Below are positions 1-64,000 of a stretch of DNA of 64,000 nucleotides, in pieces. Each line of letters opens with the position of its first letter. The stretch's first letter is position 1. The notes under the pieces were generated by a model. That model did not search any database. It saw only the letters and a program-made list of their open reading frames with translations, and was not told the origin of the DNA. The stretch lies in the NCBI GenBank assembly GCA_005116745.1, contig SWDS01000006.1, forward strand, positions 793,222 through 857,221. Reading direction: 5' to 3'. A program made the translations under genes and the position numbers. The DNA is from Nitrospira sp. Its GTDB lineage: Bacteria > Nitrospirota > Nitrospiria > Nitrospirales > Nitrospiraceae.

Positions 1-536
1 CGTTGGCTGCAGGGGCAGTCGGTTCGATTCTGGGCTTACCCGGAGGGGTGATCGCTCAAGGACTGTCCCGTTTCAGGCCTGCTGCCATGCGGTCGCAAGT
101 GCGAGTGAGTCAGGGCGTGAAGTTGATCATCGACTGTTACAATGCCAACCCTGCCTCCATGAAAGCCGCAGTGCAGTTGCTCGCACAAACAGGGGCAAAA
201 CGAAAGAGAATTGCCGTGCTTGGCGATATGCTGGAACTTGGCCCGAATGCCGCTCAGATGCATGAGGAAGTCGGCGGTTTCGTGGCACGCCACGGTATTG
301 ATCAGCTCGTAGCTTGTGGACCATTGGGGCGGAGCCTCGCCAAAGGGGCGAAGCAGGCAGGACTGGATCAAGCCCATATTCTCGAAGTCCCGGATGCGCG
401 CGCGGCGTCCGACGCCATAAAAACCTTTGTGAAACCTGGTGATACCGTGCTGATCAAAGCATCGCGCGGGATGAAATTAGAGCTTGTCGCTGATGCGCTT
501 CGAGGAGCAACCCATACGACACGAAAGGCGTCCTAA
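1..536 (+). CDS. murF: MurF C-terminal part (UDP-MurNAc-tripeptide:D-Ala-D-Ala ligase), 5' truncated by window edge
   Basis: MurF adds D-Ala-D-Ala to the UDP-MurNAc-tripeptide in the cytoplasm, the last step of the soluble peptidoglycan precursor. Only the last 178 or so codons are in the window; the reading frame is open from base 3 and the gene starts upstream. The Mur ligase C-terminal domain is recognisable from DCYNANPASM, followed by AVLGDMLELG and a late KASRGMKLE segment. The TAA at 534-536 is followed 14 bases later by mraY, the usual neighbour in a dcw cluster. The family and order are secure; nothing can be said about the catalytic ATP-binding half. Confidence 0.95.
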   Translation, partial: LAAGAVGSILGLPGGVIAQGLSRFRPAAMRSQVRVSQGVKLIIDCYNANPASMKAAVQLLAQTGAKRKRIAVLGDMLELGPNAAQMHEEVGGFVARHGIDQLVACGPLGRSLAKGAKQAGLDQAHILEVPDARAASDAIKTFVKPGDTVLIKASRGMKLELVADALRGATHTTRKAS

Positions 537-550
537 CGGTCGTTCAGGCT

Positions 551-1627
551 ATGCTGTATATCTGGCTCTATCCATTCCATAAAGAATTTTCGTTTCTGAA
601 TGTCTTTCGATATCAGAGCTTTCGAATCATTTATGCCGCGGTCACGGCGTTTCTGATCGCCTTTGTGCTCGCGCCGTGGGTGATTCGCAAGCTTCAAGAA
701 ATCAAGTTAGGGCAACAGATACGGGATGACGGACCAAAGCGACATCTCGCTAAAAGTGGAACGCCTACGATGGGCGGCATCCTCATTATTTTCGCAGTCA
801 CGTTGTCCACGCTGCTCTGGGCCGACATCTCGCGTCCCTATATCTGGCTAGTCCTTGTGGCGACACTGGGGTTTTGTGCCATTGGGTTTGCGGACGACTA
901 TCTCAAATTCATCAAGGCTCAATCAAAGGGGCTTTCCGCATCGCAAAAATTCACGGCTCAAATCATCGTCGCGCTCATCGTCGCGCTAATTTTGTACTCG
1001 TTACCTGGCTATAGCACGAAGCTGAGTGTCCCATTTTTCAAGAGTTTCACGCCTGATTTGGGATGGTTTTATATTGTCTTTGCCGTGTTGGTGATCGTCG
1101 GTTGTTCCAACGCCGTGAACCTCACTGATGGTCTCGACGGGCTGGCGATTGGTCCTGTCATGATTGCCGCATTGGCGTACACCGTGGTCGCTTACGTCAC
1201 CGGTCATCGATTGATGTCGGAATACCTTCTGATCCCGCACATCGACGGAGCTGGAGAGTTGGCGGTCTTTACGGCGGCCATCCTGGGTTCGAGTCTTGGG
1301 TTCCTTTGGTTCAACACCTATCCGGCCTCGGTCTTTATGGGCGATGTCGGTTCGCTCCCACTCGGGGCGGCCCTTGGGACGGTCGCGGTCATCAGCAAGC
1401 ATGAGCTGTTGTTGCTTATGGTCGGCGGCGTCTTCGTGATCGAAGCCGTCTCGGTTATTTTCCAAGTTGCCTCATTCAAATCCCGAGGGAAGCGAATATT
1501 CCTCATGGCTCCAATCCACCACCACTTTGAGATGAAAGGCTGGGAGGAGCCGAAAGTCGTTGTGCGTCTCTGGATCATTGCCATTTTGTTGGCGCTATTG
1601 AGTTTGAGCACGCTCAAGTTGAGGTAA
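551..1627 (+). CDS. mraY: MraY, phospho-MurNAc-pentapeptide transferase
   Basis: MraY transfers phospho-MurNAc-pentapeptide to undecaprenyl phosphate, making lipid I in the inner membrane. The 358-residue protein has the usual family length and many hydrophobic helices. Signature segments are TPTMGG near residue 74, the Asp-rich [29 protein letters not shown] and the late APIHHHFE histidine motif. Its stop overlaps the murD start by one base (TAATG), which suggests translational coupling. The ATG at 551 fits the family N-terminus. Confidence 0.97.
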
Positions 1628-3042
1628 TGGAGATGGTGGGAGTGGACACCACTCAGTTGGCAGGAGCTCGCGTCACAGTCGTCGGACTGGCACGGAGTGG
1701 CGTGGCTGCCGCCCGCCTACTCCAGGAAGTTGGCGCGGTGGTGACGCTGGCCGATCGAAAAGATCGAGGAGAGTTACTCGGTGTGCTTGAATCGCTGGAT
1801 CAGGCCACGACGCGTTTCGCTCTAGGCAGGGATTATGAATCGGCTCTCAACACAGCCGAACTCGTCGTCATTAGTCCAGGAGTCCCCTATCGGTTGGAGG
1901 CCCTTGAGCGCGTTCGCCACCGAGGTGTGAAGGTCATCAGTGAACTCGATCTCGCATCGCGGTTTCTTTCCGCTCCAATTCTGGCTCTGACCGGTACTAA
2001 TGGAAAGAGCACGACGGTCACGCTGACTGGGAAGATGCTGCAAGAGAGTGGAAAACGGGTATTTGTCGGCGGGAATTTAGGCACGGCGATCAGTGAGGCT
2101 GCCCTACACTCGTTGCAAGCCATGAAGGCGGGCTGCCCATGCCCGTATGACGCGTTGGTGGCGGAAGTGTCCAGCTTCCAACTGGAAACCGTCGAGCAGT
2201 TTCATCCATGGATTGCCGGGATTCTCAACGTGACGGTGGACCATCAGGATCGCTATGAGTCGATTGACGAATATATTGCCGCGAAAAACAGAATTTTCGA
2301 GAATCAAACTCCGTCCGACTATGCCCTCTTCAATCTGGATGATTCAAGGGTGGCTCCGTTGCGGCGGGGTGCGAGGGCTCGGGTACTGGGTTTCACGAGG
2401 ACTCAGACGTTACCGTCCGATTTAGACGGAGGGACCTATCTCGATCGGGATCGCCTCATGACAACCATTGGAGGCCGGACTCAGGAGATCTGTCCTCGGA
2501 GCGAGATCAAGATCCTCGGTAATCACAACGTCGAAAACGCCATGGTGGCTGCCACCTATGCACTGTTGAGCGGGTGCCCGCTCAGTGTTGTTCGTCAGGT
2601 TCTTAGAGAGTTTCCTGGCTTGGAACATGCGTTGGAGGTGGTTCGTGAGCGCCGAGGCACCTGCTTTATCAACGACTCGAAGGGGACCAATGTAGATGCG
2701 ACCCTCAAAGCATTGGAAAGTATTGAGCAGCCGATTTGGCTGATCGCCGGGGGCCGAGATAAGGGGGGAGATTTTTCTCGGTTAGCTCCCGTTATTCGCC
2801 GGAGAGTGAAGCGGCTCATTCTGATCGGTGAAGCGGCGTCGCTCATTGTGAAGGCGATAGAAGGTTATCAGGAAGTTGAACGGGCTGAGACTTTGAAGCA
2901 GGCCATTGAGTTGGCGGCAGCGGGAGCCGGTGTCGGCGAGGTGGTGCTGCTGTCACCAGCCTGCGCGAGTTTTGATATGTTTGCAGATTACCAGGATCGA
3001 GGCCGTCAGTTTAAAGCACTCGTGCAATCGTTGCCGGCGTAG
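1627..3042 (+). CDS. murD: MurD, UDP-MurNAc-L-Ala:D-Glu ligase
   Basis: MurD adds D-glutamate to UDP-MurNAc-L-alanine. The 471-residue product shows the N-terminal Rossmann segment [10 protein letters not shown], the ATP-binding GTNGKST loop near residue 122, a central domain with [10 protein letters not shown], and the C-terminal ligase domain with [11 protein letters not shown] and [10 protein letters not shown]. The start ATG shares one base with the mraY stop. A second in-frame ATG lies two codons downstream and cannot be excluded. Confidence 0.97.
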
Positions 3043-3077
3043 CTGACGGCGAGGCAGAGGAGAATTGATACGCACCA

Positions 3078-4289
3078 ATGTCGCAGAGATCTGCAGGGAC
3101 CCTGACGCTGCCATGGTCTACTTCAAGCCCGAAGGCCACGAAGCAGGTCACGTTCGATCATCTCTTGTTGATCGTCACCGTGACCCTGGCGCTCGTGGGT
3201 CTGGTGATGGTGTTCAGCGCAAGCGCCGTGGTGGCTGGAGAAAACAAGCGCTTTCACGATTCGTGGTACTTCCTGAAGCGACAACTGGCGTGGCTAGCAT
3301 TCGGGCTAGCACTTCTCCATGTGGTGTCTCGGATCGACTATGTCTGGTGGAAACGACTGGCGCTTCCACTTCTTGGTCTCATCACCGTGTTGCTGGTCCT
3401 GGTGTTGATTCCATCGGTCGGGGTGGCAGTGAAGGGGGCCAGACGATGGCTGCACCTTGGACCAATTTCAATTCAGCCGGTCGAAATGGTGAAGCTGATC
3501 ACCGTGATTTATCTCGCCGCGTATCTGGCCAAAAAGGAGGATCGGATCCAGAATTTTCGCGATGGGCTCATGCCGGCGGTTGCAGTGGTCGGTCTCCTCA
3601 GCGGCTTGGTTCTGCTGGAGCCAGATCTCGGGACCATCGTGGTGATTGGACTGGTTACAGCTGGGATGTTATTTCTTGGCGGGGCGCGAATATCCCATCT
3701 TTTCAGGCTCGTGCCGGTGGCGCTAGTCGCGATGGCGGTGTTGATTTGGCTGTCGCCCTATCGCTGGAAGCGGCTTCTTGCGTTTCTCAATCCAGAGCAG
3801 GATCCGACTGGATCGGGGTTTCAGGTCAATCAATCGTTGCTTGCGTTTGGCAGTGGGGGATTGTTCGGAGTCGGGTTGGGCGAGGGCAAACAAAAGCTTT
3901 TTTTCCTCCCAGAAGCCCACACCGATTTTGTCTTGGCGTTGATGGGCGAGGAACTTGGATTGGTAGGTACAGGAATTATTATTCTATTCTTTGCTGTGTT
4001 CGCCATCCGCGGCTTTCAGATCGCGGCGCGCGCACAAACGCCGTTTGGTCGGTATCTCGGCATGGGGATCACGTTGCTCATTGCCGTTCAAGCGTTAATC
4101 AACGCCTCTGTGGTTACGGGACTCTTGCCGACCAAAGGACTGACATTGCCGTTTGTCAGTTATGGGGGATCCTCCTTGGTCATGAGTCTGGTAGGAGTGG
4201 GGATCTTACTGAATATCTCGCGAGATCGACAGGCAGGGCAGGAGGAGATGAGACAACGAAGTGGGCGGGACGGGGTGCAGCGACAATGA
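3078..4289 (+). CDS. ftsW: FtsW, SEDS-family septal peptidoglycan polymerase
   Basis: FtsW is the SEDS glycosyltransferase that polymerises lipid II at the division septum together with its class B PBP partner. The 403-residue protein is strongly hydrophobic, with about ten membrane segments beginning near residue 27. It carries the family signature near the C-terminus, PFVSYGGSSLVMSL, and EPDLGT in the middle. Its stop overlaps the murG start (ATGA). The position between murD and murG supports ftsW rather than rodA. A second long open frame covers the same bases but encodes nothing recognisable. Confidence 0.95.
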   Translation: MSQRSAGTLTLPWSTSSPKATKQVTFDHLLLIVTVTLALVGLVMVFSASAVVAGENKRFHDSWYFLKRQLAWLAFGLALLHVVSRIDYVWWKRLALPLLGLITVLLVLVLIPSVGVAVKGARRWLHLGPISIQPVEMVKLITVIYLAAYLAKKEDRIQNFRDGLMPAVAVVGLLSGLVLLEPDLGTIVVIGLVTAGMLFLGGARISHLFRLVPVALVAMAVLIWLSPYRWKRLLAFLNPEQDPTGSGFQVNQSLLAFGSGGLFGVGLGEGKQKLFFLPEAHTDFVLALMGEELGLVGTGIIILFFAVFAIRGFQIAARAQTPFGRYLGMGITLLIAVQALINASVVTGLLPTKGLTLPFVSYGGSSLVMSLVGVGILLNISRDRQAGQEEMRQRSGRDGVQRQ

Positions 4290-5407
4290 CCATTGTGATC
4301 GCCGCCGGAGGGACCGGTGGGCATCTGTATCCAGCTGTGGCATTGGCTCGGGAATTTCAGCGTCGTGACCCTTCTACGAAGATCCTCTTTGTTGGTACGA
4401 CACGAGGGGTCGAATCGAAAGTTCTCGCGCATGAAGGGTTTGAGCTGGCAATGATTACCGCCAAGCCGGTGATGGGAAAGGGGCTACTGGATGTCATGCG
4501 GGGAGTCTGTTCCGTGCCTATTGGGATTTGGCAATCCCTAGACCTTCTGAATCGACGGAAGGCTGATCTCGTGATCGGGGTGGGGGGCTACACGAGTCCG
4601 ACCATGTTGGGTGCTGCTGCCTTGAAAGGAATTGCCCGGGTGATTCTGGAGCCGAATGCCTATCCCGGATTGGCCAACAAAGTCGTCGCTCCTTTTGCGC
4701 AGCGGATTTTTTTGGCATTTGAGTCGGCCGGGACTTCCTTTGACCGACGGAAGGTGCGTGTCGTCGGGACACCGATTCGACAGGAGTTTTTGGTGCAACT
4801 AGTCAACAACGCGTCGACTAAGCAGGATGGCCAACACCTACTGATTTTTGGTGGGAGCCAGGGGGCCAGGGCCATCAACAGTGCGGTATTGGAAGGATTA
4901 CCCCTGCTGTGCCAACGGTTTCCAGGCCTAACCATCACGCATCAGACGGGCGAGGGAGATTACGAGCGAGTCAGTAAAACGTATCGAACATTGGGCATCC
5001 AAGCCAAGATTGTCCCGTTTCTCTACGATATGCCGGCTGTTCTTCGGGCAGCCGACCTGGTGGTGGCTCGTGCTGGCGCGATGACCATTGCCGAACTGAC
5101 GGCCTGCGGAAAAGCCGCGATTCTGATTCCGTTGCCGACGGCGATCTATGATCACCAGATGAAGAATGCACGGGCGATGGAGGCAGCGGGAGGGGCCATT
5201 GTGTTTCCGCAAGCAGATCTCACCGGAGTAAAACTGAGTGAGATGATCGACGCTGTCTTGTCGGATCCACAACGGCTAGGGACGATGCAACGGAAGAGCT
5301 TGGAGATGAGACGAATCAATGCCGGCGAAGTGATCGTCGGTGAATGCTACACGCTCATGGGAGTGACACATGACATCAACCAATCTACTAGAGCGACCGG
5401 AGGTTAG
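4286..5407 (+). CDS. murG: MurG, UDP-GlcNAc:lipid I GlcNAc transferase
   Basis: MurG converts lipid I to lipid II on the inner face of the membrane. The 373-residue protein begins MTIVIAAGGTGGHLYPA, the diagnostic glycine-rich loop, and later has FGGSQGARAIN and VVARAGAMTIAELTACGK, the donor-binding region of GT28 enzymes. The ATG at 4286 overlaps the ftsW stop by four bases. The frame stays open for 407 codons upstream, but those codons run in an alternative frame of ftsW, so the family N-terminus fixes the start here. Confidence 0.96.
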   Translation: MTIVIAAGGTGGHLYPAVALAREFQRRDPSTKILFVGTTRGVESKVLAHEGFELAMITAKPVMGKGLLDVMRGVCSVPIGIWQSLDLLNRRKADLVIGVGGYTSPTMLGAAALKGIARVILEPNAYPGLANKVVAPFAQRIFLAFESAGTSFDRRKVRVVGTPIRQEFLVQLVNNASTKQDGQHLLIFGGSQGARAINSAVLEGLPLLCQRFPGLTITHQTGEGDYERVSKTYRTLGIQAKIVPFLYDMPAVLRAADLVVARAGAMTIAELTACGKAAILIPLPTAIYDHQMKNARAMEAAGGAIVFPQADLTGVKLSEMIDAVLSDPQRLGTMQRKSLEMRRINAGEVIVGECYTLMGVTHDINQSTRATGG

Positions 5408-6860
5408 TGTTGTTGGTGAACAAGGGATTCGGTCACGGACTTCAGCAGGACGACAAAGGCAGGCACGCATGACACTTTTTCGAAAAATACAGCAGATTCA
5501 TCTCGTCGGAATCGGCGGGGCCGGCATGAGTGGCATCGCAGAAGTGCTGCTCACGATGGGATACAAGGTAACCGGTTCAGATCTGAACGTTTCGGAGACG
5601 ACGAGGCGACTGGAAGAACTCGGTGGGAAAGTATTCATTGGGCATCAGGAGTCCAATGTGGGAGAGGCGCAAGTCGTGGTCATTTCCTCCGCCGTGGCAG
5701 CGAGTAACCCGGAAGTTGTGGTAGCGAAGAGCAAGCAGATTCCAGTCATTCCAAGGGCGGAGATGTTGGCGGAGCTGATGCGTCTGAAGTTTGGGGTAGC
5801 TATCGCCGGTGCCCATGGAAAGACCACGACGACATCCATGGTCGCAAACGTGTTGGCGCAAGGTGGCCTCGACCCCACAATGGTGATTGGAGGCAAGGTT
5901 AATGCTTTGGGCAGCCATGCACGGCTTGGACGAGGCGACTTGCTTGTGGCGGAGGCGGACGAAAGTGATGGATCATTTCTTCGTCTCTCTCCGACCATCG
6001 TGGCGGTGACCAATTTGGACCGTGAGCACCTTGATCATTACGGGTCGATGGAACGCATCAACGAGAGCTTTCTCGAATTCATCAATAAAATACCGTTTTA
6101 CGGCGTAGCGGTTTTGTGTGCCGATGATGATCGTCTGGCCGCACTGTTCCCTCGCCTGGTCAAGCAGTATCACACCTACGGGCTTCGGGATCGGGATGGG
6201 GTGGTACCCGATTTCAAGGCAACCGATATTAGCCTGAAGCAATGGAGCGCCGAGTTCCGGGCACATTTCCGTGGGAAGAATCTTGGTCCATTTCGCTTAG
6301 CTGTGCCGGGGATCCACAACGTTTCCAATGCGCTGGTGGCCATTGCGATCGGGGTTGAGCTAGAGATTCCTGTCGACCTGATTCGCAAAGGGTTGGCGGC
6401 CTTTACGGGAGTTGAACGGCGGTTTCATTTGCGAGGCGAAGTCGGCGGCATCATGGTGGTCGACGACTATGGCCACCATCCCACTGAGGTGAAAGCAACT
6501 CTTGCGGCTGCCAAACAGGGCTGGGACCGTCGATTGGTGGTTCTTTTCCAGCCGCACCGATATAGCCGCACGCGGGATTGCATTGGAGATTTTGCGGATG
6601 CCTTTGCGCACGCCGACATGCTGTTCATGACAGAAATTTATCCGGCCGGTGAATCACCGATACCGGGAGTTTCTGGAGCGGCCCTTGCCGAAACGATCAA
6701 GGCGGCAGGGCATCCATCTGTGACCTTCCTCGAGCGCAAGGAAACGCTACCGGATCAGGTACTGCCTCATCTCAGACCGGGCGATCTTGTTCTTACGTTG
6801 GGGGCGGGCGATATCTGGAAGGCTGGAACTGGGATTCTTGCACGGCTTGAGTCTGCTTGA
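5370..6860 (+). CDS. murC: MurC, UDP-MurNAc:L-Ala ligase
   Basis: MurC adds L-alanine to UDP-MurNAc. Motifs in order are HLVGIGGAGMSG, the ATP loop GAHGKTTTT, GVERRFHLRGE, DDYGHHPTEV and FQPHRYSRTRD. Two starts are possible. ATG 5370 has a GGGAG box seven bases upstream but overlaps murG by 38 bases and adds 33 residues that do not look conserved. ATG 5469 (463 residues, MTLFRKIQQ) matches the family N-terminus but has a weak ribosome binding site. The longer form is listed and the shorter is equally credible. Confidence 0.95.
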   Translation: MTSTNLLERPEVSVVGEQGIRSRTSAGRQRQARMTLFRKIQQIHLVGIGGAGMSGIAEVLLTMGYKVTGSDLNVSETTRRLEELGGKVFIGHQESNVGEAQVVVISSAVAASNPEVVVAKSKQIPVIPRAEMLAELMRLKFGVAIAGAHGKTTTTSMVANVLAQGGLDPTMVIGGKVNALGSHARLGRGDLLVAEADESDGSFLRLSPTIVAVTNLDREHLDHYGSMERINESFLEFINKIPFYGVAVLCADDDRLAALFPRLVKQYHTYGLRDRDGVVPDFKATDISLKQWSAEFRAHFRGKNLGPFRLAVPGIHNVSNALVAIAIGVELEIPVDLIRKGLAAFTGVERRFHLRGEVGGIMVVDDYGHHPTEVKATLAAAKQGWDRRLVVLFQPHRYSRTRDCIGDFADAFAHADMLFMTEIYPAGESPIPGVSGAALAETIKAAGHPSVTFLERKETLPDQVLPHLRPGDLVLTLGAGDIWKAGTGILARLESA

Positions 6861-6907
6861 TGGCCCATGACGCATCGATGCACACAGATGGAGCGAAGGG
6901 ACGACCA

Positions 6908-7810
6908 ATGCGGGTACAGCGCAGATTGGAGTCTGCCGTGGCCGGCGTTCGAGGGGTGGTTCGCTTCAATGCCCCGCTTAGAGAGTACACGTCATTCCAT
7001 ATTGGTGGTCCCGCTGATGTGTTGGTGGAGCCGGCTGACGTGGAGGATGTTGTTCAGCTCACCAAACAGACGCATGAGCAGAAGCTTCCGATCTTTGTGT
7101 TGGGTGGCACCAACCTCCTGGTTCGGGACAAAGGCATTCGGGGTGTGGTGGTTAGTTTGGGGAAATTACGCGCGATTAAAGAAGAACCAGGATCCGTGTT
7201 GTATGCCGAAGGCGGTGTCGGCATGCCGACCCTGATTGGCCATGCCATCCGCCGGTCCTTGGCGGGATTGGAGTGGGCGGCCGGTATTCCCGGCACTGTC
7301 GCAGGGTGTGTCGTGATGAATGCAGGGACACGGCTCGGTGAGATGAAAGACTCAGTGAAAGCCGTTCGGATTGTGTCGCCGAAAGGCGCACTGATGGACT
7401 GTTCCGCAGAGGCGATCGAATTTGGGTATCGCCGGGCGACATTGCCGCTGGGTGTGGTGGTCGGAGTATGGCTGCAACTGAGGTCGGGAGTGCGAGCAGA
7501 TATCGAAAAGGTCGTAAAAGACTATCTCCACTACCGCCGCGATACGCAGCCGCTTACGCTACCGAGCGCCGGCTGTGTGTTCAAGAATCCGCTGAACGAT
7601 TCGGCAGGGCGAGTCGTTGAAGCGACAGGGTTCAAGGGTACATCAGTCGGTGATGCACAGGTCTCGATGAAGCATGCCAACTTTATTGTGAATCAAGGGC
7701 AGGCCTGTGCCTCCGATGTCCTCTCGCTTATCAAGAAGATACGTACGGGAATTATGCGAAAGATGGGGATCAAATTGGAGCTGGAGTTGAAAATCGTGGG
7801 TGAAGTATAG
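6908..7810 (+). CDS. murB: MurB, UDP-N-acetylenolpyruvoylglucosamine reductase
   Basis: MurB is the FAD enzyme that reduces enolpyruvyl-UDP-GlcNAc to UDP-MurNAc. The sequence has the FAD-binding FHIGGPADVLVEP and LGGTNLLVRDKG, AAGIPGTVAGCVVMNAG, and the catalytic-region SAGCVFKNP followed by MKHANFIVNQG. ATG 6908 is preferred because AAGGGA lies six bases upstream and it gives 300 residues, typical of the shorter MurB type. The frame also opens at ATG 6860, which overlaps the murC stop (TGATG) and would add 16 unconserved residues. Confidence 0.95.
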   Translation: MRVQRRLESAVAGVRGVVRFNAPLREYTSFHIGGPADVLVEPADVEDVVQLTKQTHEQKLPIFVLGGTNLLVRDKGIRGVVVSLGKLRAIKEEPGSVLYAEGGVGMPTLIGHAIRRSLAGLEWAAGIPGTVAGCVVMNAGTRLGEMKDSVKAVRIVSPKGALMDCSAEAIEFGYRRATLPLGVVVGVWLQLRSGVRADIEKVVKDYLHYRRDTQPLTLPSAGCVFKNPLNDSAGRVVEATGFKGTSVGDAQVSMKHANFIVNQGQACASDVLSLIKKIRTGIMRKMGIKLELELKIVGEV

Positions 7811-7830
7811 CGAAGGGAGTCGTTGTAACG

Positions 7831-8808
7831 ATGGGTCGTCTAACAAATGCCCGGATCGGCGTGCTCATGGGAGGACGCTCTTCAGAACGGGATATTTCAC
7901 TCAAGACCGGTCAGGCTGTTCATCAGGCCCTGATCCGTCAAGGATACGATGCGGTGGCCATCGATGTCACCGATCGTCTGCATCGAGATTTGGAGGATCA
8001 GAAAGTCGCCATTGCGTTTCTCTCGTTGCACGGACCGGGCGGTGAAGACGGAACCATCCAGGGATTTCTCGAGACGTTGGGAATTCCCTATACCGGATCC
8101 GGTATACGTGCGAGTGCCGTAGGCATGCACAAGGCAGCCACAAAAATGCTATTGGCCGCACATGGTATCCCGCTACCGGCCGGCACCGTTGTGCGCGCAT
8201 GTGACAGGTCGTCATTGGCGAAGGTTCTGAGGCAGACCAAACTGAAATTGCCGATTGTCGTCAAGCCGGTTTCGCAGGGTTCTACGATTGGGGTGACGAT
8301 CGTGCGTCGCCGCACTCAATGGAAAGAGGCGCTCGCCCTTGCGCATCGCTATGATCCAGAGGCGCTGGTGGAGAGTTATATTCCTGGACATGAAGCTGCC
8401 GTTTCCATTCTGGGAACAACGGCGGAAGGTCCCGCCGTGCTCCCTGCCATTGAAATCGTGGCGCCTGAGGGTTTTTACGACTTCTCGGCAAAGTATCAGA
8501 AGGGCAAGACTCAGTACCTCTGTCCCGCTCCGTTCCCTCCCAAGGTGATGCGCCACATCAGTGAACTAGCGAGGCGAACCTACGAGGCGTTGGAGTGCGA
8601 GGGGGCTGCTCGCGTAGATTTTCGGATCACTTCGAGGGGTCGGCCCTATGTCTTGGAGATCAATACGGTTCCCGGCATGACGGAGACTAGTCTTTTGCCC
8701 ATGGCCGCAGCTCAAGTTGGGATTGCGTACGATGTCTTAGTTGAACGGATTCTGCAGTCGGCCCTTGATCGTGCGAATCGCTTTGCGCAGGTGGTGCCGA
8801 AGGAGTGA
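7831..8808 (+). CDS. ddl: Ddl, D-alanine:D-alanine ligase
   Basis: Ddl joins two D-alanines for MurF. The 325-residue ATP-grasp protein opens with RIGVLMGGRSSERDISLKTG, where the conserved Ser-Glu pair sits. It continues with KPVSQGSTIGVTIV in the central domain, then DFRITSRGRPYVLEINTVPGMT, the metal and nucleotide end of the active site. Its stop overlaps the GTG start of ftsQ by four bases (GTGA). Its place between murB and ftsQ is standard for dcw clusters. Confidence 0.96.
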   Translation: MGRLTNARIGVLMGGRSSERDISLKTGQAVHQALIRQGYDAVAIDVTDRLHRDLEDQKVAIAFLSLHGPGGEDGTIQGFLETLGIPYTGSGIRASAVGMHKAATKMLLAAHGIPLPAGTVVRACDRSSLAKVLRQTKLKLPIVVKPVSQGSTIGVTIVRRRTQWKEALALAHRYDPEALVESYIPGHEAAVSILGTTAEGPAVLPAIEIVAPEGFYDFSAKYQKGKTQYLCPAPFPPKVMRHISELARRTYEALECEGAARVDFRITSRGRPYVLEINTVPGMTETSLLPMAAAQVGIAYDVLVERILQSALDRANRFAQVVPKE

Positions 8809-9671
8809 GTGCGATGCCATTCTTGAGAAGAAAACGACGACCTTCTCCCGTGGAGCCACGGAAAAATCAGTGGAAGGATCAGGAAGGAGAGAGCACGGGG
8901 AGGGAAGCCCAACAGGGGACAACAGCCAGACGAAAGGTCCTGACGCGATGGGCTGGCGTGATCATCGGTACGGTATTCGTGGCAGGGACCATCGCGATCA
9001 GTGTGAAATACGCTGGCCCTGTGCTCCAAGCATTGCTGGAAATCAAGACCGTTACGATCGAAGGCGGCCACCACATCGATAGACAGAAAGTGCTCGATCT
9101 TGCGAAGGTGAAATCTGGTACTGGCCTCCACCATATTGTCACGAGCGTGATTAAGGAGCAGGTGGAATCTCATCCATGGGTCAAAGAAGCTGACGTGACC
9201 CGCGTTCCGTTTCATGAGTTACGCATATCCCTGGTTGAGCGAAAACCAGCTGCGGTTATCCGTGCCGACTCTCAGAACTTTCTGACTGATGCGGAGGGGC
9301 ATGTGCTGACTAGGCTCGGTCAGACCGATGATGATGCATTGCCTCTTGTGACAGGAATCGATTCCAAAGGTTTACTAGAAGAGACTGAGTCGGTAAAGCA
9401 GGTCATTGCGGCGGGCATCGAGCTTGCACATTTGGTCGGACAAACCTTCGAAGGTCGGCTACAAGTAAACGCCGAAAACCCCTCAAATCTCATCGCGCTT
9501 GTACAGGGAGTGCGATTTCAGTTCGGGGAGGCAACGGTTGGAGAGCAGTGGGAACGGTTCCGACGCGTCAAACCGACACTCAAGACTCTGAACTTTGACG
9601 GTCGGGGGCGTGGAGTGAGCGAAGTGGATCTCCGGTACGAAAATAGGATTGTCGTACGGGAAGGAGGGTGA
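8805..9671 (+). CDS. ftsQ: FtsQ, divisome assembly protein with POTRA domain
   Basis: FtsQ links early and late divisome proteins. The 288-residue protein has a basic cytoplasmic N-terminus of about 45 residues, one membrane segment near residues 49-67, a POTRA-like domain from about 80 (KTVTIEGGHHI), and a FtsQ/DivIB beta domain with LVERKPAAVIR. GTG 8805 overlaps the ddl stop; ATG 8814 three codons later is an alternative. Sequence conservation in this family is low, so the call rests on topology, domain order and position before ftsA. Confidence 0.93.
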   Translation: MSAMPFLRRKRRPSPVEPRKNQWKDQEGESTGREAQQGTTARRKVLTRWAGVIIGTVFVAGTIAISVKYAGPVLQALLEIKTVTIEGGHHIDRQKVLDLAKVKSGTGLHHIVTSVIKEQVESHPWVKEADVTRVPFHELRISLVERKPAAVIRADSQNFLTDAEGHVLTRLGQTDDDALPLVTGIDSKGLLEETESVKQVIAAGIELAHLVGQTFEGRLQVNAENPSNLIALVQGVRFQFGEATVGEQWERFRRVKPTLKTLNFDGRGRGVSEVDLRYENRIVVREGG

Positions 9672-9676
9672 TCGCG

Positions 9677-10909
9677 GTGCCGAAACGGGATCAAATTCTG
9701 GTCGGCCTCGACATTGGAACCACGAAGATCTGTGCGATCGTGGCGGAGATGACCGATGCTGGAGGGATTAGTATTATCGGCGTCGGATCGAGTCCTTCCC
9801 TTGGTTTACGTAAGGGAGTGGTCGTTAATATCGAAAGCACCGTCGAATCCATAAAGAAAGCAGTCGAAGAAGCGGAGTTGATGGCGGCCGTCCAGATTAA
9901 CTCGGTCTACACCGGCATCGCGGGTAGCCACATCTCTGCTGAAAACTGCAAAGGCGTCGTGGCACTGAAACGAGCCGAGGTGACTCGTGAAGATATCCAG
10001 CGGGCCATTGAAAGCGCTCGTACTCTCGCTGTCATTCCCCATGAACGCAGGATTCTTCACGTGCTCCCGCGAGAGTTCATGGTGGATGGACAGGAAGGTG
10101 TGCGCGAACCGTTAGGCCTTTCTGGTAATCGCTTGGAAGTGAACGTGCATGTCATCACCGGTGCCGTGACCTCTGCGCAGAATATTGTGAAGTGCGTGAA
10201 TCGAGCTGGACTCGATGTCGTGGACATTATTTTGCAGCCGCTCGCCTCCAGTGAAGCCGTATTGGGCCAAGAAGAGCGTGACTTGGGTGTGGTAATGGTG
10301 GACTTAGGAGGCGGGACAACGGACCTGGCTATTTTCCTGGATGGCAGCATTCGTCACTCAGCGGTCCTTCCCATCGGTGGCCAAAACTTGACAAAGGATT
10401 TGGCCTTCGTCCTCCACACGTCACAGACTGAGGCTGAGAAGATCAAAACGCAGTATGGTATGGCGCTGACTGAGTTGCTGACAGGGCATCAGATCATCGA
10501 TGTACCGTCTGTTGGAGATCGGCCAGCTCGAACATTTTCCAGACGGGCTATTGCTGAGATTTTGGAGCCGCGCGTTGAGGAGATCTTTGAGCTCGTCCGG
10601 AGAGAAATTGCACGTGCTGGCTATGAAGGGATATTGGGGGCCGGTGTCGTGCTCACCGGAGGCACATCGTTATTAGAGGGCATGCCCGACGCCGCGGAGA
10701 AGGTTTTGAACTTGCCGGCACGTCGGGGCATACCGTCCGGTGTCGGAGGGTTACGAGAAACTGTCGGCCATCCCAGTCATTCGACCGGAGTCGGTCTATT
10801 GTTACACGCCCGGCGACATGTCGGTGAATTAGAAACGGCCGGGCTGCGCAATGGAGGGCCCTGGGCAAAAATGCGTGGGTGGACGAAGTGGGTGTCGGAG
10901 GTCTTTTAA
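9677..10909 (+). CDS. ftsA: FtsA, actin-like membrane anchor for FtsZ
   Basis: FtsA binds ATP, polymerises and tethers FtsZ to the membrane. Visible are the phosphate-1 segment ILVGLDIGTTKICAIV, the phosphate-2 MVDLGGGTTDLAIF, and GVVLTGGTSLLEG near the end. The last residues (KMRGWTKWVSEVF) form the expected amphipathic membrane-targeting helix. GTG 9677 is chosen over GTG 9668, which overlaps the ftsQ stop. A perfect AAGGAGG at 9661-9667 lies nine bases before 9677 but directly abuts 9668. The product is 410 residues. Confidence 0.96.
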   Translation: MPKRDQILVGLDIGTTKICAIVAEMTDAGGISIIGVGSSPSLGLRKGVVVNIESTVESIKKAVEEAELMAAVQINSVYTGIAGSHISAENCKGVVALKRAEVTREDIQRAIESARTLAVIPHERRILHVLPREFMVDGQEGVREPLGLSGNRLEVNVHVITGAVTSAQNIVKCVNRAGLDVVDIILQPLASSEAVLGQEERDLGVVMVDLGGGTTDLAIFLDGSIRHSAVLPIGGQNLTKDLAFVLHTSQTEAEKIKTQYGMALTELLTGHQIIDVPSVGDRPARTFSRRAIAEILEPRVEEIFELVRREIARAGYEGILGAGVVLTGGTSLLEGMPDAAEKVLNLPARRGIPSGVGGLRETVGHPSHSTGVGLLLHARRHVGELETAGLRNGGPWAKMRGWTKWVSEVF

Positions 10910-10972
10910 CCTTTAGAACCCTTGCGGACGGCAGGCAGGTCGTCGTGCGAGGCGCGGTGAGGAGGTGCCCCA

Positions 10973-12169
10973 ATGTTCTCATTTCAGGAAGATATGCTGT
11001 CACCGGTCCGCATCAAGGTGATCGGAATTGGTGGTGCCGGGTGCAACGCGATCAACACGATGATCACCTCAGGACTCGCACGCGTCGATTTTATCGCCGG
11101 GAACACCGATCTTCAGGCGCTTGATCGGTCGTTGGCCCCGTATAAGATCCAGCTCGGGCCTGAACGCACCAGGGGGTTGGGTGCGGGGGCAAAGCCGGAG
11201 ATCGGTCGAGATGCCGCGCTTGAGAGTAAAGAACATATCCGAGAATGTCTCGAAGGGGCCGATATGGTCTTTGTCACGGCCGGAATGGGGGGAGGAACCG
11301 GCACAGGAGCCGCCCCCATCGTGGCCAGCATTGCCCGCGAAATGGGCATCCTTACGGTAGGCGTCGTGACAAAACCGTTTCACTATGAAGGCCAACGGCG
11401 ACACAGACACGCGGAAGAAGGAATCCGCGACTTGCGTCGGCACGTCGATACGTTGCTCGTGATTCCGAACCAGCGGCTGCTGGGGATCGTCGATAAATCC
11501 ACTCCGCTTCTTGAAGCCTTTAAGGTCGCGGATGATGTGCTGCGTCAAGCGATTCAAGGTATCGCCGACGTCATTACGACCACAGGACATGTCAACGTCG
11601 ATTTTGCCGATGTTCGTACCGTGATGTCGCACACGGGACGAGCGGTCATGGGCATGGGTGTGTCCTATGGGCCGAATCGGGCGATCGAAGCGGCGCAAAA
11701 GGCTATGTGTAGTCCTCTCCTTGAGGAAGGAAGTGTTGAGGGGGCCTGCGGTGTTCTGTTGAACATTACGGGAGGCCCCAGCATGTCGCTGCACGAGATC
11801 GAAGAAGCCGCCTCGATCATCCAACAGGCGGCAGATCCTGAAGCCAACATCATCGTCGGTCAGGTCATCAACCCGGACATGGGCGAGGAACTGATCATTA
11901 CGGTGATCGCGACTGGGTTTGAACGAGAAGAGGACTCAGCGTCCGTCACGATCGGAGCTGATAGGGGAGCAAGTCGGCCAGCCAAACCTGTCCCCGCAGC
12001 GTTAGCCGGCATGGGTGCTGCCTTAGCGGGAGATCGACCGATAAAAGACCTCGATCGCCCGACCTTTTTGAGACGAATGAATGATGTGCGAGAGTCCATG
12101 GATCGAGCGGTGATGACGGCCGAAGATGAGTGGGATGTGCCGACCTTTCTTCGCAAACAAACAGACTGA
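10973..12169 (+). CDS. ftsZ: FtsZ, tubulin-like division GTPase
   Basis: FtsZ forms the Z ring. The 398-residue protein has [12 protein letters not shown] near residue 17, the tubulin signature [12 protein letters not shown] at about 104-115, and the T7 loop NVDFADV at 208-214, which completes the GTPase site of the next subunit. A variable linker follows. The conserved C-terminal peptide is [11 protein letters not shown], the docking tail for FtsA. GAGGAGG sits just upstream of ATG 10973. A 63-base gap after ftsA is one of the larger spaces in the cluster. Confidence 0.98.
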
Positions 12170-12207
12170 TCGCGGGTCTATCTTCGCGTGATGAGGCAGG
12201 GAAGGTG

Positions 12208-12954
12208 ATGATGACAAGCTCATCGGTTATTACCGTGCCGGCGTTTGTGGATGCCGGGACTCAGGTCCGCCATTTTTTCGGGACCCGTCGGCATGCCATG
12301 GGGCTTGGCCTTGAAATGGGGATTCCGCGGAGAGGGATACCAGGATCAGCATCATCTTCATGGACGCTCTCAGTGAAGCAAGTCCATGGGACAGAGGCGT
12401 TGGTGGTGGACCGTGTCCTCGCCCCGACGGACCGATTTGTGGGAGGTTGGGATGCCTTGGTTACTGATCAACCTGGTATTATGGTGGCGGTACGGACGGC
12501 AGATTGTGTTCCGATTCTCATGCATGATCCTCAGCGTCGGGTTGTGGCTGCAGTCCATGCCGGCTGGCGAGGAGCGGTTGCCGGCATTGTTCCAAAAACC
12601 TTAGCCTTGTTGAGGTCTCGCTTTGGCTCGCGTCTGGAGCATGTGCGGATCAGTATCGGGCCATCGGCTGGGGTTTGCTGCTATGAAGTGGATGAGCCGG
12701 TTCTTGACCGTCTATATCAGGGATTTTCAGATTGGAAGAAGGTGGTTCGAATCAAGAGAGAAGGAAGAGCGCATCTTGATTTAAAAGCCCTCGTCAAAGA
12801 ACAGGCGCAAGCCTTCGGGGTGTCTCCGAGCTGCATCACCACAGTCAATGTCTGTACGATTTGCCACAAAGACCTCTTTTTTTCCTACCGGCGGGAGGGG
12901 AAGGTCAACGGGACCATGGTCAGTGCCATCGGGTTGCCGATGAGGCAAGCATAG
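12208..12954 (+). CDS. pgeF: PgeF/YfiH family, peptidoglycan editing factor (multicopper-like fold)
   Basis: YfiH/PgeF proteins hydrolyse mis-incorporated amino acids from UDP-MurNAc precursors; older annotations say laccase or polyphenol oxidase. Metal-ligand regions are visible: KQVHGTEAL, TADCVPILMHD, AAVHAGWRGAV and the late CYEVDEPV/CTICHKDLFFSYRR segments. The frame is open from 12130 inside ftsZ. The start is placed at ATG 12208, just behind GGGAAGG; ATG 12211 is equivalent. The gene often follows ftsZ in bacteria, which fits the wall-synthesis role. Confidence 0.9.
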   Translation: MMTSSSVITVPAFVDAGTQVRHFFGTRRHAMGLGLEMGIPRRGIPGSASSSWTLSVKQVHGTEALVVDRVLAPTDRFVGGWDALVTDQPGIMVAVRTADCVPILMHDPQRRVVAAVHAGWRGAVAGIVPKTLALLRSRFGSRLEHVRISIGPSAGVCCYEVDEPVLDRLYQGFSDWKKVVRIKREGRAHLDLKALVKEQAQAFGVSPSCITTVNVCTICHKDLFFSYRREGKVNGTMVSAIGLPMRQA

Positions 12955-13039
12955 GTGAGGCTCTGCCAATTCGGCTGCGCTTCCGCTAGAATGAAGAACA
13001 GGTCGCTGAATGAGCGCCCGCAACTCGTGCGAGAGGACC

Positions 13040-13750
13040 ATGGAACCGCTCACCCCTGAAACGATCGAACAACGTGTTCAATCGATTCTGACGAAGATTC
13101 GGTTGGCGGAGGAAAAAGCTGGACGTCCTGCCGGTACGGTGCGGCTCGTCGCCGTGACCAAGACCGTGACCGTTGAACATATTGCAGAGGGTGTGCGCGC
13201 TGGCCTGTCCATTTTGGGTGAAAATCGAGTACAGGAAGCGCTCCCTAAAATAGCCATGTTCACCCAGGCACCGGTTCGCTGGCATTTTATCGGGCAGCTG
13301 CAACGAAGGAAGGTACGGTCGGTGATCGGTCGATTCGACCTCATTCATTCGGTAGATACGGTAGAGCTCGCGCAAGAAATCAATCGCCGTGCGGAGGAAG
13401 CCGGTTGTCAGCAGAATGTCTTGCTGGAAGTAAATATCGGGGGGGAACCGACTAAGGCAGGGTTTCATCCCGATGACGTGGTACGTTTGGTATCCATGAT
13501 GGCGCAACTCCCTCATGTTTCTATCAAAGGCCTCATGACGATTCCTCCGCCAACCGCTGGTCAGGATTCGGCCAGGCCGTATTTCCGCACACTCCATGAA
13601 CTCGCTCGACAGATCGCGGCCTTACACTTACCGACCGTAGCGATGGATGAACTGTCAATGGGAATGTCAAACGATTATGACGTGGCCATTGAGGAAGGGG
13701 CGACATTGGTCCGGGTTGGCACCGCCATCTTTGGAACGCGGCATGTCTAG
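13040..13750 (+). CDS. yggS: YggS/PROSC family PLP-binding protein
   Basis: YggS-type proteins bind pyridoxal phosphate on a TIM barrel without known catalysis and help PLP and amino acid homeostasis. Features seen are VRLVAVTKTV with the PLP lysine, LGENRVQEAL, WHFIGQLQRRKV, and the late DELSMGMSNDYDVAIEEGATLVRVG. ATG 13040 follows GAGAGG at proper spacing and gives 236 residues; ATG 13010 would add ten residues with no good binding site. The 3' end overlaps proC by eight bases. Confidence 0.93.
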   Translation: MEPLTPETIEQRVQSILTKIRLAEEKAGRPAGTVRLVAVTKTVTVEHIAEGVRAGLSILGENRVQEALPKIAMFTQAPVRWHFIGQLQRRKVRSVIGRFDLIHSVDTVELAQEINRRAEEAGCQQNVLLEVNIGGEPTKAGFHPDDVVRLVSMMAQLPHVSIKGLMTIPPPTAGQDSARPYFRTLHELARQIAALHLPTVAMDELSMGMSNDYDVAIEEGATLVRVGTAIFGTRHV

Positions 13751-14561
13751 TCCAACAGTCATGCCTAACATCTCGTTTGTGGGCGGTGGCCGGATGGCGG
13801 AGGCCTTGATCAGTGGGGTGCTGTCCTCCGGGGGCTATAAGGCCGAGCAGATCTATGTCGCTGATCCAGATACGGCCCGCCTGGATCATCTCAAGAAGCA
13901 GTACGGCGTTCAGATTAGTGCCACGAATCATGAGGCAGTAGTCTCAGGAGATGCCATTGTGCTGGCCGTAAAACCTCAGGTAACGGCCGCAGTCCTTAAG
14001 GAGATCAGGGATGGGTTGGCGAAACAGCTTGTGATCTCGGTGGTTGCGGGAATGCCACTCATGCGAATTATTGAGGCTTGCGGGCCGCAGGCTCGCGTCA
14101 TTCGCGCGATGCCGAATACGCCGGCGATGGTCGGTGAAGGGATGACTGCCTTGGCGATCGGTCCCGGGGTAGGAGAGAGTGAGGTGGCATGTGCGCGACA
14201 GCTCTTTGAATCGGTTGGGAAGGTGGTGCCTGTCGAAGAGCGCTTCATGGATGCTGTGACCGGCTTGAGCGGAAGCGGACCGGCGTACGTCTTTCTCATG
14301 ATCGAAGCGATGGCCGATGGCGGCGTCAAGATGGGGTTGTCGCGAGAAACAGCCAGTCTCCTTGCCGCGCAGACCGTGTTGGGTGCAGCACGGATGGTCA
14401 TAGAAACTGGGCAGCATCCGGCGCAGCTCAAAGATCAGGTGGTATCTCCTGGTGGAACGACAATTGCGGGTTTGCATCGGTTGGAACAGGGAGGCCTCCG
14501 GGGTGTGTTGATCGACGCCGTTGAGGCCGCAACGAAACGTTCTCAGGAGCTTGGACGCTGA
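13743..14561 (+). CDS. proC: ProC, pyrroline-5-carboxylate reductase
   Basis: ProC reduces pyrroline-5-carboxylate to proline with NAD(P)H. The 272-residue protein has the Rossmann start ISFVGGGRMAEALISG, VIRAMPNTPAMVGEG, and the C-terminal substrate region LSGSGPAYVFLMIEAM with VVSPGGTTIAGL. The start at ATG 13743 overlaps the yggS stop; ATG 13761 (MPNISFVGG) is also possible. The run yggS-proC-yggT is common and ends here with a TGATG overlap into yggT. Confidence 0.95.
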   Translation: MSSPTVMPNISFVGGGRMAEALISGVLSSGGYKAEQIYVADPDTARLDHLKKQYGVQISATNHEAVVSGDAIVLAVKPQVTAAVLKEIRDGLAKQLVISVVAGMPLMRIIEACGPQARVIRAMPNTPAMVGEGMTALAIGPGVGESEVACARQLFESVGKVVPVEERFMDAVTGLSGSGPAYVFLMIEAMADGGVKMGLSRETASLLAAQTVLGAARMVIETGQHPAQLKDQVVSPGGTTIAGLHRLEQGGLRGVLIDAVEAATKRSQELGR

Positions 14562-14848
14562 TGTTTCTGTTTGAGAACTTTTTCAGTGCATTAGCCTCGG
14601 TGGTTTACTATGTTTTGGAACTGTATATTTATGTGGTAATAGCTCGTGCGCTCATTTCCTGGGTCAATCCGGACCCGTGGAATCCAATCGTCCAATTTCT
14701 CACTCGTGTGACGGAACCGGCCCTAGCCCCAATTCGAAGACTGGTTGGGTGGAAGTTTGGTATGGACCTTTCACCTCTTATCCTAATTCTCGTTCTCACT
14801 TTTCTGCAGAAGTTTATCGTGCCGTCGCTTATGCATTTGGCTGGATAG
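14561..14848 (+). CDS. yggT: YggT family membrane protein
   Basis: This 95-residue membrane protein has two hydrophobic helices (about residues 12-32 and 66-90). Between them lies the family pattern ISWVNPDPWNPIVQFL, followed by TEPALAPIRRL. YggT proteins are linked to cell division or osmotic tolerance, but their exact function is not settled. The ATG overlaps the proC stop by one base. Confidence 0.92.
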   Translation: MFLFENFFSALASVVYYVLELYIYVVIARALISWVNPDPWNPIVQFLTRVTEPALAPIRRLVGWKFGMDLSPLILILVLTFLQKFIVPSLMHLAG

Positions 14849-14871
14849 GGGGCCAACACAGGGAGGCTGTC

Positions 14872-15384
14872 ATGAAAATTACACCGCTCGACATTCAACA
14901 GATGGTCTTTCAAGTCAAGCTTCGTGGCTATGACCGTGAAGAGGTCAACCGCTTTCTAGAAGAGATTGCCCAAACCGTCGAATACCTGAATCGTGACAAT
15001 GCCACGTTGCGTGATCGAATTATGACGCTTGAACAGCAGGTCTCGGATCTCAAACGAACAGAGGCGACGTTGTCTACCACATTGATTTCGGCGCAGTCCT
15101 TGGCCGAGGATGTCAAGCGAAGCGCGCAACGCGATGCCGAGTTGATCGTCAAAGAGGCGGAACTGAAAGCCAGCGAGTTATTCCGACAAGCGCGAGTGGA
15201 GCTAGGAAACACACAGCGAGACTTGTCTCTGCTGCAGAAGCAGCGGCTGCTCATGGTTGAGCGGATGCGGGCGACGCTTCAAACCTTCGAGCGGATGTTA
15301 GACGTGGAAGCCAGTGAAGCGTACCAGGATCATGGCATCATGCAGGAAGAAAAGTTGGAAGGGGAATCAAGCCCTACCCGTTGA
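14872..15384 (+). CDS. divIVA: DivIVA-domain coiled-coil protein
   Basis: The N-terminal 45 residues match the DivIVA membrane-binding module (TPLDIQQMVFQVKLRGYDRE, then EVNRFLEEIA). A long coiled coil follows to about residue 145. DivIVA proteins mark curved membrane at poles or septa and recruit division or wall enzymes. The frame is open far upstream, through yggT, but GGGAGG six bases before ATG 14872 and the domain start fix this position (170 residues). Being last in the division cluster supports a division role; the precise partner is unknown. Confidence 0.9.
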   Translation: MKITPLDIQQMVFQVKLRGYDREEVNRFLEEIAQTVEYLNRDNATLRDRIMTLEQQVSDLKRTEATLSTTLISAQSLAEDVKRSAQRDAELIVKEAELKASELFRQARVELGNTQRDLSLLQKQRLLMVERMRATLQTFERMLDVEASEAYQDHGIMQEEKLEGESSPTR

Positions 15385-15460
15385 CCGTTCGGGTTGAGAA
15401 CGCTACCGCTGCGTCATGCGTGATCATTACCCCTAAGCATTTCCCATCATCCTCATCCCG

Positions 15461-16597
15461 ATGCCCAATCTTAGTGTGATCCAAGCAGCACTCGATCGAG
15501 CCGTTACCGACGGGGTCTTTCCGGGGGCCGTATTGGCCGTGCGATGTGGCACTAGACCGGTTGTTCGCTTTCATGCCGGTCATCTTTCAACCGTCCCTCC
15601 AGGATCTCCCGTCAGCCCCTCCACCATTTACGACCTGGCTTCGTTGACAAAACCATTAGCCACCGTTACGGCTCTCGTTTTGTTGATGCAGAAAGGTCGT
15701 TGCCAACTTGATGACTATGTGGCCGACCATCTTTCAGAATGTGCCAGTACTTGCATCGGCTCTGCGACAATTCGCCACCTCCTGACGCATTCGTCAGGTT
15801 TGCCTGGCTGGCGGGGATTCTATGAACAGGTCAGCCCAGATGGAGCAATTTCTTCGTCGGCTGGAGAGCGAGAGCAGGCCAAGCGGGCTATGCTTCGCCT
15901 CATTCAGTCTGAGACGCCGGTATATGAACGGGGCACACGCAGCCTGTACAGCGATCTCGGCTTCATGTTGCTCGGCTTTATTATTGAGCGAATCAGCGGA
16001 CAATCAATGAGCGAATATTTTCTCGACCACATTGTGTGCCCCTTGGGGAAGCCCCCAATCGGATTTATCCTGCCCGGACAACCCCGTGCACTTTCTAAGA
16101 GCCTAGATGCCGATATGGGTGGTGTAGCGCCGACGGAAATTGATCGATGGCGAGGACACCTCTTGTGTGGAGAAGTCCACGATCAGAATGCAGCTGCGTT
16201 GGGTGGTGAGGCTGGTCATGCCGGGCTATTTGGGACTGTAGACGCGGTGTTGGCGATCTCAGGCGAGTGGTTGGGAGCGTATCACGGCCGAGTCACAATC
16301 CTCGATCGGGCCATGGTCGATGAATTTACACGAAGACAGAAATTGGAAGGATCTTCCAGTTGGGCGCTCGGGTGGGATACACCGTCAGTCCCTTCATCTG
16401 CAGGATGCCATTTCGCAGCTCAATCATTTGGCCATCTCGGCTATACGGGGACGTCCCTCTGGATCGACCCCATGCGAGAACTGGAGGTTGTTCTGCTCTC
16501 AAATCGAGTGCATCCATCAAGCAGGAATGAAGCAATTCGTGAGTTCCGTCCGGCGATCCATGATCTGGTGTATCAGGAATTCATCGGCTCAATTTAA
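15461..16597 (+). CDS. Class C beta-lactamase-type serine hydrolase
   Basis: The 378-residue protein belongs to the serine beta-lactamase/DD-peptidase superfamily. It has the nucleophile motif S61-L-T-K64 in DLASLTKPLA, the second motif YSDLG near residue 165, and a GHAGLFG segment where the third motif is expected. No clear signal peptide is visible, so a cytoplasmic esterase or amidase role is possible. Substrate cannot be told from sequence; beta-lactam resistance should not be assumed. No good ribosome binding site precedes ATG 15461. The 3' end overlaps the convergent next gene by four bases. Confidence 0.85.
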   Translation: MPNLSVIQAALDRAVTDGVFPGAVLAVRCGTRPVVRFHAGHLSTVPPGSPVSPSTIYDLASLTKPLATVTALVLLMQKGRCQLDDYVADHLSECASTCIGSATIRHLLTHSSGLPGWRGFYEQVSPDGAISSSAGEREQAKRAMLRLIQSETPVYERGTRSLYSDLGFMLLGFIIERISGQSMSEYFLDHIVCPLGKPPIGFILPGQPRALSKSLDADMGGVAPTEIDRWRGHLLCGEVHDQNAAALGGEAGHAGLFGTVDAVLAISGEWLGAYHGRVTILDRAMVDEFTRRQKLEGSSSWALGWDTPSVPSSAGCHFAAQSFGHLGYTGTSLWIDPMRELEVVLLSNRVHPSSRNEAIREFRPAIHDLVYQEFIGSI

Positions 16598-16911
16598 GCC
16601 TGATCGGGGTAGTCAAGCCACGTTTCTTTTTCAGCCAGATAGCGAGTCCCCTTGAAATTGGCCCGCGTTCTCATGCGAGTGAACCCGAACCCTTGAAGTT
16701 TATCCACTAATTCTTTCACTGTTGCAGCAATAGTCGAGTGCGAGGGACTCTCAACAACGAAGGCTTCATACATAATCTTTCCCGAGTATCCCGATGGAGT
16801 CCGATTGACCAGAATGGTGCGGTTGAAATATCGATCGCTCGGATCAACTCCTTCAAGCTGATGTTTCTCGACTAATCCTTCTTTCTTAAACATCAGTGGC
16901 AACGTGCTCAT
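16594..16911 (-). CDS. Conserved-looking hypothetical protein, 105 aa
   Basis: I do not recognise this family. The protein is mixed alpha/beta with many basic residues near the end (FTRMRTRANFKGTRYLAEKE) and no membrane segment. GGGAG lies about eight bases before its ATG, which supports real translation. It faces the preceding serine hydrolase gene and shares four bases with it at the 3' ends. A palindrome and a promoter for the divergent pgsA lie upstream. Confidence 0.65.
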   Translation of the reverse strand: MSTLPLMFKKEGLVEKHQLEGVDPSDRYFNRTILVNRTPSGYSGKIMYEAFVVESPSHSTIAATVKELVDKLQGFGFTRMRTRANFKGTRYLAEKETWLDYPDQA

Positions 16912-16948
16912 GCTTTCTTATCTCCCAGAAATAACAATTGCCGACAAG

Positions 16949-16970
16949 TCTATAATCTCTCAATTATAGA
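16949..16970. promoter_or_regulatory. Perfect 8-bp inverted repeat, operator-like
   Basis: TCTATAAT and ATTATAGA flank a six-base spacer between two divergent genes. One arm contains a TATAAT word on each strand, so it may be part of a promoter for the leftward gene or a dimer-binding site. Function is inferred only from position and symmetry. Confidence 0.45.
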
Positions 16971-16996
16971 AGGTCATTCATACAGCCTGCAACTCG

Positions 16997-17025
16997 TTGA
17001 CAAGCGTCGCGGCGATTACTATGAT
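16997..17025 (+). promoter_or_regulatory. Sigma-70 type promoter for pgsA
   Basis: TTGACA at 16997-17002 and TATGAT at 17020-17025 are separated by 17 bases, close to consensus. The start would fall near 17032, about 35 bases ahead of the pgsA ATG. Confidence 0.7.
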
Positions 17026-17066
17026 GCCACCCCTCATCCAGTCAGAGGCGCGGCTAGTTCCATCCC

Positions 17067-17609
17067 ATGAATATCCCCAATAGCCTCACGATTCTTCGCA
17101 TCCTCCTGATCCCTGTCTACATAGGGTTCATGACCTACGGCTCATATGGGCTCGCACTCTTGACACTACTCATCGCCGGACTGACGGATGCCATTGACGG
17201 TTATCTTGCACGCAAACTGAATCAGCGGACACGATTAGGGACCGTACTTGACCCACTGGCAGACAAGCTGCTGCTGACGTCGAGTTTCATCTCGCTGGCG
17301 ATGCTGCACTTGGTGCCGTCCTGGCTGGTCATCTTGGTCGTGAGCCGGGACATTATTCTCCTCCTGGGGACTGTGGTGGCTCACGTCACCAATACACCGA
17401 TTAATGTGACACCGACGTTCTTGGGGAAAGGAACGACGTTGTTTCAATTGAGCTACGTCCTGTTGATTGTCCTTTTGACATGGCGAGGGCTCGACCGCGC
17501 CATGCTTACTCCACTCGTCGTCCTCATGGTTGGATTCACCCTGGCCTCAGGGTTACATTACCTGTATCGAGGGTATCGCGACACGAATGTGGTGCCTCCG
17601 CTTGCCTAA
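17067..17609 (+). CDS. pgsA: PgsA-like CDP-diacylglycerol:glycerol-3-phosphate phosphatidyltransferase
   Basis: This enzyme makes phosphatidylglycerol phosphate in the inner membrane. The 180-residue protein has four or five membrane helices and the CDP-alcohol phosphotransferase signature: D-A-I-D-G-Y-L-A-R, then G-T-V-L-D-P-L-A-D with the metal-binding aspartates. The N-terminus NIPNSLTILRILLIPV is typical of PgsA rather than of phosphatidylserine or cardiolipin synthases of the same superfamily. It stands alone behind its own promoter. Confidence 0.92.
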   Translation: MNIPNSLTILRILLIPVYIGFMTYGSYGLALLTLLIAGLTDAIDGYLARKLNQRTRLGTVLDPLADKLLLTSSFISLAMLHLVPSWLVILVVSRDIILLLGTVVAHVTNTPINVTPTFLGKGTTLFQLSYVLLIVLLTWRGLDRAMLTPLVVLMVGFTLASGLHYLYRGYRDTNVVPPLA

Positions 17610-17665
17610 TGACCTCGGCTACAAATACGACCTCTTCGGCCGTCCGGTAAATAATTCAATTGTTT

Positions 17666-17694
17666 TTGACAGGTTTCCGACCCCCCAGTAGACT
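17666..17694 (+). promoter_or_regulatory. Sigma-70 type promoter upstream of pilC
   Basis: TTGACA (17666-17671), 17 bases, TAGACT (17689-17694). The predicted start is about 55 bases before the pilC ATG. Confidence 0.6.
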
Positions 17695-17756
17695 CGCTTC
17701 GTAGTCTTAGCTTTCCCGTATAACCGGCTCAGGGAGCCATAACAGAACGAGAATCT

Positions 17757-18974
17757 ATGGCCACGTTTGCATATGTTGGGCGGAGCAAGTCCGGAGCGGT
17801 GAAAAAGGGTGAACTCGTCGCGAAGTCGCGCGATGAAGCGGTGGAGCAACTACGCAAACAAAGCGTGGTGGTGACGAGCCTTGAGGAGAAGGCGGCCCAA
17901 GAGGGATTCAGCTTTCAGCTCGGTGGCGGAGTGAGCGAAAAGGACTTGGTCGTTTTTACTAGGCAATTCGGGACCATGATCAATGCCGGATTGCCCTTGA
18001 TTCAGTGTCTAGAAATCCTATCGAACCAATCAGAGAATGCAGCACTGAGGAAATCTGTGGGTACGATCAAAGTTCAAGTCGAGGGAGGTTCGACGTTTTC
18101 AGATGCCCTCCGCAAGCACCCCAAAGTCTTTGACGATTTATATGTCAACATGGTGCATGCGGGCGAAGTAGGAGGGTTGCTCGACACCATTCTTGGTCGA
18201 CTTTCCAAGTATATTGAAAAAGCGATGAAATTGAAGGGGCAAATCAAAAGCGCCATGGTGTACCCAGCGTCGATTATGGGAATCGCCTTTATCGTGATTG
18301 CTGTATTGATGATCTTCGTGATCCCGGTGTTTGAGAAGATGTTCAAAGATATGTCTGGCGGAAAAGTGGGGCTTCCTGGCCCCACTCAGCTCGTGATTGA
18401 TATGAGCAATTTCGCTCAGTCGAGCTGGTACATCATTCTTGGTGGGGGCATTCTCGCAGTCGTCGCGTTCAAAAAGTACTATGCAACGGTCAAAGGGAAG
18501 TACCAGATGGACAAGCTGCTCCTCAAGGTGCCTGTTTTTGGAGATTTGGTGCGAAAGGCGTCGGTGGCGAAGTTCACGAGAACGTTGGGAACACTCATCA
18601 CCAGCGGCGTACCCTTGTTGGATGCCTTGACGATTTGCGCGAAGACTTCGGGGAACAAGATCGTTGAAGAAGCTCTGATCAACGCCAGGGTGAGTATCAG
18701 CGGAGGCAAGACGATTTCCGAGCCTCTCGCGAAAAGTCAGGTATTCCCAAAGATGGTGACACACATGATCGCGGTTGGCGAATCAACGGGTGCGCTCGAT
18801 GCCATGTTAGGGAAAATTGCAGATTTTTACGAGGACGAAGTGGATCAGGCGGTTGCCTCACTGACCGCATTGCTGGAACCGATGATGATGGTTTTCCTCG
18901 GAGTCCTCATCGGATTCATCGTGGTGGCGATGTATCTGCCTATCTTCACAATGGCTAATGCAATCAGCTCCTAA
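17757..18974 (+). CDS. pilC: PilC/GspF-family inner membrane platform protein
   Basis: PilC-type proteins are the membrane platform on which type IV pilus or type II secretion ATPases act. The 405-residue protein has two GspF domains (about 65-190 and 268-395) with FTRQFGTMINAGLPL and FTRTLGTLITSGVPLLDAL, and three membrane segments near 170-195, 220-240 and 375-398. No ATPase or pilin gene is adjacent, but a PilS/PilR-like pair follows, which favours a pilus over a secretion role. The ends of the gene form one arm of an 11-bp inverted repeat. Confidence 0.9.
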   Translation: MATFAYVGRSKSGAVKKGELVAKSRDEAVEQLRKQSVVVTSLEEKAAQEGFSFQLGGGVSEKDLVVFTRQFGTMINAGLPLIQCLEILSNQSENAALRKSVGTIKVQVEGGSTFSDALRKHPKVFDDLYVNMVHAGEVGGLLDTILGRLSKYIEKAMKLKGQIKSAMVYPASIMGIAFIVIAVLMIFVIPVFEKMFKDMSGGKVGLPGPTQLVIDMSNFAQSSWYIILGGGILAVVAFKKYYATVKGKYQMDKLLLKVPVFGDLVRKASVAKFTRTLGTLITSGVPLLDALTICAKTSGNKIVEEALINARVSISGGKTISEPLAKSQVFPKMVTHMIAVGESTGALDAMLGKIADFYEDEVDQAVASLTALLEPMMMVFLGVLIGFIVVAMYLPIFTMANAISS

Positions 18975-19042
18975 AAACGGATGCGCTTGTTTCGCAGGAA
19001 TATATCCATTGGAGAAGGCTGACTCTGGTCGTTAGGAGCTGA
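18964..19042. repeat. 11-bp perfect inverted repeat spanning the pilC 3' end
   Basis: TCAGCTCCTAA at 18964-18974, which includes the pilC stop codon, is repeated as TTAGGAGCTGA at 19032-19042. The 57-base loop is long for a simple terminator and no T run follows. It could fold the mRNA end or mark an old duplication. Confidence 0.4.
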
Positions 19043-19112
19043 ATAGACCCTACCTTGATGTCATCTCGGCACCACATTTCTCGATGAACGTGGGTATGGG
19101 TCTAATCACGTC

Positions 19113-20825
19113 ATGACGGCGGGTGAGCCCATGGGCGATATCAAAGCAAGAATCTACCGGCTAATGGGGTGGCGAGTCGTTATCGTCACCCTGCTATTAG
19201 GGCTTTCCCTCGCATTTCAGGTCACCAAGGGTGAACGGGTTGAAACGTTCTATGCCCTGATCATCTTCACCTATGCGGTCACGATCCTCTACGCCTTCCT
19301 GCTCAGGCTACTGGCTACTCCTGAAGCTCTTGTACAATTTGCCTGGGCTCAGATCGCCGTCGACTTTTTGGTTGAAACGGTCTTAATTGCAAGGACAGGC
19401 GGAATCGAAAGCCCGTTTGCTGTGCTCTATGTGATCAGTGTGACGGTAGCAAGTTTGGTCCCCCGTCGCCGAGTGGGCCTATTGACGGCCAGTCTCTGCA
19501 TCATCCTGTTTGGGGTTCTGACCAATGTGCAGCTCTACGGTCTTGTTGAAGTATGGGGATGGTTGCCCCATGCTGACCTCAGTGCCGCTGAAACACTCCA
19601 GGCCTTCGGCGTCTACGGTTTGGCGTTCCTCGTCGTCGGCTTCTTAAGCGGGGCCCTTGCGGATCAGCTTCGGTTGGCAGATCAATCGCTCCGTGAAAAA
19701 GAACAGGGGCTGAGCCGCCTTCAGGCATTCCATGAGAATATCGTTCACAGTATCAGCAGCGGCGTCTTTACGACTGAAGAAAAGGGTCGGATTACTTCAT
19801 TTAATCCCGCAGCACAGGAAGCCACGGGCTATACCTTTGAGCAAGTACAGGGGCATCCCTGGCGGGAAGTGTTTAACTGGCATCCCAGTCAGCAGGATGA
19901 CGATCTCGCGCAAGAGGTGTTCTCCAACATGCGGTTCGAAGTGGAGTGTAAACGGTCCGATGGTAATCGGTTGATTCTCGGCATGACACTCGCGCCTTTG
20001 CATGAGCGTGGAGAGCAAACGGGACTGGTTGGCGTGTTCAAAGATCTCACTCAGATTCGTGATCTCGAAGAAGAAATGCAGCGGAAGGACTGGTTGGCCA
20101 GCCTGGGAGAGATGTCAGCGGGAATGGCCCACGAAATTAGGAATCCCTTAGGTGCATTGGCGGGGGCGATGCAGATGCTTCGAAAGGATCTCCTGGCCGA
20201 TGAAACCAGTCAACGCCTGATGGACATTGCGGTTCGTGAAGCGACACGGTTGGATACCATCATCACAGAGTTTCTTCAGTATGCCAGGCCGCCAGCACTA
20301 AATTTGGCAGAGTGCGATTTAAACAAAGTCCTTGCTGAGACTCTTGATCTGGTACAACATGAAGCACAAGGTAGAACGAATATCACCATCGCGGCGGCAC
20401 CGTGTACCGGGGCATTGCCCGCGCAAGTGGATCAGGATCAAATGAAACAAGTGTTCTGGAATCTGGCAGTGAATGCCTTCGATGCCATGCCGAAGGGTGG
20501 GCAACTAACGATCGCGACGGGAGGGAGAAAGGTCGATGTCGGCGGGCGAAAAGCTGAGGTGGTAGAGATCTCATTTCATGATACCGGAGAAGGCATCCCG
20601 AAGAACAATCTCGGCAAAATATTTCTCCCGTTCTTTACCACCAAAAGGCGAGGCTCTGGGTTGGGGTTGGCGGCAGTCCATCGTATCGTCGATCTTCACG
20701 GAGGCTGGATCAAAGTGGAAAGTCAGGAAGGGCAGGGGACACGATTTGGCGTCTGCTTGCCCCGTACGGCGGATTCAGGCGTGCGACTCTGGCACGAAGG
20801 TAGAGAACCGTGGAAAAGATCCTAG
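19113..20825 (+). CDS. pilS: PilS-like membrane sensor histidine kinase
   Basis: The 570-residue kinase has about six membrane helices in residues 20-190, a PAS domain (about 210-320), a HisKA domain with the phospho-acceptor His340 in MAHEIRNPLGALA, and an ATPase domain with FWNLAVNAFDAMP, DTGEGIP and GSGLGLAAVHRIV. This layout is that of PilS/NtrB-type kinases. The next gene, overlapping by 16 bases, encodes the sigma-54 response regulator partner. ATG 19131 with a nearby GGTGAG box is an alternative start. Confidence 0.9.
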   Translation: MTAGEPMGDIKARIYRLMGWRVVIVTLLLGLSLAFQVTKGERVETFYALIIFTYAVTILYAFLLRLLATPEALVQFAWAQIAVDFLVETVLIARTGGIESPFAVLYVISVTVASLVPRRRVGLLTASLCIILFGVLTNVQLYGLVEVWGWLPHADLSAAETLQAFGVYGLAFLVVGFLSGALADQLRLADQSLREKEQGLSRLQAFHENIVHSISSGVFTTEEKGRITSFNPAAQEATGYTFEQVQGHPWREVFNWHPSQQDDDLAQEVFSNMRFEVECKRSDGNRLILGMTLAPLHERGEQTGLVGVFKDLTQIRDLEEEMQRKDWLASLGEMSAGMAHEIRNPLGALAGAMQMLRKDLLADETSQRLMDIAVREATRLDTIITEFLQYARPPALNLAECDLNKVLAETLDLVQHEAQGRTNITIAAAPCTGALPAQVDQDQMKQVFWNLAVNAFDAMPKGGQLTIATGGRKVDVGGRKAEVVEISFHDTGEGIPKNNLGKIFLPFFTTKRRGSGLGLAAVHRIVDLHGGWIKVESQEGQGTRFGVCLPRTADSGVRLWHEGREPWKRS

Positions 20826-22195
20826 TCGTTGATGACGAACAAAGCTTGCGTGACGTATTGAGCATCATGCTCAAACGGGCTGGGTATGCTGTGACCAGCG
20901 CCATGGACGGAGAAGAAGCCATTGAGCTGCTGAATAAAGAAATCTTTGATCTGGTCATCACCGATTTGAGGATGCCGAAGATCGATGGCATGGAGGTTCT
21001 GAAGGCCGTAAAGTCTGCCTCACCGGAAACAGTCGTGCTGATCATCACGGCCTTTGCCAGCGCGGATTCCGCCGTCGAGGCAATGAAACAAGGCGCGTAC
21101 GACTATCTGACGAAACCATTCCAGGTCGATGAAGTTCAGCTGATCATTCGGAATGCGCTTGAAAAACGGCGTCTCACAACCGAGAACATGCTCCTCAAGC
21201 GGGAGATGGCAAGTCAGTCGTCATTCGCACAGCTCGTCGGCCAGAGCGAGGCGATGCAGAAGGTGTTCGACGTCGTGAGGAAAGTTGCTGACTCGAAAAG
21301 TAATGTCCTGATCTGCGGCGAAAGTGGAACAGGAAAAGAGTTGGTCGCGCGCGCGATTCACTACAACAGTGCCAGAAGCGTCATGCCGTTTGTGGCGGTT
21401 AACTGCAGTGCCGTACCTGAGACGCTGTTGGAGAGTGAGCTGTTCGGCCATATGAAGGGTTCGTTTACAGGGGCTATTGCCAACAAAGCCGGATTATTCG
21501 AGGTTGCCGATGGAGGGACCATCTTTCTCGATGAGATCGGTGATACGACTCCTACCATTCAGGTCAAGCTTCTGCGCGTGATTCAAGAGCGAGAATTTAG
21601 ACGGGTCGGTGGCAATCACGACGTCAAGGTCGATGTGCGAGTGGTAGCCGCCACCAACAAAGATCTTGAGAAAGCGGTTGCGGATGGTTCGTTCCGAGAA
21701 GACCTCTACTATCGGTTGGATGTGATCCCTATACGGCTTCCACCCCTGCGCATGCGTACCGGTGATATTCCGTTACTGGCCACTCACTTTCTGGAACGGT
21801 TTGCAAAAGAAAGCGGCAAGCCCAAACCCGTGATTAGCCAGGAAGCAATGCATGTTTTGCTGAGCCATGAATGGCGTGGCAACGTTCGTGAGTTGGAGAA
21901 TCTCATTGAACGGGTCGTCGCATTTGCAACTGCAGAGCTTGTAACCGACGTCGAGGTGCATGGATGGCTTCATCGCCCTGCGACGCAGTCGCAGCACCCA
22001 ACGATGCCGATGGATCTAACTGACGAGGGGCTGGATCTTGAGGGGCTCATCAACGGCATCGAAAAGGATTTGTTGCTGAAGGCACTTGAGCGATCGAAAT
22101 GGGTCAAAAAGAAAGCCGCACGCATGCTCCGTCTGAACACCAGATCATTTCGGTATCGCCTGGAGAAGTATGCTATAAAAGGAGGTCGTGACTAA
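20810..22195 (+). CDS. pilR: PilR/NtrC-type sigma-54 response regulator
   Basis: The 461-residue regulator has a receiver domain (phospho-acceptor Asp52 in VITDLRMP), an AAA+ domain with Walker [21 protein letters not shown] and a C-terminal Fis-type helix-turn-helix ([19 protein letters not shown]). The loop that contacts sigma-54 reads GSFTGA rather than GAFTGA, a known tolerated variant class. GTG 20810 starts inside the pilS end. With pilS it probably controls sigma-54 promoters of pilus genes; the targets are not visible here. Confidence 0.9.
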
Positions 22196-23096
22196 TCCAT
22201 CTTCCCGATCGACCGTCTTCTCCACGTCCCTTACCGTTTTCGCACCCGCAAAAATCAATCTCGTGCTCCGCATTCTCGACCGGCGGCCAGATGGCTATCA
22301 TAATCTCTGGTCGCTGATGCAGATTGTGCAGTTGGAGGACGAGCTCTCGATCTCCCTTAGCGACAAACATTCGTCTATCACCTTGCAATGCGATGACGCT
22401 TCGCTGAAGACAGACCCTTCCAACCTGGTCTATCGTGCCGCAGCGGCGGTACTTGAGCACAGTGGACGAGTCATTGGATTGGATCTGGTGCTCGCAAAAC
22501 GAATTCCGATGGGAGCTGGGTTGGGAGGCGGGAGCAGTGATGCGGCTGCGACGATTATCGGGCTGAACCAGCTGTTGAATTTAGGGTGGTCGACGGAGAA
22601 GATGGCCCACGTTGGCCAAGCACTCGGAAGCGATGTCCCGTTCTTCTTATTTGCTCCTTCCGCAATCGTGGAAGGGAGAGGTGAGAAGGTGGCACCGGTG
22701 CGAATCAAGGGGAGCCGATGGGTGGTCCTGGTGAATCCTGGGTTCCCGGTCGAAACAAAGTGGGCGTATCAGCAGCTTTCCACAAGCCGAATAGGGGTAC
22801 GGCCGCTTTCGGATGTCCATACAACGCTGGGGAAAGCTTCTGCGCTCTCATGGGAGAGTGTGCTCCAAGCGGCCGAAAACGATTTTGAAACTGCGGTGTT
22901 CAAGACCCACCCAGCCCTTCACCGAATCAAACAGAAACTGCTTACTGAAGGGGCCGAGGTGGCTTTATTATCGGGGAGTGGGGCCACGGTTTTTGGCGTG
23001 TTTCATGATGCGACGGCAGCTCGGCAGGCCCAGTCAAGTTTTCAGACTGAACCCCATCTCAAGGTCTATGCGGTTTCAACCCCCTCCGATTTCTGA
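22188..23096 (+). CDS. ispE: IspE, 4-diphosphocytidyl-2-C-methyl-D-erythritol kinase
   Basis: IspE phosphorylates CDP-methylerythritol in the MEP route to isoprenoids. The 302-residue GHMP kinase has FAPAKINLVLRI, RRPDGYHNLWSLM and the glycine-rich ATP loop PMGAGLGGGSSDAAA. The GTG start overlaps the pilR stop by eight bases. GGAGG ends only two bases ahead of it, unusually close, but no other in-frame start exists before the conserved AKINL motif. Confidence 0.95.
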   Translation: MTNPSSRSTVFSTSLTVFAPAKINLVLRILDRRPDGYHNLWSLMQIVQLEDELSISLSDKHSSITLQCDDASLKTDPSNLVYRAAAAVLEHSGRVIGLDLVLAKRIPMGAGLGGGSSDAAATIIGLNQLLNLGWSTEKMAHVGQALGSDVPFFLFAPSAIVEGRGEKVAPVRIKGSRWVVLVNPGFPVETKWAYQQLSTSRIGVRPLSDVHTTLGKASALSWESVLQAAENDFETAVFKTHPALHRIKQKLLTEGAEVALLSGSGATVFGVFHDATAARQAQSSFQTEPHLKVYAVSTPSDF

Positions 23097-23127
23097 GCGT
23101 GCTGGACAAACGTTCCATGATCGTTTG

Positions 23128-23155
23128 TTGACAGATGCCCGTGATTTCCGATAAA
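23128..23155 (+). promoter_or_regulatory. Sigma-70 type promoter for prs
   Basis: TTGACA at 23128-23133 is followed after 16 bases by GATAAA at 23150-23155. The start would lie near 23162, leaving a leader of about 140 bases with a hairpin before prs. Confidence 0.5.
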
Positions 23156-23203
23156 GTTCCACCCTTTGATTGGCTTCGCCGGTCGTGTGTGCAGTAAATG
23201 AGG

Positions 23204-23226
23204 GGGTGGTTTGCATAAAACCACCC
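23204..23226 (+). promoter_or_regulatory. Perfect 9-bp hairpin in the prs leader
   Basis: GGGTGGTTT and AAACCACCC flank the loop GCATA. No T run follows on either strand, so it is not a standard terminator. It lies between the likely prs promoter and the prs start and could act in the leader or stabilise the ispE mRNA end. Confidence 0.5.
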
Positions 23227-23303
23227 GTCGCTCACCGCACAAGAACCGCTAGAGAATCCAGCACGTTAGAAAAAACGAGAAGGCAGCTCAGGATACGTTC
23301 TTC

Positions 23304-24245
23304 ATGAACAGAGAGCTAAAAATTTTCTCTGGCAATGCCAATCTTTCGCTTGCCCAAGAGATCGCTGCGTACTTGGGACAGAAGCTAGGTGAAGCGACGG
23401 TTTCGTCGTTCAGTGATGGAGAAATTCGGGTCAAAATTGACGAGAATGTCCGCGGTGCGGATGTGTTCGTTGTGCAGTCCTGTTGCCAACCGGTCAATGA
23501 TTCCTTGATGGAGTTATTGATCATCATTGACGCGTTGAAACGTTCGTCGGCTAATCGAATCACCGCCGTCGTGCCCTATTTTGGGTATGCGCGTCAGGAC
23601 CGCAAGGACCAACCACGTGTTCCGATCACGGCGAAGCTCGTGGCCGATTTGATTACGACTGCCGGAGCGGATCGTGTCCTCGCAATGGATCTTCATGCCG
23701 GGCAGATCCAAGGTTTTTTCAATGTACCGGTCGATCACTTGTACGCCCTTCCGGTGTTGCTGGACTACATTGTGAAGAAAAAAATCGTGGATCTGGTCGT
23801 CGTCTCACCCGATGCAGGGGGTGTGGAGCGGGCCAGGGCGTTTGCCAAGCGCCTTCAGGCGAACCTGGCGATCATCGATAAGCGACGTGAAGGTCCGAAC
23901 CAAGCGCAAATCATGAACATCATCGGAGATGTGCAAGGGAAGAGCGTCTTGCTCCTCGATGACATGATCGATACGGCAGGCACCATTGTTCAGGGGGCTC
24001 AGGCTTGTCTTGATCATGGGGCTCGAGACGTGATCACGGCCTCTACGCACGCGGTCCTGTCCGGCCCGGCGCTGGAACGGTTACAGACGTCCTGTCTATC
24101 CCAAGTGGTGGTGACCAACACAATTCCGCTGCGAGGAAAAGAGTTGGCCTGTCCGAAGTTGCATCAGTTGTCGGTGGCGCCTCTCTTAGGCGAAGCCATC
24201 AGACGGATCCATGAAGATGAGTCGGTGAGTTCATTATTTGCGTAG
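23304..24245 (+). CDS. prs: Prs, ribose-phosphate pyrophosphokinase
   Basis: Prs makes PRPP for nucleotide, histidine and tryptophan synthesis. The 313-residue protein is of class I length, with [44 protein letters not shown], the PRPP loop [14 protein letters not shown], and the [11 protein letters not shown] segment. Its binding site is weak for ATG 23304, but the N-terminus matches the family. The order ispE-prs-rplY-pth-ychF is widely conserved; the tRNA-Gln often found before prs in other phyla is absent. Confidence 0.97.
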
Positions 24246-24296
24246 CCCAGTCGAGACTGGGTCTTGCGCGAGCAGTCGAGGAGACGGAGGAAGATC

Positions 24297-25070
24297 ATGA
24301 AATTCGATTTAACAGTGGCCGTGAGAGAACAAGCGGGCAAGGGAGCTGCACGGTCGATGCGGCGGGCAGGAAAAATTCCGGCCGTGCTCTACGGACAAGG
24401 GGAATGCCTGTCATTGACTGTCAACCCTGGGGAATTGATCAAAATTTTAAAGTCGCATGCCGGTAGTACCGCGTTGATCTCGCTCACGGTGGACGGTGCC
24501 AAGTCCAAACCAAACCGCACCGCGCTCTTGCGTGACTATCAAGTCGATCCGGTGACCGGGGCTGTCCTGCACGCGGACCTCTTTGAGATTTCCATGAGTA
24601 AGCCGATCAGAGTGAAAGTTCCGGTTAAGGTGATCGGCAGTATCCCGGCCGGTGTGAAGGAAGGTGGTGTGTTGCATCACAACATGCGCGATATTCAGAT
24701 CGAGTGTCTTCCTGCTGCATTGCCCGATTACATCGAGGTCGATGCCTCCTCTTTGACTATCGCCAGCGGCATCCATGTGAAGGAGCTTGGGGCGCGTGAA
24801 GGTGTCCGTTTTCTGGATGATGCTGATCAAATGGTGGTCAGTGTCGCGGCACCGATGTCGGATGCCAAACTCGAATCCTTGCTCACCAGTGGTGTAGGAG
24901 CAGCGGGCGAACCGGAAGTCGTGGCGAAAGGCAAGGAAGCAGGCGCTGACGGTGCTGAACCGGCTAAGGCTGGAGCGGCCGCGCCTGCCGGTGATGCCAA
25001 GGGTGGCGAGAAGAAAGAAGCTGCCGCGGCTCCGAAGGGTGATAAGAAAGAAGCTGAAAAGAAGAAGTAA
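24297..25070 (+). CDS. rplY: 50S ribosomal protein L25, long Ctc form
   Basis: L25/Ctc binds 5S rRNA. The 257-residue protein has the L25 beta-barrel domain (to about residue 95), the TL5/Ctc C-terminal domain (about 100-190), and a low-complexity Ala/Lys/Glu tail that is probably disordered. GGAGG lies before ATG 24297, so the open frame further upstream is not used. A small CCCAGT/ACTGGG hairpin at 24246-24261 lies between prs and this gene. Two bases separate its stop from pth. Confidence 0.95.
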   Translation: MKFDLTVAVREQAGKGAARSMRRAGKIPAVLYGQGECLSLTVNPGELIKILKSHAGSTALISLTVDGAKSKPNRTALLRDYQVDPVTGAVLHADLFEISMSKPIRVKVPVKVIGSIPAGVKEGGVLHHNMRDIQIECLPAALPDYIEVDASSLTIASGIHVKELGAREGVRFLDDADQMVVSVAAPMSDAKLESLLTSGVGAAGEPEVVAKGKEAGADGAEPAKAGAAAPAGDAKGGEKKEAAAAPKGDKKEAEKKK

Positions 25071-25072
25071 CG

Positions 25073-25666
25073 TTGCGTCTGCTTGTTGGACTGGGCAATC
25101 CTGGCAAAGCCTATGCTCAGACTCGCCACAATGTCGGCATGTGGACCATCGAGCGGGCCGCCGCTCGATGGTCGATCCGACTCTCGCCGCGTGGGACCGC
25201 GCAGCGGGGGTCTGGGCGACTTGGAGGGGAATTAATCGAGCTGGCAGGCTTGCTCGATTGGATGAATGTCACCGGCCCTCCCTTGAAAGGCCTCTTCCGC
25301 GAATTCGAGCTCACCCCCGATAGACTCATTGTCATACACGATGATCTGGATTTGGAGCCAGGGCGGCTGAGGATCAAGCTATCTGGTGGCCATGGGGGAC
25401 ACAACGGGATCAAGTCCATCATAGAGGCACTCGGGACTCCAGAATTCATCCGATTGAAAATTGGAATCGGTCGGCCCGCACCTGGTCAGAATTCTGCCGA
25501 TTATGTATTGGAACGGGTGACTCAGGATGAGATGGCCATTATTGAGCCTTGTCTGGTACGGGCTGTCGATGCATTGGAATGTCTGATCCATCGTGGACCG
25601 GATGTCGCGATGAATCAGTTTAATATCAGAGAGAAGGTCGTGGACGAAGGGGAGGGGACGACATAA
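25073..25666 (+). CDS. pth: Pth, peptidyl-tRNA hydrolase
   Basis: Pth recycles tRNA from stalled peptidyl-tRNA. The 197-residue protein has LLVGLGNPGKAYAQTRHNVG with the catalytic His, IVIHDDLDLEPGRLRIKLSG with the catalytic Asp region, and GHGGHNGIKSI. It appears to use TTG 25073 as the start, two bases after the rplY stop, because the conserved RLLVGLGNPG follows at once. The A/G-rich rplY end may serve as the binding site. It runs directly into ychF with no spacer. Confidence 0.95.
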   Translation: MRLLVGLGNPGKAYAQTRHNVGMWTIERAAARWSIRLSPRGTAQRGSGRLGGELIELAGLLDWMNVTGPPLKGLFREFELTPDRLIVIHDDLDLEPGRLRIKLSGGHGGHNGIKSIIEALGTPEFIRLKIGIGRPAPGQNSADYVLERVTQDEMAIIEPCLVRAVDALECLIHRGPDVAMNQFNIREKVVDEGEGTT

Positions 25667-26758
25667 ATGGGTCTTTGTTGCGGCATGATCGGTTTGCCAA
25701 ACGTCGGCAAGACAACAGTTTTCAATGCATTGACCGGCAGCGGGGCCTTGGCGGCTAATTATCCGTTCGCAACCGTCGATCCGAACACCGGCATTGCCCT
25801 GGTCCCGGACCCTCGCCTCATTAAGCTAACCGAAATCTTCGCTTCGAAGAAGACCACCTACAGCACGCTGGAAGTGCGCGACATCGCCGGGCTCGTGGAA
25901 GGAGCCAGTAAAGGCGAAGGACTGGGTAATCAATTCCTTGGGCATATCCGCGAAGTCGATGCGTTGCTGCATGTCGTCCGCTGTTTCCAGGGCACCGATG
26001 TCGTCCATGTCAGCGGTGGGGTCGACCCGCTCCGGGATATCGGCGTGATCGAAACTGAACTGATGTTGTCCGATCTGGAGACGCTCGATCGGCGGAAGCA
26101 GAAGACCGAGAAAAAAGTGAGGGCTGGAGATAAGAAGGCGGCATTCGAAGTGGAGTTTCTCACCAAACTCATCGGTCAGCTCGATAAAGGTGAGTGGCTG
26201 GGCAACCTGCCATACACGGCTGAGGAACGGGTCATCCTCACCGAGTGTCAGCTGCTGTCCGCCAAGCCGGTCCTCTTTCTTGCGAACGTATCCGAAGGGA
26301 AGAACGCGGATGACGCGATGGTCCAGACTGTGCGCGATTTTGCCGAGAAACGCGGTGCCCGCGTGGTGACGATCTGCGGACAACTCGAAGCAGAACTTTC
26401 CTCGCTGCCGGACAGCGAGCGGGCGGACTTCCTGAATGAACTGGGGCTGACCGAATCGGGGTTGGTCCGACTGACACGCGAAGCCTATACCTTGCTGGAT
26501 CTGATCACTTTCTTCACCGCCGGTGAAGTCGAATCTCGCGCCTGGCCCATCCCGAAAGGCATGAAAGCGCCACAAGCGGCCGGAAAGATTCACTCCGACA
26601 TGGAGCGAGGCTTCATCCGCGCCGAGGTCTATCATTACGACGATCTCCTGTCCTGTGGGTCGGAGGCGAAGGTGAAGGAGAAGGGGCTGTTCCGCCTGGA
26701 AGGCAAGGACTACGTCATCAAGGAAGCGGATATGGTGTATTTTAGGTTCAACGTGTAG
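25667..26758 (+). CDS. ychF: YchF, Obg-like ATPase
   Basis: YchF is a P-loop ATPase that binds ribosomes and modulates stress responses. The 363-residue length is typical. Seen are GLPNVGKTTVFNALTG (G1), RDIAGLVEGASKGEGLGNQFL, a coiled insertion rich in charged residues near 130-170, and the C-terminal TGS-like domain with AWPIPKGMKAPQAAGKIHSD. ATG 25667 begins the base after the pth stop. Confidence 0.97.
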   Translation: MGLCCGMIGLPNVGKTTVFNALTGSGALAANYPFATVDPNTGIALVPDPRLIKLTEIFASKKTTYSTLEVRDIAGLVEGASKGEGLGNQFLGHIREVDALLHVVRCFQGTDVVHVSGGVDPLRDIGVIETELMLSDLETLDRRKQKTEKKVRAGDKKAAFEVEFLTKLIGQLDKGEWLGNLPYTAEERVILTECQLLSAKPVLFLANVSEGKNADDAMVQTVRDFAEKRGARVVTICGQLEAELSSLPDSERADFLNELGLTESGLVRLTREAYTLLDLITFFTAGEVESRAWPIPKGMKAPQAAGKIHSDMERGFIRAEVYHYDDLLSCGSEAKVKEKGLFRLEGKDYVIKEADMVYFRFNV

Positions 26759-26963
26759 TCGTCCCTATCTCCGCCCGCCAAGAGCTTGCGCTGAGCTGGT
26801 GCCCATCTCCCTCCCACGTAATATCTTGATAAACGCAGTTGCCCCCCCATCGGAAGGGTGGAGGGAGTCCTATGCCGGCTTGACCAGCACTTCAAGATGG
26901 GCGATCATCCTACTTCGATACTGCTCGTTCGTCACACTGAGGCATGTTTCATAAGTGGTGACA

Positions 26964-27707
26964 ATGGTCGACTGGCTGGCCAATTTCATCTCGCTTGAGT
27001 GGCTAGCCATTTATTGGGGAATCGGCCTGCTCTTTTTCGCAGCAGAATATTGGTGGCCCACCCGTCAAGTTCTGTATCGTCAGGTGTTCCTGCAGGATGT
27101 GGCGGCCTTCACGGCGTATCAGGTTTTCTTCATCTTTGCCGCACAGGTGACAAGTCAAATTCCGCTTCCCCAGTATTCCTACTGGCGTTGGCAGGCGCTG
27201 CCATTCGCGTTTAAGCTGGTGGTCTTCTTGCTCGTCGTTGATGGACTGGCTTATTGGATGCATCGGCTCTGGCACACGTCGTGGGTCTGGCCGATCCATC
27301 GCTGGCACCATGCGCCAACGGAGCTGTATTGGCTGGCCGGTATCCGGGCGAGTTTTCCGCAAGTCGTCCTGGCTAGTATCCCGTATCTGCTGGCGTTTCC
27401 ACTCCTCAAACCAGTGCCATCTCTCTTCTTTCCGATCTATTCTTATCTGATGATCCTGACTAATAACTGGATGCACATGAACGTGACCTGGCAATCGAGG
27501 AAACTGGAGTGGCTCTTTGTCACACCACGCTACCATCGCGTGCACCATCTAAAAGAGATCGGGCAGGCGGGGGCGAATTTTGGGGTGCTGTTTACCGTGT
27601 GGGATCGACTGTTCGGTACCTATGCGGATCCTGAGCAGGTGGCATCGATTGGGCCGTACGGGATTCAGGAAACCGTTCATCCAGTCCGCATGGCCATCGG
27701 GGTCTAG
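26964..27707 (+). CDS. Sterol desaturase / fatty acid hydroxylase family membrane protein
   Basis: The 247-residue protein has four or five membrane segments and the di-iron histidine boxes of this superfamily: H-R-L-W-H, H-R-W-H-H and H-R-V-H-H. Such enzymes use oxygen to hydroxylate or desaturate lipids; bacterial members act on hopanoids, carotenoids or fatty acids. The substrate cannot be deduced. The start is taken at ATG 26964; GTG 26955 is also in frame. The gene stands alone and faces the next gene. Confidence 0.85.
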   Translation: MVDWLANFISLEWLAIYWGIGLLFFAAEYWWPTRQVLYRQVFLQDVAAFTAYQVFFIFAAQVTSQIPLPQYSYWRWQALPFAFKLVVFLLVVDGLAYWMHRLWHTSWVWPIHRWHHAPTELYWLAGIRASFPQVVLASIPYLLAFPLLKPVPSLFFPIYSYLMILTNNWMHMNVTWQSRKLEWLFVTPRYHRVHHLKEIGQAGANFGVLFTVWDRLFGTYADPEQVASIGPYGIQETVHPVRMAIGV

Positions 27708-27801
27708 CGGGGAAAAGCGATCGTAATCAGCCGAGATTTACCACTGCTGCGCAGTAATCCTCGAACAGAGAACATTCCCGCTCCCTGTGTTTTTCCTCTT
27801 T

Positions 27802-27824
27802 CAGCTTCGAAATCCAGGAAGCTG
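27802..27824. terminator. Possible bidirectional hairpin between convergent genes
   Basis: CAGCTTC (27802-27808) pairs with GAAGCTG (27818-27824) across a nine-base loop. It directly abuts the stop of the leftward methyltransferase gene and follows the rightward hydroxylase gene. A T-rich stretch lies on the left side, but there is no classical T run after the stem. Confidence 0.35.
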
Positions 27825-28469
27825 CTAGTCCGGCAGTTTGTTCAACCGCCAGACATGTTCCGTCGCCGGGCACTTGCCTTTGAGCCCACCCGGGACGTCG
27901 ATACGGCCCAGAGGTATGAGGGCATAGCTGTCGCTGTAATGGCGATGGAGTTCGTCGGAGGTGACGGAAAAGGGAGGCCCTGGCACGACGGTTTGGTCGT
28001 ACGCATAGCCGATGACAAGTTGAGGTGCCAGAGCCGTGAGGACTTTGAGGTGGGCGGTGTACTGGACCCGCATGGCCTCCGGCAACGCGACTAATGCGGC
28101 TCGGTCATAGGCGGCATCGACGGGACCGAGGATCTCACGAGACAAGTCAAGGATCTCACCCACGAAGATATCGATCTTCTCTCCGCGAAAGAGTTTGTGC
28201 TTCCTCACCTTCGATATGCTCGGTTCCACCCCAAGTTCGGCAAAGAGCTGCGTCACGGCCAGCTCGCTCAGTTCAGCCCCCGCGACAGCATAGCCCCGCG
28301 ACAGCAGCCAGCCGAGATCCAGTGACTTGCCGCAGAGCGGCACAAAGACACGCTTTCCCGGAGGGACATTCAGCGAAGGGAAGTGGGTGATCAGCAGCGG
28401 GTTGACCTCGCGTTCGTGCCATCCCGTCTGGTTCGTCTGCCATCGGTTGTGCCAAAATTTTGCTTCCAT
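27825..28469 (-). CDS. tpm: Thiopurine S-methyltransferase family protein
   Basis: The 214-residue SAM-dependent methyltransferase begins FWHNRWQTNQTGWH and has RVFVPLCGKSLDLGWLLSRG, the SAM-binding loop of the TPMT family, followed by GAELSELAV. Bacterial TPMTs methylate sulfur, selenium or tellurium compounds; the natural substrate here is unknown. AAGGA sits seven bases before the ATG. It is transcribed away from the toxin-antitoxin region. Confidence 0.88.
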   Translation of the reverse strand: MEAKFWHNRWQTNQTGWHEREVNPLLITHFPSLNVPPGKRVFVPLCGKSLDLGWLLSRGYAVAGAELSELAVTQLFAELGVEPSISKVRKHKLFRGEKIDIFVGEILDLSREILGPVDAAYDRAALVALPEAMRVQYTAHLKVLTALAPQLVIGYAYDQTVVPGPPFSVTSDELHRHYSDSYALIPLGRIDVPGGLKGKCPATEHVWRLNKLPD

Positions 28470-28623
28470 GCGATTCCTTAATGAGTGAGATCCGGTTGTG
28501 GCGGCGACATCCTAGATGGCAGAGGAGAGCAGAGGCAAGAGGAGAAGAAAACGTGAGTCTAGCCTGGGAATAGTTTTTGCCAGAGTGTTTCTTCGGGCTG
28601 AGACCAAGGCTTCGATGAAATGT

Positions 28624-29079
28624 TTACTCAAGTTCCTCGGACGCACGGGTGGTCTCATCGGCATCGTGGGTCTCCTGGACATATGCTCCGGGCTTCAGCA
28701 CGGGAATGCCTCGAAAGGGATTGAGCGTCAGCAGATCCTGGTCGCCGCTGACAATCAGTGCTGCACCGCCGTTGACCGCGACCTCTAAAATCCGGTTATC
28801 TGATTCGTCCCGGCACTCATGGACCGCCGTCACAATCGGCACCATCTCGGCTACCCGTAGCACAAGCCGCACGAATTCTTCTCGGTCTTCTACGGGGAGA
28901 TAGCGGTCGAATTTCTTGCGAGACAACACATCCGCCAGTTCATACAGACTCTCCTCGGACATCAGCATCACGTCTTCGGCGATCGTCTTTCGCACCGCCT
29001 CTCCGGGCACGGAGTCGCTCAGTAGGACACCGCTGATCAGGGTGTTGGTATCCACCACCACCCGGCGTCTAGCCTTCAT
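28624..29079 (-). CDS. PIN-domain toxin (COG1569-like family)
   Basis: The 151-residue PIN protein opens with RRVVVDTNTLISGVLLS, carrying the first catalytic aspartate (Asp10). It goes on with LYELADVLSRKKFDRYL and the acidic ECRDESDNRILEVAVNG and VSGDQDLLTL. This matches the putative toxin PIN family that is paired with small antitoxins and acts as an RNase. Its start overlaps the antitoxin stop by 11 bases. All the acidic active-site regions are present, so it looks intact. About 150 bases on its downstream side hold nothing recognisable. Confidence 0.88.
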   Translation of the reverse strand: MKARRRVVVDTNTLISGVLLSDSVPGEAVRKTIAEDVMLMSEESLYELADVLSRKKFDRYLPVEDREEFVRLVLRVAEMVPIVTAVHECRDESDNRILEVAVNGGAALIVSGDQDLLTLNPFRGIPVLKPGAYVQETHDADETTRASEELE

Positions 29080-29320
29080 CAGCCAGAATTTCGTGGAGAT
29101 TTTCTTCTGTCAGCCCTTGCGCCTTCGCCTTCTTGCTCACCCGATCTGAAAACCGCAGAAATTCCTCACGGTTTGTGGCGCACACCCGCTCATACTCCTG
29201 AGCCGAGAGCAACACAGCCACATCCCGTTTCTGGCGGCGGATCATCACGGGTTCACGCTGCGCCGCATCTAAAATCGACGCCAGTTTCTGCTTAGCATCG
29301 CTGGCTGAGACGTATCGCAT
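29069..29320 (-). CDS. Phd/YefM-type antitoxin
   Basis: The 83-residue protein has the Phd/YefM fold pattern: MRYVSASDAKQKLASILDAA, then EPVMIRRQKRDVAVLLSAQEYER, which forms the DNA-binding dimer part. A charged C-terminus (SKKAKAQGLTEENLHEIL) follows, likely the toxin-neutralising tail. ATG 29320 is preferred to GTG 29329, since the promoter predicts transcription from about 29334 and AGGTG precedes the ATG. It lies first in the operon, as usual for autoregulated modules. Confidence 0.88.
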   Translation of the reverse strand: MRYVSASDAKQKLASILDAAQREPVMIRRQKRDVAVLLSAQEYERVCATNREEFLRFSDRVSKKAKAQGLTEENLHEILADEG

Positions 29321-29340
29321 GGTTGTCACCTGGGATGTCT

Positions 29341-29369
29341 ATTATATCTAGTTTAGACAAAGTAGACAA
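29341..29369 (-). promoter_or_regulatory. Toxin-antitoxin promoter with overlapping direct repeats
   Basis: Read leftwards, TTGTCT (29369-29364), 17 bases, then a perfect TATAAT (29346-29341). Two copies of the 7-mer TTGTCTA, at 29363-29369 and 29354-29360, are spaced nine bases apart and cover the -35 region. This is where an antitoxin-toxin repressor would block transcription. Confidence 0.75.
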
Positions 29370-29439
29370 TAGTTGAAGGTCATATATTCATCAATGTCTT
29401 AGAAGGAAGTATTGGCACTGCTCAGATTTGGAGAACTAT

Positions 29440-29565
29440 CGGCCAGCCACGCTGTCAGACTTGTTGAATGAAAGCTCCTCGCTCAGGCCTGAAATGGCGG
29501 TGCGTATGGAGAAGGCCTTTCATCGCAACATGCTCAAACTATTACGTTCGAAGGCATTCCGGTGA
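29440..29565 (+). pseudogene. HigA-like antitoxin C-terminal remnant
   Basis: In one frame this stretch reads LSDLLNESSSLRPEMAVRME followed by KAFHRNML, close to the end of HigA-type helix-turn-helix antitoxins. There is no start codon or N-terminal half, and no HigB gene is beside it. It is a decayed fragment that ends at TGA 29563-29565. Confidence 0.5.
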
Positions 29566-29696
29566 GCACCATCAATCTGGAAGGACTTCTTCTCACCAAG
29601 CAAACACTTCGTGAAAAAGACGTCCCAGACCGCATCATCATTGAGCGTGCGCTTGAGGTGATGCGAGCGTCACGTCACACAACCGACTCTGGATAG
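29547..29696 (+). pseudogene. Nucleotidyltransferase C-terminal remnant
   Basis: A 49-codon open stretch ending at TAG 29694-29696 contains VSTINLEGLLLTKQTLREKD then VPDRIIIERALEVMRA. This resembles the last part of minimal nucleotidyltransferase/DUF6036-like proteins of toxin-antitoxin type. No N-terminal part or start is present and it overlaps the HigA-like remnant in another frame, so it is a fragment joined by deletion. Confidence 0.45.
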
Positions 29697-29847
29697 TGCA
29701 GGCTGAGCTACGCCCAATTCGTTCTTGCTGATTACCAGATGTTCCGCGCAAAAACTCAGCGTGCGGCATAACAACAAGAAGAGTGACTAGCGGCCATGAC
29801 CGGTGCAGGAGTCGTGAGTGGCCGGATCGAACCTGCTTTCCAAGGCC

Positions 29848-29871
29848 ATGCATAATACAAGATCCGACCCC
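29848..29871 (-). repeat. 24-bp repeat, copy 1
   Basis: Read leftwards it begins GGGGTCGGATCTTGTATT and ends TGCAT. It differs from the copy at 31057-31080 at two of 24 positions and lies in the opposite orientation. It cuts off the transposase remnant exactly after its AEKYV segment. Confidence 0.6.
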
Positions 29872-30229
29872 AACTTCAACGTATTTCTCGGCCAGAACTT
29901 CGTAGATCTTGGGAACCGAGAGCCGGATGTGACGTTCACGGTCCAGAAAATAGGCGATCTTCTGGCTGCAGCAGTCGTGCTCACGAACCCGTAACTCCCA
30001 GATCAGCCGCTTGATCGTCACAAGAACTTGCCGGGCTCGTCGCGGTCCCTATCTTAGCCTGGGCGTGGCGGGCGAGAAACCCCGCCAGTCCGTCCGTGGC
30101 AATCCCTTTGAGCCAGAGCCTGATAGTTTTACGATGGTGCCCGAGATGTGCCGCAATCTTCGTATGACTCAGGCATTGGATAGCAAGCTCAGAGGCCAGC
30201 GTAATTTGGGTAGGTGTCCGCATATCCAT
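29872..30229 (-). pseudogene. Frameshifted, truncated transposase with helix-turn-helix
   Basis: The first part (from 30229) encodes a helix-turn-helix, KIAAHLGHHRKTIRLWLKGI, typical of IS481/IS630-like transposases. Near 30050 a one-base shift is needed to continue into VLVTIKRLIWELRVREHDCC and SVPKIYEVLAEKYV, which has the linker character of the same proteins. The catalytic DDE domain is missing: the homology stops where the 24-bp repeat begins. No terminal inverted repeats of a full insertion sequence were found. Confidence 0.6.
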
Positions 30230-30292
30230 AGGCTACTATGGACTGTCGGATATTTACGGCAACATTGCGCGGCCTTGATAAACCCAGGCCAG

Positions 30293-30321
30293 TTGTCTTA
30301 GTTAGGATATCCATCTATACT
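30293..30321 (+). promoter_or_regulatory. Promoter for the lipoprotein gene
   Basis: TTGTCT (30293-30298), 17 bases, TATACT (30316-30321). The predicted start is near 30328, one base ahead of the ATG, so the mRNA may be leaderless; no Shine-Dalgarno box is seen. Confidence 0.5.
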
Positions 30322-30328
30322 CCCGCCC

Positions 30329-30871
30329 ATGAAAAATATTGTGTTTCCTCTTCTGTTACTTCTCCCTCTGGGCTGTCACTCAGCTAACCAAAATCCCTTC
30401 CAACTCTCATCCGGACCCGCAACGCAGTCTAACGCAAACATGAACTACCAGCCTTCGATTGTGATTGGAAATCAACCCCTTGGCAGAGAGAAGTTTCAGG
30501 CAGCGCTGTTTATGGATGTCCAAGATCAAGACGCTCAACTCTCCCTCCTTGAGGCTGCGGCGAAGTATGAACTCACTCTCCCGGAAAACCGATACACTCC
30601 TAAGTTTCCCACGCCGCTTAATACATCAGTGTTCAGTGCGATGAGGGTAGCTTATCCAAAAGAGTTTCTGGAATTGGATGAACCAACTCGGACTAGCTTT
30701 ATGGCATTCTACCGGCAGTTAGATAAGATCAATACAACTCTCGGCAAGAGGAGTGCCCTAATTCCTTCTGCTTTGTCGAATGCCGATGCACACATAAAGA
30801 TGTACGATAAGCTCATCCTTGAAGACATCGACACCGCCCGCAATGCGACCAAAAATCTAAAGCGGGAATAG
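30329..30871 (+). CDS. Hypothetical lipoprotein, 180 aa
   Basis: I do not recognise the family. The N-terminus MKNIVFPLLLLLPLGCHS is a clean lipoprotein signal with lipobox L-P-L-G-C17, so the mature protein should be anchored to a membrane. The remaining 160 residues are soluble, without repeats or metal motifs, and partly helical near the end. It is the only intact-looking gene in a degraded stretch and lies between two inverted 24-bp repeats, which suggests that it arrived with a mobile segment. Confidence 0.6.
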   Translation: MKNIVFPLLLLLPLGCHSANQNPFQLSSGPATQSNANMNYQPSIVIGNQPLGREKFQAALFMDVQDQDAQLSLLEAAAKYELTLPENRYTPKFPTPLNTSVFSAMRVAYPKEFLELDEPTRTSFMAFYRQLDKINTTLGKRSALIPSALSNADAHIKMYDKLILEDIDTARNATKNLKRE

Positions 30872-31056
30872 TGGGAAAAATCCTCTGGCTATCCCAAAGC
30901 CTTCACAATCTCGGCATATCGTAGCCGTTCAAGACCCTCCCTCAACAAACTCTCAGCAAGATACGGACATACACTTGCCCCTGCACCCCTGACGCCGCGT
31001 GTCCGGCTAAGATTTCGCAGACATTATGTGGATAACCAGCCCCTGTCACGGAGCAT

Positions 31057-31080
31057 GGGGTCTGATCTTGTATTGTGCAT
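31057..31080 (+). repeat. 24-bp repeat, copy 2
   Basis: GGGGTCTGATCTTGTATT followed by GTGCAT. It is the inverted partner of 29848-29871 (22 of 24 identical). The GGGGTC ends of both copies face each other, enclosing about 1.2 kb with the transposase remnant and the lipoprotein gene. Confidence 0.6.
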
Positions 31081-31199
31081 CGCTAAGTTGTCCCGCTCTC
31101 ATAGGCAAAAGCAGTTATCGGGACGGTGTTATGGAGCGGTCGATGGCCTGTCGATGGTGAGGCCAGTGCGGCGGCTGTTATTTAACGAGCTTTAGTCTC

Positions 31200-31454
31200 T
31201 CAAACGAGGGCTACTGCTGTCCGGTGATTGAGGTCAGAGTCTGTGGGCTGCACGCGATGGCGTGGGAGCTGACACCTGGTGGAGGCGGGATTGCACCGCC
31301 CACGTCTGGTTTGCATCGGGAGCGGGGAGTCGCTCTGAATCGCCAGACCTGTTTTCGGTCGGAGTGAGGATGGATCAGGACCTTGTGCCGAGACCACGGT
31401 GGCCACGAAGGCGATCAAGGCAACCGCACTCCATTGGACTAGGATTGTTCTCAT
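31200..31454 (-). CDS. Possible small exported protein, uncertain
   Basis: From ATG 31454 the 84-residue frame begins with a plausible signal peptide, VQWSAVALIAFVATVVSAQG, then a Pro/Arg/Ser-rich chain without known motifs. There is no ribosome binding site and the surroundings are decayed, so it may be the leftover 5' end of an exported protein gene. The rest of 30872-31575 shows no supported gene. A leftward frame ending at 30889 (LRYAEIVKALG) may be another gene end, but I cannot name it. Confidence 0.3.
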   Translation of the reverse strand: MRTILVQWSAVALIAFVATVVSAQGPDPSSLRPKTGLAIQSDSPLPMQTRRGRCNPASTRCQLPRHRVQPTDSDLNHRTAVALV

Positions 31455-31577
31455 TGAATCTAAGCATAACAGGTGTTGGGCGTCGGTCAATGAATGTGAG
31501 TGATGAGGGCCGTCCGCCAACCTCAAATAGTAGGCGGCGTTAGATCTTGCGAAACCGGTGCGTTTCAGGTTGTGAGG

Positions 31578-31800
31578 TCACAGGTTGATCCGGTAATGTG
31601 TACTCCGCCCACCTCTGGTGGGGACGAGGATATGCTTCTCGACAGGTCTTGCAAATCGCGAGTGGCTGTAGCCTTCGACGCACCGGTGATGGTCATGTAT
31701 TTCTTGGCGTTCATGCCGCCTTCGAAGCCATCCGGCCCTTCCTCTAGTATGCGGCGAAGGATCTGGATCTGCCGCTCGTTGAGTTGCTCCCGCCCCGGTT
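31578..31800 (-). pseudogene. Fic-family C-terminal winged-helix remnant, frameshifted
   Basis: Read leftwards, the frame has EQLNERQIQILRRILEEG, MNAKKYMTITGASKATATRD and LQDL. After a one-base shift near 31640 it continues as EKHILVPTRGGRSTHYRINL and stop. This is the DNA-binding-like tail of Fic family AMP-transferases (NERQ, T-R-D-L, GGGRST). The catalytic Fic core is absent and a stop blocks the frame just before NERQ. A decayed gene, not a functional one. Confidence 0.55.
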
Positions 31801-32171
31801 ATATCGATTATTCGGCTCAGGAAAGGCATTAAACGTGAGCCGATTAGAGATGGGAATCGGCTCATTGCTAGGAAGTGCGCGTAATAGCAATGATTTATAG
31901 AGGACAGAGCCCACGCTGCGAACGCAGTTTCCCAGCTCCTGAGGCTGGCGCGGTACTACCAATCCCCCACGTATTGATGCCTGGTTACGTTCGTTGCCCA
32001 TTATCGGCTTCAATGGTTAAAGATCAAGCACGGTAAGTGTCATGACCCCAAAGCTTTCCTCCACTAGCCCACGGACCACGTATGGCCGGTTTGGGGAGAG
32101 CAGATGACAGCAGCGGCGATAGATTTTTGGGAATAGTGTGAAAAAGAACGGTGTCCGGAACCGTTTGCTGT

Positions 32172-32550
32172 TCAGGACATTGGGGCATCAGCCTGACTCT
32201 GAACGTACTGCCACCCTTCCCAAATCCCGAGTTGCTTTACCCAGTCGGTGATGTATGAGCGGTCCAGCGATTCGGCTTGGCGTTGGATGACGTGACAACA
32301 CGTCGATAAAATCATGAGCTCGTCCTGCCTTCAGCTTGTGCAATACGAAATCTTCTGGCGAAATGATCCACAGTGACAGCTTGCCGAGTTTATATTGACG
32401 CCGTCGCGCGAGACAGGCTTGATCGTGGTCGTCCTTCGGTAGCATGAGATCGGCCGGCACAGCCCTATGATGTAATCGAATATAATGTTCCTTGATCATC
32501 AGATGATGTTCGGCCCATTGCGCATCCTCCGCGAACCCTCGGCATCCAAA
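32172..32550 (-). pseudogene. Nucleotidyltransferase-like (DUF6036-type) remnant, frameshifted
   Basis: The longer frame reads FAEDAQWAEHHLMIKEHYIR, then KLSLWIISPEDFVLHKLKAG and RAHDFIDVLS. A shift near 32290 restores QRQAESLDRSYITDWVKQLG, IWEGWQYVQSQADAPMS and a stop at 32172-32174. SPEDFVLHKL followed by DFIDV is typical of DUF6036/AbiEii-like nucleotidyltransferases of toxin-antitoxin type. The catalytic N-terminus is lost. The adjoining 31801-32171 shows nothing supported. Confidence 0.5.
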
Positions 32551-32592
32551 TGAAGAAGCATCTGAATATCAATAACTCCGGGACTGCTTTGT

Positions 32593-32622
32593 TTGACAGT
32601 CGTTTCTCCCCTGTGCTACGTT
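32593..32622 (+). promoter_or_regulatory. Promoter for the rpsF operon
   Basis: TTGACA at 32593-32598, 18 bases, then TACGTT at 32617-32622 with a TGC extension just before it (extended -10). The leader to rpsF would be about 75 bases. Confidence 0.5.
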
Positions 32623-32702
32623 CCACCGTTCTTTACGCCAAATAGGCACCCTACACCTCGCTCTCGACTGGTTCGGGGGCCTTTGTCCAGGAGGATCACT
32701 GC

Positions 32703-33050
32703 ATGGAGCTCTACGAGTCTCTCTTCATTATTCGTACGTCTGTTTCCGACGAGGAGACAAAGGCGCTCATCGACAAGATGAAAAACGTCGCCGATAAGAC
32801 CGGCGCACAATTCATCAAAGCCGAGAATTTAGGAAAGAAAAAACTCGCCTACGAAGTACGTCGCGAGCGGAAGGGGACCTACGCCTATTTCTACTTTAAG
32901 GCGCCGAACAACACCGTCGGTGAACTCGAACGGGCGTATCGATTGGAAGACAACATCATCAAGTTTCTGACGATCCATCACGAGAAACCTTTGGTGGAAC
33001 GGCATCCAGTAGAAGCCTCAGCGCAGGAGTCTGACGGTGGCCGGGTTTAA
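32703..33050 (+). CDS. rpsF: 30S ribosomal protein S6
   Basis: S6 sits on the 30S platform with S18. The 115-residue protein shows YESLFIIRTSVSDEE, KLAYEVRRERKGTYAYFYF and the RLEDNIIKFLTI end of the S6 fold, plus a short charged tail. AGGAGG precedes the ATG. It overlaps the ssb start by 14 bases. The rpsF-ssb-rpsR order is classical. Confidence 0.97.
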   Translation: MELYESLFIIRTSVSDEETKALIDKMKNVADKTGAQFIKAENLGKKKLAYEVRRERKGTYAYFYFKAPNNTVGELERAYRLEDNIIKFLTIHHEKPLVERHPVEASAQESDGGRV

Positions 33051-33435
33051 CAAAGTCATTCTGATGGGAAATCTCACTCGGAATCCTGAGCTCCGGTATA
33101 CGCCGAGCGGGACCCCAGTGGCGAGTTTTGGCTTGGCCGTGAGCCGTCGGTTTAAGCAGGGTGACGATCTGAAGGAAGAGGTTTGCTTTGTCGATATCGT
33201 GGTGTTCGGGAAGCAGGCGGAACATTGCGGGCAGTATCTTAGTAAGGGCAACGGGGCGATCGTCGAAGGTCGGTTACAGCAGCGCCGATGGGAAACTGAA
33301 GATGGGCAAAAGCGCAGCAAGCATGAAGTGGTCGCGCAGACGGTGACGTTCATGCCGAAGCGTCAGGACAGCGGCGCAAGTGCCGAACCTCCGGTGCACG
33401 ACGAGCCCGGCTATGAAATGGGCGAAGAAGGTTAA
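33037..33435 (+). CDS. ssb: Single-stranded DNA-binding protein, lacking a canonical C-terminal tip
   Basis: SSB coats single-stranded DNA in replication and repair. The OB fold is clear: FNKVILMGNLTRNPELRYTP, VASFGLAVSRRFK, FVDIVVFGKQAEHCGQYLSK and VEGRLQQRRWE. The usual acidic tip ending D-D-I-P-F, which binds partner proteins, is missing. This 132-residue protein ends EPGYEMGEEG, acidic but without the aromatic end. The GTG start at 33037 follows CAGGAG and lies inside rpsF. A second SSB elsewhere in the genome is possible. Confidence 0.95.
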   Translation: MAGFNKVILMGNLTRNPELRYTPSGTPVASFGLAVSRRFKQGDDLKEEVCFVDIVVFGKQAEHCGQYLSKGNGAIVEGRLQQRRWETEDGQKRSKHEVVAQTVTFMPKRQDSGASAEPPVHDEPGYEMGEEG

Positions 33436-33458
33436 TGCCAAGCGCATGAGGAGGCAGT

Positions 33459-33707
33459 ATGGATCGAGGTGAAAACGAACGTGGCGGGGGGCGATTGTTT
33501 CAGCGAAGGCGTCCCTGCAGATTTTGTTTGGAAAAGGCGCCGATTGATTTCAAAGACGCCGGTCTGCTCAGGAATTTTGTATCGGAGCGCGGACGCATTG
33601 TTCCGCGCCGTATTTCCGGGAATTGCATGCGTCATCAGCGTGAACTGACGGTGGCTATCAAGCGGGCTCGGCATATCGCTATCATTAGCTTTGCCGAGGA
33701 GCGATAA
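33459..33707 (+). CDS. rpsR: 30S ribosomal protein S18
   Basis: The 82-residue protein has the S18 core [17 protein letters not shown], then [19 protein letters not shown], and [18 protein letters not shown]. The C-x-x-C pair at the start of the core is the zinc-type variant. AGGAGG precedes the ATG by a few bases. S6 and S18 are neighbours on the ribosome as well as on this operon. Confidence 0.97.
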
Positions 33708-33712
33708 CGAAC

Positions 33713-34369
33713 GTGAGAGGCGATTTCGATGCATCGGGATGGGGCAGCGGCACGCTGTCGAGGGTAACCATGGATGTGTTGATACCGAAAATCGCGGATA
33801 TCACAGCAGAGGGGCTCTCGTTGTCCGGAGACTTGACGGGCGAAGAGTTGGCACTGACGGATGTGGATGTGTGCATTCGAGGGCCCTTGGCAATTGGACT
33901 TGATCTTCGCGCCGTTGATCGCACGATTTGCGTGACTGGAGTGGTGGAAGGAACGGCGATCCGTCAATGTGTGCGCTGCCTCAAGGATTTTGACGAGTCG
34001 ATGGCCTTTTCCATCCATGTGGCCTATGAACGTGAAACAAAGATGAAGGTGGTGACGACCGCCGCAAAGCGAACCGATTCACGGCATAGAAAAGAGACGC
34101 CGGCGGTTGAGGCCGAGCCTGAAGAGCAGAATGATGATCTGTACTACTACGTGGGCGATCATCTGGAACTAGCGCCGATGTTGCGGGAACAATTGATTCT
34201 TGCTTCGCCAATGCACCCGCTGTGTTCTGACGAATGTCTCGGCCTCTGTCCTCGTTGTGGGAAAGATTTGAATGCAGGTCCGTGTCATTGTAGTGCAGAG
34301 CAGACGGGAAACCCGTTTCAGGTATTGCGGACGATGAAAGAAAAGCTGAGGGACCCCGGTAATCGCTGA
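33713..34369 (+). CDS. yceD: YceD/DUF177 family, 23S rRNA accumulation protein
   Basis: YceD homologues are needed for 23S rRNA accumulation and nearly always precede rpmF. The 218-residue protein has VRCLKDF in the middle and the Cys-rich C-terminal segment CSDECLGLCPRCGKDL, probably a zinc site. The GTG start lies five bases after rpsR, with GGAG in the rpsR end. The long N-terminal part is weakly conserved. Confidence 0.88.
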   Translation: MRGDFDASGWGSGTLSRVTMDVLIPKIADITAEGLSLSGDLTGEELALTDVDVCIRGPLAIGLDLRAVDRTICVTGVVEGTAIRQCVRCLKDFDESMAFSIHVAYERETKMKVVTTAAKRTDSRHRKETPAVEAEPEEQNDDLYYYVGDHLELAPMLREQLILASPMHPLCSDECLGLCPRCGKDLNAGPCHCSAEQTGNPFQVLRTMKEKLRDPGNR

Positions 34370-34404
34370 AGGGTGGTCCGAATCGAACAGAAGAAGGAGT
34401 CATC

Positions 34405-34590
34405 ATGCCCAATCCAAAACATAAACATTCACGGGCGAGACGCGACAAGCGTCGTACCCAAAAGCTGCGGATGACCCCTCCGGGGATGGCGGTGTGTCCA
34501 CAGTGCCACGAGATGAAGCTTCCGCATTACACCTGTTTGAACTGTGGGACCTATAAAGGCAAGGCCGTCATTCAGGTCGAAGAGGCGTGA
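34405..34590 (+). CDS. rpmF: 50S ribosomal protein L32
   Basis: The 61-residue basic protein begins with PNPKHKHSRARRDKRR and has the zinc ribbon C-P-Q-C...C-L-N-C of the zinc-binding L32 form. GAAGGAG lies upstream of the ATG. It sits between yceD and plsX as in most bacteria. Confidence 0.97.
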   Translation: MPNPKHKHSRARRDKRRTQKLRMTPPGMAVCPQCHEMKLPHYTCLNCGTYKGKAVIQVEEA

Positions 34591-34706
34591 GCAGATTGTC
34601 CAACTCGGTCCATGGCACGAGTTTCCCAGCACGTCTGACGTGAGCCCAGGGGGCGACGCGTGTTCAGCCAGTCTTTCCAACACCATCCGTGAGTACACCA
34701 TCTCGC

Positions 34707-35726
34707 ATGACGATCGCGCTCGACGCGGTGGGGGGGGATCATGGCCCTGCACCGTGTGTCGAGGGTGCTCTTCAGGCGGTGAAAGAGTTTGACGTCGAGG
34801 TCATTCTCGTCGGTGACGAAGCAACCCTAAAGCAGGAATGTGAGCGTCAGTCCAGTCACGATTCACGCCTCACCATTCGGCATGCGTCTCAGGTCGTGGG
34901 AATGCATGAGTCGCCAGCCACCGTCGCTCGGAAGAAGCGGGACTCGTCGATTTGGGTGGCGACTGAGTTGGTCAAGAACGGCTATGCCCACGGGGTCGTG
35001 AGCCCCGGGAACACCGGGGCGAGCATGGTGGCGTCGTTCTTCGTGTTAGGACTGACGAAGGGGGTGGAGCGGCCGGCGATTGCCACCAGTCTGCCGACGC
35101 TGGGCGGGGAAGCCATTATGCTCGATGTGGGGGCCAACGTCGACTGTACCGCCAAGCACCTCGAGCAATTCGCTGTGATGGGCCATGAGTATGGGAAGCA
35201 TTTGCTCGGGAAACCGAATCCCCGTGTCGGTCTTCTGAGTATTGGCGAAGAGGACAGCAAGGGCAACGAAGTCACCAAAGAAGCGTTCAAGCTCCTCAAA
35301 GGCAGTTCAATGAATTTTATAGGGAATGTCGAGGGGCGCGATGTATATAGCGGCATTGCCGATATTGTCGTCTGCGACGGGTTTATCGGGAACGTCGCCT
35401 TAAAGATTTCCGAAGGCGTGGCTGAGATGATTAAGAAGCTGTTGCTCAAGGAGATCGCGGGTAGTTTCATCGGTCGCCTCGCGTATCCGTTGATGGCCGG
35501 GCCGTTGATGAATCTGAAACGGAAAACGGACTATGCAGAGTTCGGCGGTGCTCCATTATTGGGCGTCAACGGAATTACGATGATTTGTCATGGCCGATCA
35601 TCGGCGAAGGCTATTAAGAACGCGATTCGACGAGCCAAGCGCATGGCGGAAGGCCATGTGCACGAGCTGATTCAACGGGACATTGAAGAGAGTCAATCCC
35701 AGCCGGTGGTAGAAGAGAAGCCATGA
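34707..35726 (+). CDS. plsX: PlsX, acyl-ACP:phosphate acyltransferase
   Basis: PlsX makes acyl-phosphate for phospholipid synthesis. The 339-residue protein starts MTIALDAVGGDHGPAPCVEG and has VVSPGNTGASMVASFF, LDVGANVDCT, and EFGGAPLLGVNG. The frame opens at GTG 34689, but the family N-terminus favours ATG 34707; neither has a strong binding site. The stop overlaps the fabH ATG (ATGA). The 116 bases before it hold no other gene. Confidence 0.96.
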   Translation: MTIALDAVGGDHGPAPCVEGALQAVKEFDVEVILVGDEATLKQECERQSSHDSRLTIRHASQVVGMHESPATVARKKRDSSIWVATELVKNGYAHGVVSPGNTGASMVASFFVLGLTKGVERPAIATSLPTLGGEAIMLDVGANVDCTAKHLEQFAVMGHEYGKHLLGKPNPRVGLLSIGEEDSKGNEVTKEAFKLLKGSSMNFIGNVEGRDVYSGIADIVVCDGFIGNVALKISEGVAEMIKKLLLKEIAGSFIGRLAYPLMAGPLMNLKRKTDYAEFGGAPLLGVNGITMICHGRSSAKAIKNAIRRAKRMAEGHVHELIQRDIEESQSQPVVEEKP

Positions 35727-36697
35727 AATCCTGCATTGCGGGGATCGGCTCTTATGTGCCTGCCAGAGTGCTGACGAATGCAGATCTTGAACGCATGGTG
35801 GCCACGTCTGATGAATGGATTCGCGAACGGACCGGAATCCGAGAGCGGCGGATTGCAGCCACCGGAGAAGCTTGTTCTGATTTGGCGGTTCAGGCCGGGA
35901 AACGGGCGTTGACGGCGGCGGGTCTGACGGCAACCGATCTCGACATGATTTTGGTCGCTACCTGTACGGGTGATTATCCGCTCCCTGCCACGGCCTGTCT
36001 CGTCCAGCATCAACTCGGTGCGACCAAAGCTGCGGCGTGCGATCTGTCGGCCGCCTGCTGTGGATTTGTCTACGCGCTCTCGGTCGCAGATGCGTACATT
36101 AAAACGGGGATGCGTCATGTCTTGGTCATCGGATCAGAGGTGATGTCTGCCATTACCGATTGGACCGACCGGAACACCTGCGTGTTGTTTGGGGATGGGG
36201 CCGGTGCGGTCGTTGTCAGTGCCAGCGATGGAGAACGAGGGATCCTCTCGACTCATCTTCGCTCCGACGGGACGCTCTGCGAGCTGATCATGGTGCCGGG
36301 AGGAGGCTCCCGTACTCCACCCTCCGAAAAAGTGATCGACGAGCGACTGCAGTATATCAAGATGAAAGGGAACGAGACGTTCAAAGTTGCCGTACGCAGC
36401 TTGGAAGAGATCGCCCGTTCGACACTGGCAGCGAATCATCTTCGTGTGGAAGATATCGACCTCTATGTGCCCCACCAGGCCAATATTCGGATTCTCAAGG
36501 CGGTGATGGAACGGCTCAGTCTTCCGATCGAAAAGGTTATGCTGAATGTGGATCGATATGGAAATACTTCAGCCGCCTCTATTCCGATCGCACTCGATGA
36601 AGCAGTGCATGAGGGGCGTATCAAGGATGGCTCGTTGGTGATGCTCGGGGCGTTTGGGGCAGGATTAACCTGGGCCTCTGCGGTCATCCGATGGTAG
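35723..36697 (+). CDS. fabH: FabH, beta-ketoacyl-ACP synthase III
   Basis: FabH starts fatty acid synthesis by condensing acetyl-CoA with malonyl-ACP. The catalytic triad is visible: Cys112 in LSAACCGFVYAL, His in YVPHQANIRI, and Asn in YGNTSAASI. A second cysteine follows Cys112 directly. The 324-residue length and the start overlap with plsX are standard. Confidence 0.96.
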   Translation: MKSCIAGIGSYVPARVLTNADLERMVATSDEWIRERTGIRERRIAATGEACSDLAVQAGKRALTAAGLTATDLDMILVATCTGDYPLPATACLVQHQLGATKAAACDLSAACCGFVYALSVADAYIKTGMRHVLVIGSEVMSAITDWTDRNTCVLFGDGAGAVVVSASDGERGILSTHLRSDGTLCELIMVPGGGSRTPPSEKVIDERLQYIKMKGNETFKVAVRSLEEIARSTLAANHLRVEDIDLYVPHQANIRILKAVMERLSLPIEKVMLNVDRYGNTSAASIPIALDEAVHEGRIKDGSLVMLGAFGAGLTWASAVIRW

Positions 36698-36821
36698 AGA
36701 ACAACCAGGTCGTGATCCAGGGCCATTCCGATGTGGACGTTTCGTGATTGTTGGAAGGCAGCGACCTATGACAACTTTTCTCGTTGACTTTACACGGAAT
36801 TTCGAAGATATCTAACCCCCC

Positions 36822-37757
36822 ATGGCTCTAGAAATCGGGTTTGTTTTCCCTGGACAGGGTTCTCAGTCAGTCGGGATGGGGAAGGCGCTCTATGATGCGC
36901 ATTCCTCATTGAAATCCGTCTACGATGAGGCCACTGCGGTCTTGGGGTATGATATCGCCGAGTTGTGCTTCACGGGACCGGCTGAACGACTCAATCTCAC
37001 GGAGTTCACCCAGCCGGCTTTACTTGTGAGTAGTGTGGCGGCGTGGAAACTGTTTGAACCGGTCGGGATCAAGCCGGTTGTGGTGGCGGGGCATAGTTTG
37101 GGTGAGTATTCAGCGATGGTTGCGGCAGGCGGTGTATCCTTTCGTGATGCCGTTGGCCTGGTTCAGAAGCGGGGACGCTATATGTCCGAAGCCGTCGCTC
37201 CAGGCACCGGTCTCGTTGCGGCCTTGTTGGGTTTGAACGCCGAGGTTGTCAAAGAAGTCTGCCGTATGGCGTCATCGGTCGGGGTCGTTGCGGCAGCAAA
37301 CTTCAATTCGCCTGGGCAGGTGGTTATTGCGGGTGAAAGGGCGGCAGTGGAACGGGCCATTGAATTGGCTAAAGCGCAAGGCTGTAAAAAGGCCATCCCC
37401 TTGCCGGTCAGTGTGCCGGTCCATACTCCGTTGATGCAGCAAGCCGCCGATCGATTGGCAAAGGATTTGGCCACGGTTCGGTGGTCGGACCTGAGCGCCC
37501 CTCTGGTGAATAATGCAGAGGCTAAAGCAATCAGCCGGGCAGGCGAGATCCAGGCGTCACTGGTCCGTCAGCTGCCCTCTTCCGTGCTGTGGGAGGATAC
37601 CGTGCAGACCATGGGTAGAATGGGTGTCACAACGTTTATCGAAATCGGCCCTGGCACTGTCTTGACTGGATTGATTAGGCGAATCCTTCCTGACGCGAAA
37701 CTGTTGAATGTGAACGATCCGAAGTCGTTGGACGCGACACTCAAGGCGGTCAGCTAA
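36822..37757 (+). CDS. fabD: FabD, malonyl-CoA:ACP transacylase
   Basis: FabD loads malonate on ACP. The 311-residue protein has FVFPGQGSQSVGMGK, the nucleophile Ser92 in GHSLGEYSA, QKRGRYMSEA, the catalytic His in PVSVPVHTPLM, and FIEIGPGTVLTGL. No Shine-Dalgarno box precedes the ATG; the 124-base gap after fabH has a TTGACT word at 36784-36789, but only a poor -10 match. Confidence 0.96.
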   Translation: MALEIGFVFPGQGSQSVGMGKALYDAHSSLKSVYDEATAVLGYDIAELCFTGPAERLNLTEFTQPALLVSSVAAWKLFEPVGIKPVVVAGHSLGEYSAMVAAGGVSFRDAVGLVQKRGRYMSEAVAPGTGLVAALLGLNAEVVKEVCRMASSVGVVAAANFNSPGQVVIAGERAAVERAIELAKAQGCKKAIPLPVSVPVHTPLMQQAADRLAKDLATVRWSDLSAPLVNNAEAKAISRAGEIQASLVRQLPSSVLWEDTVQTMGRMGVTTFIEIGPGTVLTGLIRRILPDAKLLNVNDPKSLDATLKAVS

Positions 37758-37833
37758 GGCCAAACTGTTCGCATGGAAAACCAGATGACGAATTCCCTGT
37801 CAGCCTGTTAACGTATGGTCTGAAAGGTCTGAA

Positions 37834-38577
37834 ATGTCACTACAAGGAAAAACTGCTATTGTTACTGGCGCTGCACAAGGTATCGGTCGGGCTATTGCCG
37901 AATGCCTTGCTCAAGCGGGGGCCGACATTGCCGTGGCCGATCTTGATCCCGGCCGCTCGGTGGAAACGGTCGCCTCCGTCGAGAAGCTCGGGCGGAAGGC
38001 TTTGAACATCAAAGTCAACGTGGCCGACGCCAATGAAACCAAAGCGATGGTCGAGCAAGTTATGAAGGCCTGGGGCAAGGTGGATATCCTCGTCAACAAT
38101 GCCGGGATCACTCGTGATGGCTTGTTGTTACGGATGAAGGAAGAAGATTGGAATCTGGTGCTTCAGATCAATCTGAATGGGACGTTTAACTGCACGAAAG
38201 CGGTCTTGCAGCCGATGACCAAGCAACGGTATGGTCGCATCGTCAACATCGCCTCAATCGTTGGGGTCATTGGGAATGCGGGACAGGCCAATTACTCAGC
38301 CTCGAAGGCGGCGGTGATTGGGTTTACAAAAACCGTCGGGCGGGAGTATGCCAGCCGTAACGTCACAGTGAATGCGGTGGCGCCCGGGTTCATCGACACG
38401 GCTATGACCCATGGCCTATCGGCTGATGTGAAGGACACGCTTCTGAAGCAAATCCCGTTGGGGCGCTTGGGTACCTCGGCGGATATTGCGGCAGCCGTGC
38501 GGTTTTTAGTGTCCGAGGATGCGGCCTACATCACCGGTCATGTCTTGCACGTGAACGGCGGGATGTTGATGGTATAA
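37834..38577 (+). CDS. fabG: FabG, 3-oxoacyl-ACP reductase
   Basis: FabG reduces the keto group in each elongation cycle using NADPH. This short-chain dehydrogenase has [26 protein letters not shown], the catalytic Ser/Tyr/Lys set in [11 protein letters not shown] and [10 protein letters not shown], and [11 protein letters not shown]. The 247-residue length is typical. Within the fab cluster the ACP-linked role is well supported over other SDR roles. Confidence 0.96.
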
Positions 38578-38666
38578 GCACAGAGAATTGTTTGGATGTG
38601 CGGCCGTCACAGATCCCCATGTGGCGGTATAGCGGGGTCATACTGGGGAAGGAGGTAGTCATCGCG

Positions 38667-38900
38667 ATGGCAACTGTTGATGAGCGAGTCAAGAAGATTA
38701 TTGCCGAACAACTCGGGGTAGAAGCGGAAGAGGTGACGCCGGAAGCCTCCTTCGTTGAAGATCTTGGCGCTGATTCGCTCGATACTGTCGAGCTGGTTAT
38801 GGCGCTGGAGGAAGAGTTCTCGATCGAAATCCCCGATGAAGATGCGGAAAAAATTCTGACCGTTGGGAAGGCGCTGGACTACATCAAGGAAAAGTCCTAG
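38667..38900 (+). CDS. acpP: Acyl carrier protein
   Basis: ACP carries the growing acyl chain on phosphopantetheine attached to Ser37 in [12 protein letters not shown]. The protein is 77 residues and strongly acidic. The frame is open from 38592, but GGAAGGAGG lies 11 bases before ATG 38667 and the family start [17 protein letters not shown] fits. It sits between fabG and fabF as in most genomes. Confidence 0.97.
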
Positions 38901-38902
38901 GT

Positions 38903-40165
38903 ATGTCGGCAGGAATGGCTGGTCGAGCCGTACGGCGTGTTGTGGTCACCGGTCTTGGGCTCGTGACACCACTGGGTACGGGTGTCGAGAAGACCTGGAA
39001 GGCGATCTGTGCCGGTGAGTCCGGGATCGGCCGGATCACCAGATTCGACCCGACGGGATATGATGCCCAAATTGCGGGTGAGGTGAAAGACTTCGATCCG
39101 GCTCAGTTCATCGAAAAAAAAGAGATCAAGAAGATGGATCGGTTCATCCACTACGCGGTGGGCGCCGCGCAGTTGGCCGTGGATGACGCCGGTCTCATTG
39201 TCGCGCCGGAGGAGGCCACGAAGGTTGGCGTGTACATTGGCTCTGGGATCGGCGGGCTTGGGTCGATCGAGCACTACCATGATGTGCTCACAACGAAGGG
39301 GCCTGGCCGGGTCTCCCCGTTCTTTATTCCAATGACTATCATCAATTTGGCGTCTGGGCAGGTGGCAATTCGGATCGGGGCCAAGGGGCCCAACTCGTGT
39401 GCGGTGACGGCGTGCGCCACAGGCAATCATTGCATCGGGGATGCGTACCGCCTGATTCAACGTGGCGATGCCGATGTCATGGTGGCCGGTGGAGCCGAAG
39501 CGGCGGTCACTCCACTGGGTGTCGCGGGATTTGCCTCGGCCAAGGCGTTGTCGTTCCGGAATGATGAGCCGACGAAGGCGAGCCGTCCCTTCGATAAGGA
39601 CCGGGATGGATTTGTGTTGGGCGAGGGGGCAGGGGTCCTTGTGATTGAGGAATTGGAACATGCCCTTCAGCGTGGGGTCAGAATGTACGGCGAGATCATT
39701 GGATATGGGATGAACAGCGATGCGTACCATATCACCGCGCCGCCGGAAGAGGGTGAGGGGGCTGTTCGTTGTATGGAACTCGCGCTCAAAGATGCCGGAA
39801 TCAATCGCGATCAGATCGGGTATATCAATGCACATGGTACGTCGACGATGGCCGATGCCATTGAGACCCGAGCGATCAAACAGGTATTCGGAGAACAGGC
39901 ATTTCGCATTCCAGTCAGCTCGACCAAGTCTATGACCGGGCATCTCCTCGGCGCTGCCGGTGGGATCGAGGCCGTCTTTAGTCTGCTGGCGCTCTTCCAT
40001 GGCGTGCTCCCTCCTACGATTAATCTGGATCATCAGGATCCGGCCTGTGATCTGGACTATGTTCCCAATAAGGCACGACCGTCCGCCATTAAAACGGCAT
40101 TATCGAATTCCTTTGGATTTGGTGGAGTGAACGCCTGTTTGATCTTCACGAGGCTGGACGCGTAG
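38903..40165 (+). CDS. fabF: FabF, beta-ketoacyl-ACP synthase II
   Basis: FabF elongates acyl-ACP. The 420-residue thiolase-fold enzyme has catalytic Cys171 in [15 protein letters not shown], and the two histidines in NAHGTST and [10 protein letters not shown]. It begins only two bases after the acpP stop, so synthesis with ACP is probably coupled. An opposing frame of 378 codons covers most of the gene, but has no recognisable content. Confidence 0.97.
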
Positions 40166-40178
40166 TGCGCGTGTCACC

Positions 40179-40886
40179 ATGACGCCGGCTCCTTCAGCCG
40201 ATTCGTCTCCTGCCATATCGAGCTATCGATTCACAAATCCGAGCTTCTTGATCGAGGCGCTGACCCACAAATCGTACGTAAATGAGCGTCGAGATTCCGG
40301 TCGAACGCATAATGAGCGGCTTGAGTTTTTGGGAGATGCCGTATTGTCGCTCATTATGAGCGACTATCTTGCGAGGCAATACCCTGAGTTGAGTGAAGGG
40401 GCGCTCTCAAAACTCAAAGCGTCGCTCGTGAGCGAAGCGCCCTTAGCGAATGCCGCCAGACGGCTGGATCTTGGTGACAGACTGAAACTTGGTCGAGGTG
40501 AAGAACTCTCGAATGGGCGCGACAAGACCTCACTGCTCGCGGATGCGTTGGAGGCCGTTATTGCGGCGGTCTATCTTGATGGAGGGTTTGAGGCGAGTCG
40601 AAACTTCACTATTGAGGCACTAACCAATGAGCTGCGTCACCTCGATGTGCTGCAAGAACAACCAGGAGGAGATGACTACAAGACGCGGTTCCAGGAATGG
40701 TGCCAAAAGCGATATGAATTGCTACCTCGGTATGTGATCGTACGCGAAACCGGGCCGGATCACCAAAAGGTATTTGAAGTGGAAGTGCAGGTGAATGACA
40801 GAGTGTTTGGAATTGGCCGAGGACACAGCAAGAAGGAAGCGGAACAGGAGGCGGCGCAACGAGCGCTGGAGGAGGCTGAACGGTGA
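40179..40886 (+). CDS. rnc: Ribonuclease III
   Basis: RNase III cleaves double-stranded RNA, including the 30S rRNA precursor. The 235-residue protein has ALTHKSYVNE, the metal-binding signature NERLEFLGDAVL, LLADALEAVIAAVYLDGG, and a C-terminal double-stranded RNA-binding domain with HSKKEAEQEAAQRALE. The 13-base gap to fabF indicates one transcript, a common arrangement. Confidence 0.96.
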   Translation: MTPAPSADSSPAISSYRFTNPSFLIEALTHKSYVNERRDSGRTHNERLEFLGDAVLSLIMSDYLARQYPELSEGALSKLKASLVSEAPLANAARRLDLGDRLKLGRGEELSNGRDKTSLLADALEAVIAAVYLDGGFEASRNFTIEALTNELRHLDVLQEQPGGDDYKTRFQEWCQKRYELLPRYVIVRETGPDHQKVFEVEVQVNDRVFGIGRGHSKKEAEQEAAQRALEEAER

Positions 40887-40942
40887 GTCCGTCCGTGTTA
40901 CAATAGTTCACCCTTGTCTTGGAATCGTATAGGAGGTCGGTA

Positions 40943-41548
40943 ATGTTGAAGCAAGCTGGATGGCCTGTGCTGATGGGGATGCTGGTTGGGGTAGCTCTGT
41001 CGGTTTCAGGGGTCGGGTCGGTTGTAGCCGCTGATACACCAACGAACTCAAAGGCGGAGGCACCGAAAGGGCCACGGGCGATCATTAAGACGAAATTCGG
41101 CGATATCGAGATCAAATTGTATCCAGATGTCGCACCAAAGCATGTGGAGAATTTTACCAAGCTCGCGAAATCTGGGTTCTACAATGGGACGATTTTCCAC
41201 CGCGTCATTCCCGGCTTCATGATCCAAGGTGGTGATCCCAATACGAAAGACTCACTCAAAAAGGATACCTATGGACAGGGTGGTCCTGGCCATACAGTTA
41301 AGGCAGAGTTCAGTGATATCCCACACAAACGTGGCATTGTTTCTATGGCCAGGGCAGCTGACCCGGATACGGCAGGTTCCCAGTTCTTCATTGTCGTCGA
41401 GGATTCGCGATTCTTGGACCGCAAGTACTCCGTGTTTGGCGAGGTGACGAAGGGCCTCGGAGTGGCTGACAAGATCGTCAACTCGGTACGCGATGAGCGG
41501 GATAATCCAAAAGAACGTGTGGAAATGACGGTTACGATTGTGGAGTAG
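40943..41548 (+). CDS. Exported cyclophilin-type peptidyl-prolyl isomerase
   Basis: The 201-residue protein has a signal peptide (about residues 1-30, ending GSVVAADT), then a cyclophilin domain with FHRVIPGFMIQGGDP and RAADPDTAGSQFFIV, which contain the catalytic Arg and substrate-binding residues. It likely helps fold periplasmic proteins. AGGAGG before ATG 40943 fixes the start and rules out ATG 40919. The following 104 bases contain no clear terminator. Confidence 0.93.
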   Translation: MLKQAGWPVLMGMLVGVALSVSGVGSVVAADTPTNSKAEAPKGPRAIIKTKFGDIEIKLYPDVAPKHVENFTKLAKSGFYNGTIFHRVIPGFMIQGGDPNTKDSLKKDTYGQGGPGHTVKAEFSDIPHKRGIVSMARAADPDTAGSQFFIVVEDSRFLDRKYSVFGEVTKGLGVADKIVNSVRDERDNPKERVEMTVTIVE

Positions 41549-41652
41549 ATTCGTAGTGATCTTTGACTAAGCCACTCATATCAAACAGCTCTTACCCTGG
41601 CATATGGTGGATATGGCGTCTGTCTTACTGGATTCGGTACAGTCGGTTCATT

Positions 41653-42348
41653 TCAATGGTGCTCGCAGCCTGGACCGTGGGTGTGTGCGTCAGGTGTTGA
41701 TGGAGGCCTGAACGACTGGCCTGGAAGAATAATGTGTCCCGGCTCATGCTTCTTCTTCAGGTGATCGGCGATCTCCGGATGATGCGTCTTGACATACCCG
41801 ATGAGTCCTCCAAGAAACCGGCTGGACTGAAAATCATTTCCTGAAAACGTCGAGGCGAACCGGTCGATCCGATCCAGGGCTGCCGGCGCATCCGATGAAT
41901 CTGCGATCTGCTCTGGGTTCTGCTTGCTGAACGTTTCGTACTCTTTCCGGAGGTGTTCTGCGAACACCGGCATGGGAGCTGCGGGAATATGCAGCGGACT
42001 GAGTGTGCGACGGAGCGCCTGAAGCGCCGTCATGACCTCGGCATCCTGGCCATCTCGGCGCCCTTCAAAATAGCTGAAGGTGACGACCTCGATCAGGTTG
42101 AACAACGCGACGGCTTTCTGCCCTCCCGATTCTTCTAACTCTCGATAGAAATCCCGCCGAACGGGCAAGAACTGCTCACTGAGCCGTTTTTGCTGATAGT
42201 CGCTTCCCGTATCGAGATAGGCACAATCACTGGGACAGGAAATCCGTGTCATGCGATGTTCTCCACAGCAGGGGCTGCAGATTAATCCTCCGAGGGCAGG
42301 GCACGGGCGCTTGCCCTTTCGGCTGTGACAATACGCGCAGGAGCTCAT
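41653..42348 (-). CDS. Cys-rich putative zinc-binding protein, unknown function
   Basis: I cannot name this 231-residue protein. Its first 46 residues are Cys-rich (CAYCHSRKGKRPCPA, then ICSPCCGEHR and CPSDCAYLD), most likely a zinc site. A helical middle follows and the end is His-rich, HTHGPGCEHH, a possible second metal site. No signal or membrane segment is seen. Its ATG overlaps the stop of the upstream beta-propeller gene by four bases, so the two are probably co-translated. Confidence 0.75.
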   Translation of the reverse strand: MSSCAYCHSRKGKRPCPALGGLICSPCCGEHRMTRISCPSDCAYLDTGSDYQQKRLSEQFLPVRRDFYRELEESGGQKAVALFNLIEVVTFSYFEGRRDGQDAEVMTALQALRRTLSPLHIPAAPMPVFAEHLRKEYETFSKQNPEQIADSSDAPAALDRIDRFASTFSGNDFQSSRFLGGLIGYVKTHHPEIADHLKKKHEPGHIILPGQSFRPPSTPDAHTHGPGCEHH

Positions 42349-43328
42349 TTCTTCATTCCTTCCGGGCCTGGCTTGGGAGGTGGAGGAATAAATCCGTAGT
42401 CGGCCAGTGTACGCTTTCCGTCCTTGGACTTACCTCCTGACGGGGTTTCAAGTCCATTCATCTCGGCGGCATGCATGTAGTGGTAGGGCACCAGGATCAA
42501 GTTATTCGCACGGTCTATCCCGATGTCAGCCGGGGCGGGGAGATATTCGGCTATAACTTGGAAGCGATGGTCTCGGGTCATGCGCCAAATCTTGCCCTTG
42601 GTAAAATCAGACACGTACATGTTGCCCCATTGATCGAAATCCACTCCGCTCAGGTTTTGAAAGCGACTGGTAAAAAATCCGTTCGCTTCGAGTTCGCTCA
42701 GCTGTCCATCAGGCGTGACTTCAAGGATCTTTCCTTTTTCCCAGCTCACGGTGATGAGATGATTCGTCTTCGGGTGAATCGCGATTCCTGCGGGGCCCGC
42801 AAGCCGGTCATCGTGAATCAGCAGGTCAACCCGATGATTGTCGGATGGGGTGATACGGTAAATCGAATTGGCCGTCTGGTCTGAGGCGTAGAGGAGGCCG
42901 GTCGGTGACGCCGCAACGTCAGTCAGCGAAACCTGTCCGTGGGACTGGGAGGGAAACGAGACGGTGGCCAAAAGTTTTCCCGTCGTCTTATCGAAGCCTT
43001 TCAGCTGATCAAGATCGGCAATGTAGAGGATTGATCCAATCAAGGCCATTCCCTTTGGGGCGTGCAGCAGCACATCCGAGACACCGCCTTGGATAAACTT
43101 GAGATTGGTGATCTTGCCTTCCGTGTCGAGTTTCGTGATGAAGCCGTTGTTGTCTCTCGCGTCCGGCTCGCCGTTGATGTTGGAAATGAAATAGTCTTTC
43201 CCTGACGGGTCGCCGACGAAGCTATTTGGTGACTCCAGACCGATGATTTGCGCGGCTTCGCTGTAAGCCGTCAAGCCTAGCGCGAGGACAGCAGCCGATA
43301 ATACGTGGCGATAGAATGTGACGAGCAA
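42345..43328 (-). CDS. Secreted beta-propeller (SMP-30/NHL-like) protein
   Basis: The 327-residue protein has a signal peptide (residues 1-26, ALGLTAYSEAAQ) and repeated blades with patterns such as GKDYFISNINGEP, GSILYIADLDQL, GLLYASDQTANSIYRI and GNMYVSDFTKGKIWRM, typical of six-bladed NHL or gluconolactonase-like propellers. A basic Pro-rich tail closes it. A specific reaction cannot be inferred. The only start near the signal is TTG 43328, without a good binding site, so the exact N-terminus is unsure. Confidence 0.75.
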   Translation of the reverse strand: MLVTFYRHVLSAAVLALGLTAYSEAAQIIGLESPNSFVGDPSGKDYFISNINGEPDARDNNGFITKLDTEGKITNLKFIQGGVSDVLLHAPKGMALIGSILYIADLDQLKGFDKTTGKLLATVSFPSQSHGQVSLTDVAASPTGLLYASDQTANSIYRITPSDNHRVDLLIHDDRLAGPAGIAIHPKTNHLITVSWEKGKILEVTPDGQLSELEANGFFTSRFQNLSGVDFDQWGNMYVSDFTKGKIWRMTRDHRFQVIAEYLPAPADIGIDRANNLILVPYHYMHAAEMNGLETPSGGKSKDGKRTLADYGFIPPPPKPGPEGMKK

Positions 43329-43435
43329 AGGTGGGTTGTCCAGGTTGTGAGCAGTGCTGATCGTACCGGAGGGGCAAAGAGTGTGTCAAGAAAGCGCGCT
43401 ATAGGAGAACGGCAAGGAGCGGTGATGGCTAAGCG

Positions 43436-43474
43436 TTGACTTGCATAAAATTCCCCTGCTAAGTTGCGGGAATT
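43436..43474 (+). promoter_or_regulatory. folD promoter with palindrome around the -10
   Basis: TTGACT (43436-43441), 18 bases, TGC then TAAGTT (43460-43465). A 7-bp perfect inverted repeat, AATTCCC at 43449-43455 and GGGAATT at 43468-43474, encloses the -10 box, as a repressor site would. Confidence 0.5.
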
Positions 43475-43505
43475 AACCTACTTGAATGGTGAGAGGGAGG
43501 GGATC

Positions 43506-44366
43506 GTGGCCGCACAATTGATTGATGGAAAAGCGCTCGCTCAGCAAGTACGCGATCGTCTAGCGAAAGAATCGGCGGACCTGTTCGCCAAGAAATCGAT
43601 GAAACCTGGTCTTGCGACCATTTTGGTGGGCGATGATCCTGCCTCGCATGTGTATGTTCGAAACAAACAAAAGGCCTGCGAATTGGCAGGCATCTATGTC
43701 GACGATTACAAACTTCCGGCGAACACGACACAGACCGAGTTGTTGGCGCTGATCGATAAAAAGAATACTGACCCCAACATCCATGGAATTCTGGTTCAGC
43801 TCCCGTTGCCCAAACATATTGACAGCAAGGTCATTCTAGAGGCCGTCTCACCACTCAAGGATGCCGATGGGTTTCATCCCTACAACTTCGGCCGGCTGGT
43901 GGAAGGCCATCCCATATTCGAGGCCTGTACGCCTAAAGGCGTCATCAAGATGATTGAATCAACTGGCATTACAATTGAAGGGAAACGGGCGGTTGTGCTG
44001 GGACGGAGCAATATTGTCGGGAAGCCACTGGCGCTCATGCTTCTTCAGAGGAATGCGACGGTCACGATCTGTCATTCAAAAACCCGAGACCTTCCCGCCG
44101 TGTGCCGTGAGGCGGAGTTGCTACTTGTGGCGATCGGAAAGGCGAAGTTTGTGACGGCCGACATGGTACGCGAGGGTGCAGTCGTCATTGATGTGGGGAC
44201 CAACAAGACGCCTGAGGGGAAGCTGTGCGGAGACGTCGATTTTGAACCAGTCAGCCAGAAGGCCGGCTGGATTAGCCCTGTTCCTGGTGGAGTCGGCCCG
44301 ATGACCATCGCGATGCTGTTGGAAAATACGGTGGAGTCCGCCAAGAGGACAGTAGGATTGCTATGA
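43506..44366 (+). CDS. folD: FolD, methylenetetrahydrofolate dehydrogenase/cyclohydrolase
   Basis: FolD interconverts methylene-, methenyl- and formyl-tetrahydrofolate. The 286-residue protein has VGDDPASHVYVRNKQKACE with the catalytic Lys, ILVQLPLPKHID, DADGFHPYNFGRL, and the NADP segment VVLGRSNIVGKPLA. GTG 43506 follows GAGGGAGG and begins the family N-terminus (AAQLIDGKALA); the frame upstream from 43464 is not needed. It opens a one-carbon operon with metF and panB. Confidence 0.95.
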   Translation: MAAQLIDGKALAQQVRDRLAKESADLFAKKSMKPGLATILVGDDPASHVYVRNKQKACELAGIYVDDYKLPANTTQTELLALIDKKNTDPNIHGILVQLPLPKHIDSKVILEAVSPLKDADGFHPYNFGRLVEGHPIFEACTPKGVIKMIESTGITIEGKRAVVLGRSNIVGKPLALMLLQRNATVTICHSKTRDLPAVCREAELLLVAIGKAKFVTADMVREGAVVIDVGTNKTPEGKLCGDVDFEPVSQKAGWISPVPGGVGPMTIAMLLENTVESAKRTVGLL

Positions 44367-44376
44367 GGGGCTATCC

Positions 44377-45264
44377 ATGAGTCGAGAGCCACAGCGCTTG
44401 GTCGATGTTCTCAACCGAGGGACGTTTGCTGTCACGGTTGAGTATAACCCTCCTAAAGGGACGAACATCACGTCCATTTTGGAAAATGCTAAACAACTCG
44501 TTGGACGAGTACACGGTGTGAATGTCACCGACAATACCGCTGCCGTGGTGCGAGCAGGCTCACTTCCAGTCTGTCGCCTGCTCTATGAGTTGGGGCACGA
44601 CCCTGTGATGCAGTTGACCTGTCGCGATCGCAATCGGATCGCTATGCAATCCGATCTGATGGGCGCGCACATGCTTGGGATTCGCAATATATTGTGTCTC
44701 ACGGGCGACTATCCTACGGTCGGTGACCACAAAGAAGCTAAGCCGGTGTATGACCTCGATTCCGTTCAGGTGATGCAACTCGTCCGAGGGTTGAACAACG
44801 GCAAGGACATGGTCGGCAATAAACTAGATGGGTCCACAGCGTTCACCATTGGCGCGGCCGTCACCCCGGAGGCTGATCTAGTCGGGCCGGTGCTGGCGAA
44901 GTTTGAAGTGAAAGTGAAAGCCGGCGCCCAGTTCTTTCAGACCCAGGCGGTCTATCATCCCGATGTCTTCGCCGGTTTCATGAAACAGGTGCGGCCGTTC
45001 AACGTGAAGGTCCTGGCGGGTATCCTGTTGCTGCGTAATGCGAAGATGGCGGAATTCATGAACGCCAACATCCCCGGCATGTCCGTGCCAAGCGAGATGA
45101 TTGACGAGCTCAAAGCTGCTGGGGAGAAGGCTGAAGACGTCGGAGTCGATATCGCAGTACGGACGATCAAGGCGGTTCGGCCGCACTGCGACGGTGTGCA
45201 TATTATGGCGATCAAAGCCACGCATCGGTTGAGCGAGATCATCACCAAAGCTGAATTGGACTGA
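44377..45264 (+). CDS. metF: MetF, methylenetetrahydrofolate reductase
   Basis: MetF reduces methylene-THF to methyl-THF with FAD. The 295-residue TIM-barrel protein has VTVEYNPPKGTN with the catalytic Glu, DNTAAVVRAGSL, MQLTCRDRNR, ILCLTGDYP, and FFQTQAVYHPDVF. The stop overlaps the panB start (TGATG). It lacks the Cys-rich C-terminal MTHFR/MetV domain, but a separate small protein with that domain is encoded at 47901-48149. Confidence 0.94.
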   Translation: MSREPQRLVDVLNRGTFAVTVEYNPPKGTNITSILENAKQLVGRVHGVNVTDNTAAVVRAGSLPVCRLLYELGHDPVMQLTCRDRNRIAMQSDLMGAHMLGIRNILCLTGDYPTVGDHKEAKPVYDLDSVQVMQLVRGLNNGKDMVGNKLDGSTAFTIGAAVTPEADLVGPVLAKFEVKVKAGAQFFQTQAVYHPDVFAGFMKQVRPFNVKVLAGILLLRNAKMAEFMNANIPGMSVPSEMIDELKAAGEKAEDVGVDIAVRTIKAVRPHCDGVHIMAIKATHRLSEIITKAELD

Positions 45265-46052
45265 TGACGATTCTCGATTTCCAGCAGTGCAAGCGAGACC
45301 GGAAAAAGGTCGCCGTCGTGACGGCCTATGATGCGCTGTTCGCACGGATTGTTGAGCAGGCGGGAATCCGGGTGATGCTGGTAGGGGATTCGCTGGGCAT
45401 GGTCGTCCAGGGAAAACCCAACACGCTGACGGTGACGATGGAGGATATGCTGTATCACACCAAGTTGGTCGCCGGCGTGGTGCAGCGAGCTTTGGTGATT
45501 GCGGACATGCCGTTCATGTCCTATCAGACCAGCACAGAGGAGGCCCTGCGCAATGCAGGCCGATTGCTACAAGCTGGTGCCACTGCCGTGAAGCTGGAGG
45601 GGGGGGCTGTGATGGCAGATCGAATCAACGCCATGACGAGCGTTGGGATTCCTGTCATGGGCCACCTGGGTATGACGCCACAATCGGTCTATGCGTTGGG
45701 CGGATATAAGGTCCAAGGCAAAGCCGACGATCAAGCCTCCAGATTGCTTCAGGATGCAAAGGCCATCGAAGCTGCCGGAGCCTTCGCGCTTGTTTTGGAA
45801 GCGATACCTGCCGAGTTGGCCCAAAAAATTACTCAAGCTCTTTCAATCTCGACTATCGGCATAGGGGCCGGGCCGCACTGCGATGGCCAAGTGCTTGTGC
45901 TCTATGATCTCCTTGGACTCTTTGATGCGTTCACCCCAAAATTTGTGAAGACTTACGCTCACCTGAAAGCCGACACCCTCCAAGCACTGAACCGCTATAA
46001 AGAAGAAGTGGAACAGGGCAAGTTTCCGAGCGACTCCGAGAGCTATCACTAG
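45264..46052 (+). CDS. panB: PanB, ketopantoate hydroxymethyltransferase
   Basis: PanB uses methylene-THF to make ketopantoate for coenzyme A. The 262-residue barrel has the metal-binding VMLVGDSLGMVVQG, MPFMSYQ, VKLEGGAVMAD, GHLGMTPQSVYALGGYKVQG and SIGIGAGPHCDGQVLV. It ends the folD-metF-panB run; all three enzymes share the methylene-THF pool. Four bases separate it from the convergent DUF309 gene. Confidence 0.96.
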   Translation: MTILDFQQCKRDRKKVAVVTAYDALFARIVEQAGIRVMLVGDSLGMVVQGKPNTLTVTMEDMLYHTKLVAGVVQRALVIADMPFMSYQTSTEEALRNAGRLLQAGATAVKLEGGAVMADRINAMTSVGIPVMGHLGMTPQSVYALGGYKVQGKADDQASRLLQDAKAIEAAGAFALVLEAIPAELAQKITQALSISTIGIGAGPHCDGQVLVLYDLLGLFDAFTPKFVKTYAHLKADTLQALNRYKEEVEQGKFPSDSESYH

Positions 46053-46056
46053 GTTT

Positions 46057-46602
46057 TCAGTGCGGCACCTCCTCAATATTCCCCAGGCCTTGATCCAATT
46101 CGATAAGCGGAATGTGCGGATATTGACCGACACAGTGTGCGTGCAACGCGTTTAGTAGGTGCGTGACATCAATGCCCATATATGCGGAGGGAACGTTCTG
46201 TAGTCGAATGATTCCCGCGTGAATGAGCCTCTGAGCAGCGGCATCGTTCCCCATGAACCGCTTGAGGTTTGCTGCGGCGAGTTGAATCAGAGATTGGAAG
46301 AAGTTGCCTTGTACTGAGTTGCGCCCTGAGGCATGCCACAACCCTTCAAAGACCTCATGCGACTCCCACCAAAAGGCGAAATTATAAAGATCAATCCCAT
46401 AGAGATAGTCATCTGAGCTCTTCCATTGAGCAGCCGGGAAGAGCCGTGGTGTCAGCTCTGGTTGTCCATAAGAGTGGCCACGAGGGTTCCGGCGAGGATG
46501 TGGTGTTTGGCCTGGCAGGTAATGATAGGAGGGGAATGGATGTGGAGAGTAACGAGGCCAATTGGGATTGAGAGGCCTCGGCCCAGCCACCATGACACTC
46601 AT
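46057..46602 (-). CDS. DUF309 family protein
   Basis: The 181-residue protein has the DUF309 helical signature WWESHEVFEGLWHASGRN followed by FFQSLIQLAAANLKRFMG. The biochemical role of this family is unknown. The N-terminal 60 residues are Pro-rich and unlike the family core. ATG 46602 overlaps the stop of the upstream ApaH-like gene (ATGA); the open frame extends further but only in overlap with that gene. Confidence 0.8.
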   Translation of the reverse strand: MSVMVAGPRPLNPNWPRYSPHPFPSYHYLPGQTPHPRRNPRGHSYGQPELTPRLFPAAQWKSSDDYLYGIDLYNFAFWWESHEVFEGLWHASGRNSVQGNFFQSLIQLAAANLKRFMGNDAAAQRLIHAGIIRLQNVPSAYMGIDVTHLLNALHAHCVGQYPHIPLIELDQGLGNIEEVPH

Positions 46603-47405
46603 GTAACGGTACATGGTACTTGAAACACGGCTCGGTCTTCCAACCGGATTGCGGTCAGCTGCCGTCCCCACACACAGCCGCTGTCGATAGCGAGGAGCTG
46701 CTTTTCGCAATGGAGCCCAAGTGCTGCCCAATGTCCACACACGATGGTGGCATTGCGATGTTGTCGATGCTCAACCTGGAACCAAGGGAAATACCCGGCA
46801 GGGATTCGTTCTGGAGAACCGTTGAACGACGATTCCATCCGGCCATCCGGCGAACAAGCCCGAAGTCGGGTGAGCACCTTCATGATGGTCGCGAGTCGAG
46901 TGGGACCGGTCAGGTTTGGCGACCATTGTAGATGTTTGCTGGGATGCAGTGCTTGTAGGATGTCTCGGTATGTGGGACTTTGCAGACCGATCTCGACTTC
47001 ACGAGCCAGTCTTTCCGCTTCATCGATGGACCATTGGGGTAGTAAGCCCGCGTGAACAAGCACGAAAGAATCCTCACGATACAGGAGCCGTTGTTGACGT
47101 AACCACGTGAGTAGCTCGTCGTGATCTGGTGCCGTTAGTATCTCACCTAGTGTGTCTTCTGGACGCACTGCGGCAATACCCTCGGCTACAGCCAGCAGGA
47201 ACAGATCATGATTGCCTAACACGACGACAGCCCGATCGCGAAGGTTTTTGATATAGCGGAGGACGCTCAGCGAATCCGGACCACGGTTGACCAGATCGCC
47301 GACGAACCAGAGACGATCATGGGTCGGGTCGAAGTGGATATGCTTGAGAAGGCGTTGCAAGGGCTCGTAGCATCCCTGCACATCGCCGATGGCATATGTC
47401 GTCAT
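46599..47405 (-). CDS. apaH: ApaH-like symmetrical diadenosine tetraphosphatase
   Basis: This calcineurin-fold phosphatase should split Ap4A into two ADP. The motifs are TYAIGDVQGCYEPLQ, WFVGDLVNRGPDSL, VVLGNHDLFLL, FVLVHAGLLPQW and CGHWAALGL, in the expected order and 268 residues long. ATG 47405 fits the family start; the open frame runs 12 codons further. It is the third gene of a leftward operon. Protein phosphatase activity cannot be ruled out. Confidence 0.9.
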   Translation of the reverse strand: MTTYAIGDVQGCYEPLQRLLKHIHFDPTHDRLWFVGDLVNRGPDSLSVLRYIKNLRDRAVVVLGNHDLFLLAVAEGIAAVRPEDTLGEILTAPDHDELLTWLRQQRLLYREDSFVLVHAGLLPQWSIDEAERLAREVEIGLQSPTYRDILQALHPSKHLQWSPNLTGPTRLATIMKVLTRLRACSPDGRMESSFNGSPERIPAGYFPWFQVEHRQHRNATIVCGHWAALGLHCEKQLLAIDSGCVWGRQLTAIRLEDRAVFQVPCTVT

Positions 47406-47471
47406 GCTCACGAGAGTACCCTGGGATGGAACTCTCCACAAGACCTTAATCTGTTGGGAGAGGTGCGGGCT

Positions 47472-47888
47472 CTACGGGTACTTTGCTTCGATCTTGCTAG
47501 AGAGCCCGCCGCGAGCGGTAAAGGTGCCGGTGACTTTTGCCCATACGGGACGGCAGGATTTGACAATATCGTGGAGGATTCTGTTGACGGCATTTTCGTA
47601 GAAGATGCCGAGATTCCGGTAGGCGTGGATGTACATTTTGAGCGCTTTCAGCTCAAGACATTCTTTATCAGGCATGTAATGCAGTGTAATGGTTCCGAAG
47701 TCCGGCAAGTTAGTCTTTGGACAAATCGCTGTGTACTCAGGGATCTCAATCGTAATTTCATATTTCTTGTATTGATTCGGGAAGGTCTCGATATCTGGGA
47801 GAGGAGAGTTGATCCCGCTTCGCGCATGACGCTCGTTGTAGCCAAGCTTCGTGCTTCGTATGCTCCTCTTTAACTCCTTACCCTTCAC
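47472..47888 (-). CDS. queF: QueF, NADPH-dependent preQ0 reductase
   Basis: QueF reduces the nitrile of preQ0 to preQ1 for queuosine in tRNA. The 138-residue protein is of the short YkvM type, with the nucleophile Cys56 and Asp63 in AICPKTNLPDFGTITLHY and ECLELKALKMYIHAYRNLGI. GTG 47888 has AGGAG seven bases upstream. No other queuosine gene is nearby. Confidence 0.94.
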   Translation of the reverse strand: MKGKELKRSIRSTKLGYNERHARSGINSPLPDIETFPNQYKKYEITIEIPEYTAICPKTNLPDFGTITLHYMPDKECLELKALKMYIHAYRNLGIFYENAVNRILHDIVKSCRPVWAKVTGTFTARGGLSSKIEAKYP

Positions 47889-47900
47889 TCCGTACTCCTT

Positions 47901-48149
47901 TTAGGCGTGCTTCATCCATTCAGTCTGACCAATTTTTTCCAATTCGATATACAGAGAGACCCAGGGGCATTTCATTTCTGGATAGACTTCACAAAGGCCA
48001 CCTTTACGGACTCCTCCACAGGGGCCATGTGCCATGAACTTTGGGCATTCAGCCTTGATTGAATCGTCCGGAATCGCCGGGCGTTTATGGACCCCGCCGA
48101 CATGGACACCCGCATCATCTTCGCCTGGGATGAGAACGCGCAAGAGCAT
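47901..48149 (-). CDS. Small MetV-like / MTHFR C-terminal domain protein
   Basis: The 82-residue protein ends with four spaced cysteines in the pattern CPKFMAHGPCGGVRKGGLCE and YPEMKCPW, which is the motif of the MTHFR C-terminal (MetV-like) domain. In acetogens MetV binds metal and pairs with MetF. Here the domain stands alone, far shorter than acetogen MetV, about 3 kb from metF. The start is uncertain (ATG 48149 or TTG 48185). It is the first gene of the leftward operon with queF. Confidence 0.7.
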   Translation of the reverse strand: MLLRVLIPGEDDAGVHVGGVHKRPAIPDDSIKAECPKFMAHGPCGGVRKGGLCEVYPEMKCPWVSLYIELEKIGQTEWMKHA

Positions 48150-48362
48150 GGGAAGTAGTGTAAACGGAATGCAACGAATCGGCAATGTCTAAACGGGAAT
48201 CATTAAGAACGTTCGGAGCGGCTCATTCGAGTGATTTTCTTGTCCTAGTCGTTTGGGGCAAATGGCCTATCTTGCCGGCTGGATCTAGGCCTTTTCTTTT
48301 GGACATCGTGGGCCATCTTTGAAGTTGCTTTGATTTTCATGGCGTTATACTATCATCATTAG

Positions 48363-48385
48363 TAGTTATCATAAATTCATAACTA
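48363..48385. promoter_or_regulatory. Operator-like inverted repeat upstream of the oxidoreductase operon
   Basis: TAGTTAT (48363-48369) and ATAACTA (48379-48385) flank nine bases and include a T-N11-A pair, the core of LysR-type binding sites. It lies about 45 bases before the -35 of the operon promoter, in a 442-base divergent gap that contains no gene. Confidence 0.5.
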
Positions 48386-48429
48386 AGGTTTGGTGTCACT
48401 ACTAGAGATGAGAAAAGTTTGATCAAAGA

Positions 48430-48459
48430 TTGACAGTCTTTTTCAGGCTTTGTTAGGAT
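48430..48459 (+). promoter_or_regulatory. Candidate promoter for the 2-oxoacid:ferredoxin oxidoreductase operon
   Basis: TTGACA at 48430-48435, 18 bases, TAGGAT at 48454-48459. The leader would be about 125 bases. GGAGG stands before the first gene. Confidence 0.5.
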
Positions 48460-48591
48460 GCCGAGACTCGATGGCCCTTAGGTCGTGGTCTGAATTATCC
48501 AAACCCTCAAGTTTTTTTGATGCATGTCGGCAGTGTCAAGAATGATGAGCAGCGGTCAACCGTTGCCAACGATATATAATGGAGGTGCCTG

Positions 48592-49485
48592 ATGAGTCTT
48601 GATTATGTCAAGTTTTCCAATGGATTTGAAAGGTTCATGCCAAAAGAATATCGAGACATGGTCGAACATGGGCCTTTTGGGAAGAAGGTCACTGTTTCTC
48701 AGATGGGGAGTTTCAAGGAAGCGTTGGAAGAACACCCTATGTGTGCCGGTTGCGCGATGACGCTCTTCATAAGACTTGCCATCATTGCTTTCCCTAACCC
48801 CGAAGATACTATTACTGTGGGGACAGCCGGTTGCGGTCGTCTGGCCATCTCTCAGGCAGCAATTCCATTTGTCTACGGCAACTATGGTGACCAAAATGGA
48901 GTCGCGAGCGGATTATCTCGTGGCCTTCGTCTTCGCTTTGGAGATAAGCCTAAGGATGTGGTTGTGATGGCTGGAGACGGTGGTACGGCGGACATCGGTT
49001 TCCAACAGGTGCTCCATTCGTGGTTCCGCAAGGAACGGTTTACGACCATCATGTTGGACAACGAGGTGTATGGGAATACCGGTGGGCAGGAAAGTGGTAT
49101 GACCAATCGCGGTGCCGTACTGAAAATGGCTCCCCTCGGCAAGAAGTTCGAGAAGATGGATATGCTGCAGATGGCTAAGGTTGCGGGTTGTGCGTATGTG
49201 GCGACAGTCGTGCCGAATAATCCGCGCCGTGTCGAAAGCGTCATTAAGAAAGCGGTGTTGATCGCTCGCGAAGTCGGGTCAACGTATATTCAGGCGTATA
49301 CCTCGTGCAATATTGAATACGCTATTCCGACTGACAAAGTCATGGAAGATGCGAAGACGGTCGAGAACGATCGATACCAGTTCACCGAGTATGTCAGCGA
49401 AGAGGCCAAACAGTATCTTGCCGAGCGCTATGGCTATAAGGAGTTCCTCCCCAAGCCAGCTGCCGCGATTCCCAACAAGGCCTAA
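48592..49485 (+). CDS. 2-oxoacid:ferredoxin oxidoreductase, beta (TPP) subunit
   Basis: This subunit binds thiamine diphosphate and an iron-sulfur cluster and splits or forms the C-C bond next to CO2. The TPP motif runs from MAGDGGTADIGFQQ to NEVYGNTGGQ (about 127-166). Cys51, Cys54, Cys81 and Cys239 are placed like the cluster ligands of the family. The five-gene operon resembles the pyruvate and 2-oxoglutarate enzymes of Hydrogenobacter and Nitrospira; which acid is used here cannot be decided by eye. 297 residues. Confidence 0.9.
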   Translation: MSLDYVKFSNGFERFMPKEYRDMVEHGPFGKKVTVSQMGSFKEALEEHPMCAGCAMTLFIRLAIIAFPNPEDTITVGTAGCGRLAISQAAIPFVYGNYGDQNGVASGLSRGLRLRFGDKPKDVVVMAGDGGTADIGFQQVLHSWFRKERFTTIMLDNEVYGNTGGQESGMTNRGAVLKMAPLGKKFEKMDMLQMAKVAGCAYVATVVPNNPRRVESVIKKAVLIAREVGSTYIQAYTSCNIEYAIPTDKVMEDAKTVENDRYQFTEYVSEEAKQYLAERYGYKEFLPKPAAAIPNKA

Positions 49486-49506
49486 GCGACCGAAGGAGAT
49501 TGCACA

Positions 49507-50235
49507 ATGGCAAAGCGCTTCAATATTCGAATGGCAGGTGTCGGCGGACAGGGCGTCGTGACGGGGTCTCACATCCTGAGCACGGCCGTGATCAATGCTG
49601 GAGGCGAAAGCACGATCGTACCGTTCTATGGGTCTGAGAAACGGATGGCGCCGGTTGAAAGTTATGTCCGTGTATCGGACGAACCGATTTATGAGATTGG
49701 CGAAATCACATTTCCTCACATCATCATTATTTTCCATCCTCAGGTCATTACCCACGGCAAATCGTACACGATGCCATTCTACTTCGGTTTAAAGGAAGAT
49801 GGGATTGCGTTGATCAATAATGATGGACCGATGAATCTTCATCGCGATCAGGCGGCTGAGCTGAAGGAAAAGCGCGTGAAGCTCTATTACTTTCCAGCGA
49901 CGAAGATGTCTTTGGAAGTCGCAGGCATGGATCTCGCCACCAACATGGCGCTAATGGGCTGTATTGGTGCGATTACAGGTCTCACGAATATGGTGGGGTT
50001 GGATCAGGCCGTCAAGGATCGGTTCCTCGGTAAAGGCTTTGTGGTGTCTGGCGGTACTGCCGCACTCGACAGTGTCGTTGAACGAAAGTTCAAGAAAAAG
50101 CAGGAGCTGATCGATAAGAACGTCGCCGTCATGCGGGCTGGATGGAACTATGCTGTCGATCACGGTTGGGCAGCGTCAGATGTCAAGCGCGAAGCCGAGC
50201 CAGTGGCCACTGAGCCGGCCACTGCCACTGCGTAG
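49507..50235 (+). CDS. 2-oxoacid:ferredoxin oxidoreductase, gamma subunit
   Basis: The gamma subunit completes the coenzyme A side of the complex. The 242-residue protein begins FNIRMAGVGGQGVVTGSHIL, the family signature, and has PFYGSEKRMAPVESYVRVSD. An Ala/Thr-rich end follows. GAAGGAG precedes the ATG and the gap to the beta gene is 21 bases. Confidence 0.9.
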   Translation: MAKRFNIRMAGVGGQGVVTGSHILSTAVINAGGESTIVPFYGSEKRMAPVESYVRVSDEPIYEIGEITFPHIIIIFHPQVITHGKSYTMPFYFGLKEDGIALINNDGPMNLHRDQAAELKEKRVKLYYFPATKMSLEVAGMDLATNMALMGCIGAITGLTNMVGLDQAVKDRFLGKGFVVSGGTAALDSVVERKFKKKQELIDKNVAVMRAGWNYAVDHGWAASDVKREAEPVATEPATATA

Positions 50236-50256
50236 CCGAGCCACAAAGGAGTCTTT

Positions 50257-50580
50257 ATGTACCTTGTAGCCAATGTCAATGTTGAAATCTGTGCATCGAA
50301 GAGCTGTAAGCTTTGCACGCAGTATTGTCCAGAAGCCAACACCATTCAATACAGTGAGGAGATGGGCAAAGAGCAAGGGTTTAAGTACGGGTCTGCCTAT
50401 ATCGCGGTAGACCGGTGTAAAGGCTGTGCCCTGTGCGTATGGGTCTGTGACAGCCTGGCCAAGAACAATGCTATTAAAATGACCATGATCGATCAGTTGC
50501 CAAAGGCAGCGTTGACGGACAATATTACCTACGGAGACAAGAGCACCACTGCAGTGCTTGCGAGCCCTATGGTTGGGTAA
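50257..50580 (+). CDS. 2-oxoacid:ferredoxin oxidoreductase, delta subunit (two 4Fe-4S clusters)
   Basis: This 107-residue ferredoxin-like subunit passes electrons between ferredoxin and the TPP site. Two cluster motifs are seen: C12, C17, C20, C24 (KLCTQYCP), and C54, C57, C60, C64 (CKGCALCVWVC). The spacing of the first set is slightly irregular. AAAGGAG lies before its ATG. Confidence 0.9.
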   Translation: MYLVANVNVEICASKSCKLCTQYCPEANTIQYSEEMGKEQGFKYGSAYIAVDRCKGCALCVWVCDSLAKNNAIKMTMIDQLPKAALTDNITYGDKSTTAVLASPMVG

Positions 50581-50596
50581 GGAAGGGGAGTCAGGC

Positions 50597-51361
50597 GTGG
50601 CAATTACACAAGATACCAGAGAGCGAATCATCGTGCCGGGTCCAGCAGGGTTCCATCCGCCGTCTGCGGCCCAGTTAGGTGTAGCTTTGCCGGATCCAGG
50701 ACAGGGGTTGTACTATGGCCTCCTTGAGCCGAATGAGGAGGTAGTCATTGAAGAGATGGCTCGCAAAATGCTGACGAGCCCGAATGCGACGATCTTTCCA
50801 GGTCCCCTCCTCTTGTGGGCGTGGAACGATCATGCCGTAGAAAAGGCGAAGGCCACGCTTGAAATTGCGGCCCAGATTCCTGAAGTGATGATCATCCCTA
50901 TGCCGGATTATCGGCCAAAATACCCGAAAATTGATCCTGAAGAAGTGATCAACCCTAATCATCCGAATCTGACGATCTGGGGCAATAAGATCGAAGCCTG
51001 CATCTTTATCGGTGTCCATTGTCACTATGCGAATCTCACCCTGAAGATGATCAGGGCAGGCACCAATTGCTGCACCATGGCCGTTTGCGCGGAGCAAGGT
51101 CATGAGGATGCGATGTTGACGATTCGAGACTCCGATACGCTCAAGATCAAGCGTGTTGCCCAGATTTTCAAGCGCGTCCGTGAGGAGCTAGGAATCAAGC
51201 TGCCGGAGAGCGGCGAAAATGTCCGTTTTACGGGCACACAATCAAAGGTGCATGGCGGTAAGACTCACACTAATCCAATGGCGTTTGCTCCGACTCCTGG
51301 TGGGACGGGGAGCGCAGCGATGTTTGGTCATTCTGCCGAGCAGATGAAGCGGGAAGGATAA
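50597..51361 (+). CDS. Fifth (epsilon-type) subunit of the oxidoreductase operon
   Basis: This 254-residue protein has no catalytic motif I know. It matches the idea of the extra small subunit found only in the five-subunit forms of these enzymes. Notable are a cysteine/histidine-rich stretch, CIFIGVHCHYANLTLKMI and AGTNCCTMAVCAEQGHED, and a Gly/Pro-rich end. GTG 50597 follows GGAAGGGGAG; the open frame before it overlaps the delta gene. Confidence 0.75.
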   Translation: MAITQDTRERIIVPGPAGFHPPSAAQLGVALPDPGQGLYYGLLEPNEEVVIEEMARKMLTSPNATIFPGPLLLWAWNDHAVEKAKATLEIAAQIPEVMIIPMPDYRPKYPKIDPEEVINPNHPNLTIWGNKIEACIFIGVHCHYANLTLKMIRAGTNCCTMAVCAEQGHEDAMLTIRDSDTLKIKRVAQIFKRVREELGIKLPESGENVRFTGTQSKVHGGKTHTNPMAFAPTPGGTGSAAMFGHSAEQMKREG

Positions 51362-51401
51362 GGCCGAGTGGCAATGCTCGAACTAGCCAAGAGGTGCAAT
51401 T

Positions 51402-52733
51402 ATGAGCGAGACTGAAGTGAAGACAAATCCGCAAGGCGACCCGATTACCAGCGTAGCGCCAGCGCCAAGTGCATCGAAAAAAGATCCGCATGGCGAAGCG
51501 AAAAGACAGCGAGTGGTGACGCCTGAGTATATGTTTCACGAGGCGCCACGGACAAAGGAATTCATCACCGGCAGCGAGGCTGCAAAAGAAGCAGTCCGTC
51601 GTTCGAATGTGGATTTGGCGATTGCGTATCCGATCACGCCACAGAGCGAAACCATGCAGCTTGTCGGTGTCCTCTATGGTGAAGGTTATGTGAAAGAGTA
51701 CTATCGTGGTGAGGAAGAAGTAGGTGTGATGGCGGCTATCGCTGGCGGCTCACGTGCAGGCGTCCGTTGCTACACTGCGACGGCCGGTCCCGGTACGTTG
51801 CGAGGTCTTGAAGGCATCGCCTCCTGGCCAGGCCACCGTCTTCCAGCCGTTGCCATGTTTACCTGTCGTGTCGTCAATGCCCCATTGGCAATTCAACCGG
51901 ACAACATTGAAGTGTCCTATCTGCTCAACTGCGGCATGATCGTGTTTCATGCTGAGAATCAGCAGGACATGTTTGACTTTACGATGGCCGGTTTCACGAT
52001 CAGCGAAATGAATGATGTCACGTTGCCCGTCGGGGTCTGCTGCGACGGTTTTTTCGTCACCCATGCTCGTGGGTATGTGCGCATGCAGGATCGTGGCATT
52101 AAGCTTCCGCCGCGCGAAGCCTGGCGCGGGGCTGTTCCTGTGCTGGATGCGGAGAATCCTCCCGCGCGTCTCTCTCGAGACGCCCCAGTCCAGAAGTCAA
52201 ACTTTATGGCGTACAACATTCACGCCGTCTGGCAACAAGAAGTCTGGGCAGCCGTTGAACGGTCGCGCAAATACATTGATCGATATATGGGCGGATTGCT
52301 CACTGCGGAGAACGTCGATGATGCCGAAGTGATCATCATTGCCTCCGGCAGCGCTGCCGCGCAGTCGCGCGAAGCCGTTCGACTCTGTAAAGAAAAGGGC
52401 ATGAAGGTCGGATTGATCAAGGTCCGCTCCCTCCGCCCGTTCCCGACCAAGGAACTCCGCCAGTTGTGCGGCAAGGCCAAGCTGATCGTGGTCCCGGAAT
52501 TCAACTACGTCGGCTGGCTGGCCAAGGAAGTGGCGACTGCCATCTACGGTTTCTCCAACGCGAAGATCATCGGTGGCCCGCGCGTGTACGGTGGTCAGTC
52601 GATGCCGGTGGAGTTAATCGTGGACGAAGTCGAATCAGGTGTGAGCGGTAAGAAGTCTACGAACGTTGCGATGTCGCAGATCATGGGTGGCGTCAATCCT
52701 GACGAAGTCGCTCACTTCATGCGCAGCATCTAA
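51402..52733 (+). CDS. 2-oxoacid:ferredoxin oxidoreductase, alpha subunit
   Basis: The alpha subunit binds the 2-oxoacid and part of TPP. The 443-residue protein has the family motif IAYPITPQSETMQ, EEEVGVMAAIAGGSRAG, and TATAGPGTLRGLEG, with a C-terminal domain (VIIIASGSAAAQSREAVRLC) after about residue 300. The first 60 residues are a Lys/Pro-rich extension with no counterpart in most relatives. The operon ends here at a strong terminator. Confidence 0.9.
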   Translation: MSETEVKTNPQGDPITSVAPAPSASKKDPHGEAKRQRVVTPEYMFHEAPRTKEFITGSEAAKEAVRRSNVDLAIAYPITPQSETMQLVGVLYGEGYVKEYYRGEEEVGVMAAIAGGSRAGVRCYTATAGPGTLRGLEGIASWPGHRLPAVAMFTCRVVNAPLAIQPDNIEVSYLLNCGMIVFHAENQQDMFDFTMAGFTISEMNDVTLPVGVCCDGFFVTHARGYVRMQDRGIKLPPREAWRGAVPVLDAENPPARLSRDAPVQKSNFMAYNIHAVWQQEVWAAVERSRKYIDRYMGGLLTAENVDDAEVIIIASGSAAAQSREAVRLCKEKGMKVGLIKVRSLRPFPTKELRQLCGKAKLIVVPEFNYVGWLAKEVATAIYGFSNAKIIGGPRVYGGQSMPVELIVDEVESGVSGKKSTNVAMSQIMGGVNPDEVAHFMRSI

Positions 52734-52748
52734 AGCGAGACGATAGTC

Positions 52749-52796
52749 AAACAGGAAGGGCCTCTCAAGCATCAGCTTGAGAGGCCCTTCCTGTTT
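52749..52796 (+). terminator. Strong rho-independent terminator, 22-bp perfect stem
   Basis: The arm 52749-52770 (AAACAGGAAGG to CTCAAGC) pairs perfectly with 52775-52796 around the loop ATCA, and the stem ends in TTT. It lies 15 bases after the alpha subunit stop. The AAA/TTT ends make it usable from both sides, so it can also stop leftward transcription of the next gene. Confidence 0.9.
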
Positions 52797-52865
52797 CTGT
52801 CAATCCGGTCTATCTTGTCTATCTAGTCGTTATGATTCCGACGACTGGCTAGGCCAGACCGTTCG

Positions 52866-53114
52866 TTATCCCTGAATCTCGTCCTCGATCATCTCCTCGC
52901 TGTCCGGCATCCCATAGGCCACATACTTCGCATAGGACAGATAGATTCCCGCACTATCGGTCATGGCCTTCGAGCCGGAAGTCAGTCGAATGATCTTATC
53001 CGAACCGGGTGGCTCGACGTTTTGTAACATCGTGACATGGTCGTGCAGCAGTCGGATATAGCGCTCCACAGCCGACTCAACCTCTTTATAGGCCTTGAGG
53101 ATATCATCCGTCAT
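52866..53114 (-). CDS. Hypothetical acidic helical protein, 82 aa
   Basis: No family is recognised. The protein is helical, with acidic ends (SEEMIEDEIQG). GGAGG six bases before ATG 53114 supports translation. It lies between the oxidoreductase terminator and the Rsm22-like gene, which starts 38 bases away in the other direction. Confidence 0.65.
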   Translation of the reverse strand: MTDDILKAYKEVESAVERYIRLLHDHVTMLQNVEPPGSDKIIRLTSGSKAMTDSAGIYLSYAKYVAYGMPDSEEMIEDEIQG

Positions 53115-53152
53115 AGTTGTCCTCCGTAATAGACTGAGCATACACTAGGCCT

Positions 53153-54331
53153 ATGCGTAGCCACAATGTCACCCTTTCGTCCTCGTTATTGAGTGTGATT
53201 GAGAATGTCGTCAAGCCCGAAGGGGTTTCACGAGAGCGTCTCTCAACTGCGGTTGTTGATCTCTCAAAGCTTTTCACAATAGGGCGAAGTGCATTGAGCC
53301 ACTCCTATCTTGAATCGCCCGCCCTTGGCGCGGCGTATCTCAACTATTTCCTGCCGGTGAATCTGTCAAAGATCCAAGTGCTTCTTGGTGAAATGCCCGT
53401 TGTGCTGGTTGACGAACCATTCTCAGTGCTAGACCTTGGCTCTGGGCCAGGGACCGGAGCACTCGCGGTTCTCGACTGGTGGAATGGGCGAGGGAGTGTC
53501 TCTGGGCTGTCAGTCGTGGCCGTGGACCGTTCGATGGCGGCACTTCACCAAGCCGAAAGCCTCTGGAGTAAGTATTGCCGAACAGCCGACCTGACCGGCA
53601 CGAGCCTGCAAACTTGCAAGGCAGATGTAGCACGGACTGGGTGGATAAAAGAGGTTGAACCGAGGGCTCCATTCAATCTCATCATTCTTGCAAACTGCCT
53701 GAACGAGATTCATGCGGAAGCGACAGATCCGATCGCGATGCGAAGTCGCCTTGTGACGGAGCTGTTAGCGCGTCTCGCACCCCAGGGCACCTTGATGATT
53801 GTGGAACCGGCCTTACGCGAGACCTCCCGAGCGCTGCACCAAGTGCGCGACCGATTACTCCAAGAGAAACGCTGCACCGTCTATAGCCCCTGCCTGCATG
53901 AAAACAGTTGTCCGGCCCTAGTGAACCCCTACGATTGGTGTCATGAAGAGCGGGCCTGGGAACCTCCGGTATCAATCCAGGAAATCGACGGCGAGGTCGG
54001 CTTCATCAAAGACGCGCTGAAGTTTTCCTATCTGTTGTTGCGAAAGGACGGGAAGACCATCGTCGACCGACGTCCGGATGTCTATCGTATCGTGAGCGAA
54101 CTGCGGGAACTGAAAGGTGAGAAGCGGGCCTGGCTATGCAATGAGACGGGACGGCCAGAAATCGGTCGGCAGGATCGCCTGGTTTCGCCTCAGAACGCAG
54201 CGTTTGATGAGTGGCATCGTGGAGCGATTGTGCAGATCGAAAAGGTCGTTCACAAAGAACGAAAGGGAAAAGTGTCGGCCTTGGGACGAATTGAACAAGG
54301 TGCGGAAGTGAGAATCGTTCGTCCGGTCTAA
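53153..54331 (+). CDS. Rsm22-like ribosomal small subunit methyltransferase family protein
   Basis: The 392-residue protein has a SAM-binding motif VLDLGSGPGTGALAVLDWW near residue 93 and FNLIILANCLNEIH. The C-terminal Cys set YSPCLHENSCPAL and DWCHEE is characteristic of the Rsm22/METTL17 family, whose members carry an iron-sulfur or metal site and act on the small ribosomal subunit. Bacterial roles are poorly known. No binding site is seen for ATG 53153, so the start could be slightly different. Confidence 0.8.
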   Translation: MRSHNVTLSSSLLSVIENVVKPEGVSRERLSTAVVDLSKLFTIGRSALSHSYLESPALGAAYLNYFLPVNLSKIQVLLGEMPVVLVDEPFSVLDLGSGPGTGALAVLDWWNGRGSVSGLSVVAVDRSMAALHQAESLWSKYCRTADLTGTSLQTCKADVARTGWIKEVEPRAPFNLIILANCLNEIHAEATDPIAMRSRLVTELLARLAPQGTLMIVEPALRETSRALHQVRDRLLQEKRCTVYSPCLHENSCPALVNPYDWCHEERAWEPPVSIQEIDGEVGFIKDALKFSYLLLRKDGKTIVDRRPDVYRIVSELRELKGEKRAWLCNETGRPEIGRQDRLVSPQNAAFDEWHRGAIVQIEKVVHKERKGKVSALGRIEQGAEVRIVRPV

Positions 54332-54800
54332 CATTCTCCAATCAAATCCAAGGAAGTATGTGTCCTCTCGCTCCAGCCCCTCCTGAGGCACTCCTCGCAC
54401 CATGGTCTGAAGGGTTTAAGAGGAAGCCCAGTGGAACGGATGCGCGCTTCGGTGGTGGCATCATGCGATGAATTGCACCGGGCCTACTTCTGTAGTCATG
54501 CAAAGTACCTCCTGCCGGATGAGACACTTGACGTGAACGGATTACCACCAAAACTGTAGCAGGGATGGTTATTGTTCCTCTTTAGCAAAACACGAGTCTG
54601 AAAGAGGCTCGTCACCGTTTCATTTATTGGAAGCAGCAGGCGGGAGCTAACTGCCGACTTTACTGGAGGCGCAGGGACCCTCTGAGGTTTCGGCGGGAAT
54701 TTCAGGTGATTTCCGCTCGTCGCAACTCAGAAGGGTAATGCCGAGAAGTATGAAAGCAGGAAGCTCCGCTTGCTGACGACTTCTGGGAATCTTCGAGAAG
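54332..54800. other. Intergenic stretch without supported features
   Basis: About 470 bases between the Rsm22-like gene and a small leftward gene. I see no gene, tRNA or strong hairpin; there is only a weak ACGAG/CTCGT stem near 54590-54610. It may be decayed coding sequence. Confidence 0.6.
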
Positions 54801-54983
54801 CTAATCCGCTTCCGGTTCCGCGCTGCCGTGCTGGTGGGACACCTTATCTTCTTCGAACAGCTCAGCCATTTCTTCGGCGATCATATCTCCATCATCCTGA
54901 ATGGCGATGAGGGGGATTTCTTTTCTTGCCTTCGGCTTTTCTTCCGGCAAAGATTGGTCAGGTTGTTTTAGATTATCACTCAT
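54801..54983 (-). CDS. Small acidic hypothetical protein, 60 aa
   Basis: The protein MSDNLKQPDQSLPEEKPKAR and onward is very acidic, with a helical EEMAELFEED part and a final SHQHGSAEPEAD. It has no known family. There is no clear ribosome binding site and the start is chosen as the first ATG. It could be a genuine small protein because its downstream neighbours are on the same strand. Confidence 0.5.
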   Translation of the reverse strand: MSDNLKQPDQSLPEEKPKARKEIPLIAIQDDGDMIAEEMAELFEEDKVSHQHGSAEPEAD

Positions 54984-55021
54984 ACAAGCAGTATACACCA
55001 GCGGAGAGCACTGTGGCGCAC

Positions 55022-55381
55022 TTATTCAAACGCTTCCAGTGACGATTTCTCTGGGAACTGTCGCTTACAGCCCTTGCAGGTCACGAAGTAGATGGATTCC
55101 CGCACGGATAACGTAGCCCGGAAGTCGAGGTCAACTCCGCGATGGTTGCAGGTCGTGCAGGAAATCTCCTTCAAGTGAAACGGCACGTCCGGCTGTGTCC
55201 GGAGATAAAACTCCATATCGGTATAGAGGGGGAAGGTGTAGAAGCATTTCTTGCAGATGCCCCGCCAGTCACCGTCGGTTCCCATGGACCGTTCGTCAAT
55301 GGCAAAGCTGGACTGTTTGCAGATGGCGCATTGGACCGTGTTTAGACGCCGTTCTACTTCCTGTTGAGTGATAGTGACCAT
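55022..55381 (-). CDS. Hypothetical protein with four CxxC zinc-ribbon motifs
   Basis: The 119-residue protein has C-A-I-C, C-K-K-C, C-T-T-C and C-K-G-C pairs, enough for two zinc ribbons, as in transcription or RNA-binding accessory proteins. No family is assigned. ATG 55381 is taken as the start, although the frame opens 22 codons earlier. No enzyme motif is present. Confidence 0.7.
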   Translation of the reverse strand: MVTITQQEVERRLNTVQCAICKQSSFAIDERSMGTDGDWRGICKKCFYTFPLYTDMEFYLRTQPDVPFHLKEISCTTCNHRGVDLDFRATLSVRESIYFVTCKGCKRQFPEKSSLEAFE

Positions 55382-55510
55382 AGGACGAAGGAAACCGCTC
55401 CCCAATTGACCAGGTCGAGTATAGCGGGCGAGGAAATAGAATCGCAACTACACCGCAAACCCGACAAGAACGCTTGACGTCCATTAGACTCGCGTTATAC
55501 TGACAACGCA

Positions 55511-55921
55511 ATGCATGTGATTACGGACAATCTGTTGGTGGGAAGCATCGACGATGCACAAGGGCCACCTGAGGTGGTTGGCACGCTCCTCCTCGTGGCT
55601 GAAGAGTTTACGATCACACCGGTTGCCTGGGTGGACTATCATCGGATTCCCTTTCGAGAATTTGCCAAGGTTGATCCTGCCAAGCTAGCGGAAGCGATGC
55701 GATGGCTTGAGTCGCGCGCTCCAAAAAGTCGGACCCTGGTCTGTTGTCGGGCAGGCATGGGTCGCTCCGTGTCCGTGGTCATGGCTTATCTCTGTTGCGT
55801 GGAAGGCCGGACCTACGATGAGGTCTTGAAGCTGGTCATGGCCAGACGGCCTGGCGCCATGCCGCTGCCAAATCTACAAGTCGCTATTGAACAGGTGCGC
55901 CAACTCCGCCGCGCCGCGTAG
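55511..55921 (+). CDS. Dual-specificity-type protein phosphatase with a CC-type P-loop
   Basis: The 136-residue protein has the DSP fold. In LVCCRAGMGRSVSVVMAYL the nucleophile Cys and the Arg are spaced as C-x5-R, but the usual His before the Cys is itself a Cys. The general acid may lie in the FAKVDPAKL region. It may act on phosphoproteins or phosphoinositide-like substrates; the true substrate is unknown. It stands alone. Confidence 0.8.
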   Translation: MHVITDNLLVGSIDDAQGPPEVVGTLLLVAEEFTITPVAWVDYHRIPFREFAKVDPAKLAEAMRWLESRAPKSRTLVCCRAGMGRSVSVVMAYLCCVEGRTYDEVLKLVMARRPGAMPLPNLQVAIEQVRQLRRAA

Positions 55922-55923
55922 TC

Positions 55924-56086
55924 GGATGCTGAAAAAGCCCGCCATCGGTGTTCTCGCGTTGCTCAAAGGCTCAACGTACCGAAGCATACGCTTCGCCTTT
56001 TCGCTTGCTGCGGCCTTGCCTGTGGCGAGGCGCGTCTTGGCGCGTCGGGGTCGAGCGGGTGAGAGCATCAGCCTTTTTGAGCATCC
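55924..56086. repeat. 163-bp element with imperfect terminal inverted repeats
   Basis: It starts GGATGCTGAAAAAGCCC and ends GGCCTTTTTGAGCATCC-like (56071-56086); 15 of 18 end bases match as an inverted repeat. The inside is GC-rich and contains self-complementary parts. It starts three bases after the phosphatase stop and carries no gene, so it looks like a MITE or REP-type element. I believe similar copies occur in Nitrospira genomes, but this could not be checked here. Confidence 0.6.
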
Positions 56087-56241
56087 TCAAGGTATTCTCG
56101 CATCAGCACCGTTCAGAACCTCCCACCCATATTGATTGTCAGTAACCAGGTTTTCTGCTACCGCCTTCAAGCTCGTCTTGCCTTTCCTCCAATCCTCATG
56201 GCGTAATGGCATTTCTCTTCATCTCGTAATTTGGATGAGTG

Positions 56242-57081
56242 ATGCCGGAGCTCCCAGAAGCAGAAGTCGTGGCTGGACAAATCCGCTCCCGTCTCCTCGG
56301 TGCGCCATTAGGCGATGTGTGGGTCGGACGGGCGGATATTGTGCGGGAGGGATTCTCGACCTTATCGTGGTATCCCGGCGCCAGCCTGCAGTCTGTCGAG
56401 CGATTTGGCAAGAGTGTGGCCCTTGGATTTGTGAAGGACCGGGTCTGTCGCTATGTCGTGGCCGAACTTGGGATGACCGGACTCCTCCTGTTCCAGTCCA
56501 CGCCGACGAAACATCCACAGCACGTCCATGTGAAGATGTTGTTTGAAGACGCTCGTGAGCCGGAATTACGGTACTGGAATCCTCGTCGGTTTGGGCGACT
56601 CTCGCTGGTGGATAGGGCGGGACTTGATCGATATCGCACCCGCCGATTTGGCCTGGATCCGCTCGCCGCGTCGCAGCAGGACTTTGTGGAACTGTTGCAA
56701 TCGAGACGTGGCCGACTCAAATCCCTCCTGATGCATCAACAAGTCATCGCCGGGATCGGGAATATCTACGCGAATGAGATTCTTTTTCGAGCAGGTCTGC
56801 ACCCGCATGTTCAGGTCAGCAAACTGTCGGTGGCTAGGCTTGAAAAACTTTACCAGATCATGTGTGAGGTTCTCCATGAGGCAATTGCCTGTGGAGGATC
56901 GAGCGTCCGAGACTTTTTTGCTCCCGATGGAACCGAAGGGCAATATAAGCGGCGGCATCTGGTCTATGGCAAAGCGGGGCAGCCCTGTCCCAATCACTGC
57001 GGAGGAGTCATTCGACGCTTTCAGGGGGAGCGGAGCGCATATTTTTGCCTCAGCTGCCAGTCTCTTCGGTCTACAAAGTAA
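56242..57081 (+). CDS. mutM: MutM/Fpg, formamidopyrimidine-DNA glycosylase
   Basis: MutM removes oxidised guanine. It starts MPELPEAEVVAGQI. The catalytic N-terminal Pro2 must directly follow Met, so ATG 56242 is right and GTG 56239, one codon upstream, cannot be used. Also seen are WNPRRFGRLSL, QQVIAGIGNIYANEILF, and the zinc finger C-P-N-H-C...C-L-S-C at the end. 279 residues. Confidence 0.96.
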   Translation: MPELPEAEVVAGQIRSRLLGAPLGDVWVGRADIVREGFSTLSWYPGASLQSVERFGKSVALGFVKDRVCRYVVAELGMTGLLLFQSTPTKHPQHVHVKMLFEDAREPELRYWNPRRFGRLSLVDRAGLDRYRTRRFGLDPLAASQQDFVELLQSRRGRLKSLLMHQQVIAGIGNIYANEILFRAGLHPHVQVSKLSVARLEKLYQIMCEVLHEAIACGGSSVRDFFAPDGTEGQYKRRHLVYGKAGQPCPNHCGGVIRRFQGERSAYFCLSCQSLRSTK

Positions 57082-57092
57082 TGACCAGTGAC
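57080..57092. repeat. 13-bp inverted repeat word, copy at left of acl operon
   Basis: AATGACCAGTGAC overlaps the mutM stop. Its exact reverse complement GTCACTGGTCATT stands at 60379-60391, four bases after the aclA stop. The pair brackets aclB-aclA. Confidence 0.5.
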
Positions 57093-57187
57093 GGTAAATC
57101 TTTATATTTTGAGTGCTTAGTAGAAAATGGGCCAAGAAACTCCACACTAGGCCTTTTGATCCGTTTCATTTTAGTTCCTCTGGTGTC

Positions 57188-57217
57188 TTGAGTCATCCCG
57201 TTGATTTCCGTTACAAT
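57188..57217 (+). promoter_or_regulatory. Candidate promoter for aclBA
   Basis: TTGAGT (57188-57193), 18 bases, TACAAT (57212-57217). Start near 57224, leader about 37 bases with GAAGGAG before aclB. This gap contains no other feature apart from a TA-rich segment. Confidence 0.55.
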
Positions 57218-57260
57218 CCGGCTCCCTGATCGGCTGAGTTGAATACGAAGGAGAACTCTC

Positions 57261-58457
57261 ATGGCAAAGGTGTTGGAAGGTCCCGGGATGGGACTGATGA
57301 AGAAGTGGGGAATTCACGTCCCCCATTATGCGGTTGTGACCTCCGCGGACGAACTCTCCAAGCTCGGTCACGTCAACGACTGGATGAAGCAGAGTCAATT
57401 GGTCGCCAAAGCTCATGAAGCGCTCGGTTCCAGGTTTAAGCTCGGGTTGGTGAAGGTGGGCCTCGATCTGACCGGTGCTGTGGCGGCGACCAAAGACATG
57501 ATCGGTCGCCAGGTCGGCAGTATTATGGTTTCCCAAGTCATCGTCTCTGAAATGATTGCCCACAAAGAGGAATACTATTGTGCGGTGAAATCGACTCGCG
57601 AAGGCAGCGAGATTCTCGTGGCCAACTGTGGTGGGATCGAAGTTGAATCGAATTGGGACCGCGTGAAGCGGTTGTGCCTTGATGTGGGACAGGTTCCCTC
57701 CCATGAAGCGCTTGAAAAGCTTGCCAAAGAGGCAGGTTTTACTGGCGCGTTGGCTAAGAAGATGGCGGATTTCGCTGGCAAGATGTTTAGCTGCTTCGAC
57801 AGCGAAGATGCGCAGTATCTCGAGGTGAATCCCGTTGTGACTCGCGCGAGCGATGGCGAGTTAGTCGCGCTTGACGCGGTGACGTTGCTAGACGGCGATG
57901 CCAAGTTCCGTCATCCGGATTGGAATTTTGCGTTTGCGGCAGAATTCGGCCGGGCCTATTCCAAGCAGGAAGAGGAGGTCATGGCGGTCGACAGCAAGAT
58001 CAAGGGCTCGGTCAAGTTCATTGAGATTCCCGGTGGTGATACGGCGATGCTCCCCGCAGGCGGTGGCGCCAGTGTCTATTACTCCGATGCCGTCGTGGCT
58101 CGTGGCGGCAAGCTGGCGAATTATGCCGAGTACTCCGGCGATCCTCCCGATTGGGCCGTTGAAGTGCTGACGGAGAAGGTCTGCTCCTTGCCCGGAATTA
58201 AGAACATCATTGTCGGTGGCGCGATCGCCAATTTCACCGACGTGGTGAAAACATTCGGCGGCATCATCAACGGATTCCGCAAGGCCAAGGCGGAAGGGAA
58301 GCTGAAGGGCGTGAAGATCTGGGTGCGTCGCGGAGGCCCGCGAGAGAAGGAAGGGCTCGATGCGATGCGCGCGCTCAAGGACGAAGGATTCGACATCAAC
58401 GTCTTCGATCGCAACACCCCGCTGACGGACATCGTCGACAAAGCACTTCAGAAATAG
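57261..58457 (+). CDS. aclB: ATP-citrate lyase, beta (ATP-grasp) subunit
   Basis: ATP-citrate lyase cleaves citrate with CoA and ATP to acetyl-CoA and oxaloacetate, the key reaction of the reductive TCA cycle. The 398-residue subunit resembles the N-terminal citrate-binding and ATP-grasp half: KKWGIHVPHYAVV, VKVGLDLTGAVAA, YLEVNPVVTRA, and the late IVGGAIANFTDVVKTFGGI with RRGGPREKEGLDAM. It is separated from aclA by 97 bases with a large hairpin. Confidence 0.93.
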   Translation: MAKVLEGPGMGLMKKWGIHVPHYAVVTSADELSKLGHVNDWMKQSQLVAKAHEALGSRFKLGLVKVGLDLTGAVAATKDMIGRQVGSIMVSQVIVSEMIAHKEEYYCAVKSTREGSEILVANCGGIEVESNWDRVKRLCLDVGQVPSHEALEKLAKEAGFTGALAKKMADFAGKMFSCFDSEDAQYLEVNPVVTRASDGELVALDAVTLLDGDAKFRHPDWNFAFAAEFGRAYSKQEEEVMAVDSKIKGSVKFIEIPGGDTAMLPAGGGASVYYSDAVVARGGKLANYAEYSGDPPDWAVEVLTEKVCSLPGIKNIIVGGAIANFTDVVKTFGGIINGFRKAKAEGKLKGVKIWVRRGGPREKEGLDAMRALKDEGFDINVFDRNTPLTDIVDKALQK

Positions 58458-58477
58458 TAACGAGGACTCAGGACTGT

Positions 58478-58532
58478 GGACTGAGCTAGTCGGAGGGCGT
58501 TCACTCGGCCCTCAGTTCTCAGCGCTCAGTCC
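58478..58532 (+). repeat. Nested hairpin between aclB and aclA
   Basis: Outer arms GGACTGAGC (58478-58486) and GCTCAGTCC (58524-58532) enclose inner arms GAGGGC (58493-58498) and GCCCTC (58508-58513). Surrounding bases are variants of GACTCAGGACT. No T run follows, so it may stabilise or process the mRNA rather than end it. Confidence 0.6.
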
Positions 58533-58554
58533 TAAAGGAAAGAGGGAGATTCCG

Positions 58555-60375
58555 ATGAGCATTCTGGCCAATAAAGACACCCGGGTTGTGATTCAGGGGG
58601 GCGCCGCCGGTGTCAACGCAGCCCGCCGTATGGCGGAGTTCTGCTACCTGATCAAGCGCCCACTCAACGTCGAAGCGTTTGTCTATCCGCCTGACGCCGG
58701 CAAGTCCAATGAAGTGCCTTATGGCAGCGGCCTCATCGCCATCCCGGTCTATAAGACCATCGCCGAAGCGACGAAGAACCATCCGACCATCAACACCAGT
58801 CTTGTGTATATCGGAGCGGACCGCGCGATGAAGGGCGGGATGGAAGCCCTCGACGATACACACATCAAGGTCGTGACGATGATCACGGAGGGTGTGCCGG
58901 AGAAGGACGCCAAGATTCTTGGGGCCCATGCCAGAAAGCTTGGCAAGGTGTTTAACGGCCCCTCGTCGATCGGTATTGTGTCGGCCGGTTCCTGTCGGCT
59001 CGGTGTCATCGGTGGTGCGTTCGACAACCTCGTCTTATCAAAGCTCTATCGTGAAGGTTCCTTCGGCGTCATCACCAAGTCGGGCGGTCTCTCGAACGAA
59101 ATTATCTGGATTTGCTCGCAGTTCGCCGATGGGATCACGACGGCCATCGGCATTGGCGGCGATGCCTATCCGGGCACTGACTACGTGAGCTATCTCGAAA
59201 TGTTTGAGAACGATCCGCAAACGAAAGCGGTCGTCATTGTCGGCGAAATGGGCGGCGATCTTGAAGAGCGGGCCGCTGAGTGGTACGGCGCCAAGAAGCG
59301 GCGTGTGAAGTTGATGGCCGTCGTCTCCGGATTCTGCCAGGAAAGTTTGCCGAAGGGGATGAAATTCGGTCACGCGGGCGCGAAAGAGGGATTGAAGGGC
59401 GAAGGGTCGGCTCGGTCCAAGTCCGATGCCCTCAAAAAGTCCGGCGCGATCGTGCCGCCCACGTTTGGCGCGCTTGGTCCGGCGATCAAGGACGTCTATC
59501 AGGAGTTGTTGAAGACCGGCCAGGTGAAGGAACCGGTCGAGCCGGCGGCACTGCCGAAGTTGCCCAAGAGTATTGAAGCGGCCATGAAGGCCGACGAAGT
59601 CATGGTCACCCCACTGATTCGTACCACGATCAGCGACGATCGCGGAGACGAACCCTGCTATGACGGGTATCCCGCCTCCGAGCTCATCAATAAAGGCTAC
59701 GAAATTCCCCATGTCGTCGGACTCTTGTGGGATAAGCGGTTGATCTCCAAGCAGGAAGCCGAAATTATCAAGCGCATCATGATGCTCTCTGCCGACCATG
59801 GCCCCTGTGTCAGCGGCGCATTGGGGACGATCATCGCGGCTTGCGCCGGGATTGGCCTGTCTCAGTCGGTGGCCGCGGGACTCATCATGATCGGCCCACG
59901 GTTCGGCGGGGCGGTCACCGATGCTGGACGGTTTTTCAAACATGCTGTCGACAATAAGATGACGGTCGACGAATTCCTGACCTACATGAAGAAGAACCAT
60001 GGTCCGGTGCCCGGTATCGGCCATCGTGTGAAGAGCTTGCGCAATCCGGACAAGCGGGTGAAGGAGTTGGTCGGCTATGTGAAGAGCTTGCCCATCAAGA
60101 CCCCGTGCCTCGATTTTGCATTGCAGGTCGAGCAGGTCACGGCGGCAAAGAAGGATAACCTCATTTTGAACGTAGATGGGACGATGGCGGCCGTGTTGGT
60201 CGATATCGGATTCCCGGTCGATAGTTTGAACGGCTTCTTCATCCTCTCGCGGACAATCGGCTTGATCGGCCATTGGGTTGATCAGAAACGTCAGGGCAGC
60301 CGCTTGATCCGGCTGTTCGATTATCTTGTGAACTACGCGGCACCCAAACGGCGGGAAGTTCCGCCGTTGAAATAA
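58555..60375 (+). CDS. aclA: ATP-citrate lyase, alpha (citrate-synthase-like) subunit
   Basis: The 606-residue subunit has a succinyl-CoA-synthetase-like half with RVVIQGGAAGVNAARRM and the phospho-histidine His273 in GMKFGHAGAKEG, then from about 340 a citrate-synthase-like half with SADHGPCVSGAL and GPVPGIGHRVKSL. This is the larger subunit of the two-subunit bacterial enzyme. GAGGGAG precedes the ATG. The following 73 bases end with AAGGAG before aconitase. Confidence 0.94.
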   Translation: MSILANKDTRVVIQGGAAGVNAARRMAEFCYLIKRPLNVEAFVYPPDAGKSNEVPYGSGLIAIPVYKTIAEATKNHPTINTSLVYIGADRAMKGGMEALDDTHIKVVTMITEGVPEKDAKILGAHARKLGKVFNGPSSIGIVSAGSCRLGVIGGAFDNLVLSKLYREGSFGVITKSGGLSNEIIWICSQFADGITTAIGIGGDAYPGTDYVSYLEMFENDPQTKAVVIVGEMGGDLEERAAEWYGAKKRRVKLMAVVSGFCQESLPKGMKFGHAGAKEGLKGEGSARSKSDALKKSGAIVPPTFGALGPAIKDVYQELLKTGQVKEPVEPAALPKLPKSIEAAMKADEVMVTPLIRTTISDDRGDEPCYDGYPASELINKGYEIPHVVGLLWDKRLISKQEAEIIKRIMMLSADHGPCVSGALGTIIAACAGIGLSQSVAAGLIMIGPRFGGAVTDAGRFFKHAVDNKMTVDEFLTYMKKNHGPVPGIGHRVKSLRNPDKRVKELVGYVKSLPIKTPCLDFALQVEQVTAAKKDNLILNVDGTMAAVLVDIGFPVDSLNGFFILSRTIGLIGHWVDQKRQGSRLIRLFDYLVNYAAPKRREVPPLK

Positions 60376-60378
60376 CAG

Positions 60379-60391
60379 GTCACTGGTCATT
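60379..60391. repeat. 13-bp inverted repeat word, copy at right of acl operon
   Basis: GTCACTGGTCATT, reverse complement of 57080-57092. It lies just after the aclA stop. Confidence 0.5.
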
Positions 60392-60448
60392 CGTGAAAAA
60401 AAACGATGGTTTGTGAATGTCCGATGACGCTTTTTTAAGGAGAAAGTT

Positions 60449-64000
<3,552 letters not shown>

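Follow-up and report, generated by a model that had tools for sequence, protein, structure and literature searches.

The locus described here raises the question of what a fifth gene contributes to an operon coding for a TPP-dependent 2-oxoacid:ferredoxin oxidoreductase (OFOR), and whether its product serves to protect the enzyme from oxygen, which was one idea put forward in the first-pass annotation. The window, that is, the whole stretch of 64,000 nucleotides analysed, comes from a Nitrospira-like bacterium whose genome (3.86 Mb) is 99.96% complete.

The window operon and its counterparts

The operon is compact and occupies positions 48592–52733 of the forward strand, with gaps of 21, 21, 16 and 40 bp between its genes. 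It includes genes coding for the TPP-binding beta subunit (48592–49485, Pfam TPP_enzyme_C), which has an N-terminal extension of about 45 aa compared to the nearest solved beta and aligns to PDB 9bt4_C from residue 48; the gamma subunit (49507–50235, Pfam POR), which aligns to PDB 9bt4_E over residues 6–176 of 242 and has a longer C-terminus than the nearest solved gamma; a ferredoxin-like 2x[4Fe-4S] subunit (50257–50580, Fer4-type matches), whose match to the PorD_KorD subfamily (E 9.8e-8) is too weak to reach the cut-off of that model; the fifth subunit (50597–51361), a member of the CO_dh family with a DHS-like fold (PF02552, E 1.1e-35); and the alpha subunit (51402–52733, Pfam POR_N and PFOR_II). 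The open reading frame of the fifth subunit starts with GTG just downstream of the purine-rich GGAAGGGGAG and codes for 254 aa. It begins 16 bp after the 2x[4Fe-4S] gene and ends 40 bp before the alpha gene, in agreement with the near-zero spacing noted in the first-pass annotation. The gene is real, and its recurrence goes far beyond chance: a homologue is encoded in 38 of the 39 genomes searched (own genome included), mostly in two copies. With the alpha, beta, gamma, 2x[4Fe-4S] and CO_dh-family genes all in one cluster, the gene content is that of a five-subunit OFOR, of which the fifth gene encodes the delta subunit. No five-subunit OFOR was named among the PDB matches of the beta and gamma subunits.

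The subunit itself is already known. In print, the ferredoxin-like protein is designated epsilon and the CO_dh-family protein delta (PorD/ForD), so the names delta and epsilon given to these two genes in the first-pass annotation were swapped, and the word uncharacterised does not suit a protein with both a Pfam match and a published name; what does stand is that its role is not known in detail. Using the published letters, the window operon has the order BGEDA (D, fifth subunit; E, ferredoxin-like subunit). The five-subunit Por and For enzymes of Hydrogenobacter, Aquifex, Nitrospira and Leptospirillum consist of the same five genes, with delta belonging to the same CO_dh family, an assignment reported for Leptospirillum in 2008 (PMC2607301). 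In Aquifex aeolicus the five proteins are reported to co-purify as a complex, with delta present in the activity bands of both enzymes (PMC10052474, Table 2), and the same 2023 paper likens delta to the CODH/ACS epsilon subunit and calls its function "intriguing".

A second five-gene set is located on contig 8 of the same genome; it reads D-A-B-G-E and has a small gene, F, after it. The alpha subunit of this set contains the peptide TPSFFTGSEVIK, assigned to the pyruvate enzyme in the published work on N. marina. Since this other operon matches the annotated pyruvate enzyme, the window set is probably, by elimination and on the basis of annotation, the 2-oxoglutarate enzyme. Contig 2 (L036, 6765–9046) carries an alpha and a beta gene with no gamma or small-subunit genes in the stretch read; this pair is chimeric, since its alpha shares 85% identity with the contig 8 copy and its beta 91% with the window copy. 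Small protein F (89–91 aa, no Pfam match; for instance L035, 10473–10742) follows the five-gene set in 17 of the best 80 loci described below and is possibly the published ForF, the Hydrogenobacter order being given in print as forDABGEF. In the window, a convergent gene on the reverse strand (52866–53141) codes for a 91-aa protein with no Pfam match, which is a weak homologue of the contig 8 F protein (C8_F; 27% identity over 67 aa, E 1.6e-4 in a comparison of 14 sequences).

The second operon has the published order DABGE plus F, whereas the window order BGEDA differs from both DABGE and EDABG, as the first-pass annotation had noted with regard to Hydrogenobacter. The window-type order was found in six further loci of the same class (L166, L167, L168, L171, L172 and L175), DABGE in four (L169, L170, L174 and L180), and in L173 the D gene lies apart. 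The order in print for Leptospirillum is ABGED, locus L178 from Leptospirillum reads A-B-G-E-F-D, and the orders EDABG and DABGE follow from the locus tags of A. aeolicus (PMC10052474, Table 2). The published orders together with BGEDA make up four of the five cyclic permutations of one circular order. A random five-gene order falls into the cyclic class with a chance of 1/24, which makes tandem duplication with differential loss a likely cause. The order D-A-B-G-E-A-B, seen in Bacillota loci L093, L116, L119 and L142, is a possible intermediate of such a change, and D-G-E-A-B in L117 is not a cyclic permutation.

The fifth subunit also follows its own alpha subunit. In the operons with exactly one D and strong A and B matches, the D type agreed with the alpha type in 62 of 62 cases (11 window-type, 51 contig-8-like), and the beta type disagreed with the D type in 6 of 62. 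The correlation of D and A distances was 0.91, a value inflated by shared genome ancestry and reached in 0 of 999 permutations. This agreement in both type and distance supports the view of D as a specific subunit.

Family, conserved residues and fold of the fifth subunit

The fifth subunit matches Pfam CO_dh (PF02552) with 123 bits at a cut-off of 21, over profile positions 26–155 of 168; no NCBIfam model matched it up to E 1. It contains 5 Cys and 9 His residues in 254 aa (5.5%), which means that its earlier description as Cys/His-rich is only mildly true of the composition; Cys135, Cys142, Cys158, Cys159, Cys164, His141, His143 and His169 are clustered in residues 135–169. In an alignment of 82 sequences, obtained from 96 D sequences by thinning below 97% identity and dropping rows with X or shorter than 180 aa, residues H141, C142, H143, R153, C158, T160 and C164 are invariant (82/82), and C135 is identical in 90% of the rows. 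Residues 141–164 (51017–51088, forward strand) are marked as a putative metal or thiol site. Window-type D proteins have a C-terminal extension of about 50 aa, which the second paralogue lacks.

The structure model built with the 82-sequence alignment reached a pLDDT of 84 and a pTM of 0.82; a model from the single sequence (pLDDT 33) was useless and was discarded. The pLDDT is 84–98 in blocks spanning residues 11–100 and falls in the following segment, where conservation and pLDDT are 0.95 and 57 for residues 101–110, 0.81 and 50 for 111–120, and 0.98 and 76 for 121–130. This segment includes the most conserved stretch of the protein, residues 101–128 (YRPKYP..NPNHPNLTIW; 50897–50980, forward strand), a putative partner- or ligand-binding segment. 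Low confidence combined with the highest conservation is expected of an interface, and residues 101–130 may be ordered by a partner or ligand, with the shallow alignment as a possible contributor to the low model confidence.

In the fold comparison, the top five solved chains by Z were ACDS epsilon subunits, and seven epsilon entries (9c0t, 9c0r, 1ytl, 9c0s, 9c0q, 8riu and 3cf4) matched at Z 10.3–11.2 with an rmsd of 2.6–3.9 over 128–138 residues. Tied with them, within 1 Z of the top, are chains 8rja_B and 5t61_H of formylmethanofuran dehydrogenase (Z 10.7–10.8), which we take to be FwdB, and the TPP enzyme 7ct6 (Z 10.2). Further matches include the middle parts of TPP enzymes and Sir2, other folds of this DHS-like kind being tied or within 2 Z, and the fold common to all of them is the DHS-like nucleotide-binding fold. 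Due to these ties, the parallel with epsilon cannot be picked out on the basis of fold only. Foldseek likewise placed epsilon chains in its first five rows (9c0s_C with probability 1.00 and E 3.4e-3), none of its matches having an E-value as low as 0.001, and profile-profile comparison of D with three CdhB sequences gave a weak match (E 0.0014, probability 17%). No epsilon chain was found in the PDB by sequence, using either the single sequence or the D profile as a query.

Family and fold taken together, the fifth subunit belongs to the CO_dh (ACDS epsilon) family and has a DHS-like Rossmann fold. ACDS epsilon (CdhB; 1ytl, 3cf4, 9c0q-t and 8riu) belongs to the same Pfam family, is among the closest folds and, like the fifth subunit, is accessory to a low-potential CO2 enzyme, but its partner is CODH, whereas that of the fifth subunit is a TPP enzyme. 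The neighbours of the fifth gene are OFOR genes rather than CODH/ACS genes, and no CdhD was found in its genome. In the profile-profile alignment, C142 and C164 coincide with cysteines that all three bacterial CdhB sequences conserve, while H141 and H143 are absent from the CdhB sequences seen. The four archaeal PDB epsilon chains for which an alignment was shown lack the D cysteines, and the parallel may therefore not extend to the Cys/His site.

Relatives in anaerobes and beside other enzymes

Within the phylum, PF02552 was found above the cut-off in 108 of 245 genomes; among the matches listed, the strong ones belong to the class of the window and to a single Leptospirillum-like family, whose name is taken from its neighbour in the tree, L108; the few found elsewhere are weak. 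Viral contigs gave no match to the fifth subunit. A contig scan found at least 584 relatives, of which the best 80 were fetched; as these were ranked by similarity to one divergent Nitrospira D, counts among them do not represent prevalence. Their gene orders are DABGE (20), DABGEF (17), DABG (5), DA (6), DAB (1), DABBGE (1), DABGEAB (4) and DGEAB (1), leaving 18 loci with paired D and seven with a single D. The refuting condition named in the first-pass annotation has a mixed outcome: D does occur apart from five-subunit operons in the paired and single cases, some of which lie at contig ends.

Fourteen of the best 80 loci, chosen by title, come from lineages which we take to be anaerobic, namely Clostridia and other Bacillota, Desulfotomaculum, Chloroflexi, Dehalococcoidia, Hakubella, Acetothermia, Omnitrophota and Thermodesulfovibrionales. 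Most are metagenome-assembled genomes, and the L117 record is flagged UNVERIFIED_CONTAM. Eleven of them carry all five gene types (E being called on weak scores of 29–48 bits), two are DABG, and one is D-A at a contig end; D thus stands with A, B and G in 13. The L116 set adjoins SpoIIP, which fits a Bacillota origin, and in its phylum D-family matches at E 1e-20 were found in 16 of 299 sampled genomes, four of which were already known. Residues H141, C142, H143, C158 and C164 are kept in all 14 anaerobe copies. In the tree of D sequences, 12 of the 14 lie outside the fork that holds all the aerobic groups (support 86; outer forks 92 and 92), with L134 and L139, both Chloroflexi-type, inside it. 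This tree, made by a quick method without bootstrap and with a program warning of long branches meeting at the root, includes 107 of 124 D sequences and is rooted on four formate-dehydrogenase-linked ones; it has no Aquificota rows, L155 and L073 were left out, the contig-8 type was thinned to 14, and Nitrospinota were thinned to 16 plus L182 and L183. The earlier idea that five-subunit forms occur in few microaerophilic autotrophs therefore has to be abandoned, given sets with the same invariant residues in anaerobic lineages and family members beside formate dehydrogenase and a two-subunit Kor, and the published statement that delta occurs "exclusively" in five-subunit enzymes from Aquificaceae (PMC10052474) is too narrow.

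The anaerobe genomes encode, in addition, remoter members of the family. A sister subfamily within the CO_dh family, here called D4, was found in formate dehydrogenase operons beside FdhA in 10 of 12 loci (L186–L192 and L152–L154), the two exceptions, L148 and L155, having D4 at a contig end. The 12 D4 proteins examined have profile scores of 120–183. FdhA was assigned by Pfam scan in six loci and NuoF in two, the others being assigned by similarity to these. Nine of the 10 FdhA-linked loci also carry NuoE and NuoF, and in these nine the FdhA frame is interrupted by a TGA codon, in frame, within ARL*HA(P/T/S)TV, which we take to be the mark of a selenocysteine formate dehydrogenase, and judging from this motif these enzymes are probably selenocysteine-containing; in L153 FdhA is a single 1399-aa frame. 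D4 lies between FdhA and NuoE in L188, L190, L191 and L192. D4 and the OFOR-linked D are homologous (profile-profile E 7e-52) and share RPxYP, E(I/V)NPxHx(N/D)L, C142 and C164, but H141 and H143 are replaced in D4 and the partner enzymes (FdhA, NuoE and NuoF on one side, OFOR on the other) are unrelated. No paper on this link was found among open PMC papers; one retrieved paper deals with a different, membrane-bound formate dehydrogenase. The CdhB-type members in L149, L150 and L151 adjoin a CO dehydrogenase gene (Prismane family), and their profile finds PDB entries 1ytl, 9c0q, 3cf4, 8riu and 31ox, all named ACDS epsilon.

Other relatives are found in different surroundings. In L076 (3593–14565) and L078, two D genes and complex-I-like membrane genes come after KorA and KorB of a two-subunit Kor, and in several of loci L068–L075 a 478–501-aa protein precedes D3, with PFOR_II as the only Pfam match in L070. 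Among the 12 loci with a pair of D and D3, KorB (beta) matches were found in three (L076, L078 and L080), and no open reading frame contains the CxxCxxCxxxC motif, several of these loci being cut by contig ends; a universal ferredoxin-like partner, seen in none of the 12, was rejected. A D pair in L111 (4108–11668) adjoins an antiporter-like gene and DabA, a subunit of an inorganic carbon transporter, and L176 has the same layout. In L112, L114 and L115 a single D lies with genes for CobW-type GTPases, S14 and an amidohydrolase in what resembles a zinc-limitation cluster (L112 scanned); a reading of these D proteins as zinc-free replacements was dropped because they keep the cysteines.

Paired D genes with no OFOR genes in the stretch fetched are present in the Leptospirillum-like loci L085, L097, L099, L107 and L118, with recC adjoining the pair in L099. 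Three Nitrospinota genomes (L182, L183 and L184) likewise have a further D with no OFOR genes in the stretch fetched, which adjoins a phosphoribosyltransferase gene in L182. The L182 and L183 proteins fall into the window-type clade of the D tree, from which L184, a contig-end piece, was left out. The Nitrospina genome paper describes an OGOR without delta (PMC3578206), and the unlinked D may supply the missing subunit.

Possible roles of the fifth subunit

Three published observations bear on how a subunit of this family might work. The epsilon subunit of a methanogen CODH is described as mainly a single Rossmann fold which binds alpha and buries the D-cluster, an Fe-S cluster (PMC11474084); for bacterial CODH, electron exchange between this cluster and ferredoxin has been suggested, and the alpha/epsilon junction of an ethanotroph enzyme is where a ferredoxin domain of the 2x[4Fe-4S] kind docks (both PMC11493965). 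Fer4-type domains are present in the three main partner sets of the family, namely in CdhA, in NuoF or FdhA of formate dehydrogenase and in OFOR epsilon. Together with the burial of the D-cluster, this leads to our best explanation, which we hold with slightly less than even confidence: the fifth subunit would be a non-catalytic cap and clamp. Its DHS fold would dock on the catalytic core of the OFOR and close the Fe-S exit, covering an otherwise exposed [4Fe-4S] cluster, and would help to hold the ferredoxin-like subunit, so that electrons pass only through the latter. The cap would also be needed for assembly of the enzyme, as is suggested by the reported need for delta in heterologous expression of the Hydrogenobacter enzyme in E. 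coli (PMC3578206), and a lower reactivity towards oxygen would follow as a side effect, one that aerobic lineages exploited. Against the cap and clamp explanation count the weak sequence similarity to CODH epsilon, the ties in the fold comparison, the operons in which beta type and D type disagree, and the 12 loci with D and D3, which indicate that the ferredoxin-like partner is not universal; the invariant Cys and His residues, moreover, suggest more than a passive cap.

Oxygen protection would mean that the subunit evolved as a shield for the Fe-S clusters, allowing the reverse TCA cycle to operate in air; five-subunit enzymes are quoted, for instance in PMC8115632 and PMC10066037, as the reason why the cycle works there. 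Under oxygen Hydrogenobacter is reported to rely on five-subunit forms, and anaerobically on a two-subunit form (PMC8115632), a Sulfurimonas from an oxic plume has a five-subunit set resembling that of Aquificales (PMC10066037), and the concentration of the strong PF02552 matches listed in the window's class and the Leptospirillum-like family points the same way. Against this stand the A. aeolicus five-subunit enzymes, which are reported to lose 95% and 100% of their activity in air in vitro (PMC10052474), the sister genes associated with formate dehydrogenase, and the 13 anaerobe loci in which D with the same invariant residues accompanies A, B and G. As the majority of the copies from anaerobes lie apart from the aerobic groups, protection from oxygen is, on the evidence of the tree, unlikely to be the original role, and as a whole this explanation appears quite improbable; the Hydrogenobacter and Sulfurimonas cases leave room for a later use, and oxygen tolerance may fit as a later benefit. 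It is a little easier to credit, although still doubtful, that H141, C142, H143, C158 and C164 act as ligands of zinc, iron or an Fe-S cluster, or else provide a pair of redox-active thiols tuning or sensing the enzyme, possibly with a part in handling CO2 or bicarbonate. Such a site would agree with the identity of the five residues in 82 of 82 sequences, with their position in the model, where H141–H143 follow strand 134–138 at a helix start and C164 follows strand 159–163, the usual ligand edge of a Rossmann fold, with partners that are CO2-converting enzymes, and with the D pair next to DabA in L111, a layout repeated in L176. However, the formate-dehydrogenase-linked relatives, which keep C142 (12/12) and C164 (11/11 complete), replace both histidines, the archaeal epsilon chains shown have neither cysteine, and delta is said in print to have no known prosthetic-group motif (PMC3578206).

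The remaining two explanations seem very improbable to us. A nucleotide-binding subunit (for FAD, ADP or the ADP part of CoA), replacing the middle domain of the pyruvate oxidase or acetolactate synthase type that OFORs lack, would account for the many TPP-enzyme middle parts among the 50 fold matches listed (Z 9.3–10.2), which include oxalyl-CoA decarboxylase with ADP or acetyl-CoA and 2-hydroxyacyl-CoA lyases; yet the identity in the alignments listed is 5–14%, a similarity at the level of fold only, and Sir2 (Z 9.4–9.8) and transhydrogenase domain III match too. As to an assembly or maturation factor that is no functional part of the finished enzyme, the requirement in E. coli (PMC3578206) and the unlinked D genes in Nitrospinota and Leptospirillum-like genomes would suit it, but delta was reported in the activity-stained bands of both A. 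aeolicus enzymes (PMC10052474, Table 2).

The cap and clamp explanation can be extended to the whole family, if only as a speculation that we consider rather unlikely as it stands. The CO_dh family would then be a general accessory subunit of low-potential CO2-converting enzymes, each of which recruited one: Ni-Fe CODH, a probably selenium-containing molybdopterin formate dehydrogenase and TPP-dependent OFOR, three enzymes whose catalytic centres are unrelated, and Kor beside a complex-I-like membrane module. Its job would be the same in all of them, either to block the direct way out of the Fe-S cluster and hold the electron relay in position or to handle CO2 at the site of the shared C142/C164, and it would predate the aerobic reverse TCA cycle.

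Within the material searched, the anaerobe loci, the link to formate dehydrogenase, the fold match to epsilon and the cyclic gene orders are new. That the fifth subunit acts as a general structural partner is more probable than that it shields the enzyme from oxygen. Should it prove to be older than aerobic life in these lineages and common to formate dehydrogenases as well, the account of oxygen tolerance would need to be re-tested, with the anaerobe copies and the formate dehydrogenase operons as further systems for deletion and structure work, and the question would shift to what this subunit gives to several CO2-reducing enzymes.
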